Shown here in pieces: positions 1-35,411 of a DNA stretch of 35,411 nucleotides (the first letter of the stretch is position 1; every line of letters begins with the position of its first letter). The notes beneath the pieces are model-generated. The model made no database searches. It was not told the DNA's origin and was given only the letters and a program-made list of their open reading frames with translations. The stretch is from Candidatus Omnitrophota bacterium (GTDB lineage: Bacteria > Omnitrophota > Gorgyraeia > Aquiviventales > Aquiviventaceae): positions 1 through 35,411 of the forward strand of contig JAHFGX010000014.1 in the NCBI GenBank assembly GCA_023247215.1, written 5' to 3'. Both the position numbers and the translations under genes were made by a program.

Positions 1-145
1 ACAGCGCGGCCAGGTGGATGAACAGGATGCCCAGCGCGATGTCCCACTTGATCCGGAGTTTCGGCGTGATCAGGCCCTCGGCTGCCTGGCGGTCCAAATC
101 CTGCTCAACCGCTTGCAGTTCGGGGTTGGAAAGGGTGGTTTGCAT
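1..145 (-). CDS. Partial membrane protein, possibly a fatty acid desaturase (N-terminus only)
   Basis: Only the first 48 codons lie in the window; the gene runs off the left edge. The product starts MQTTLSNPELQAVEQ, has a short polar N-terminus, then a hydrophobic segment from about residue 35 ending in FIHLAAL. A basic linker, a W and then an HLAAL-type first membrane helix resembles the start of membrane acyl-CoA/acyl-lipid desaturases, but no histidine box is visible, so the family is a guess. The start is well supported: AAGGAG lies just upstream of the ATG and a consensus promoter about 40 bases further upstream. It is transcribed separately from the minus-strand gene behind it. Another integral membrane enzyme with a similar first helix is equally possible. 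Confidence 0.45.
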   Translation of the reverse strand, partial: MQTTLSNPELQAVEQDLDRQAAEGLITPKLRIKWDIALGILFIHLAAL

Positions 146-188
146 TCGTCTCCTTGTGGGTAGGCGCTCGTACATATGCGCACCCTTT

Positions 189-217
189 ACGATACCGGCT
201 TCAGAAGCGGTTGTCAA
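189..217 (-). promoter_or_regulatory. Sigma-70-type promoter for the partial minus-strand gene
   Basis: On the minus strand a perfect -35 TTGACA (217 to 212) is followed after exactly 17 bases by TATCGT (194 to 189), four of six matches to TATAAT. Initiation would fall near 182, giving a leader of about 36 bases with a strong AAGGAG ribosome site before the ATG at 145. The position, in the gap after the stop of the upstream minus-strand gene, fits an independent promoter. Confidence 0.7.
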
Positions 218-242
218 AGGAAAAGCACGGCGCCGCAGCCGG

Positions 243-1061
243 TTAGTACCGCTCAATCTGCCTCAGGAGGCAATAGGCCAGCCGGTCTCTGGTGAGGAGA
301 GTGATGAGGCCGCGGTGGAGCAGCGCTTCCACGGTGTCTTCGGCAGCACTCATCAGCTGCGCGGTGCTGGAGAGGGTCTGGAAGTGGAGGAAGTACCACT
401 CAAGAGCCTGGCGCTCCTCCCGCGGCAGGGGGGCCAACGCATCCGCGACGATGATCTGGTGCACGTTGTTGAGAAACTGATACGGAATACATCGCAAGTA
501 GCTGTAGGACGTGAGCTTACGTTGTGTCTGGTCCACAGGTTCGTTGAGCTTGTCGTAGGTGGAGACGACGTCGGGCCAGAACCGCGCCCGCAGGTACCCG
601 GCCAGCGATGATTCGGTCGGGTCATGCGCGAAGGCGAAGGCGCAGTGGCGGAAGATGTGGTGGAGGAGGCGCGAATAGTCCCGGTCGGTAAAGGCGCGGT
701 AGTCCCCGCGGACGCTGCGACGCTCGTCGCTGGTGCGCGCGACGAACCGGCAGCCTTCCGTCGACAGCAGGAAGTCCCAGTAGGCGATGCCCCAGGTGAA
801 GAGCGGCTGGAACTCCTGCACCAGCGCTTGGTAGGAGGGGCCCAGCCCCCCGGGGATCGGCTCGCCGGTGTTCAGGGCGGCGGCGTGGGTTTGGTACAAT
901 TGGGCGACAAGCCACTCGACATGGGGCAGCTTGCCGCGCCGGAGCGAGCCGAGCTCAGGCTGCGTGAAGACCTGGGGCAGGGCGATCTCAAGAGCGGGCT
1001 CCTCCTGAACGTTCAATTCCTCGATGGAGACGTCCATGGGCAGCGTCAAGAAATCTCGCAT
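243..1061 (-). CDS. Conserved-looking protein of unknown function with a sigma-region-4-like C-terminus
   Basis: This 272-residue protein was not recognised as a named family. It has no signal peptide or membrane segment. A central aromatic-rich stretch (about residues 85-130) precedes the string RKLTSYSYLRCIPYQFLN (181-198). Residues 209-258 read LPREERQALEWYF, then LSSTAQLM, then TVEALLHRGLITLL. This follows the pattern of sigma-70 region 4 (LPxxER, a first helix, a recognition helix with TV, then a closing RGL...L helix). A transcription regulator or divergent sigma-like factor is an inference; no clear region 2 was identified. The start at 1061 has only a weak ribosome site, and the Met at residue 9 is an alternative. 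It is divergent from the membrane protein at 1099 with a gap of 37 bases. Confidence 0.6.
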   Translation of the reverse strand: MRDFLTLPMDVSIEELNVQEEPALEIALPQVFTQPELGSLRRGKLPHVEWLVAQLYQTHAAALNTGEPIPGGLGPSYQALVQEFQPLFTWGIAYWDFLLSTEGCRFVARTSDERRSVRGDYRAFTDRDYSRLLHHIFRHCAFAFAHDPTESSLAGYLRARFWPDVVSTYDKLNEPVDQTQRKLTSYSYLRCIPYQFLNNVHQIIVADALAPLPREERQALEWYFLHFQTLSSTAQLMSAAEDTVEALLHRGLITLLTRDRLAYCLLRQIERY

Positions 1062-1098
1062 AGCGGCGGTAGTCTAGCATAGGGCGGGAGCGGACACA

Positions 1099-1722
1099 AT
1101 GGGATGGGTGAACGTGCTGGGATGGGGGCTGGTCCTGCTTGGGGCGCTCTGGCTGCTCTCGGCCTGGCGGCGGTCCGGCATCCTGGTGAAGGTGCGGGGG
1201 ACGCTGGCCGGGGGCCTGCTGCTCGGCGTCGGAGGGTTGTGCCTGGCGCTCGTGATGGCGCTGCGGTCATTCGAGGCCTTTTCCGCCGCCACCGTGATCG
1301 CCCAGGTGCGCTGCCGCTGGACCGGCCCGAAAGCGTTTGAGCTGACCTGGACGCCGATCCGCAACGGGACACCAGGACAGCCGCAGACCGTTCAGCTCCG
1401 CGGGGATCAATGGGCCGTCAGCGGCGGGATGGTGAAGTGGCACCCATGGCTGACGGCGCTGGGGCTGCCGAGCTATCACAAACCCACCCGGTTAAGCGGC
1501 CGCTATGCCACGGCGGCGGAGGAAATCGCCTCCCCGCCGAGCGCGGTGGCGCTGGGCCAGGAGCCGGATCGCCTGTGGTGGTGGTTCTACCAGTTGGACC
1601 CGTACCTGCCGTTCGTCGAGGCGGTCTACGGCAGCACGGCCTTTACGTATGTGAATCCCGCCGTGCCGGTTGACGTGGCCGTCAGCCCCTCCGGCTACCT
1701 CGTGCAGCGCCCCCGCCGGTAG
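1099..1722 (+). CDS. Small conserved inner-membrane protein (family often labelled cation/multidrug efflux pump)
   Basis: The 207-residue product has two predicted membrane helices at the N-terminus (about 5-22 and 36-56), separated by a short basic loop. A soluble domain of about 150 residues follows. The soluble part carries QLRGDQW, MVKWHPWLTALGLPSYHKPTRLSGRY, then VEAVYGSTAF, and ends with GYLVQRPRR. This order matches a widespread proteobacterial-type family that databases often name cation/multidrug efflux pump, although two helices cannot make a pump and the function is unknown. GGAG about ten bases upstream supports the ATG start. No terminator is seen before the purB promoter. The family assignment rests on remembered motif order, not on a search. 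Confidence 0.65.
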   Translation: MGWVNVLGWGLVLLGALWLLSAWRRSGILVKVRGTLAGGLLLGVGGLCLALVMALRSFEAFSAATVIAQVRCRWTGPKAFELTWTPIRNGTPGQPQTVQLRGDQWAVSGGMVKWHPWLTALGLPSYHKPTRLSGRYATAAEEIASPPSAVALGQEPDRLWWWFYQLDPYLPFVEAVYGSTAFTYVNPAVPVDVAVSPSGYLVQRPRR

Positions 1723-1728
1723 TGGCGG

Positions 1729-1800
1729 GGTTTTGACAGGATGGCGGGAGTGTGTTAAAGTATTTTTGTTCGTTAGACGTCACGCCTGCCTGTCAAAACC
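1729..1800. repeat. 12-bp perfect inverted repeat spanning the purB promoter
   Basis: GGTTTTGACAGG at 1729-1740 is repeated as its exact reverse complement CCTGTCAAAACC at 1789-1800, with 48 bases between. Partial symmetry continues inward (GGCG on both sides). The left arm contains the -35 hexamer and the right arm lies in the transcribed leader, so the pair could be a two-site operator. No flanking target duplication is visible, which argues against a minimal mobile element with terminal repeats. No T-run follows, so it is not an intrinsic terminator. Confidence 0.55.
1733..1761 (+). promoter_or_regulatory. Probable promoter of the purine operon
   Basis: A perfect -35 TTGACA (1733-1738) is separated by 17 bases from TAAAGT (1756-1761). 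An extended -10 element TGT lies directly before it (1753-1755). Initiation would fall near 1768, giving a leader of about 150 bases before purB. The -35 box lies inside the left arm of a 12-bp inverted repeat (1729-1740), so a protein binding that arm would block polymerase. Confidence 0.7.
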
Positions 1801-1883
1801 ACAACTTCGAGTTACGAACCGTGATCGGCTGTGTGCGACACTCCTGCGACGCTTAGAACGGCCCCTCTTCGGTCGGGGTTGAC

Positions 1884-1913
1884 GCCTCACCCCGCCGCTG
1901 CCGGCGTTGAGGC
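1884..1913 (+). promoter_or_regulatory. Stable leader hairpin directly before the purB start codon
   Basis: GCCTCA (1884-1889) pairs with TGAGGC (1908-1913), and CGCCG (1893-1897) pairs with CGGCG (1902-1906) around a 4-base loop, with a small CCC/T internal loop. The helix ends six bases before the purB ATG. No Shine-Dalgarno sequence is visible, so the helix may set the translation rate. Further upstream, GTTCGT (1768-1773) can pair with ACGAAC (1814-1819). The leader does not match a purine or PRPP riboswitch that I can recognise. Confidence 0.5.
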
Positions 1914-1919
1914 CCGTCC

Positions 1920-3212
1920 ATGATCCCACGCTATACCCTTCCGGAGATGGGCCGCCTCTGGAGCGATGAGCGCCGGCTCCAGGTCATGCTCCAGGTGGAG
2001 TTGCTCGTGCTCGACGCGCAGGCCAAGCTGGGCGTGGTGCCGCGCGCGGCGGTCCGCGAGATTCGCAAACGAGTCCGCGTGGATGCCGCGCGCGTCCAGC
2101 AGCGCGAGGCCGCCACCCGCCACGACGTGATCGCCTTCATTGAGCACCTCGAAGAGCGCGTGGGGCCCTACGGGCGCTACCTCCACTTCGGGTTGACCTC
2201 CAGCGACGTCCTCGACACCTCGTTGGGTGTCGTGCTCAACCACTCCGCCGGGCTGCTGCAGCAGGACTTGCGCCGCCTCATGGCGGCGCTGGCGAAGCAG
2301 GCCCGCCGCCACAAGCGCACGCTCGCCATGGGCCGCACCCACGGCATCCACGCCGAGCCCACCACCTTCGGTTTGAAGCTGGCGATGTTTTACGACCAAT
2401 TCACCCGGCACCGGACGCGCCTGGCAGCGGTGGAGCGCGAGGTCAGCGTCGGGAAGATCTCCGGCGCGGTGGGCACGTTCGCCAACGTGGACCCATCGGT
2501 CGAGCGCCACGTCTGCCGGAGCCTGGGGCTGCGCCCCGCGCCCATCTCCACCCAGATCGTGCAGCGGGATGTGCACGCCAGCTATGTCGCCACCCTCGCC
2601 CTCATCGGCGGCACGCTGGAGCAGCTCGCCACCGAAATCCGCAACCTGCAGCGCACCGAGGTGCGGGAGCTGGAAGAGCCCTTCGGCAAGGGACAGAAGG
2701 GCTCCTCCGCCATGCCCCACAAGAAAAATCCCATCACGTGCGAGCGCATCGCCGGCCTCTCGCGGCTGCTGCGCGGCTACAGCGTGACGGCGATGGAGAA
2801 TATCTGCCTCTGGCACGAGCGCGACATCACCCATTCCTCGACGGAGCGCGTGATGCTGGCCGACGCGAGCATCCTGCTGGACTACATGCTCCAGACCATG
2901 ACGTGGGTGCTGGACGGGCTGGTGGTGCACAAGGACCGGATGCGCGCGAACATTGACCTGACGCGCGGCGTGGTCTTCTCCGGCCAGGTGCTCTTGGCGC
3001 TCATGAGCCGGGGGCTCTCGCGTACGGCCGCCTACGAGTTGGTGCAGCGGGTCGCGCTCGAGACCTGGCGCACCGGCGCGGATTTCCAGGACGCGCTCAT
3101 GCGGGATGCGGGTATCCGCCGGCACTTGACCCCGCAGCGGATCCGGCGCTGCCTCGATCCGGCCGCCGCCCTGCGCCACGTGGACACGATTTTCACGCGG
3201 GTGGGGCTATGA
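1920..3212 (+). CDS. purB: Adenylosuccinate lyase
   Basis: This 430-residue enzyme of the fumarase/aspartase superfamily splits SAICAR to AICAR and adenylosuccinate to AMP, releasing fumarate. The N-terminus MIPRYTLPEMGRLWSDE is typical of the family and fixes the start. Also visible are TSSDV (93-97), the histidine motif GRTHGIHAEPTTF with His141, and the superfamily signature GSSAMPHKKNP (261-271) on the flexible catalytic loop. Length is normal for the short bacterial form. The start lacks a Shine-Dalgarno sequence and follows a strong hairpin. Its stop overlaps the next ATG (ATGA), so the lipoprotein behind it is translationally coupled. It is the first gene of the purine operon. Confidence 0.97.
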   Translation: MIPRYTLPEMGRLWSDERRLQVMLQVELLVLDAQAKLGVVPRAAVREIRKRVRVDAARVQQREAATRHDVIAFIEHLEERVGPYGRYLHFGLTSSDVLDTSLGVVLNHSAGLLQQDLRRLMAALAKQARRHKRTLAMGRTHGIHAEPTTFGLKLAMFYDQFTRHRTRLAAVEREVSVGKISGAVGTFANVDPSVERHVCRSLGLRPAPISTQIVQRDVHASYVATLALIGGTLEQLATEIRNLQRTEVRELEEPFGKGQKGSSAMPHKKNPITCERIAGLSRLLRGYSVTAMENICLWHERDITHSSTERVMLADASILLDYMLQTMTWVLDGLVVHKDRMRANIDLTRGVVFSGQVLLALMSRGLSRTAAYELVQRVALETWRTGADFQDALMRDAGIRRHLTPQRIRRCLDPAAALRHVDTIFTRVGL

Positions 3213-3658
3213 CGGGCATAGGTGTCAGACACTTTTTGCCGCACAAAAAGTGTCTGACACCTATGCTGGTCTGTGTGCTGCTGACGGGCTGCCTGCATCG
3301 CAGCTTGACCATCCGGTCCGAGCCGCCTGGAGCGGCGATCTTCGTCAACGATCACGATATGAAAAGCGTGACGCCGCACACCTACGACTTCATGTGGTAC
3401 GGCTGGCACCGCATCACGCTGACGAAACACGGCTATGACCGGTTGGACGACCTGACGCTGCTGAAGGCGCCGCCCCACCTGTGGATCCCCATGGACCTGG
3501 CCATGGAGCTGATGCCGTTCCCGGTCCGGGATGACAAAGTGTTGTCGTATCAGCTGAAGCCGAGCATCCCGCTGCCGGAGCCGGCGCGGCCGCCGTTGCC
3601 GCCCCGCGAGCTGCCGCCCGATCCGGCCGTGGACGAACCCCGAAAGGACGGCCCGTGA
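3209..3658 (+). CDS. PEGA-like lipoprotein inside the purine operon; N-terminus overlaps a palindromic repeat
   Basis: Starting at the ATG that overlaps the purB stop, the product is 149 residues. Its first 18 codons come almost wholly from a 23-bp palindrome and do not look like a signal sequence. From the in-frame Met at 3263 the protein reads [10 protein letters not shown], a very short lipoprotein signal with lipobox LTGC. A PEGA-type segment follows ([17 protein letters not shown]), then an aromatic-rich part and a Pro-rich tail. The mature protein is probably a small periplasmic lipoprotein. The palindrome may have replaced or truncated the original signal peptide, so the true start (3209 or 3263) is uncertain. 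It has no obvious purine role and is cotranscribed by position; its stop overlaps the purC start. Confidence 0.7.
3216..3266. repeat. REP-like perfect palindrome, 23-bp arms with 5-base loop
   Basis: The left arm 3216-3238 and right arm 3244-3266 are exact reverse complements, separated by CCGCA. Each arm contains the core GTGTCAGACAC (or its complement), which is itself nearly palindromic, so the element could fold as one long hairpin or a cross. AGGTGTCAGACAC-type palindromes are, as I recall, dispersed elements in many environmental bacterial genomes, probably related to REP elements moved by TnpA-REP transposases; no such transposase is in the window. It sits within the first 20 codons of the lipoprotein gene, two bases after the purB stop codon region. 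Confidence 0.85.
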
Positions 3659-4377
3659 TGGTGACGACCCGCGGAGAACAGCTCTACGAAGGCAAAGCCA
3701 AGATCCTGTACGCCACCGAGAACCCGGACCAGGTGATCCAATATTTCAAGGACGACGCCACCGCGTTCAACGCGCAGAAGCGCGGCACGATCGTGGACAA
3801 GGGCGTGTGCAACAACCGCATCGCCTCCCGGTTGTTCGAGCTGTTGGAGCGGGAAGGCGTGCCGACCCATTTCGTGAAGCAGCTCAGCGACCGCGAGATG
3901 CTGGTCAAGCGCCTGGAGATCATCCCGTTGGAAGTGACCATGCGCAACATCACCGCCGGCGGGATGAGCCGCATGCTCGGCATCGAGGAAGGCCTTCCCT
4001 TGAATCCTCCCGTTTTCGAGTGGCACTACAAGAGCGATCCGCTGGCCGACCCGCTGATCAACGATGACCACATCCTGGCCCTGAAGCTGGCCACCCCGCA
4101 GGAGCTTGAGACGATCCGCCGCCTCTCCGCCCAAGTCAACGACGCGCTGAAGCGCTACTTCGCGGCGCGAGGCATTGACCTAGTGGACTTCAAGCTGGAA
4201 TTTGGCCGGCACAAAGGCGCCATCCTGTTGGGGGATGAGATTTCTCCCGACACCTGCCGGTTCTGGGAGCAGGGCACCAAGCGCAAGCTGGACAAGGACC
4301 GGTTCCGACGCGATCTGGGCGACGTGGAAGCGGCCTACCAGGAAATTCTCAAGCGCGTGTTGGGCGAGACGGCATGA
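3658..4377 (+). CDS. purC: Phosphoribosylaminoimidazole-succinocarboxamide synthase (SAICAR synthetase)
   Basis: The enzyme joins aspartate to CAIR using ATP, giving SAICAR. The 239-residue product has the family's N-terminal [10 protein letters not shown] nucleotide-binding hairpin. It also has [12 protein letters not shown], the substrate-site segment [14 protein letters not shown], the [17 protein letters not shown] stretch and [10 protein letters not shown] near the C-terminal third. Length is typical of the short bacterial type. The ATG at 3658 overlaps the lipoprotein stop (TGATG) and has AAAGGA nine bases upstream; a GTG one codon earlier is an alternative. It feeds SAICAR to PurB, encoded at the operon start. 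Confidence 0.97.
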
Positions 4378-4400
4378 TCCTTCGACGAGTCGAACCATGA
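4373..4400. repeat. Short palindromic repeat between purC and purS (supplies the purS start codon)
   Basis: The 28 bases contain CATGATCCTTCGACG (4373-4387) and GTCGAACCATG (4389-4399), with TTCGA/TCGAA forming a small hairpin. The purC stop TGA lies in the first part and the purS ATG is the end of the second. The first part recurs with one mismatch at 32495 across the skp stop codon. The second recurs exactly at 15342, ending in the nrdR start codon. This suggests a dispersed small repeat family shaping gene boundaries. Confidence 0.5.
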
Positions 4401-4639
4401 TCGCGCGCGTGTCTGTGACCCTCAAGCCCAGCATCCTGGATCCGCAGGGCAAGACCATTCACCAGGCGCTGGAATCGCTCGGCTTCAAGGGTGTCACGCG
4501 CGTGCGGATGGGCAAGCTGATCGAGATCGAGTTGAAGCACGGCAGCAAGGCGGCGGCCAAGCGGGACGTGGAGCGGATGTGCCGGAAGCTCCTCGCCAAC
4601 CCCATCGTCGAGACGTACCGGATTGATCTGGCCTCCTGA
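4397..4639 (+). CDS. purS: FGAM synthase subunit PurS
   Basis: The 80-residue protein is the small dimeric subunit that bridges PurQ and PurL in the three-part formylglycinamidine ribonucleotide synthase. It reads MIARVSVTLKPSILDPQGK, then ALESLGF, VRMGKLIEIEL and a C-terminal helix ending NPIVETYRIDLAS, the standard PurS pattern. An open frame extends upstream inside purC, but the family length and alignment point to the ATG at 4397. No Shine-Dalgarno sequence is visible; the start codon lies at the end of a palindromic repeat. It sits directly upstream of purQ and purL, as expected for a subunit of one complex. Confidence 0.95.
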   Translation: MIARVSVTLKPSILDPQGKTIHQALESLGFKGVTRVRMGKLIEIELKHGSKAAAKRDVERMCRKLLANPIVETYRIDLAS

Positions 4640-4648
4640 CATCAGCCT

Positions 4649-5340
<692 letters not shown>

Positions 5341-5344
<4 letters not shown>

Positions 5345-7572
5345 TGCCACGCCAGGACGACGAGCCGCTCGTGCGCCGGGCGGCGAAATCCCACAACCTC
5401 ACCGAGGCCCAGTACGCGCAGATCGTCCGCATCTTAAAGCGCCGGCCCACACTGACTGAGGTGGGAATGTTTGGTGTTCTCTGGAGTGAACACTGCTCTT
5501 ACGCGAGCTCGAAGATCTATCTCAAGACGTTTCCGACCAAGGGCAAGCGGATCCTTGTGGCAGCCGGCAAGGAAAACGCGGGGCTCGTGGACATCGGCGA
5601 TGGGCTGGGCGTGGCCTTCAAGGTAGAATCGCACAACCACCCCAGCGCGGTTGAGCCGCACGCGGGTGCTGCCACCGGGGTCGGGGGGATCATCCGCGAC
5701 ATCTTCACGATGGGCGCGCGGCCGATCGCGCTGTTCGACAGCCTGCGTTTCGGCCCGCTGAATGGGCACCAGCGCACGCGATTCCTGTTCGAGGGCGTCG
5801 TGAAAGGCATCGCCGATTACGGCAACGCGGTCGGCGTGCCGACCGTCGGCGGAGAGATCTATTTTGATGAGACCTACCGGGAGAACCCGCTGGTCAACGT
5901 GATGTGCATCGGCGTGGTGCCGCACAAGGCGGTGGCGAAGGGTGCGGCGCGCGGGATCGGCAACCCGGTGATCTACGTCGGCTCCTCGACGGGCCGGGAC
6001 GGGCTGGGCGGGGCCAGCTTCGCCTCCCGCGAGCTGACCGAGGAGTCCGAGGCGGACCGCCCCGCGGTGCAGCTGGGCGATCCGTTCGCCGAGAAATGTT
6101 TGATCGAAGCGACGCTGGAAGCGCTGGCCACCGGCGATGTCGTTGGCATCCAGGACATGGGCGCGGCCGGCCTGACGTGCTCCACCTGCGAGACGGCCTC
6201 GCGCGGCCGCTGCGGCATGGAGATTGACGTGGCCAAGGTGCCGCGGCGCGAGAGCGGCATGACGCCCTACGAAGTGATGCTGTCCGAGTCGCAGGAGCGG
6301 ATGCTGCTGATCGCCAAGAAGGGGAAAGAGGCGGCCATCACGCGGCTCTTCGCCAGATGGGGACTGCATGCCGTGACGATCGGGCGCGTCACCGGCGGCG
6401 ACCGGATGCGCGTGTTTGATGGCTCCGAACTCGTGGCGGATCTCCCCGTTGCTGCGCTGACCCACGGGGCGCCGGTCTACCGCCGCCCAGTCAAGCGCCC
6501 GGCGGATGTCGCGCGGCGGCAGCGGTTGCCGCTGCGCGCAATACCGCTCCCGCGCGATTACAGCCAAACGCTGCTCCAATTGCTCGGCTCGCCGACGATC
6601 GCGGACAAGGCCGCCGTCTACGAGCAGTACGACCACATGGTGCAGACCAACACGGCGGTGTTGCCGGGCCGGTCGGACGCGGCCGTGCTGCGCGTGAAAG
6701 GAACGGACAGCCTGCTGGCCGCGACGACGGACGCCAACGGCACCTACTGCCTGCTCGACCCCTACGAGGGCGGCAAGCTGGCGGTGGCCGAGGCGGCTCG
6801 GAACCTGGCGTGCGTCGGGGCGGAGCCGCTGGCCGTGACCGACTGCCTCAACTTCGGCAGCCCGCAGGATCCCGGCGTGATGTGGCAGTTGCGCGAGTGC
6901 GTGCGCGGCATTGCAGAGGCGTGCCGGGCGTTCGAGACGCCGGTGACCGGCGGCAACGTCAGCTTGTACAATGAAAGCCCGAGCGGGGCGGTGGATCCCA
7001 CCCCGGTGATCGGCATGATCGGCTTGCTGCAGCGGCCGCCGGTGACGATGGAATTTAAAGACGAGGGGGATGCCATCATTCTGCTCGGGGAGACGCGCGA
7101 AGAGCTGGGCGGCAGCGAATATCTCAAGCTGATCCATGGCCGCAAGCAAGGCCGGCCGCCGCGGGTGGACTTGGCCGGCGAGCGACGGCTGCAGCGACTG
7201 CTGGCGGCGGCCGCGCGCGACGGGCTGCTCAAGTCCGCCCACGACTGCGCTGAGGGCGGGTTGGCGGTGGCCCTGGCGGAGTGCTGCCTCGCAGAGCGCG
7301 ACCGGATGCTCGGCGCCTCGCTGGAGGCTGAGGCGCTGGCGTCGGGGCGCCGGCTGCGCCTGGACGCGCTCCTGTTCGGCGAATCCGCCGGCCGCGTGGT
7401 GATCAGTTGCGAGCCGCGCCGCGCCGACGCTGCCGCGGCGCTGGCCGAGCGGTTCAACGTGCCGGCGCGCTTGATCGGCCGGGTCGGCGGCGGCCGGTTG
7501 GTCCTGGGCGACTGGATTGACGCCGGGGTGGCCGAGATGAGCTTGGCCTGGCGCGGAGCGTTTAAATTATAG
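5341..7572 (+). CDS. purL: FGAM synthase subunit PurL (small form)
   Basis: PurL converts FGAR, ATP and ammonia to FGAM. The 743-residue length marks the small type that needs PurS and PurQ. Motifs include [11 protein letters not shown] (about 44-54), [19 protein letters not shown] (about 95-113), the [13 protein letters not shown] segment, and [10 protein letters not shown] in the second PurM-like half. The open frame extends upstream to 5218 within purQ, but the ATG at 5341 overlaps the purQ stop and gives the normal N-terminus. The gene ends in an A/T-rich spot that begins a toxin-antitoxin insertion. Confidence 0.97.
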
Positions 7573-7600
7573 ATACTTAATGAAAGTATGAAAGTATGAT
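7573..7600 (+). promoter_or_regulatory. A/T-rich operator/promoter candidate of the toxin-antitoxin pair
   Basis: Directly after the purL stop there is an unusually A/T-rich stretch. It holds an inverted repeat ATACTT (7573-7578) / AAGTAT (7584-7589) and a tandem repeat GAAAGTAT GAAAGTAT (7582-7597), followed by TATGAT (7595-7600), a plausible -10 box. Repeats of this kind are usual binding sites for AbrB/MazE-type antitoxins, which repress their own promoter. No good -35 box is visible, so the promoter is uncertain. Confidence 0.5.
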
Positions 7601-7630
7601 ATTCTCTATCTTGAGGGAGGAGGGCACGCG

Positions 7631-7924
7631 ATGTTACGACAGTTAAACGTGAAGCGGCAATTGACCATTCCTGCGCTGCTCGCGAAGCGGCTGGGGTTTG
7701 GCACAAAGGGGTGGGTGGACGTCTCGGAGCGGAACGGGATGCTGGTGATTATCCCGGTGGATATCGAAGCCCAGCAAGCCAAGCCGCTGCAATTCTCCGA
7801 CAAGGATTGGCACGCGTTTAATCGAACGGTTCGGGAAGAGTTGAAAGCGGGGAAAGGCCGGGTCCATGCAGATGCCGGGGCGTTCCTCCGCGATTTGAAG
7901 CGGCGCATCTCCTCAGGCGCATGA
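7631..7924 (+). CDS. AbrB/MazE-like antitoxin
   Basis: The 97-residue protein begins with a swapped-hairpin AbrB-type DNA-binding domain: NVKRQLTIPALLAKRLGFGTKGWVDVSERNGMLVIIPV (about 6-43). The C-terminal part is rich in charged residues (SDKDWHAFNRTVREELKAGKGR) and probably wraps the toxin. A very strong ribosome site (GGGAGGAGG) precedes the ATG. Its stop overlaps the toxin ATG (ATGA), the classical antitoxin-first arrangement with translational coupling. The pair is inserted between purL and purF. Base composition at the 5' side is more A/T-rich than the neighbours, a hint of acquisition. Confidence 0.85.
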   Translation: MLRQLNVKRQLTIPALLAKRLGFGTKGWVDVSERNGMLVIIPVDIEAQQAKPLQFSDKDWHAFNRTVREELKAGKGRVHADAGAFLRDLKRRISSGA

Positions 7925-8193
7925 GGATTGTCGAACTCCCTGGATTCCAGCGGGGGTTTGCCAAGCTTCCCAAACCGCTCCAAGAAAAGACCTGGTATCA
8001 GCTCCATGCGTTCGTGGAGCATATCGGCAGCCCGGCCAAACCGAAGTCGCTGCGCTTGAAAAAACTGCCTCAGGGGAACTTCGAAATCAGCGTGAATATG
8101 GACCTGCGCATTGTGTTTCAGTTGCATGGGGATGCGATCGTGCTGGTCTTGTTGGGTGACCATGAGGATGTCCGCCGGTATATGAGACGCTAA
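7921..8193 (+). CDS. RelE/ParE-superfamily toxin
   Basis: The 90-residue protein has the compact RelE/ParE fold pattern: an N-terminal strand and helices (FQRGFAKLPKPLQEKTWYQLHAFV), then KPKSLRLKKLPQGNFEISVNMDLRIVFQLHGDAIVLVLLGDHEDVRRYM. The segment G-N-F-E-I-S, D-L-R-I-V-F and a terminal H-x-x-V/Y matches type II mRNA interferase-like toxins. Whether it cleaves mRNA or poisons gyrase cannot be told from sequence. Its TAA stop overlaps the purF ATG (TAATG), so ribosomes that finish the toxin can restart on purF. Confidence 0.85.
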   Translation: MRIVELPGFQRGFAKLPKPLQEKTWYQLHAFVEHIGSPAKPKSLRLKKLPQGNFEISVNMDLRIVFQLHGDAIVLVLLGDHEDVRRYMRR

Positions 8194-9608
8194 TGGACGA
8201 CCGCCCAAAAGAAGCGTGCGGGCTCTTCGGCATCTGGAGCCACCGCGACGCCGCGCGGTTGACCTACCTGGGCCTCTATTCGCTGCAGCACCGCGGTGAA
8301 GAGGCGGCCGGCATCGTCACGTCCCAGGGCCGCAAGATGCATTCCCACAAAGGGCAGGGCCTGGTCTCCGAGGTGTTTCACGAGGAGGCGCTCCGGCAGC
8401 TGCCCGGCCGCGCGGCCATCGGCCACACGCGCTACTCCACCACCGGCTCCAGCCACCTCAAGAACGCGCAGCCGCTGCTGGTGACCTATGCCAAGGGGTC
8501 GGTGGCGCTCGCGCACAACGGCAACCTGGTCAACGCCTACGAGCTGCGCCGGATGCTCGAAGGCTCCGGCTCCATCTTTCAGACCACCATTGACAGCGAG
8601 ATCATCCTGCACCTGCTGGCGCGCTCGACGCACAAGACCTTCGAAGAGGATTTGATGGAGTCGTTGCCCATGCTGAAGGGCGCCTACTCGCTGCTGTGCC
8701 TCACCCCGGACGGGCTGTTCGGCTGCCGCGACCCCAACGGGTTCAAGCCGCTTTGCCTGGGCAAGCTGAACAAGACCTACGTGTTGGCCTCGGAGACGTG
8801 CGCCCTGGACCTGATCGGCGCGCGGTTCGTGCGCGAAGTCGCCCCCGGCGAGGTCCTGGTCATCAGCTCCAGCGGCCTGCGCTCGCTCTTTCCCTTCAAG
8901 GACCAGACCGTCCAGCCGACCCATTGCCTCTTCGAGCACGTCTACTTCGCGCGGCCGGACTCGCGCCTCTTCGGCGAGAGCGTGCAGGCGGTGCGGGTGA
9001 AGCTGGGGCGCCAGCTCGCCCGGGAGCACCCGGCGAAGGCGGACCTGGTGATGCCCATCCCAGACTCCGGCAATTTCGCCGCGCTGGGCTTCAGCCTGGA
9101 ATCGCAGATCCCGTTTGCGCTGGGCATTATCCGCAACCATTATGTCGGGCGGACGTTCATCCAGCCCGCGCAGGAGATCCGCGACCTGAAGGTGCGCGTC
9201 AAGTTCAACCCGATCCGCGACATCATCAAGGGCCAGCGCCTCGTGGTGGTGGACGATTCCCTGATCCGCGGCACGACGACCCGCGCGCGCATCAAAAGCC
9301 TGCGGGAAGCGGGCGCGAAAGAAGTGCACATGCGCATCAGCTGCCCGCCGACATCGTACTCGTGCTTCTACGGGGTGGATTTCCCGACGAGGAAAGAGCT
9401 GATCGCCAACCGGATGTCGCTGGAGGAGATCCGTAAGTTCATCAGGGCGGACACGCTGGGCTACCTCTCGTTGGAAGGGCTGCAGAAAGGCGTGCAGCGT
9501 CCTGAGCGGTACTGCACGGCCTGCTGGACCGGCCAGTACCCCATTCCCTTCGGCGAAGAGGGAGATAAGTTCGCGCTGGAAAAGCACGCCGGCGAAGGGC
9601 CCCAGTAA
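8193..9608 (+). CDS. purF: Amidophosphoribosyltransferase
   Basis: PurF makes phosphoribosylamine from PRPP and glutamine, the first committed step of purine synthesis. The 471-residue product has an eight-residue propeptide before Cys9 (CGLFGIW), which becomes the N-terminal nucleophile after processing. HRGEEAAGI and GHTRYSTTG mark the Ntn glutaminase domain, and VVVDDSLIRGTT (about 351-362) the PRPP loop. Cys245 (HCLFEHVYFARPDS), Cys391 (SCFYGVDFP) and Cys441/Cys444 (YCTACWTGQYP) match the four ligands of the [4Fe-4S] cluster in the Bacillus-type enzyme. The start codon overlaps the toxin stop. Feedback inhibition by nucleotides is expected from the family. Confidence 0.97.
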   Translation: MDDRPKEACGLFGIWSHRDAARLTYLGLYSLQHRGEEAAGIVTSQGRKMHSHKGQGLVSEVFHEEALRQLPGRAAIGHTRYSTTGSSHLKNAQPLLVTYAKGSVALAHNGNLVNAYELRRMLEGSGSIFQTTIDSEIILHLLARSTHKTFEEDLMESLPMLKGAYSLLCLTPDGLFGCRDPNGFKPLCLGKLNKTYVLASETCALDLIGARFVREVAPGEVLVISSSGLRSLFPFKDQTVQPTHCLFEHVYFARPDSRLFGESVQAVRVKLGRQLAREHPAKADLVMPIPDSGNFAALGFSLESQIPFALGIIRNHYVGRTFIQPAQEIRDLKVRVKFNPIRDIIKGQRLVVVDDSLIRGTTTRARIKSLREAGAKEVHMRISCPPTSYSCFYGVDFPTRKELIANRMSLEEIRKFIRADTLGYLSLEGLQKGVQRPERYCTACWTGQYPIPFGEEGDKFALEKHAGEGPQ

Positions 9609-9611
9609 GGC

Positions 9612-10592
9612 ATGGGCGTGACATACCGGAAGGCCGGGGTGGACATCGCCGCCACCGACCGCTGGCTGCGCCAGCTCGGCGGCGTGATCCGGGCCACGCA
9701 GGGGCCGGCGGTGCTGCCGGACCGCGGCCAGTTCGCCGGGTTGTACGCGCTGGGGCGGGGCCGGTACCGCGATCCGATCCTGGTGTCGTCCACCGACGGA
9801 GTCGGCACCAAGCTCACGCTGGCGCAGCTCATCGGCCGGCATGAGGGCATCGGGGTGGACGCGGTGGCGATGAACGTCAACGACGTCCTGGTCTACGGCG
9901 CGCAGCCGCTCTTCTTTCTGGATTACGTCGCGATGGGCACGATGGATCGGCGGCTGCTCTCCGCGCTGATCCGCGGCGTCGCCGACGGCTGCCGCCAGAG
10001 CGGGTGCGCCTTGATCGGCGGGGAAACGGCCGAAATGCCCGGCGTCTACGGGCCCGGGGAATACGACATCGCCGGCTTCTGCGTCGGCGTGGTGGAGCGG
10101 CGGCAGCTGCTGGATGGCGCCTCGGTCCGCCGGGGCGACGTGGTGATCGGCCTGGCCGCCTCCGGCGTCCATGCCAACGGGTTTTCGCTGGTGCGGGCGG
10201 CGCTTGGTTCTCGGGGGCTCAAGCGCTGGGGACGGGAGCTCTTGACGCCGACGAGGATTTACGTCAAACCGGTCCTGGCGGCGCTGCGGCGGTTCCGGCT
10301 GCACGCGCTGGCGCACGTGACGGGCGGAGGATTGCGGCGGCGGCTGGCGAGCTTGACGGGCCAGCAGCCGGCCTTGCAGGTCGTGTGGCGGCGGGGGAGC
10401 TGGCCGGTGCCGGACATATTTCACTACATCCAGGAAGCCGGGCAGATCGCGGACGCGCAGATGCGTTCCACATTTAACATGGGGATCGGCATGGCGCTGG
10501 CCTGTGCGCCGCGCGACGGCGCCGGGGTCATCCGGCTGCTGCGGCAGGCTGGTGTAGAGGCCTGGCCCATCGGGACGGTGGAGCGGCGATAG
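9612..10592 (+). CDS. purM: Phosphoribosylformylglycinamidine cyclo-ligase (AIR synthetase)
   Basis: PurM closes the imidazole ring of FGAM to AIR with ATP. The 326-residue protein begins TYRKAGVDIAATD. It has SSTDGVGTKL, VAMNVNDVLVYGAQPLFF, GCALIGGETAEMPGVY and HVTGGGL, in the standard order. The usual GGGLLENLPR string is replaced by GGGLRRRLASL, a small departure in the second half. It follows purF by three bases and precedes purD by 32 bases. No oddity in length. Confidence 0.96.
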   Translation: MGVTYRKAGVDIAATDRWLRQLGGVIRATQGPAVLPDRGQFAGLYALGRGRYRDPILVSSTDGVGTKLTLAQLIGRHEGIGVDAVAMNVNDVLVYGAQPLFFLDYVAMGTMDRRLLSALIRGVADGCRQSGCALIGGETAEMPGVYGPGEYDIAGFCVGVVERRQLLDGASVRRGDVVIGLAASGVHANGFSLVRAALGSRGLKRWGRELLTPTRIYVKPVLAALRRFRLHALAHVTGGGLRRRLASLTGQQPALQVVWRRGSWPVPDIFHYIQEAGQIADAQMRSTFNMGIGMALACAPRDGAGVIRLLRQAGVEAWPIGTVERR

Positions 10593-10624
10593 CTGGTGTT
10601 CATGATCATAGGAGGCTGTCTGGA

Positions 10625-11926
10625 ATGAGAGTACTCGTCGTGGGATCGGGGGGCCGGGAACATGCCCTGATCTGGAAGTTGAGCCAGTCGCCGGAGGTGC
10701 GCGCCGTCTTTTGCGCGCCGGGCAACGGCGGCATCAGCGAGCTGGCCGAGCCGGTGGAGATCGGCCCGGAGGACATGGAGGCGCTGGCCGAGTTCGCCGA
10801 GACGAAGGACATTGATCTGACCATCGTCGGACCGGAAGGGCCGCTCGCGAAGGGCATCGTGGACGTCTTCGAGAAGCGCGGGTTGCGGATCTTCGGGCCG
10901 GGCAAGGCGGCGGCCCGCCTGGAGTCCAGCAAGGCCTTCGCCAAAACGCTCATGAAGAAGTATCACGTGCCGACCGGGCAGTTCGCGGTGTTCGACGACC
11001 CGCAGGCGGCGCGGGCCTACGTGCGCCAGGTGGGCGCGCCCATCGTCGTGAAAGCGGACGGGCTCTGCGGCGGCAAAGGGACCATCGTGGCCAGCACCCT
11101 CAGCGAGGCGCTGGGCGCCATTGATCTGCTGATGGAAGACCGCATCTTCAAGCAGGCCGGGGAGCGGATCGTCGTCGAGGAGCGGTTGCAGGGCGAAGAG
11201 GCCTCCATCATCGTGCTGACCGACGGGACGACCGCCGTGCCCCTGCTGACGTCGCAGGACCACAAGCGGCTGCTGGACCAGGACAAAGGGCCGAACACCG
11301 GCGGCATGGGCGCGTATGCCCCGGCGCCCGTCGTCACTGATGCCGCGGCCCAGCAAATCATGACCCAGGTGATTCACCCGACCCTGAAGGGGCTGGCGAA
11401 CGAAGGCATCCTCTTCCGCGGCGTGCTCTACGCCGGGCTCATGATGACGCCCGAGGGGCCGAAGGTGCTGGAGTTCAACGCGCGCTTCGGCGATCCGGAG
11501 TTGCAGGCCATCCTCCCGCTGCTGAAGAGCGACCTGGTCTCCCTCCTCGACGACACCGTGGAAGGGCGCTTGTCCTCGGACCACTGCGAATGGCAGGAGG
11601 GCTCGTGCGTCTGCGTCGTGCTGGCGTCCAACGGCTATCCCGGCGAATACCAGATCGGCAAAGAGATCAACGGCCTGGAGAAGCTGAAGGGCCGCGAGGG
11701 GGTGGTGGTCTTCCACGCCGGCACCAAGCGGGATAAGAACCGGTGCCTGGCTTGGGGCGGCCGGGTGTTGAACGTGGTGGCCACGGCGCCCGACATTGAA
11801 TCGGCGGTGAAGAAGGTCTACCACGCCATTGACGAGATCAGCTACGAGGGCATGGTCTACCGCAAGGACATCGCCTGGCGCGCGATCAAGAAGCCGGTCA
11901 GCCGCTCATCGGAGGGAACGTCATGA
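10625..11926 (+). CDS. purD: Phosphoribosylamine-glycine ligase (GAR synthetase)
   Basis: PurD is an ATP-grasp enzyme that joins glycine to phosphoribosylamine. The 433-residue product starts MRVLVVGSGGREHALIWKL. It shows VGPEGPLAKGIVD, the ATP-grasp core VKADGLCGGKG, then LTSQDHKRLLDQDKGPNTGGMGAYAPAP and VLEFNARFGDPE, all diagnostic. A perfect AGGAGG (10610-10615) nine bases before the ATG makes this one of the strongest ribosome sites in the operon. This fits the gene standing slightly apart from purM. The glycine it uses can be made by GlyA, encoded downstream. Its stop overlaps the purE ATG. Confidence 0.97.
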   Translation: MRVLVVGSGGREHALIWKLSQSPEVRAVFCAPGNGGISELAEPVEIGPEDMEALAEFAETKDIDLTIVGPEGPLAKGIVDVFEKRGLRIFGPGKAAARLESSKAFAKTLMKKYHVPTGQFAVFDDPQAARAYVRQVGAPIVVKADGLCGGKGTIVASTLSEALGAIDLLMEDRIFKQAGERIVVEERLQGEEASIIVLTDGTTAVPLLTSQDHKRLLDQDKGPNTGGMGAYAPAPVVTDAAAQQIMTQVIHPTLKGLANEGILFRGVLYAGLMMTPEGPKVLEFNARFGDPELQAILPLLKSDLVSLLDDTVEGRLSSDHCEWQEGSCVCVVLASNGYPGEYQIGKEINGLEKLKGREGVVVFHAGTKRDKNRCLAWGGRVLNVVATAPDIESAVKKVYHAIDEISYEGMVYRKDIAWRAIKKPVSRSSEGTS

Positions 11927-12423
11927 CCCAGCCGCGTGTCGCCATTCTCATGGGATCGGACTCGGACTGGCCGTCGCTGGAGCCGGCCGCGAAGATGCTG
12001 AAGGACTTCGGCGTGTCCGCCGAGGTGCGCGTGCTCTCAGCCCACCGCAGCCCGGCGCAGCTGCGGCAGTATGTCGAGCGCGCAGCCCGGCAAGGCGTGG
12101 CGGTGTTTATCGCGGCGGCCGGCGGCGCAGCGCACCTGGCGGGCGCGGTGGCGGCCCACACCATCCGCCCGGTGATCGGGGTGCCAGTGAGCATCCCGCC
12201 GCTCGACGGGCTGGACAGCCTGCTCTCCACCGTGCAGATGCCGCGCGGCGTGCCGGTCGCGACGGTGGCCATCGGCAATTCGGCCAACGCCGCCATCTTG
12301 GCGGTCCAGATCCTCGCCGTCCATGATGGCGCCTTGCGCACGCGCCTCGCCGCGTACAAACGAGCGCTCACGAAACAATGCCTGCAGGCCGACCGCGCGC
12401 TGCAGAAGCGGATGCGCGCCTAA
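11923..12423 (+). CDS. purE: 5-(carboxyamino)imidazole ribonucleotide mutase (class I PurE)
   Basis: Class I PurE converts N5-CAIR to CAIR. The 166-residue product has MGSDSDWPSL, the loop SAHRSP (usually SAHRTP), GGAAHLAGAVAAHT and DSLLSTVQMPRGVPVATVAIG. These are the class I active-site strings in order. Class I enzymes normally need PurK to make N5-CAIR, and purK is not in this window. The ATG overlaps the purD stop. This is the last recognisable purine gene of the operon, and tsaC follows after four bases, so transcription probably continues. Confidence 0.95.
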   Translation: MTQPRVAILMGSDSDWPSLEPAAKMLKDFGVSAEVRVLSAHRSPAQLRQYVERAARQGVAVFIAAAGGAAHLAGAVAAHTIRPVIGVPVSIPPLDGLDSLLSTVQMPRGVPVATVAIGNSANAAILAVQILAVHDGALRTRLAAYKRALTKQCLQADRALQKRMRA

Positions 12424-12427
12424 TCGC

Positions 12428-13030
12428 ATGCCTCAACCCGTGATCCTCAAAGTGAACCCCAGCGCCGTCGATCCGGCCGCGATCCAGCAAGCTGCCGACC
12501 ACATCCGCCGCGGCGGGCTCGTGGCGTTCCCCACCGAGACGGTGTATGGCCTCGCGGCTGACGCCAACAATCCCAAAGCGATCGAGCGCCTCAACCGCGT
12601 CAAGGGGCGCCCCCCGGAGAAACCCTATTCGCTGCATGTGCATTCCGCCGCCCAGGTGCGGGAGTATCTGGACCAGGTGCCGCCGATGGCGCAGCGGCTG
12701 ATGGACAAGTTTTGGCCCGGGCCGCTGACCATCGTGTTGCCGGCGCGGACGGGCACGCTGGGATTCCGGTTGCCCCAGCATCCGGTCGCCCAGGCGTTCC
12801 TGCAGGCGTGCGGCACGCCCGTGGTCGCGCCGAGCGCCAACCGGTCCGGCTTCCCTCCGCCCACGGACAGCAAAGAAGTGTTGGAGGCGCTCGGGGATGC
12901 GTGCGAGTGCCTGTTGGATGCGGGTCCCACGCCGCTCGGGCGGGAGTCCACCGTGGTGTCCGTCGTGGACGGCCGGCTCCACATCCTTCGGGAAGGCGCG
13001 ATCCCCGCCGCGACGCTTGAAGCGGTATGA
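12428..13030 (+). CDS. tsaC: L-threonylcarbamoyladenylate synthase (Sua5/TsaC family)
   Basis: The enzyme makes threonylcarbamoyl-AMP from threonine, bicarbonate and ATP for the t6A37 modification of ANN-decoding tRNAs. The 200-residue product has RRGGLVAFPTETVYGLAADA (about 28-47), the KGRPPEKPYSLHV motif, WPGPLTIVLPAR, and VVAPSANRSGFPPPT. It is the short YrdC/TsaC form without the Sua5 C-terminal domain. An upstream extension to 12323 overlaps purE; the ATG at 12428 gives a normal N-terminus. It heads a tsaC-phosphatase-rpiB-glyA order known from the Bacillus ywl region. Confidence 0.94.
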   Translation: MPQPVILKVNPSAVDPAAIQQAADHIRRGGLVAFPTETVYGLAADANNPKAIERLNRVKGRPPEKPYSLHVHSAAQVREYLDQVPPMAQRLMDKFWPGPLTIVLPARTGTLGFRLPQHPVAQAFLQACGTPVVAPSANRSGFPPPTDSKEVLEALGDACECLLDAGPTPLGRESTVVSVVDGRLHILREGAIPAATLEAV

Positions 13031-13039
13031 GGAGCGAGC

Positions 13040-13540
13040 GTGCCCAAGCGCGTCTTGTTCATCTGCACCGGCAATAGCTGCCGAAGCGTAATGGCGCAAG
13101 GCCTGCTCCAACAGGCCCTGAAGCGGCAGGAGCATCGTCTCAGCGAGCCGGTGGAGGTGGCGTCAGCCGGGATCTTTGCCATTGAGGGCATGCCGCCCTC
13201 GCGCGAGACCACGCGGCTCCTGCAGCAAGAGGGCATTGACATCTCCTCCCACATGGCCCAGGCGGTGACGGACCGCCTGATCCAGGAGGCGGACCTCATC
13301 TTCGTCATGGAGCGGTTCCATGCGGAGGAGATCATCCGGCGGGTGCCGGAGGCCAAGCCGAAGGCGCATCTGTTGAAAACATTCGGATCGCCGATGGCGT
13401 CGGACCCGGACGCGCTGGACGTGAATATCCCGGACCCGATCGGCAAGCCCCCGGAGGTGTATGAGCGATGTTTCAACCTGATCCGCGCGTGCGTGGAGCG
13501 CATCACCAACGCGCTGATCGCCTCCCAGCGGGAGCCCTGA
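13040..13540 (+). CDS. Low-molecular-weight phosphatase (YwlE-like, tyrosine or arginine specific)
   Basis: The 166-residue product has the P-loop CTGNSCRS (Cys9 to Ser16) at its start and the general-acid Asp in NIPDPIGKP near residue 135, so the catalytic set is complete. In Bacillus YwlE the P-loop is CTGNTCRS and the Thr favours phosphoarginine, while tyrosine phosphatases usually have Ile there. This protein has Ser13, so specificity is open. Placement next to tsaC and rpiB parallels ywlE. It uses a GTG start with AGGAG five bases upstream. It is about 15 residues longer than YwlE. Confidence 0.9.
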   Translation: MPKRVLFICTGNSCRSVMAQGLLQQALKRQEHRLSEPVEVASAGIFAIEGMPPSRETTRLLQQEGIDISSHMAQAVTDRLIQEADLIFVMERFHAEEIIRRVPEAKPKAHLLKTFGSPMASDPDALDVNIPDPIGKPPEVYERCFNLIRACVERITNALIASQREP

Positions 13541-13541
13541 C

Positions 13542-14051
13542 GTGACACGTCGCGCGCCGGCCCGCCGCTTTGCCAAAGCCGCGCCCCCGTGCGGGCGGGT
13601 CGCGGTGGGAGCGGATCACGGCGGATTTGAGCTGAAGGCCAAGGTCATCGCCTGGCTGGCTGACGCGGGCTGCGAGGTGGCGGACCTGGGGACGCATTCG
13701 CCGGAGCCATGCGACTATCCCGCCGTCGGCTTCAAGGTCGCGCAGGCGGTGGCCTCCGGCGCGTTCGATCGCGGCGTCCTGTTATGCAAGTCCGGGGTCG
13801 GCATCGCGATTGCGGCCAACAAGGTGCCCGGCATCCGCGCCGCGGTCTGCCAAAACCTGTTCGATGCCGAACGCAGCCGCAGCCACAACGACGCCAACGT
13901 GCTGGTGCTCGGGGCGGAGCGCCTGCCCATCGCGCTGGCCCGGCGCATCGTCGCGACCTGGTTCGCCACGCCGTTTGAATCCGGCGGCCGGCATGAACGG
14001 CGCGTCCGGCAGATTGCCGGACTCGAGCGGAAAATCCTCAAAGGAGCCTGA
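13542..14051 (+). CDS. rpiB: Ribose-5-phosphate isomerase B
   Basis: RpiB interconverts ribose 5-phosphate and ribulose 5-phosphate, feeding PRPP synthesis (prs lies downstream). The 169-residue product has [13 protein letters not shown], the catalytic Cys82 in [15 protein letters not shown], and [17 protein letters not shown]. The family core begins at about residue 18, so the GTG start at 13542 gives a basic N-terminal extension of about 17 residues. No better start is visible downstream. It begins one base after the phosphatase stop and is followed by glyA with a four-base gap. Confidence 0.94.
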
Positions 14052-14055
14052 ACGA

Positions 14056-15312
14056 ATGGGACGGTTGCAGGAGAGCGACCCGGAGGTGCATGCGGCGATT
14101 CAGGGGGAGCGCCGCCGCCAACACGAGCACTTGGAGTTGATCGCGTCGGAGAACTTCACCAGCCTGGCCGTGCTGGAGGCCCAGGGGTCGGTGCTGACGA
14201 ACAAGTACGCCGAAGGCTATCCCAAGGCGCGCTGGTACGGCGGCTGCGAGTTCGTGGATGTCGTCGAGCAATTGGCCATTGACCGGGTCAAGGCCCTCTT
14301 CGGCGCCGAGCACGCCAACGTGCAGCCGCACTCCGGGACCGAGGCCAACATCGCCGTCCTCTACGCGCTGCTGCAGCCCGGCGACAAGATCCTGGCGATG
14401 AGCCTGGCCCACGGCGGGCACCTCTCGCACGGGCATCCGAAAAATTACTCCGGCAAGCTCTTTACCATCATCCCGTACGGGGTGAGCCAGGGCACCGAGC
14501 AGATCAACTACGACGACGTGGCGGCGCTGGCCCGTGAGCATCGGCCCAAGCTGATCCTGGCCGGCTATTCCGCCTATTCGCGGGTGCTGGACTTCCCGCG
14601 CTTCCGGGCCATCGCCGATGAGGTGGGCGCGCTGCTGATGGTGGACATGGCGCACTTCGCCGGCCTGACGGCGGCGGGCGTCTACCCCAACCCCACCGCC
14701 GTGTCGGACATCGTGACCTCCACCACGCATAAAACCTTGCGCGGCCCGCGCGGCGGCTTCATTCTCTGCAAGCAGCCCTACGCCAAGGCCATTGATTCCG
14801 CCGTGTTCCCCGGCGTGCAGGGCGGCCCGCTGATGCACGTGATCGCCGCCAAGGCCGTCTGCTTTCGCGAAGCGGCCACCCCGGAATTCGCGCAGTACCA
14901 GCGCCAAGTGGTGGCCAACGCCAAGATGCTGGCCTCGGCGATGGGCGGCCGGGGCTACCGCATCGTGTCCGGCGGGACGGACAACCATCTGATGCTCGTG
15001 GATGTGACCTCGAAGGGGCTGACCGGCAAGGACGCGCAGGAGACGCTGGAGGCCGCCCGGATCACCGTGAACAAAAACGCCATTCCCTTTGATCCGCTGC
15101 CGCCCGGCAAGGCCAGCGGCATCCGCCTCGGCACGCCGGCCGTGACCTCACGCGGCATGAAAGAGGCGGAGATGCGGCGCATCGCCCAGTTGATTGACGA
15201 CGCGTTGGCCGGCCGCCAGGACCCGGAGGCGCTGAAGACCGTCCGGCTCGGCGTCGAGGCGCTGGTCGAGCAGTTTCCTCTCTATCCGGAGCTGGAGTTG
15301 GTCCGGCGGTGA
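14056..15312 (+). CDS. glyA: Serine hydroxymethyltransferase
   Basis: GlyA interconverts serine and glycine with tetrahydrofolate, supplying glycine for PurD and one-carbon units for purine synthesis. The 418-residue product has [47 protein letters not shown] and the PLP-lysine motif [15 protein letters not shown] with Lys226. The open frame extends upstream to 13810, but AAGGAG nine bases before the ATG at 14056 and the family N-terminus fix this start. It ends 37 bases before nrdR, in a gap that holds a palindromic repeat. Confidence 0.98.
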
Positions 15313-15326
15313 CGGATCGCGCGGGA

Positions 15327-15354
15327 TTCATGGTGAGCGGCGTCGAACCATGAA
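15327..15354. repeat. Palindromic repeat containing the nrdR start codon
   Basis: TTCATGGT (15327-15334) and ACCATGAA (15347-15354) are exact reverse complements around a 12-base loop. The right part includes GTCGAACCATG, identical to the sequence ending in the purS start codon at 4397-4399. The arrangement TTCATGG-TGAGC-n-GTCGAACCATGAA resembles an abundant intergenic palindrome that I recall from many environmental bacterial genomes. Here it provides the nrdR ATG and its second codon, and no Shine-Dalgarno sequence is visible. Confidence 0.6.
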
Positions 15355-15817
15355 GTGCCCCGTCTGCGGCCATCAGGAGGACAAGGTGGTGGATTCCCGC
15401 GCCAGCGCCGAGGGGTCGGCCATCCGCCGTCGGCGGGAATGTTTGTCCTGCGGAAAGCGGTTCACCACCTATGAGCACGTCGAGGAAGAGCGGCTCATGG
15501 TCATCAAGAAGGACGGCCGCCGCGAGCCCTTCGACCGTAACAAGCTCTTAGGCGGCCTGCTGAAAGCCTGCGAGAAGCGCCCGATCAGCATGGACCAGAT
15601 CGAAAACCTGGTGGATGAGATCGAGCGCGACATCTCGCGCCAGGCGGAGCGCGAAGTGCCTTCGCGGCAGATCGGCGAGCGGGTCATGCAGCGCCTCCAC
15701 GAGCTGGACCCCATCGCCTACGTGCGGTTTGCCTCGGTGTACCGCGAGTTCAAGGATGCCGAGCAGTTCATGCGCGAGCTCAACGACCTGCTCTCCAAGC
15801 GCCAATCCGCGGCGTGA
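15350..15817 (+). CDS. nrdR: Transcriptional repressor NrdR
   Basis: NrdR represses ribonucleotide reductase genes according to ATP/dATP level. The 155-residue product has the N-terminal zinc ribbon with Cys3/Cys6 (MKCPVCG) and Cys31/Cys34 (CLSCGKRF), then the ATP-cone from about residue 49 ([20 protein letters not shown]) and ends with [15 protein letters not shown]. Length is typical. The start codon lies in the right arm of a palindromic repeat. No NrdR box pair is evident before ribonucleotide reductase genes, since none are in the window. It is convergent with the SurA-like gene, with a gap of ten bases and no visible terminator. Confidence 0.97.
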
Positions 15818-15827
15818 GATCGAGGAA

Positions 15828-17006
15828 TTACTGAGCGGCGGGAAGCGGGGAAGCCGGCAGCAAATTTTTCAGGTGGGCGCGCCGGCGAAGCTCACCCAGC
15901 CATTCGCGGAAGTGCTCTTGCCGTTTGCGGGTTAACGCGTCAGTTCGGAACGACTCGCGCTCGTGTTCCCACGCGGCCTCCTCGGTCGGCAATCGTTCGA
16001 TCACCCATCCCACCAGCGCGCCCTGCGGCACCGGGAGCACCTCGGACAATTCCTGCGGGGGCAATGCCGCCAGCACGCTGCCGGCTAACGGGGCGTCCCC
16101 CAGACCTTCAATCGGCTCGGCCCGCGTGAAGGGTGACGGCCGCAGCGGCTTCACGCTGAGCGCGGCGCACGCCTCCTCCCACGAGGCTCCGGCGCTGTGC
16201 TTGGCCTGCAGCGCCTCGCGCAGTTGGCGTGCCCGGTCCCGGGCCGCAGCCATCGTGTGTTCCTCGATGAGCGCGCGCTCCACATCAGCCCGCGCGTCCT
16301 CGAAGCGCCGCGGCGCGGTCGGCGCATCCTCCTCCGTCGCGGCTGGGCGGAACGCGTCGGGGTTGGCCTCGTAGGCGCGACGCAGCGCCTCCTCGGTCAA
16401 GGCGCGTTTCGCCTCGTCGGTGAACGAGTCGGCGCGGACGACCACCAGCTCGGCGCGGATCTTGGTGCGCGCCTTCACGAACGCGTCATGCGCTTCCTCG
16501 TCGGTCACCGTCACCGTCGTCGTCACGGAGTCCGCCAGCTTGGTGATGCCCAGCTCGTCCCGGAGGCGCGCCTCAAAGAAGGACGGCGTCATGCCGCGCG
16601 CGGCGACGAACTGGTGGTACAGCTCCGGGACAAACCGGCCCTCGCGCTGGAAGGCCGGCTGGGTGCGGATAAACTCAGCCAGCTCCTGGTTACTCACCTT
16701 CACGCGCCGTTTGGCTTCCGTTTGCAGGATGAACCGGTCCCAGGTTTGATCGCGCAGCACGGGTTCCAGCGCCGCGGGCACCGGGCCGATCTCTTCCTCC
16801 ACCCGCTGCCGCAGCCGCGCGTATTCCTCCTGGAAGTCGCTGACGGGAATGGGGCGGCCGAAGATGATGCCGGCGGTTTCGCCGGCGATGGGGCGGCCGC
16901 CCATCCAGGTATGGAAGAAGAGGATAAACGGCGGCACGAGCACGATGATGAGGATCCAGGCGGCCCGGCGCTGCACCGATTTGGAATGGAGCAGTTTCTT
17001 GAACAT
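15828..17006 (-). CDS. Membrane-anchored SurA/PpiD-like periplasmic folding factor without a clear PPIase domain
   Basis: From the Met at 17006 the product is 392 residues. A basic N-terminus is followed by one membrane helix (about 14-31, AAWILIIVLVPPFILFF) that would anchor it in the inner membrane facing the periplasm, as in PpiD. Residues about 40-190 fit a SurA-N-type chaperone region (VSDFQEEYARLRQRV, QTEAKRRVKVSNQELAEFI, FVPELYHQFV). No standard parvulin signature was found; the C-terminal GALVGWVIERLPTEE could be a degenerate remnant. The longer start at 17102 would put 32 polar residues before the helix and overlap the hisG promoter, so I prefer 17006, which has AGGA upstream. Confidence 0.8.
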   Translation of the reverse strand: MFKKLLHSKSVQRRAAWILIIVLVPPFILFFHTWMGGRPIAGETAGIIFGRPIPVSDFQEEYARLRQRVEEEIGPVPAALEPVLRDQTWDRFILQTEAKRRVKVSNQELAEFIRTQPAFQREGRFVPELYHQFVAARGMTPSFFEARLRDELGITKLADSVTTTVTVTDEEAHDAFVKARTKIRAELVVVRADSFTDEAKRALTEEALRRAYEANPDAFRPAATEEDAPTAPRRFEDARADVERALIEEHTMAAARDRARQLREALQAKHSAGASWEEACAALSVKPLRPSPFTRAEPIEGLGDAPLAGSVLAALPPQELSEVLPVPQGALVGWVIERLPTEEAAWEHERESFRTDALTRKRQEHFREWLGELRRRAHLKNLLPASPLPAAQ

Positions 17007-17073
17007 GCCGGCTATCCTACCTGATCCTCTCCCCTCCTGCAATCCCTCCGCCGAGTTTTGGAGTGGCCGTTCG

Positions 17074-17103
17074 TTGACACCGATGCGTCCTCTACGATAC
17101 AAT
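17074..17103 (+). promoter_or_regulatory. Strong sigma-70-type promoter for hisG
   Basis: A perfect -35 TTGACA (17074-17079) and a near-perfect -10 TACAAT (17098-17103) are separated by 18 bases. Initiation near 17110 gives a leader of about 53 bases before the hisG ATG at 17163. It lies in the divergent gap between the SurA-like gene and hisG. Confidence 0.78.
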
Positions 17104-17162
17104 GCCCCTTCCGTGAACCACCCGCGTCACTTCGACGACCAGCAACCCAAAGACTCGCACTC

Positions 17163-18128
17163 ATGACCGCCAAACGCACGACCCGCGCACGCGGCACGCC
17201 GTCACGCTCCGTCGAGCGCTCCCCGGCTCCAACCGGCGGCTCGAAGCGGCTCAAGATCGGGCTGCCCAAGGGCAGCCTCCAGGACGCCACCGCCCGCTTG
17301 TTTGAGCGGGCCGGGTTCAAGGTGTCCATCAGCGACCGCTCCTATGCACCCAGCATTGACGATCCAGAGCTGGAGCCGATGCTGCTCCGGGCCCAGGAAA
17401 TGTCCCGCTACGTTGAGCAGGGCGTGCTGGATTGCGGCATTACCGGCAACGATTGGGTGCTGGAAAACGACTCGGACGTCGCGCGCGTGATCGAGCTACG
17501 CTATGCCAAGCGCACCAACCGGCCGGTACGGTGGGTGGTGGCGGTGCCCACAGAGTCGCCGATTGCCACGGTGAAGGATCTCCAGGGCAAGCGGATCGCC
17601 ACGGAGCTGGTGCAGGTGACCAAGCGCTATCTCGTGCAGCACGGGGTGCGCGCCGATGTCGAATTTTCCTGGGGGGCCACGGAGGGCAAGGTGCGCGCCG
17701 GGTTGGTCCACGCCATCGTCGAGCTGACCGAAACCGGCCAGACCCTTATCGCCAACGGCCTGCGGATTGTGGACACCATTTGCGAATCCACCACGCAGTT
17801 GATCGCCCACCGCGCCGCCCTGAAGGACGCCTGGAAGCGCCGGAAGATCGAGCACCTGTGCACCCTGCTGCAAGGCGCGGTGGCGGCCGAGGGGAAAGTG
17901 GGCCTGAAGCTCAACGTGCCTGAAACGCAGCTGAGACACGTCATGGATGTCCTGCCGGCGATGAAACGGCCCACCGTCTCAAAGCTCTGGTCGAAGAACG
18001 GCGGCGATCCGTGGTGGGCGGTGGAGGTCGTCATCGAAGAGGACCAGGTCAAGCGCCTGGTTCCGGCCTTGAAGGACGCCGGCGCCCAGGACATTATCGA
18101 GTACCCGTTGAATAAAGTGATCCACTAG
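17163..18128 (+). CDS. hisG: ATP phosphoribosyltransferase, long form
   Basis: HisG joins ATP and PRPP in the first step of histidine synthesis. The 321-residue product has [22 protein letters not shown], the [13 protein letters not shown] segment, and [22 protein letters not shown] with the PRPP-binding region. The C-terminal part (from about residue 240) includes [37 protein letters not shown], the ACT-like regulatory domain of the long, histidine-inhibited form. A Thr/Arg/Ser-rich extension of about 27 residues precedes the core. No other his genes are in the window. The strong promoter just upstream suggests independent expression, and the bS22-like gene follows after 25 bases. Confidence 0.96.
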
Positions 18129-18153
18129 CAGTAGCGGGCAACACGAGGGGTGG

Positions 18154-18243
18154 ATGCCAAGCGGCCGAAAGCGCAAGCTCAAGAAAATCCGCACCCATAA
18201 GCGCAAGAAATTGCGCCGACGGATGCGGCATAAGAAGCACTAG
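18154..18243 (+). CDS. bS22-like small ribosomal protein (AURKAIP1/COX24 domain)
   Basis: This 29-residue gene starts MPSGRKRKLKKIRTHKRKK and continues with an arginine/lysine-rich helix ending RHKKH. It closely follows the bacterial AURKAIP1/COX24 pattern (MPSGKKRKRHK, THKRKK, then RHKKK), related to mitochondrial mS38 and mycobacterial bS22, which sit at the decoding side of the small subunit. GAGG five bases before the ATG supports translation. More than half of its residues are Lys, Arg or His. It lies 25 bases after hisG and so is probably cotranscribed with it. It is short enough to be missed by most gene callers. Binding to the ribosome is inferred from the family. Confidence 0.78.
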   Translation: MPSGRKRKLKKIRTHKRKKLRRRMRHKKH

Positions 18244-18344
18244 GCACGGGCGCACGCGATGCCCGGCGGGGACAACGAGCCAAAGATTCGCTTGGCCCGT
18301 CCTTCGTGGTTTGACGTAGGACGCACTCTAAGACAGGGACTCCC

Positions 18345-19844
18345 GTGACAGGCGCACACTATCGATCCTGGATCGTCAGCGGGTTAATGCTGGCGCTGGC
18401 GCAAGGGTGTGCGGGGTGGCCGCTTCGCAGCCATCCTGGGAGCCAGCGCGCCGCCCTGAGCTTGTATCTCCGCGGGTTGATGCTCGAGCGTTCCTCGTCG
18501 CTGCCGGACGCGCTGGATGCGTACGAGCAGGCCGCAGCGCATGATGCCAGCTCCCCGTTCTTGCATGTCCGCATCGGCGCCACGCAGGTCCGCTTGGGGA
18601 AGCCGGACCAGGCCCTAAAGAGCTTTCAGCGGGCGCTGGCCGCGGATCCGGAGAACCACGAGGCGTGGCGGTGGATCGCCATGCTGCACACCTCGCAGGG
18701 CAATCTCGACGCCGCGATCCGCGCGTATCAGCGGTTGGCGGAGCAGCAGCCGTCGGACCAGTTTCTCCTCAGCACCTTGGCGGACCTGTACGTGCTGCAG
18801 GGGGACCTCACACAGGCGGCGAGCCTGTATGAGCAGCTGGTTCGCCAGGACGACGCCTCCGCGCAGTTGCATTTTAACCTCGGGGTGCTGTACGGCCGCT
18901 TGAACCAGTTTGCCTCGGCGGTGCAGGAGCTCTCGCGCGCGGTGGCGCTGTCCCCGGATTCCTCCGACATGCGGGTGGCGCTGGGGTTGACGTACGAGAT
19001 CAACCACCAGCCGAACGACGCGGTGCAGCAATACGAGGAGGCCATCCGGTTGGACCCGCTCAACCCGCGGGTCTACCACCACGCCGCCCGGGTCTATGCC
19101 GCGCAAGATCGGTGGCCAGACGCCGTCGCAGACTACCAGGCCATTCTCGACCTGGCCCCGAAGGATCTGGAAGCCGTGAATGGGTTGGTCCAGGCCTGGA
19201 TCGCCCAGCGGAAATTCGGCGAGGCCCAGGGGCTGCTCGCGCAGCAGTTGGCCATCTCGGACCGGCAGACGGAACTCTACATCTTGCTCGGCGTCCTGTA
19301 TCAGGAGGCCAAGGCGCCGCTGGAAGCGGTGCGGGCATTTGAGCAGGCCATTGCGCTGCGGGAAACCGCCGTGGCGCAGTTCTATTGCGGGGCGCAATTG
19401 GCCCAACTGGGGCGGCCGGTGGACGCCCGCGCGGCGCTGGAGCGCGCCATCGAGCTGGACCCGTCGCACGCCGACGCCCTGAACTATCTGGGCTATCTGG
19501 ATATTGACGACGGCGTGAACCTGCAGCAGGCCAAGGGCCTCGTGGAGCGGGCGTTGGCCATTGACCCGGACAACGGCGCCTACGTGGACAGCTTGGGATG
19601 GGCGCACTTCAAGCTGGGCAATCTGCCGGAGGCCATCCGGCAGTTGGAGCGGGCCGCCCAGTTGCTGCAGACCGACCCGACCATTTTTGTGCACCTGGGC
19701 GAGGCCTACGCCAAGCGGGGCGACGCGGCCCGCGCGCAGCAGGCCTGGGAGAAAGCCCTGGGGATGGACGCCACCTTGGATGTGGTGCGGTATAAGTTGG
19801 ACACGTTGACGGATCGCCGAGCTCGCGAGGTCAAAGTTCCATGA
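18345..19844 (+). CDS. TPR-repeat lipoprotein
   Basis: The 499-residue protein starts with a signal-like segment (SWIVSGLMLALAQGC) whose Cys22 could be lipidated; the box AQGC is not ideal. From about residue 35 to the end it is made of tetratricopeptide repeats, roughly a dozen units of 34 residues. Clear examples are PDALDAYEQAAAHDASSPF, PDQALKSFQRALAADPENHE and RPVDARAALERAIELDPSHA. Such proteins act as periplasmic or outer-membrane scaffolds. No partner is evident: the downstream transketolase, with which it shares an ATGA overlap, is cytoplasmic. The start codon is GTG with a weak ribosome site. The 101 bases before it show only short imperfect hairpins. Confidence 0.88.
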   Translation: MTGAHYRSWIVSGLMLALAQGCAGWPLRSHPGSQRAALSLYLRGLMLERSSSLPDALDAYEQAAAHDASSPFLHVRIGATQVRLGKPDQALKSFQRALAADPENHEAWRWIAMLHTSQGNLDAAIRAYQRLAEQQPSDQFLLSTLADLYVLQGDLTQAASLYEQLVRQDDASAQLHFNLGVLYGRLNQFASAVQELSRAVALSPDSSDMRVALGLTYEINHQPNDAVQQYEEAIRLDPLNPRVYHHAARVYAAQDRWPDAVADYQAILDLAPKDLEAVNGLVQAWIAQRKFGEAQGLLAQQLAISDRQTELYILLGVLYQEAKAPLEAVRAFEQAIALRETAVAQFYCGAQLAQLGRPVDARAALERAIELDPSHADALNYLGYLDIDDGVNLQQAKGLVERALAIDPDNGAYVDSLGWAHFKLGNLPEAIRQLERAAQLLQTDPTIFVHLGEAYAKRGDAARAQQAWEKALGMDATLDVVRYKLDTLTDRRAREVKVP

Positions 19845-20689
19845 TGCCTGACTTGAACGCGCTGCGGCGCTTGGCCGTCGACTTGCGCCGGGACATGTTG
19901 CGCACGATCGCCACGGCCGGCAGCGGCCATCCGGGCGGGTCCTTGTCGCTGGTGGAAATTTTGACGGGGCTCTTTTGGTACAAGCTGCGCCACGATCCGG
20001 CGCGGCCCGACTGGCCGGACCGCGACCTCTGCCTGCTCTCCAAGGGGCATGGCTGCCCGGCGCTGTACACCGTGCTGGCCTGGCGCGGCTATTTCCCCAA
20101 GGAGGAGCTGGCGACCCTGCGCCGCTATCCCACGCGCCTGCAGGGGCACCCGGAGCGCGGCTCGCTCCCAGGGATCGAGATGTCCTCCGGCTCGCTGGGG
20201 CAGGGGCTCTCGATGGCGAACGGCATCGCCCTGGCCGACCGGCTGGACCAGCGCGCCCGGCGCATCTTTTGCGTGATGGGCGACGGGGAGCTGCAGGAAG
20301 GCCAGGTGTGGGAGGCGGCGATGACGTCGCACCATCACCGGCTGGATCGGGTCTGCGGCATCGTGGATGCCAACGGGCTGCAGCAGAACGGCCCGGTCAA
20401 AGAGATTCAGGACATCGAGCCGCTGGCGGACAAATGGCGGGCTTTCGGCTGGCACGCCATCGAGATTGACGGGCATGACATCGCCCAGGTCGTGCAGGCG
20501 TATGACGAGGCCGAAACCGTCCAGGGCAAGCCGCAGGTCGTGATCGCGCGGACGGTGAAAGGCAAAGGCATCTCCTTCATGGAGAACAACCACGCCTGGC
20601 ATGGGGTGGCGCCGAAGCCGGACGAGCTGGCCCGCGCGCTGAAGGAACTGGACGCCCAGGCGGAGGCGCTGGCGGCTCATGGCAAATAA
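19841..20689 (+). CDS. Transketolase, N-terminal (thiamine diphosphate-binding) subunit
   Basis: This 282-residue protein is the N-terminal half of a split transketolase. It has the catalytic-side motif TAGSGHPGGSLS (about 26-37), LSKGHGCPALY, SGSLGQGLSMANG, and the ThDP/Mg motif GDGELQEGQVWEA followed by a conserved Asn region. With the next gene it would transfer two-carbon units between sugar phosphates, supplying pentose phosphates. Split enzymes occur in many deep-branching bacteria and archaea. The ATG overlaps the TPR gene stop; a second ATG lies one codon later. It overlaps the C-terminal subunit gene by 11 bases, which fits equal synthesis of both halves. Confidence 0.93.
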   Translation: MMPDLNALRRLAVDLRRDMLRTIATAGSGHPGGSLSLVEILTGLFWYKLRHDPARPDWPDRDLCLLSKGHGCPALYTVLAWRGYFPKEELATLRRYPTRLQGHPERGSLPGIEMSSGSLGQGLSMANGIALADRLDQRARRIFCVMGDGELQEGQVWEAAMTSHHHRLDRVCGIVDANGLQQNGPVKEIQDIEPLADKWRAFGWHAIEIDGHDIAQVVQAYDEAETVQGKPQVVIARTVKGKGISFMENNHAWHGVAPKPDELARALKELDAQAEALAAHGK

Positions 20690-21638
20690 ACCGACGCGGG
20701 ACGGGTTCGGTGAAGGGCTGGTGGAGCTGGGAAAGTCCAACCCCAATGTCGTCGCGCTTTCCGGCGACCTGGAAGATTCCGCCCGCGCCATCTGGTTCAA
20801 GCAGCAGTTCCCGGACCGCTTCTTCTCCGTGGGGATCGCGGAGCAGGACCTGGTGGGCACGGCCGCCGGCTTGGCGATGGCGGGCAAGCTGCCCTTCGCC
20901 TGCTCGTTCTCCCAATTTCTCGTCGGCAAAGGGCTGGAGCAGATGCGCTTGGCGGTCTGCTACCAGCGGCTCAACGTCAAGATGGCGGGCTCGCATGGCG
21001 GGCTCTCCGTCGGAGCGGACGGAGCCACCGCCGAGGCGCTGGAAGAGTTCGCCCATTTGCGCTGCCTGCCCCACATGACGGTGATCTGCCCCTGCGATGC
21101 GCTGGAAGCCAAGAAGGCCACCATCGCCGCCGCGGCACACCCCGGTCCCGTGTATCTTCGCTTGGGCCGCAACCCGGTGCCAATCATCACGAAGCCTGAA
21201 GATCCCTTCACCGTCGGCGCGGCCAGCCAGCTTCGCGCCGGGCAGGACCTCACCTTCATCGCCACCGGCGTGCTGGTGGCCCACGCCCTTGAGGCCGCCG
21301 AGCAGTTGGCGCGCGAGGGCATCGAGGCGCGCGTGCTGAACCTGCACACGATCAAGCCGATTGACCAGGCGGCCATTCTCTCCGCCGCCCGGGAAACCGG
21401 CGCCATCGTCACGGCCGAGGAGCACACCATCCTGGGCGGGTTGGGAGGCGCCGTCGCCGAGGTCGTGGTGCAGCAGCACCCGGTCCCGATGCGGATGGTC
21501 GGCGTCATGGATCGGTTCGGCACCTCCGGCGACCCGGCCGAGCTCCTGAAAGCGTTCCACCTCATGCCGGAAGATTTAGTCAAGGCGGCGAAAGACCTGC
21601 TGCGCGCGAAACCGCACGCGTGCGGGTCGAAGACGTAA
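20679..21638 (+). CDS. Transketolase, C-terminal (pyrimidine-binding) subunit
   Basis: The 319-residue protein completes the split transketolase. It has VALSGDLEDSARAIWFKQQFPDRFFSVGIAEQ, with the catalytic Glu in GIAEQDLVG. SHGGLSVGADGATA, PVYLRLGRNPVP, and the C-terminal TAEEHTILGGLGGAVAEV follow. The pattern also resembles the C-terminal part of DXS and of E1 dehydrogenases, but pairing with the preceding subunit and total length favour transketolase. The start ATG lies inside the end of the upstream gene in another frame. ispE follows after 18 bases. Confidence 0.93.
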   Translation: MANKPTRDGFGEGLVELGKSNPNVVALSGDLEDSARAIWFKQQFPDRFFSVGIAEQDLVGTAAGLAMAGKLPFACSFSQFLVGKGLEQMRLAVCYQRLNVKMAGSHGGLSVGADGATAEALEEFAHLRCLPHMTVICPCDALEAKKATIAAAAHPGPVYLRLGRNPVPIITKPEDPFTVGAASQLRAGQDLTFIATGVLVAHALEAAEQLAREGIEARVLNLHTIKPIDQAAILSAARETGAIVTAEEHTILGGLGGAVAEVVVQQHPVPMRMVGVMDRFGTSGDPAELLKAFHLMPEDLVKAAKDLLRAKPHACGSKT

Positions 21639-21656
21639 GCCGGCACGGGGTTGAGC

Positions 21657-22553
21657 ATGATCCGTGCGGAAGCTCCTGCGAAGCTGAATCTCTATCTGCG
21701 CGTGCTCGGTCGCCGTCCCGACGGCTACCATGAGCTGGAAACGGTTTTTGAGCGCATTGACCTGGCCGATGAGCTGACGTTTGAGCGGCCGCCGGGTTCC
21801 GCGCTCACCTTGACGACGGATCACCCCACCCTCGGCGTCGGAGTTGACAACCTCATCCTGAAAGCCGCCAGGCTGTTGCAGCGCACGGCGGGCGTGTCCC
21901 ACGGGGCGGCGATCCATCTGGTCAAGCGCATTCCGGTGGCGGGCGGGCTGGGGGGCGGCTCTTCCGACGCGGCGACCACGCTGGTGGGTTTGAATAAACT
22001 GTGGGGCCTTTCCATGGAGCGCGCGCGCTTGAAGGCGCTGGCCGCCGAGCTGGGCAGCGACGTGCCGTTTTTCCTGGAGGAGGCCGCCTTCGCTGTGGGC
22101 CGCGGCCGCGGGGAACGATGCGAGCCGCGGACGGGCCTGCCGACGCTGTGGCATGTGCTGGTGACGCCGCCAGCCGCCCTCTCCACGAAGGAGATCTTCG
22201 ACGACTGGGATCGCGCTCAGGCGGCGGCTGGCTTGACAGCGCCGGAGGGATCGCTTAGGATAGTAGAACACGCCTTATCCAACGGCTCGCTCAGCGAGCT
22301 CGCCCAGTGGGTTGTCAACGATTTGACGCCTGTGGCGATCCGGCGTTGTCCTCTCATTTTGACGATCCTGTCCCGCCTTCACGAGGCGGGATGTCCTGTC
22401 GCGCTGATGTCAGGGAGCGGACCTTCCGTGCTCGGGTTGTGCCACGATTCGGAGCACGCCAACGTGATCGCGGATCGGATTCGCCGCCTGGACGCGTCGT
22501 GGTTCGTCCACGTCGTGAAGACGGCCAAAGGTGACACCGCCGTTGGGGAGTAG
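21657..22553 (+). CDS. ispE: 4-diphosphocytidyl-2-C-methyl-D-erythritol kinase
   Basis: IspE phosphorylates CDP-methylerythritol in the MEP isoprenoid pathway. The 298-residue GHMP kinase has the N-terminal APAKLNLYLRVLGRRPDGYHELETVF, the ATP loop PVAGGLGGGSSDAATTL, SDVPFFL, and the C-terminal MSGSGPSVLGL. A TTG two codons earlier is an alternative; the ATG has GGGG six bases upstream. A good promoter-like sequence lies inside the gene at 22233-22261. The last codons and the TAG stop are shared with the 5' end of tRNA-Gln (ten-base overlap), so tRNA processing would cut the message before its stop. Confidence 0.96.
   Translation: MIRAEAPAKLNLYLRVLGRRPDGYHELETVFERIDLADELTFERPPGSALTLTTDHPTLGVGVDNLILKAARLLQRTAGVSHGAAIHLVKRIPVAGGLGGGSSDAATTLVGLNKLWGLSMERARLKALAAELGSDVPFFLEEAAFAVGRGRGERCEPRTGLPTLWHVLVTPPAALSTKEIFDDWDRAQAAAGLTAPEGSLRIVEHALSNGSLSELAQWVVNDLTPVAIRRCPLILTILSRLHEAGCPVALMSGSGPSVLGLCHDSEHANVIADRIRRLDASWFVHVVKTAKGDTAVGE
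22233..22261 (+). promoter_or_regulatory. Promoter candidate inside ispE, possibly for tRNA-Gln
   Basis: A perfect TTGACA (22233-22238), a 17-base spacer and TAGGAT (22256-22261, four of six matches) lie in the coding region of ispE. Initiation near 22268 would be about 275 bases before the tRNA. It could give the tRNA and glmU transcription independent of ispE. Such a match can also arise by chance in coding sequence. Confidence 0.45.
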
Positions 22554-22614
22554 TGTAACGGTAGCACAAGAGCCTTTGGAGCTCTCCGTCCAGGTTCGAG
22601 CCCTGGCTCCCCAG
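22544..22614 (+). tRNA. tRNA-Gln (anticodon TTG)
   Basis: A full cloverleaf is visible. The acceptor TGGGGAG (22544-22550) pairs with CTCCCCA (22607-22613), and the D arm is GTGT/GCAC. The anticodon stem AGAGC/GCTCT holds loop CTTTGGA with anticodon TTG, and the T arm CCAGG/CCTGG has loop TTCGAGC. The first pair is U-A and the discriminator base is G, both usual for bacterial tRNA-Gln. The 3' CCA is not encoded (GGT follows). The first ten bases overlap the end of ispE. A tRNA-Gln between ispE and the glmU/prs block is, as I recall, a common arrangement in related gene orders. Confidence 0.95.
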
Positions 22615-22685
22615 GTTTTACGGGTGTGCAGGGAATGGGTAATCATCTATCACATCACCAAGTCGGGTGAGGAGCGAAACCACTG

Positions 22686-24140
22686 ATGAGCGCTGTGCAA
22701 ATCATCATTTTGGCTGCGGGCGACGGGACGCGGATGAAATCGGACACGCCGAAAGTCCTGCACCCGCTCTGCGGGCGCCCCATGATCGCGTACGCCCTGG
22801 ATTTGGCCGCCTCGGCCGGCGTGAAGCAGCCGATTGTGATCCTGGGCAAGGCCGCCGAGCAGGTCAAGCCGATCCTGCCGAAGGAAGCGAGAGCGGTGAT
22901 CCAGCCCAAACCGCTTGGGACCGGGGATGCCGTGGCCCTCGCCAAGCGGGTCCTGGGCGGGTTCTCAGGCGACGTCGTGATCCTGTATGCCGATACGCCA
23001 TTGGTCCGGCGCATGACGATCCAGCGGCTCATCGAAACCCACCGGCGCGCTGGAGCCACCTGCACCCTATTGACGACCCACCTGGCGGACCCAACGGGCT
23101 ACGGGCGCGTCATCCGCGACGCCACCGGGGTGGTCACGGGGGTGGTGGAAGAAGCGGAAGCCAATGCGACGCAGCGGGCCATCCGGGAGGTCAACGTCGG
23201 ACCGATTTGCATGAAGGCCCATGCGATGTTTGAAGCGTTGGTCCAGGTCAAGCCCGCCTCGGCGACCAAAGAATGGTACCTGACCCAGGCCGTCGGCCTC
23301 TTGGCGCAGCAGCCCGGCACCAAATTCAGCACCGCCCGCCTGGATAACGTGATGGAAGCCCTAGGCGTCAATTCCCGAGTCGAGCTCGCGAAGGCCGTGG
23401 GCATCATCCGCCAGCGCATCATGGACGCGCATCTGCAAAACGGCGTCACCATCGTGGACCCGCACGCCACGTACATTGACCACGGGGTGACGATCGGCCA
23501 GGATACCGTCATCCACCCGGGCACCGTCATCGAATCCGGCGTGCACATCGGCAAGCGCTGCTCCATCGGGCCGTTCGCGCGGCTGCGCGCCGGGGTGGCC
23601 ATCGGCGATGAGACGCGGGTCGGCAATTTTGCGGAGCTGGTCCGCACGAAGGTCGGCGCGCGGGTGCGGATCCACCACGTCAGCTACCTGGGCGACGCCA
23701 CCATCGAAGATGAGGTCAACATCGGCGCCGGCACCATCACCGCGAATTTCGACGGGAAAGAGAAGCATGCCACGGTGATCGGCAAAGGCGCGTTCATCGG
23801 CTCCGACACGGTCCTTGTGTCCCCCGTCAAGGTGGGCCCCGGGGCCGTGACCGGCGCGGGCAGCGTTATCCCGAAGGGCCACGACGTGCCGCCCCGCGGC
23901 ATCGTGGTGGGCGTGCCCGCCCACCCGCTTGCCGGCGGCTCCTCCAAGCCGGCGGAGAAAGCGGCCGACAAGCGTGACGGCCACAACGGGGTCGCGAAGC
24001 CTGCGGCCCGCACGCCGGTTCGCAAGGCCGTGGTCCGGCGGGCGGCCAAACCGGCCCCGCGCCGCGCCGCGCGCCCGCCGCGCCGACCCGGACGGTCGGC
24101 GCGTCGTCAGGCGAAACGGCCGGTTCGGCGGAAGCGGTAA
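22686..24140 (+). CDS. glmU: Bifunctional GlcNAc-1-phosphate uridyltransferase / glucosamine-1-phosphate acetyltransferase with a basic C-terminal tail
   Basis: GlmU makes UDP-GlcNAc for peptidoglycan and lipid A (LpxA uses it). The N-terminal domain has ILAAGDGTRMKSDTPKVLHPLCG and VVILYADTPLV. The C-terminal left-handed beta-helix has hexapeptide repeats and HHVSYLGDATIEDEVNIGAGTITANFDGKEKHATVIGKGAFIGSDT. The normal fold ends near residue 417 (GVPAHPLAG). Residues 418-484 form an extra tail with 25 Lys/Arg in 67 residues and many Ala/Pro, unusual for GlmU. GAGGAG lies upstream of the ATG. prs follows after 12 bases. Confidence 0.96.
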   Translation: MSAVQIIILAAGDGTRMKSDTPKVLHPLCGRPMIAYALDLAASAGVKQPIVILGKAAEQVKPILPKEARAVIQPKPLGTGDAVALAKRVLGGFSGDVVILYADTPLVRRMTIQRLIETHRRAGATCTLLTTHLADPTGYGRVIRDATGVVTGVVEEAEANATQRAIREVNVGPICMKAHAMFEALVQVKPASATKEWYLTQAVGLLAQQPGTKFSTARLDNVMEALGVNSRVELAKAVGIIRQRIMDAHLQNGVTIVDPHATYIDHGVTIGQDTVIHPGTVIESGVHIGKRCSIGPFARLRAGVAIGDETRVGNFAELVRTKVGARVRIHHVSYLGDATIEDEVNIGAGTITANFDGKEKHATVIGKGAFIGSDTVLVSPVKVGPGAVTGAGSVIPKGHDVPPRGIVVGVPAHPLAGGSSKPAEKAADKRDGHNGVAKPAARTPVRKAVVRRAAKPAPRRAARPPRRPGRSARRQAKRPVRRKR

Positions 24141-24152
24141 GGCCGTCGGCGT

Positions 24153-25127
24153 ATGGCGCGCGTGGTCCCCAAGAAGCTTGCCTCCGAGCTGTCCGTGTTC
24201 AGCGGGAACGCCCATCCCCGCCTGGCCGAAGCGATTTGCCGCGAGCTGAACGTCCGCCTGTCGGACTGCTTCGTGGGGCGATTCAGCGAAGGCGAGATCC
24301 GGGTCAAGATCAATGAGAACGTCCGCGGCAAGGACGTCTTCGTCGTGCAGCCCACCTGCCCGCCGCCCAATGACAATCTCATGGAGCTGTTGATCCTCAT
24401 TGATGCGATTCGGCGGGCCTCGGCGAAGCGGATTACGGCGGTGGTGCCGTATTACGGCTATGCCCGGCAGGACCGCAAGGACCAGCCGCGGGTGCCCATC
24501 ACCGCCAAGCTGGTGGCCAACCTCATCACCACGGCCGGCGCCGACCGGGTCATCACGATGGATCTGCACGCCGGCCAGATTCAAGGCTTCTTCGACATCC
24601 CACTGGATCACCTCTACGCCATCAACGTGATGGCCCAGCATGTGAAACGCAAGCGCTTGAAGCCGCTGGTCGTGGTCTCGCCCGACGTGGGCGGCATCAA
24701 GATGGCCCGCGCCTATGCCAAGCGGCTCGGCGCCGGGCTGGCGATCGTGGACAAGCGCCGCACGAGCCCGGAAGCCACCGAGGTGATGCACATCCTCGGC
24801 GAGGTGAACGGGTGCGTGTGCCTGCTGGTGGACGACCTCATCGCCACCGGCAGCTCGCTGATGGAAGCGGCGCGCGCGCTGCACCAGCAAGGCGCCAAAG
24901 CGATCTACGGGGCGATCACCCACGCGGTGCTCTCCGGGAACGCGTGGGAGCACATCGACCGCTCCCCGCTGACCGAGCTGATCGTGACCGACACCATCCC
25001 GCTGCCGAAGGACAAGCGGCATCCCAAGCTCACCGTCCTGTCGGTGGCGCCGCTGTTGGGAGAAGCCATTCGCCGAATTCATTACTCGCAGTCCATCAGC
25101 TCGTTGTTTGACGGAGTGCACGGCTAA
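24153..25127 (+). CDS. prs: Ribose-phosphate pyrophosphokinase
   Basis: Prs makes PRPP from ribose 5-phosphate and ATP, the shared substrate of PurF and HisG. The 324-residue product has FSGNAHPRLAEAI, GRFSEGEIRVKINENVRGKDVFVVQPTC, VVPYYGYARQDRKDQPRVPITAKL, the metal-binding MDLHAGQIQGFFDIPLDHL, and SPDVGGIKMA. The PRPP loop is VDDLIATGSSL, where the family usually has VDDMIDTGGT. It is a class I enzyme by length and motifs. It stands before rplY, an order common in Gram-negative bacteria. Confidence 0.97.
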   Translation: MARVVPKKLASELSVFSGNAHPRLAEAICRELNVRLSDCFVGRFSEGEIRVKINENVRGKDVFVVQPTCPPPNDNLMELLILIDAIRRASAKRITAVVPYYGYARQDRKDQPRVPITAKLVANLITTAGADRVITMDLHAGQIQGFFDIPLDHLYAINVMAQHVKRKRLKPLVVVSPDVGGIKMARAYAKRLGAGLAIVDKRRTSPEATEVMHILGEVNGCVCLLVDDLIATGSSLMEAARALHQQGAKAIYGAITHAVLSGNAWEHIDRSPLTELIVTDTIPLPKDKRHPKLTVLSVAPLLGEAIRRIHYSQSISSLFDGVHG

Positions 25128-25156
25128 CACCAAGGAACATGACGAGGGGAACCCAG

Positions 25157-25897
25157 ATGAGTGCTCGCCAGAAAACCGAATCAGCTCAGCGTCCGACGCT
25201 CACCGTGCTGCCGCGCGAAACAGTGGGCAGCCGCGTGGTGCGCCGCCTCCGCCGCGAGGGCATCGTGCCGGGGGTGGTGTATGGCAAGAAAGTCAGCGCG
25301 ACGGCCATTACCGTGACCCGCCAGGACCTGGCACAGGTGCTCAAGCTGCGGACGGGAGAGCATGGTTTGGTGACCTTGCGCCTTGGTTCGTCGTCGGAAT
25401 CCTCCAAAGCCGCCGGATGGGAAAAGCCCGTCCTCATCAAGCACGTGGAGCATGATCCGGTCAGCGGCGATATCCTCCACGTGGATTTTCAGGCCATTCT
25501 GCTGACCGAGCAGATCCGCATCAAAGTCCCGGTGGCGCTGCGCGGCGACGCGGTCGGCGTCAAGCAAGACGGCGGGATTTTGGAGCACTTCCTCCGCGAA
25601 GTCGAAGTGGAGTGTCTGCCCACCCACATTCCTGCGGGGGTGACGCACGACGTCTCCGCCATGAAGCTTGGGGACACGGTGCATGTGCGGGACTTGGCCG
25701 CGCCCGAGGGCGTGCGCATCCTGACTGAGGCCGACAGCGCCGTCGCGTCCGTGCTCGCTCCAAAGGAAGAGAAGCCGGAAACCGAGGCCGCGGCCGTCAC
25801 CGAGCCCGAGGTGATTCGCGAGAAGAAGCCGGAAGCCGAAGGCGAAACCGCGGACGCCAAGCCCGAGAAGAAAGAAGAGAAAAAGGCCGAGAAGTAG
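25157..25897 (+). CDS. rplY: Large ribosomal subunit protein bL25, CTC-type with acidic/lysine tail
   Basis: bL25 binds 5S rRNA; the CTC (general stress) type has an extra beta-domain. The 246-residue product has the N-terminal L25 fold (PRETVGSRVVRRLRREGIVPGVVYG), HVEHDPVSGDILHVDFQ, and the CTC domain KVPVALRGDAVGVKQDGGILEHFLREVEVECLP. The last ~45 residues form a Glu/Lys/Ala-rich tail, typical of long forms. An ATG at 25139 would add six residues. I prefer 25157, because GAGGGGA lies about six bases before it, while the earlier ATG has AAGGA too close. Confidence 0.95.
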   Translation: MSARQKTESAQRPTLTVLPRETVGSRVVRRLRREGIVPGVVYGKKVSATAITVTRQDLAQVLKLRTGEHGLVTLRLGSSSESSKAAGWEKPVLIKHVEHDPVSGDILHVDFQAILLTEQIRIKVPVALRGDAVGVKQDGGILEHFLREVEVECLPTHIPAGVTHDVSAMKLGDTVHVRDLAAPEGVRILTEADSAVASVLAPKEEKPETEAAAVTEPEVIREKKPEAEGETADAKPEKKEEKKAEK

Positions 25898-25956
25898 CCG
25901 GCCGGCGAAGGCCATCAAGTGGGTGGACAGAGCCGCACGAAGATGGCCTGAGCGCA

Positions 25957-26568
25957 ATGAAGCTGATTGTGGGATTGGGCAATGTCGGCGACGCCTACGC
26001 GCACACGCGGCATAACGTGGGGTGGGACGTCGTCCACGCCCTGGCGGATCAGCAGCATGTCGCGTGGCAGCCCTTGCGGGACGGCCGCCGGGTGCTGGCC
26101 CGGTACGGCGAGTGGGCGGAGGCCGGGCGGCAGGTCCGCCTGCTCCTGCCGGAGACCCTGATGAACGCCTCCGGCGACGCGGTTGCGGTCGCGGCCGCGG
26201 CGTGGGACATTGAGCCGGAGCGGGAGCTGCTGCTGGTGTGCGACGACGTGAACCTGCCGCTGGGCGCGGTGCGGTTGAAGCCGCAAGGCAGCGACGGCGG
26301 CCATCATGGCCTGGCTTCGTGCCTGGGCGCGCTCAAGACGACGCAGGTGGCGCGCCTGCGCATCGGCGTGGGCGCGGACCCGCTGCCGCGCGATCTGATC
26401 GAGTTTGTGTTATCGCCGTTCCGAGCGGAGGAGCAGGCCGTGGTGGATCAGGCCTGCCACCTCGCCGTCGGGGGATGTCGGGTGTGGGCCCGGGACGGAG
26501 TGGCCACGGCCATGAACCGGGTGAACGCACCCGAACGTGAAACGGGAAGGAGTCAAGAGACGGAATGA
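25957..26568 (+). CDS. pth: Peptidyl-tRNA hydrolase
   Basis: Pth frees tRNA from stalled peptidyl-tRNA. The 203-residue product has LGNVGDAYAHTRHNVGW with Asn9 and catalytic His19, LMNASG with Asn70, and CDDVNLPLG with Asp97, matching the active-site set. Two positions differ from the usual family: LGNPG is LGNVG, and GGHNGL is GGHHGL, so the Asn equivalent to Asn114 of the E. coli enzyme is His117. The fold should be intact. The gap before the gene (25898-25956) holds a GGCCATC/GATGGCC inverted repeat of no clear role. Its stop overlaps the rpsF ATG. Confidence 0.93.
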   Translation: MKLIVGLGNVGDAYAHTRHNVGWDVVHALADQQHVAWQPLRDGRRVLARYGEWAEAGRQVRLLLPETLMNASGDAVAVAAAAWDIEPERELLLVCDDVNLPLGAVRLKPQGSDGGHHGLASCLGALKTTQVARLRIGVGADPLPRDLIEFVLSPFRAEEQAVVDQACHLAVGGCRVWARDGVATAMNRVNAPERETGRSQETE

Positions 26569-26942
26569 ACCGCACGTATGAAGCCCTCGTCATTTTGAAG
26601 GCGATCGGGACGGAGGCCGAGCAGGCGCAGTCGGTCGCGCGGGTCGAAGAGCCGGTGAAGAAGCTCAACGGCCAGGTGGATCAGTCCACCAGCTGGGGCC
26701 GCCGGCGCTTTACCTATCGCATCGCGCGCCAGCAGGAAGGCTACTATCATTGGCTGCGCTTCCAGATCGAGCCCCAGCGGCTCGACGAGCTCAAGCGCCT
26801 GCTCCAGTTGAACGAGTCCATCGTCCGCTTCCTGATCCTCACGCAGGACGAGGCGTCGGCGTCGTCGCCGGGCGCGGACCCGCCGGTGTTCAGCGAGCGC
26901 CCGTCGGGGCCGGCGAGCCGCCACCGGGAATACCGAGAATAG
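26565..26942 (+). CDS. rpsF: Small ribosomal subunit protein bS6
   Basis: bS6 binds 16S rRNA together with bS18. The 125-residue product has YEALVILKAIG, a helix leading to WGRRRFTYRIARQQEGYYHWLRFQIEPQRLDELKRLLQLNESIVRFLIL, the standard family pattern. The last ~30 residues are a Ser/Pro/Arg-rich tail of variable type. It begins in an ATGA overlap with pth. It is followed by ssb and rpsR, the conserved bS6-SSB-bS18 operon in which bS6 can regulate its own translation in several bacteria. I see no clear copy of the bS6-bS18 RNA motif here. Confidence 0.95.
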   Translation: MNRTYEALVILKAIGTEAEQAQSVARVEEPVKKLNGQVDQSTSWGRRRFTYRIARQQEGYYHWLRFQIEPQRLDELKRLLQLNESIVRFLILTQDEASASSPGADPPVFSERPSGPASRHREYRE

Positions 26943-26955
26943 GAGACGCCCGTCC

Positions 26956-27378
26956 ATGGCAAGCTTGAACAAGATTTTTTTGATCGGCAACCTGACGCGC
27001 GATCCGGAGCTGCGCTATATTCCCTCCGGCGCGCCCGTCGCCAGCTTTGGGCTGGCCGTCAATACCACCTTCCCCGCCAGCGGGGGCGAGCCGAAGACGG
27101 AAGTGTGTTTTGTCCGGGTCGTGGTGTGGGGCAAGCAAGCGGAACTGTGCAATCAGTATCTGAAGAAAGGCCGCGCCGTTTGCATCGAGGGCCGGTTAGT
27201 GTATCGGAGCTGGGAGCAGGAGGGGAAGACGCGCTCCACCTTGGAAGTCAAGGCGGATCGCGTCCAATTCCTCGGCCCGCGCCGGGACGAGGGGACGGCT
27301 GCCCCGGAGCCCGCGCAGGAGCTCGCTCCGCAAGAAGCTGGGGGGGAAGGGCCAGTTGATGATGAACCGCCGTTCTGA
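26956..27378 (+). CDS. ssb: Single-stranded DNA-binding protein
   Basis: SSB coats single-stranded DNA in replication and repair. The 140-residue product begins [36 protein letters not shown], an OB fold. [34 protein letters not shown] follows. A Glu/Pro/Ala linker leads to the partner-binding tip DDEPPF, equivalent to DDDIPF of other SSBs. The tail codons overlap the start of rpsR in another frame by about 20 bases. Confidence 0.96.
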
Positions 27379-27625
27379 TACGAGGAAGAAACGGGGCCCC
27401 GCGTCGTTGATTCGGCGAGGGCCGCGCAAAGGGTGCCGGTTTTGCACGGACGACATGCGCGCGATTGATTACAAAGACCTGGAGCGGCTGAGCCGGTACG
27501 TCACCGACCGGGGGAAGATCATGCCCTCCCGCGTGACGGGGACGTGCGCCAAGCACCAGCGCCGGCTCGCGACCGCCGTGAAGCGGGCGCGCTACATGGC
27601 GCTGTTGCCCTACGTGTCCGGTTGA
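27359..27625 (+). CDS. rpsR: Small ribosomal subunit protein bS18
   Basis: bS18 pairs with bS6 on the 30S platform. The product (87-88 residues) has a basic N-terminus, the zinc-type GCRFC (Cys26/Cys29), [35 protein letters not shown] with a further Cys/His, and [14 protein letters not shown]. Cysteines at these positions indicate the zinc-binding form. Two adjacent ATGs (27359 and 27362) could both start it; both lie inside the 3' end of ssb, with GAAGGG a few bases before them. Confidence 0.94.
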
Positions 27626-27639
27626 GCGAGGAACTCCCG

Positions 27640-28083
27640 ATGGACGTGATTTTGCTGAAGGACGTGGACCGCTTGGGCAAGGCCGAGGCGGTGGTGCGCG
27701 TGAAGCCCGGCTACGCGCGCAATTATCTCCTGCCGCACGGGATGGCCGTGCTGGCGACGGACGAGGCACGGCAGGCGGTGGACGCGCGCCGGCGGCGCGG
27801 CGAGCAGAAGGCCCAGCGCGCGCAGGCGCAGTTGGAATCGCTCAAGCAGCGCGTGCAGCAGCACTCCCTGACGCTGAAGCTCACGTTGGGCGAGCACAAC
27901 GTGGCGTTCGGTTCCGTGACCGCCCGCGATATCACGGACGGGTTGGAGCGGGACGGGATCACCGTGGACAAGCATGCGGTCCAGCTTGCGGAGCCGCTGA
28001 AGGCCCTGGGGATTTACGACGTGCCGGTCCGGTTGGCGCCGGAGGTGACGGCGACCCTCAAAGTGTGGGTTGTGAAAGCTTGA
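27640..28083 (+). CDS. rplI: Large ribosomal subunit protein bL9
   Basis: bL9 binds 23S rRNA at the base of the L1 stalk and limits frameshifting. The 147-residue product starts MDVILLKDVDRLGKAEAVVRVKPGYARNYLLPHGMAV, the invariant family signature. A long central helix (about 45-75) and a C-terminal domain (HNVAFGSVTARDITDGL) follow. The open frame extends upstream inside rpsR, but the signature fixes the ATG at 27640. dnaB follows after 13 bases. Confidence 0.97.
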   Translation: MDVILLKDVDRLGKAEAVVRVKPGYARNYLLPHGMAVLATDEARQAVDARRRRGEQKAQRAQAQLESLKQRVQQHSLTLKLTLGEHNVAFGSVTARDITDGLERDGITVDKHAVQLAEPLKALGIYDVPVRLAPEVTATLKVWVVKA

Positions 28084-28096
28084 CATCGGTATCCCC

Positions 28097-29437
28097 ATGG
28101 ACGTGACCGAGCTCACCTCCATTGAGCGGCTTCCTCCACAGAACTTGGAAGCCGAAATGGCTGTCCTGGGCTCTATGCTCCTGGAAGAAGACGCCCTCGC
28201 TAGCGCCCTCGAGCAGCTTGAGGACGCGGCGTTCTACAAGGACGCCCACCGCAAGATCTTCGCCATCCTCTCCCAGCTCTACCAGCAGGATGTCGCGGTG
28301 GATCTGGTCACCGTGACCGAAGCGCTCACGAGCCGCAACCTCCTCGAGTCCGTCGGCGGCGCGAGCTACCTGGCTACCCTCACCGGGGTGGTGCCCACCG
28401 CCGCCAACGTCGAGCATTACTGCCGGATCGTCCGGGAAAAGGCGATCCTGCGCTCCCTCATCAAGGCGTCCACGACCATCGCGACGGAGTGCTACGAAGA
28501 GACCGGCGCGGCCGATGTGCTGCTGGACCAGGCCGAGCAGCGGATCTTCCAGATCGCCTCCCACAAAATCAAGCGGGACGCGGTCGCCCTCAAGGACTTG
28601 ATCAAAGGCTCGATCGAAACCATTGACGCGCTCTACCAGCGCAAAGGCGCCACCACCGGGCTGCCCACCGGATTCACCGAGCTGGACCAGATGCTCTCCG
28701 GGCTCCAGCCGGCGGATTTCATCGTCGTGGCCGGGCGGCCCGCCATGGGCAAGAGCAGCTTCGCGATGGGGTTGGCGGAGCATGCCGCGCTGATCCAGCG
28801 GGCGCCGGTGGCGATGTTCAGCCTCGAAATGTCCAAGGAGCATTTGGTCCAGCGCCTGCTGTGCTCCCATGCCCGGATCAACGCCCATAACGTGCGCTCC
28901 GGCAGGCTCTCCAACACGGACTGGCCCAAGCTGACGCAGGCGGCGGGGAAGCTCTCTGAAGCCCCCATCTACATTGACGACACGCCGGGCGTCTCCGTCC
29001 TGGAGCTGCGCGCCCGCGCGCGGCGCCTCAAGGCCCGGCACGGCATCGGCCTGCTGATCCTGGACTACCTCCAGTTGATGGAGGAGCCCAACAAATCGGA
29101 CAACCGGCAGCAGGAAATCTCGGTGATCTCGCGCAGCTTGAAAGCGATTGCGCGGGAGCTGGAGGTTCCGGTGATCGGCGTCAGCCAGCTCTCTCGCGCG
29201 CCGGAGCGGCGCGAAACCTTCCGGCCGCGGTTGTCGGACCTGCGGGAGTCCGGGGCCATTGAGCAGGACGCCGACGTGGTGCTCCTGTTGTTTCGGGAGG
29301 ATTATTACACCCCCACGCCGGAGAACCAGGGCGTCGCCGAGGTCATCATCGCCAAGCAGCGCAACGGTCCCACTGGCACGGTGAAGCTTGCGTTCATCAA
29401 GGAATACACCCGATTCGAAACGTTGGCGCAGGTGTAA
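28097..29437 (+). CDS. dnaB: Replicative DNA helicase DnaB
   Basis: DnaB is the hexameric replication-fork helicase. The 446-residue product has the N-terminal primase-interaction domain (LPPQNLEAEMAVLGSMLLEEDAL). The RecA-like domain has Walker A AGRPAMGKSS (about 212-221, Lys219), FSLEMSKEHLVQRLL, Walker B LLILDYLQLM, QLSRAPERR and SDLRESGAIEQDADVVLLL. No intein is present. Length is standard. Its place after rplI is conserved in many bacteria. bamA begins five bases after its stop. Confidence 0.98.
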   Translation: MDVTELTSIERLPPQNLEAEMAVLGSMLLEEDALASALEQLEDAAFYKDAHRKIFAILSQLYQQDVAVDLVTVTEALTSRNLLESVGGASYLATLTGVVPTAANVEHYCRIVREKAILRSLIKASTTIATECYEETGAADVLLDQAEQRIFQIASHKIKRDAVALKDLIKGSIETIDALYQRKGATTGLPTGFTELDQMLSGLQPADFIVVAGRPAMGKSSFAMGLAEHAALIQRAPVAMFSLEMSKEHLVQRLLCSHARINAHNVRSGRLSNTDWPKLTQAAGKLSEAPIYIDDTPGVSVLELRARARRLKARHGIGLLILDYLQLMEEPNKSDNRQQEISVISRSLKAIARELEVPVIGVSQLSRAPERRETFRPRLSDLRESGAIEQDADVVLLLFREDYYTPTPENQGVAEVIIAKQRNGPTGTVKLAFIKEYTRFETLAQV

Positions 29438-29442
29438 TACCG

Positions 29443-31818
29443 GTGTCCAGCGCTGCGGCCGGAACCCCGTCGGTTCCGGTGAAGGAGCCGCCATCCGGGC
29501 GGCTACAAAATGGCCGCGCTGCGTGGGCCCTCCTGACGATGCTGCTGCTGGGAGGGGGTGGCCCGGCCTTCGCGGCTGAGGAGAATGCGCCGCCCCGCGT
29601 GGCCAGCGTGAACGTGACCGGCCTGCACACGATCGCCCCGGAGACCTGTCTGGCGCGCGTGCAGACCAAGCCCGGCATGCCGTATGCCGATGCGGTGGTC
29701 AGCGAGGACATCCGCCGGCTCTATGCGCTGGGCTATTTCACCGACATCCAGGTGCAGACGGAGCCGGCGCCGGACGGGATGCGCGTCGTCTTCCAAGTCA
29801 CGGAAAAGCCGACGATCGGCGCGATTCAATTCGAAGGGTTTCGGCGGTTCCGGCCTGACCGCCTTCGGCAGCTGCTGGGCGTGCAGACGGGCCAGCTCTA
29901 CGACCCCCGGAGGCTGAAGGACGGGGTGGAGAAGCTCAAGGCCGAGTACCGGCGCAAGGGCTACGCCAAGATCGCCATTGAGAGCAGTGTGGCGACCGAT
30001 CCGGCCACCAATCAGGCCACCGCGTACGTGGTGGCGGATGAGGGGCCGCAGATGCGCATCCGAAAAATTTTCGTCGAGGGCAACCTGGCATTCCCGGACG
30101 GCCGGATCATCACGCTCCTCAAGACCAAGCGCCGCCACTGGTTCACCTCCGGCGTGTACGACGAGCAGGTGCTGGAGGAAGACCTGGAGCGGATCCGCGC
30201 GTTTTACCGGCGGAACGGCTACCAGGACGTCCAGGTCGAGCAGACGCTGGCCGCCGACCCGTCCGGCCTCGCGCTATACCTGCACCTCAAGATGACCGAA
30301 GGCGCGCAGCACCGCGTGGGGACCGTGGCCCTCTCCGGGGTGACGCTGTTTCCGCCGGAGGACCTGCAAGTGCTCTTGCGCCTGAAGCCGGGCGCCGTCT
30401 ACAACACGGAGGTGCTGCAGGAGGACCTGCGCACCCTCACGCAGTATTACGGCGACCGCGGCTACATCCACGCCCAGGTGACCCCGGCGACGACGCTGGA
30501 TCCCGCCAGCAAGCGGGTGGACCTGGCGCTGCAAGTGGAGGAGCATGAGCTGACCTACGTGCGCCGCATCGACATCCGCGGGAACCTCCATACGAAAGAC
30601 GTGGTGGTGCGGCGGGAGATACGCATCCATCCCGGCGAGCCCTTCGACGGCTCCCGCATCCGCCGGTCCATCGAGCGGCTCTACAACCTGGGGTACTTCG
30701 AGGAAGTCAACGTGGATACGCAGGCCACGCCCCTGCCGCAGCATGACGATCTGGTGGTGAACGTCAAGGAAGCCAAGACCGGCAGCTTCAGCTTCGGCGG
30801 CGGGTTCTCGTCGGTGGACCGCGTGGTCGGCCTCGTCGAGGTGGAGCAGCGCAACTTCGATCTGTTCAACGTCCCGTCGTTCGTCGGCGCGGGACAGGAT
30901 CTGCGGTTCCGCGTCGAGGTCGGCACGGTGCGGCGCTATTTCGATCTGTCCTTCACCGAGCCGTGGATCTTCGGCCATCCGGTGTCCTTCGGGGTGGACG
31001 CCTTCAGCCGGACCCGCCTGCGCAGCCAGAATCTGGGGTTGGCGTTCGAAGAGCGCCGCCAGGGCGGCGGCCTCCGCTTGGGCAAAGATTTCGGGGAGAA
31101 CCTGCACCTGGGACTCGGGTATCAGCTCTTCCGGACGGACATTTCGGACGTCGTGGCGGCGTCCTCAGCCGACTTGAAGGCGGAACAGGGCCGCAGCGAC
31201 ATCAGCGAGGCCAGCGCGTCGCTCGCGTGGGATACGCGGGACAACCGCTTTGAGCCGAGCCGCGGGGTGATCGCGTTTGTCTCCTCGGACCTGGCGGGCG
31301 GGTTGCTGGCCGGCACCCGGGATTTCTACCGCCTGCAAAGCGGCGTGAGCACGTACCTGTCGCATTGGGACCGATTCACCCTGGAGACGCGCCTGAAGGC
31401 GGGTGTGGTCAATGCGTACGACAACACGGCCCAGGTGCCGATCTTCGAACGGTTCTTCGCGGGCGGGGCGGACACTATCCGGGGGTTCCGGGAGCGTCGC
31501 GTCGGCCCGCGCGATCCCGTCTCCAACGATCCGCTCGGCGGCGAGGCCATCTTCATGGGCACGCTGGAAGAGGTTGCCACCCTGCTGCAGGATGAGCGCG
31601 GCAAAGCCATCCTCAAAGGCTCGGTGTTCTATGACGTCGGAAACGTCTGGAAGAACGTGGGGGATTTGGGGCAGTCATTCGAAAGTGGGACCGGGGTTGG
31701 GATTCGGGTGAACACGCCCATCGGCCCGGTCCGGGTGGATCTGGGGTTTCCGATGACCCAATTGGGCGACGAGAAGCGCTCCCCCCGCGTGCACTTTAAT
31801 GTCAGCCGGAGCTTTTAA
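29443..31818 (+). CDS. bamA: Outer-membrane protein assembly factor BamA
   Basis: BamA inserts beta-barrel proteins in the outer membrane. The 791-residue product starts at a GTG. A signal peptide (ALLTMLLLGGGGPAFAA, about 29-45) is followed by five POTRA domains (about 50-440), seen as repeated strand-helix units such as IGAIQFEGFRRFRPDRL, IRKIFVEGNLAFPDGRI and VRRIDIRGNLHTKDVV. The C-terminal barrel has the loop-6 signature RGFRERRVGPRDP and ends in VSRSF, with the terminal aromatic residue used as the outer-membrane signal. The N-terminus before the signal peptide is about 28 residues long, so a later start is possible. An array of hairpins follows its stop. Confidence 0.96.
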   Translation: MSSAAAGTPSVPVKEPPSGRLQNGRAAWALLTMLLLGGGGPAFAAEENAPPRVASVNVTGLHTIAPETCLARVQTKPGMPYADAVVSEDIRRLYALGYFTDIQVQTEPAPDGMRVVFQVTEKPTIGAIQFEGFRRFRPDRLRQLLGVQTGQLYDPRRLKDGVEKLKAEYRRKGYAKIAIESSVATDPATNQATAYVVADEGPQMRIRKIFVEGNLAFPDGRIITLLKTKRRHWFTSGVYDEQVLEEDLERIRAFYRRNGYQDVQVEQTLAADPSGLALYLHLKMTEGAQHRVGTVALSGVTLFPPEDLQVLLRLKPGAVYNTEVLQEDLRTLTQYYGDRGYIHAQVTPATTLDPASKRVDLALQVEEHELTYVRRIDIRGNLHTKDVVVRREIRIHPGEPFDGSRIRRSIERLYNLGYFEEVNVDTQATPLPQHDDLVVNVKEAKTGSFSFGGGFSSVDRVVGLVEVEQRNFDLFNVPSFVGAGQDLRFRVEVGTVRRYFDLSFTEPWIFGHPVSFGVDAFSRTRLRSQNLGLAFEERRQGGGLRLGKDFGENLHLGLGYQLFRTDISDVVAASSADLKAEQGRSDISEASASLAWDTRDNRFEPSRGVIAFVSSDLAGGLLAGTRDFYRLQSGVSTYLSHWDRFTLETRLKAGVVNAYDNTAQVPIFERFFAGGADTIRGFRERRVGPRDPVSNDPLGGEAIFMGTLEEVATLLQDERGKAILKGSVFYDVGNVWKNVGDLGQSFESGTGVGIRVNTPIGPVRVDLGFPMTQLGDEKRSPRVHFNVSRSF

Positions 31819-31830
31819 CCGCCAACAGAG

Positions 31831-31935
31831 GCCGAGCGCCCGCCGCGCTCGGCGCAGCCCACGCCATCGAGGCGTGGGCGAAGTGCCGAACATGCGGATG
31901 TTCGGCCATTCCGCGGCTACCCCGATGGTAGCCGC
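31831..31935 (+). repeat. Array of four consecutive perfect 9-bp hairpins upstream of skp
   Basis: Four palindromes of different sequence stand in a row. H1: GCCGAGCGC (31831-31839) with GCGCTCGGC (31845-31853). H2: GCCCACGCC (31857-31865) with GGCGTGGGC (31871-31879). H3: GCCGAACAT (31885-31893) with ATGTTCGGC (31898-31906). H4: GCGGCTACC (31913-31921) with GGTAGCCGC (31927-31935). Each stem is exactly 9 bp without mismatch, with loops of 5, 5, 4 and 5 bases and spacers of 3, 5 and 6 bases, giving a pitch of 26-28 bases. They fill nearly the whole gap between bamA and the skp ribosome site. No T-run follows, so they are not plain terminators. Confidence 0.92.
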
Positions 31936-31959
31936 TTCAGAGGGAGGAGGGTACGCAGT

Positions 31960-32499
31960 ATGAGATTCCCGTCGGTTTCTGGAACAAGCTGGATGGTGGC
32001 CGCGACAGCCGCCGCGCTGTTGGTGAGCGCGCCCGCCGGCGCGGCCGAGCTGAAAATCGGCTATGTGAATTTGGTGCGGGTGTTTGACAGCTATCAGCGC
32101 ACGAAGGATTCCGAGCAGGTGCTGGAGCAGCAGGGGAAGCAAAAACAGGCCGAGCTGGAAGGCCGCCTCGGCGAGCTCAAGAAAATGCGCCAGAACCTGG
32201 AGCTGCTCAATGACCAGACCAAAGACGCGAAGTCCAAGGAGCTAGAGGAAAAATCGGACGAGTTCCAGCGGATGAAAACCAAAAGCGAGCGCGAGTTGGT
32301 GCGCGACCGCAATCAAGTCGCCAAGCAGATCCTGGAGGAGATTGACGGCGCCGTCACCGCCTACGCCAAGGCCAACGGGTTCTCGCTTGTGCTGGACCAG
32401 CGCTCCCTGGTGGTCGGCGACGACGCCTATGACGTCAGCGACGAGGTGTTGAAATTGCTCAACGACCGGTATGCCGCCAGCGGCAAGAAAGCCCCATGA
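31960..32499 (+). CDS. skp: Periplasmic chaperone Skp/OmpH
   Basis: Skp holds unfolded outer-membrane proteins in the periplasm on the way to BamA. The 179-residue product has a signal peptide ending APAGA-AE (cleavage near residue 28). The mature start [15 protein letters not shown] is followed by a long charged coiled coil (about 50-130) and a C-terminal [28 protein letters not shown]. The ATG has a very strong AGGGAGGAGG ribosome site. The hairpin array stands directly before that site, so it may stabilise the message or insulate it from bamA. lpxD usually lies next; here lpxC-fabZ follows. Confidence 0.95.
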
Positions 32500-32509
32500 T
32501 CGTTCGACG
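32495..32509. repeat. Partial copy of the short repeat at the skp stop codon
   Basis: CATGATCGTTCGACG here differs by one base from CATGATCCTTCGACG at 4373-4387. In both places the TGA of CATGATC is the stop codon of the upstream gene (skp and purC). The GTCGAACCATG half found before purS and nrdR is missing here, and the lpxC start lies 25 bases further on. Confidence 0.4.
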
Positions 32510-32533
32510 CGCGCCAGCCAGCGGAGCCGCCTC

Positions 32534-33859
32534 ATGACGGAGCGCCAGCGCACCTTGGCGCAGCCGGTTGCCATTGAGGGGGTCGGGCTGCATACCGGCG
32601 AAGCCGTGACCATGCGGGTGACGCCGGCCCCGGAGAACGTCGGGGTGGTGTTCATCCGGACGGATCTGCCCCACCGCCCGACCATCCCCGCCACGCCCTC
32701 CCACGCGGTGGACACCGGCATGGGCATGCGGCGCACCAGCCTCACCAAGGACGGGGTCGAGGTGCAGACCGTGGAGCACTTCATGGCGTCCTTGTGGGGC
32801 GTGGGCATTGACAACGCCTACGTGGAAATCTCCGGCATCGAGCTGCCGGGCCTCGACGGCTCCGCCGCCCCGTTCGCCGAGCGGCTGGCATCCGCCGGCA
32901 TCGTCGAGCAGGCCGCCCTGCGCAAGTTCTTCCCGCTGCGGGAGCCGATCGTCATTGACGAGGGCGATTGCCTGCTGGCGGTGTTCCCGAATCCCACGCT
33001 GAAGGTGTCCTACACCCTGAGCTACCCGCAGGCCTCCCTCAAGTCCCAGTTCGCGTCTTTTGAGATGAACGGCCATCACCGGTTCGAGGAGGCCATCGCC
33101 CCGGCGCGAACCTTCTGCGCGCAGGAAGAAGCCGAAGCGCTCCGCGCCCAGGGGTTCGGGAAGGGCGCCAACTACACGAACACCCTCGTCGTGGGCGCCC
33201 AAGGGGTGATCCAGAACACCCTGCGGTTCGACGACGAGTTCGTGCGCCACAAGATCCTCGACCTGCTGGGGGATTTGTACCTGCTGGGAGCGCACCTGAA
33301 GGCGAACGTCATCGCCATCAAAAGCGGCCACCGCCTGAACGTCAAGCTGCTCCACAAGTTGGAGCAGGCCCGGGAGCAGTGGCTCGTCGGCGCGCTGCAA
33401 TCTCAGAGCCAGGAAGTGATGGTGGGCCCGCAGCTGGACATTCTCCAAATCCAAAAAGTCCTGCCGCACCGCTATCCGTTCCTGCTGGTGGACCGCATCA
33501 CGGAGCTGACGGAGACCAAGGCGGTGGGGATCAAGTGCGTGACGATGAACGAATATTTCTTCCGCGGCCACTTTCCCGGCCGCCCGGTCATGCCGGGCGT
33601 CTTGATCATCGAGGCGATGGCGCAGGTCGGGGGGATCCTCATCCTGAACAAAGGCGAAAACCTCGGGAAGCTGGCCTATTTCATGTCGGTGGACAAGGTG
33701 AAATTCCGCAAGCCGGTGATGCCGGGCGATCAGCTCATCCTCGAGGCGGAGATCATCAAGCTGCGCTCGCGGACCGGCCAGCTCAGCGCGAAAGCCTACG
33801 TGGACGGCAAGCTCGTGTGCGAAGGCGAGCTGATGTTCGCGCTGGCCGAGAGCATCTGA
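32534..33859 (+). CDS. lpxC-fabZ: Fused UDP-3-O-acyl-GlcNAc deacetylase / 3-hydroxyacyl-ACP dehydratase
   Basis: The 441-residue protein joins LpxC (about 1-280) to FabZ (about 300-441). LpxC commits UDP-acyl-GlcNAc to lipid A. Its zinc ligands are His82 (TVEHFMAS), His239 and Asp243 ([11 protein letters not shown]), with Glu81 and catalytic His266 (SGHRLN) also present. FabZ dehydrates 3-hydroxyacyl-ACP; [12 protein letters not shown] and His346/Glu360 ([21 protein letters not shown]) are intact. The two compete for the same hydroxyacyl-ACP pool, so fusion fixes their ratio. This fusion is known from Bacteroidetes and Chlorobi and a few other lineages. The frame opens earlier inside skp; the ATG at 32534 gives the normal LpxC N-terminus. 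Confidence 0.96.
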
Positions 33860-33860
33860 C

Positions 33861-34649
33861 ATGCCCACCACAGCCGCGATTCATCCGACGGCCATTGTGG
33901 ACCCGCGCGCCGTGCTGGGCGAGGGGGTGGAGGTGGGACCCTACTCGGTGATCGGCCCGGACGTGCGCATCGGCCCTGGCACCCGCATCGGCGTGCACTG
34001 CGTGGTGGAGGGGAACACGATCCTCGGGGCCGAGTGCCAGGCGTTCACCGGGGCAGTGATCGGGAGCATCCCGCAGGACCTCAAGTACGCGGGAGAAAAA
34101 ACCGAGCTGACCATCGGCGACCGCAACATCTTCCGCGAGTATGTGACCATCAATCCCGGCACGAAAGGCGGCGGAGGGAAGACGGTCATCGGGTCCGATT
34201 GCCTCCTGATGGCCTATTCCCACATCGCGCATGATTGCCTCCTGGGGAGTCACATCATCATCGCCAACAGCACCGAGCTGGCCGGGCACATTGAAATCGA
34301 GGACGGGGCCGTCATCGGCGGCCTGGTTGGGATCCACCAATTCGTCCGGCTGGGGCGCCTCTCCATCACCGGCGGCTGTTCGCGCGTCGTGCAGGATATC
34401 CCGCCGTATTCCACCTGCGCGGGGTATCCGACCCAGGTCTTCGGGTTGAACAACGAGGGCCTGCGCCGCGCGGGCGTGTCCGCGGAAGCCAAGGACGCCC
34501 TCCACAAGGCGTTCCGGGTGCTGTTCCACTCCGGGCTGTCCATGAGCCACGCCACCGAGCGAGTGGCCCAAGAAATTACCGATTGCCCGGAAGTCGCGCA
34601 CTTGCTGGAGTTCATCCGGCAGTCGAAGCGCGGCGTCAGCCGGGCGTAA
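33861..34649 (+). CDS. lpxA: UDP-N-acetylglucosamine O-acyltransferase
   Basis: LpxA starts lipid A synthesis by moving a 3-hydroxyacyl chain from ACP to UDP-GlcNAc. The 262-residue product begins IHPTAIVDPRAVLGEGVEVGPYSVIGP, left-handed beta-helix hexapeptides. It includes SIPQDLKYAGEKTELTIGDRNIFREYVTINPGT, the catalytic His in MAYSHIAHDCLLG, and GLVGIHQFVRLGRLSI. The C-terminal helical domain starts after NNEGLRRAGVS. The start is one base after the lpxC-fabZ stop. Acyl-chain length cannot be read from the sequence with confidence. Confidence 0.97.
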   Translation: MPTTAAIHPTAIVDPRAVLGEGVEVGPYSVIGPDVRIGPGTRIGVHCVVEGNTILGAECQAFTGAVIGSIPQDLKYAGEKTELTIGDRNIFREYVTINPGTKGGGGKTVIGSDCLLMAYSHIAHDCLLGSHIIIANSTELAGHIEIEDGAVIGGLVGIHQFVRLGRLSITGGCSRVVQDIPPYSTCAGYPTQVFGLNNEGLRRAGVSAEAKDALHKAFRVLFHSGLSMSHATERVAQEITDCPEVAHLLEFIRQSKRGVSRA

Positions 34650-34671
34650 CCCTGGTCGGGTCCGCGTCGTG

Positions 34672-35411
34672 ATGCCCAAAGCGTGCGCCATCATTGCAGG
34701 CTCCGGATCCTTTCCCCTCCAGGTGGCACGCGAAGCGAAGCGCGCGGGCTGGCGGGTCGCCGTCGTCGGGCTGCAGGGATGGGCGGATCCGGCCCTGGCG
34801 GCCCAAGCGGATGCCTACGAATCCTTGGCCATCGGGGAGCTGGGCCGCCTGGTCTCCTGGCTAAAATCACAGGGGGCGGCGACCGCCGTCATGGCCGGCA
34901 AGGTGACCAAGCAGGTCCTCTTGGATCCCCGCACGCCGTTTGACGCCGCCGCCAAACGGGTGCTGGCGCACGCGAAAGATTTTTCCGTCCCTCAGGTCTT
35001 GGGCGCGGTCGCGGCGCACCTCGCTACGCACGGCATCACCCTCGTTGACTCCTCGGCCTTCCTCCAGGGCAGCCTCTGTCCCGCCGGCGTGCTCACCCGC
35101 CGGCACCCGACGCCGGACGAGCAGGAGGACATCCGCGTGGGCGCCGAGCTGGCGCGGCAGTTGGCCCGGTGGGATGTCGGGCAGGCCGTCGTCGTGAAGC
35201 GCACGGTGATCGTCGCCGTGGAGGCGCTGGAAGGCACGGATGCCGCCATCCAGCGGGCCGGCGCCTTGGCCGGTCCCGGCTGCGTGGTCGTGAAGATGGC
35301 CGCCCCCGACCAGGACATGCGCTTCGACGTGCCCATCCTCGGGCTCAAGACCCTGGACGTCGCGCGCGAGGCCGGCATTGCGTGCATCGCCGTGCACGCC
35401 GGCAAGACCCT
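34672..35411 (+). CDS. lpxI: UDP-2,3-diacylglucosamine diphosphatase LpxI, 3' end outside the window
   Basis: LpxI hydrolyses UDP-2,3-diacyl-GlcN to lipid X; it replaces LpxH in many alpha-proteobacterial and deep-branching genomes. The visible 246 codons stay open to the window edge. They read CAIIAGSGSFPLQVAREAKRAGW, then MAGKVTKQVLL, VDSSAFL, VVVKRTVIVAVEALEGTDAAI and DQDMRFDVPILGLKTL, the LpxI order. About 20-30 residues are probably missing. GTG one codon earlier is an alternative start. It uses the product of LpxD, so lpxD must exist elsewhere. Confidence 0.93.
   Translation, partial: MPKACAIIAGSGSFPLQVAREAKRAGWRVAVVGLQGWADPALAAQADAYESLAIGELGRLVSWLKSQGAATAVMAGKVTKQVLLDPRTPFDAAAKRVLAHAKDFSVPQVLGAVAAHLATHGITLVDSSAFLQGSLCPAGVLTRRHPTPDEQEDIRVGAELARQLARWDVGQAVVVKRTVIVAVEALEGTDAAIQRAGALAGPGCVVVKMAAPDQDMRFDVPILGLKTLDVAREAGIACIAVHAGKT

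Follow-up and report, generated by a model that had tools for sequence, protein, structure and literature searches.

A nested two-hairpin palindrome, probably a dispersed mobile element, in the bamA-skp gap of an Omnitrophota genome

The window analyzed here (the whole stretch of 35,411 nt, contig 6 of a 1.46-Mb draft Candidatus Omnitrophota genome in 57 contigs) carries bamA, skp, and, at 32471-33859, a gene for an LpxC-FabZ fusion (PF03331 plus PF07977). Between the bamA stop codon (TAA, 31816-31818) and the skp start codon (ATG, 31960), 105 of the 141 nt are occupied by an array of four perfect 9-bp hairpins, designated H1 to H4. A first-pass annotation of the letters had described these stems, with loops of 4 to 5 nt and a pitch of 26 to 28 nt, and a hairpin scan recovered them as described; the successive start spacings are 26, 28, and 28 nt. 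Across the whole window, six hairpins have a perfect stem of 9 bp or more and a loop of 3 to 6 nt, and four of these are packed into the 105 nt; first-order Markov sequences of the same composition contained a mean of 1.15 such hairpins per window. In the RNA fold, all four stems form (minimum free energy of -78 kcal/mol; z = -4.96 against 200 shuffles), and the Shine-Dalgarno stretch of skp is unpaired in the centroid fold. Neither a terminator-like nor a promoter-like site was found at the array, nor was a T-run, and an Rfam search of the array region returned no match. The features of the locus are as follows.

29443 to 31818, plus strand: bamA, with five POTRA domains and Omp85 (Pfam PF07244 and PF01103)
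31827 to 31830, plus strand: AGAG, the 5' flank and putative left half of the target (consensus AAG^RRG; flank counts of 46 copies, and empty sites)
31831 to 31940, plus strand: the whole composite element, four hairpins plus the TTCAG end (own-genome repeat search, covariance model R1, and composites of the same layout elsewhere)
31831 to 31853, plus strand: H1, the A hairpin of the outer module, GCCGAGCGC ccgcc GCGCTCGGC, 9 bp, loop of 5 nt
31854 to 31907, minus strand: the inner inverted module (H2 plus H3), 54 nt (joining of its flanks; minus-strand R1 match)
31857 to 31879, minus strand: H2, an inverted B-type hairpin, 9 bp, loop of 5 nt (loop ATCGA, the reverse complement of the B loop TCGAT)
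31885 to 31906, minus strand: H3, an inverted A-type hairpin, 9 bp, loop of 4 nt (R1 match)
31908 to 31912, plus strand: the ATTCC linker of the outer module, nearly invariant among copies (alignment A1)
31913 to 31935, plus strand: H4, the B hairpin of the outer module, GCGGCTACC ccgat GGTAGCCGC, 9 bp, loop of 5 nt
31936 to 31940, plus strand: TTCAG, the 3' end of the element, common to most copies
31941 to 31951, plus strand: AGGGAGGAGGG, the putative right half of the target and the Shine-Dalgarno stretch of skp, 9 to 19 nt before the ATG at 31960, unpaired in the fold
31960 to 32499, plus strand: skp, an OmpH-like chaperone gene (Pfam PF03938, E = 7e-28)

Sequences related to the array are dispersed through the genome. 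A BLAST search with positions 31780-31990 gave 20 matches in the source genome, and the basic unit proved to be a two-hairpin module of ∼56 nt, in the order A hairpin, ATTCC, B hairpin, TTCAG. Typical source-genome copies consist of two hairpins only (the equivalents of H1, ATTCC, and H4), followed by TTCAG and then by a Shine-Dalgarno sequence and an ATG. A covariance model of the module, R1, was built from 22 copies; it matched 27 sites in the source genome, where a search for further hairpin runs had been proposed, and was present in 19 of the 27 genomes of its family. Outside the family, R1 matches occurred in two genomes of a class-wide sample and in a few more across the phylum, and an exact-pattern scan of named genomes gave a single match, in Filobacillus milosensis, which is probably due to chance. 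Double-sided, pairing-preserving changes were found at 8 of the 18 base pairs of the module, a number reached in none of 500 shuffles, and as judged from these alignments the pairing is kept while the stem sequence varies among copies, as the first-pass annotation had proposed. The stem GCGGCTACC is private to the source genome among the copies read, a pattern such as would follow a within-genome burst. The 5' end of bamA contains, at 29454-29533, a degenerate match to the module on the minus strand, weak at 31.4 bits, and a lone 10-bp hairpin at 24078-24103, CGCGCCGACC cggac GGTCGGCGCG, resembles the B hairpin of the GGAACC subtype. At L092 (G022), L093 (G026), L029 (G004), and L033 (G020), the module is surrounded by longer mosaic repeats with extra hairpins (GACCGAGCCGGGG... 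GAAGTGCCG).

Two R1 matches overlap within the array. H3 and H4 form a plus-strand match (31881-31940, 58.9 bits), and H3 and H2 form a minus-strand match (31852-31910, 45.6 bits, E = 6.6e-8). Read in this way, the array is an outer module (H1 plus H4) with a second, inverted module (H2 plus H3) nested inside it, between the A hairpin and the ATTCC linker, and the loop order is A, B', A', B. When the flanks of 31854-31907 were joined, the resulting sequence, GCCGAGCGCCCGCCGCGCTCGGCATTCCGCGGCTACCCCGATGGTAGCCGCTTCAG, differed at 1 position in 56 from source-genome copies L002 and L005. The earlier view that the array is not a recent duplication consequently needs dividing: it does not hold for H1 plus H4, given that single difference, and it stands for the more diverged inner H2 plus H3.

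The same layout was found in six further composites of 107 to 111 nt (three in G022, one each in G015 and G013, and one at G000:C15; that of G015 was entered by hand from an earlier sequence reading), so that four genera are represented and the layout is peculiar neither to one assembly nor to skp. In the composites of the other genera, canonical modules were likewise restored, at ∼83 to 94% identity, when the sequences on either side of the inner module were joined (BLAST, among the matches listed). Across the seven composites, 13 of 36 base pairs, distributed over all four helices, carried double-sided compensatory changes, again with 0 of 500 shuffles reaching that number. A second layout, in which the inner module follows ATTCC, occurs at G000:C4 and G013:C40. 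The composite either spread as an old unit or arose by repeated identical nesting, and the shared position of the inner module favors the old unit. Our account of the locus carries the caveat that the composite at skp may be such an old unit and not a fresh nesting.

The first-pass annotation had listed, among possible roles for the array, a message stabilizer or processing site for skp or a block of protein-binding sites, and the comparisons do not support any of these as its primary identity: the array is absent from the bamA-skp gap in all 21 relatives in which the gap is readable, and near-identical copies precede genes of unrelated function, adjoin tRNA genes, or lie within coding sequences. 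Its last option, a composite of separate palindromic insertions, is the one that agrees with the nested modules and dispersed copies. Empty orthologous sites were found in G001, a draft genome of the same genus that differs by ∼20% in DNA sequence and is the single genome used for this comparison; they read CTAAG^GAGGGAG, TAAAG^GAGTAG, and ATGAG^GAGG. At the rpsM-rpsK junction, the empty site in G001 is CCTAAG^GAGCACACATG, compared to TAAG-element-AGGGAGG in the source genome, and the element was present at this junction in no other relative in which the junction was readable. Some empty sites (those of L002 and the CobA locus) are noisy because of the DNA difference from G001. No target-site duplication was seen at the empty sites.

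Flanking sequences of 46 copies pointed to a preferred target. The left flank is A(A)G, with G at position -1 in 87% and A at position -2 in 70%, and the right flank is purine-purine-G (G in 80%). From these counts we infer an insertion target of AAG^RRG, with element ends uncertain by ∼1 nt owing to repeated G residues at the junction. At the empty sites, insertion is usually in a Shine-Dalgarno sequence, and a working GAGG is left 3' of the element. Of 70 copies, 26 have a Shine-Dalgarno sequence and ATG downstream on the same strand (including the copy G000:C12, which really sits inside a gene), compared to 2.4% of random positions, and none have them on the opposite strand. This same-strand placement just before an ATG arises because AAG^GAGG is itself a Shine-Dalgarno sequence. 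No palindromic repeats that target Shine-Dalgarno sequences were found in the open-access library searched.

The genes behind the copies have no common theme; they include rpsK and genes for a coaBC-like flavoprotein, a PstS-like protein, a ferredoxin, a carbamoyltransferase, methionine synthase, and an NIL domain protein. Other copies are in frame within protein domains (TP_methylase of a CobA/HemD fusion, radical SAM of a MiaB-like protein in G022, and MoeA in G004), near the N terminus (TruB and MurD), or near the C terminus (a TrpG-like amidotransferase and CheR). The CobA copy replaces sequence present in G001 and does not lengthen it. Two candidates were rejected as clean in-frame insertions: C36:69951, which sits at a TruB-RibF junction, and the copy G000:C12, which takes the place of a stretch of similar length in G001. 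A tRNA gene is found no more than 400 nt away from about 20 of the 70 copies. At L203, from another family, a partial tRNA-Thr copy is interrupted by the element, and the joined flanks match the adjacent intact tRNA-Thr gene at 98% over 52 nt (among the matches listed); at L174, the interrupted partial copy is of tRNA-Leu, and the element follows CCTTAG, the intact gene having CCTTAGGAG at this place. It is as if the element had entered the tRNA gene and an intact copy had been kept or rebuilt alongside. Partial duplicates of the adjacent tRNA accompany the copies at L174 (1430-1690), L203 (1424-1475), L024, and L013.

No transposase gene was found inside or beside the element. Among the 27 family genomes, Y1/RAYT genes and the element occurred together in 13, the element alone in 6, Y1 alone in 6, and neither in 2 (P = 1), and the 30 Y1 loci included one strong R1 match. 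Some element-bearing draft genomes have no Y1 gene, for which action of Y1 in trans or loss of its gene is a possible account. A RAYT as the mobilizer was set aside as unsupported; Y1/RAYT genes neither flank nor co-occur with the element. The sole RAYT gene of the source genome (L016) is flanked by palindromes of a different repeat, AAGTGTCAGACACTTTTT, which also occurs in the window at 3216-3266 as a perfect 23-bp palindrome (GCATAGGTGTCAGACACTTTTT...); because it flanks the only Y1/RAYT gene of the genome, AAGTGTCAGACACTTTTT looks like the repeat moved by that RAYT.

IS200/IS605-type elements have subterminal hairpins and insert 3' of a short specific sequence with no target duplication. 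The element described here has the same fixed short 5' target, absence of duplication, and hairpin ends, but unlike them it has no accompanying transposase gene. Lack of a target-site duplication at the empty sites also sets it apart from classical MITEs of the DDE type. BIMEs of Escherichia coli are mosaics of palindromes in transcribed gaps for which binding of gyrase, IHF, or DNA polymerase I has been proposed. Alternating palindrome orientation, evident here from the plus- and minus-strand R1 matches, is common to both, but the order A B' A' B results from a module nested in a module; sequence relation to BIMEs was judged by the Rfam search, with no match.

REP sequences comprise the GTAG and CGTC superfamilies, and CGTC families have stems of 8 to 9 bp and loops of 4 to 5 nt (Di Nocera et al. 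2013, PMC3733652). The element resembles REPs in its short perfect stems with compensatory variants, its dispersal mostly between genes and occasionally within them, and its paired units in opposite orientation; it differs from them in having no terminal GTAG or CGTC tag (its left flank is AAG and its right flank TTCAG/RRG), in a unit of two dissimilar hairpins with a conserved ATTCC linker, and in numbering tens of copies, not hundreds. In REPINs, two palindromes form one mobile unit, proposed to be moved as a folded single strand by the Y1 enzyme RAYT (Bertels and Rainey 2011, PMC3116915). The element here likewise combines two palindromes in what would be one mobile unit, but its A and B hairpins, with distinct sequences and loops and a common orientation, are not an inverted pair of one REP, and the element is not associated with Y1/RAYT genes. 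Rickettsia palindromic elements (RPEs; reviewed in PMC2229807) lie in intergenic positions and also in frame within conserved protein genes, of which TruB is one (PMC3733652). The in-frame copies in CobA/HemD, MiaB-like, MoeA, TruB, and MurD genes are RPE-like, whereas the element is G+C rich, two-hairpin, and Shine-Dalgarno targeting and belongs to an unrelated uncultured group; the check for sequence relation was the Rfam search, which gave no match. Its anatomy (paired end hairpins, a fixed short target, no duplication, and strong strand preference) would work like single-strand transposition of the IS200/IS605 and REP types (PMC3116915, PMC3733652), and membership in these is not claimed. 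The best reading of these comparisons is that the element would function like a REP, REPIN, or RPE yet lacks the sequence tags and transposase association of the named families.

We conclude that the array is very probably a copy of a palindromic mobile element that is dispersed and non-autonomous, with a two-hairpin unit and, in this copy, an inverted second module nested within it. Such an element would move as a folded DNA strand and insert 3' of (A)AG wherever RRG comes next, with no duplication of the target, and the Shine-Dalgarno sequence AAG^GAGG at gene junctions would often be hit. Because GAGG is retained, the gene downstream can still be translated, so insertions of this kind would be tolerable. 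The element looks like a hitchhiker and not like a purpose-built device for control of skp. Once transcribed, its hairpins might hinder 3' exonucleases or divide the bamA mRNA from that of skp; an effect on skp mRNA or expression is possible as a secondary, putative by-product. It is conceivable, if on balance doubtful, that this is a family-specific palindrome that targets the Shine-Dalgarno core (AAG^GAGG) and re-forms a functional ribosome-binding site at its 3' boundary, that it spreads into operons, even between ribosomal protein genes, at little cost, and that it is moved by a non-RAYT enzyme and nests within itself to form long tandem-hairpin leaders.

A functional RNA leader, stabilizing or processing the bamA-skp transcript to set distinct levels of Skp and bamA and reused before other genes, would fit the location of the array within an apparent operon, its strong fold with the Shine-Dalgarno stretch left free, and the sense orientation of the gene-preceding copies, and REPs in general have been proposed to act in mRNA stabilization (PMC3733652). 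The compensatory changes that keep the stems paired could also reflect RNA function and to that extent count against the mobile-element reading. However, the array is not conserved at this locus among relatives, the downstream genes share no theme, copies also lie within coding sequences and beside tRNA genes, and the sense orientation would follow from the target motif itself; a leader of this kind is unlikely.

Protein binding to the DNA, by gyrase, IHF, or a nucleoid protein for example, has been proposed for BIMEs, and a set of such sites is very unlikely here: the palindromes do alternate in orientation as in BIMEs, and linker and loop letters are conserved, but ∼27 copies are few for a nucleoid role, and in-frame copies inside proteins fit passive spread better. 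We consider it more improbable again that the array terminates or attenuates the bamA unit. Strong G+C-rich hairpins do follow soon after the stop codon, but the T-run that follows the hairpin of an intrinsic terminator and any terminator-like site are both absent, in line with the first-pass view that plain termination was unlikely; moreover, the array separates codirectional genes, and the copy at rpsM-rpsK would cut a ribosomal operon. Although the genome is a draft, an assembly artifact or chance is scarcely credible, as independent assemblies from three other genera have the same four-hairpin layout and only ∼1.2 such hairpins are expected per window.

If the mobile-element reading is correct, an apparently unique RNA structure becomes a mobile family that can be traced and that has empty sites, a target motif, and a nested form, and strong multihairpin operon leaders can arise without selection for regulation. 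The target motif would directly explain the sense-strand bias at start codons, and a family with no attached transposase would provide a test case for the spread of RAYT-less, REP-like elements.

Repeats of other kinds occupy the same junctions in relatives. At rpsM-rpsK, where the source genome has a module, G003 (L181) has a different 15-bp palindrome, CGGTATCAGATACCA ggc TGGTATCTGATACCG. The bamA-skp gap of most relatives (L038, L039, L041, L042, L044, L050, L051, and L053) contains repeats with a 7-nt period (e.g., GACAGGAGACAGGAGACAT), which are absent upstream of skp in the source genome. The part of skp that encodes the signal peptide contains the reverse complement of these repeats, and a long hairpin could therefore form in the skp start region.
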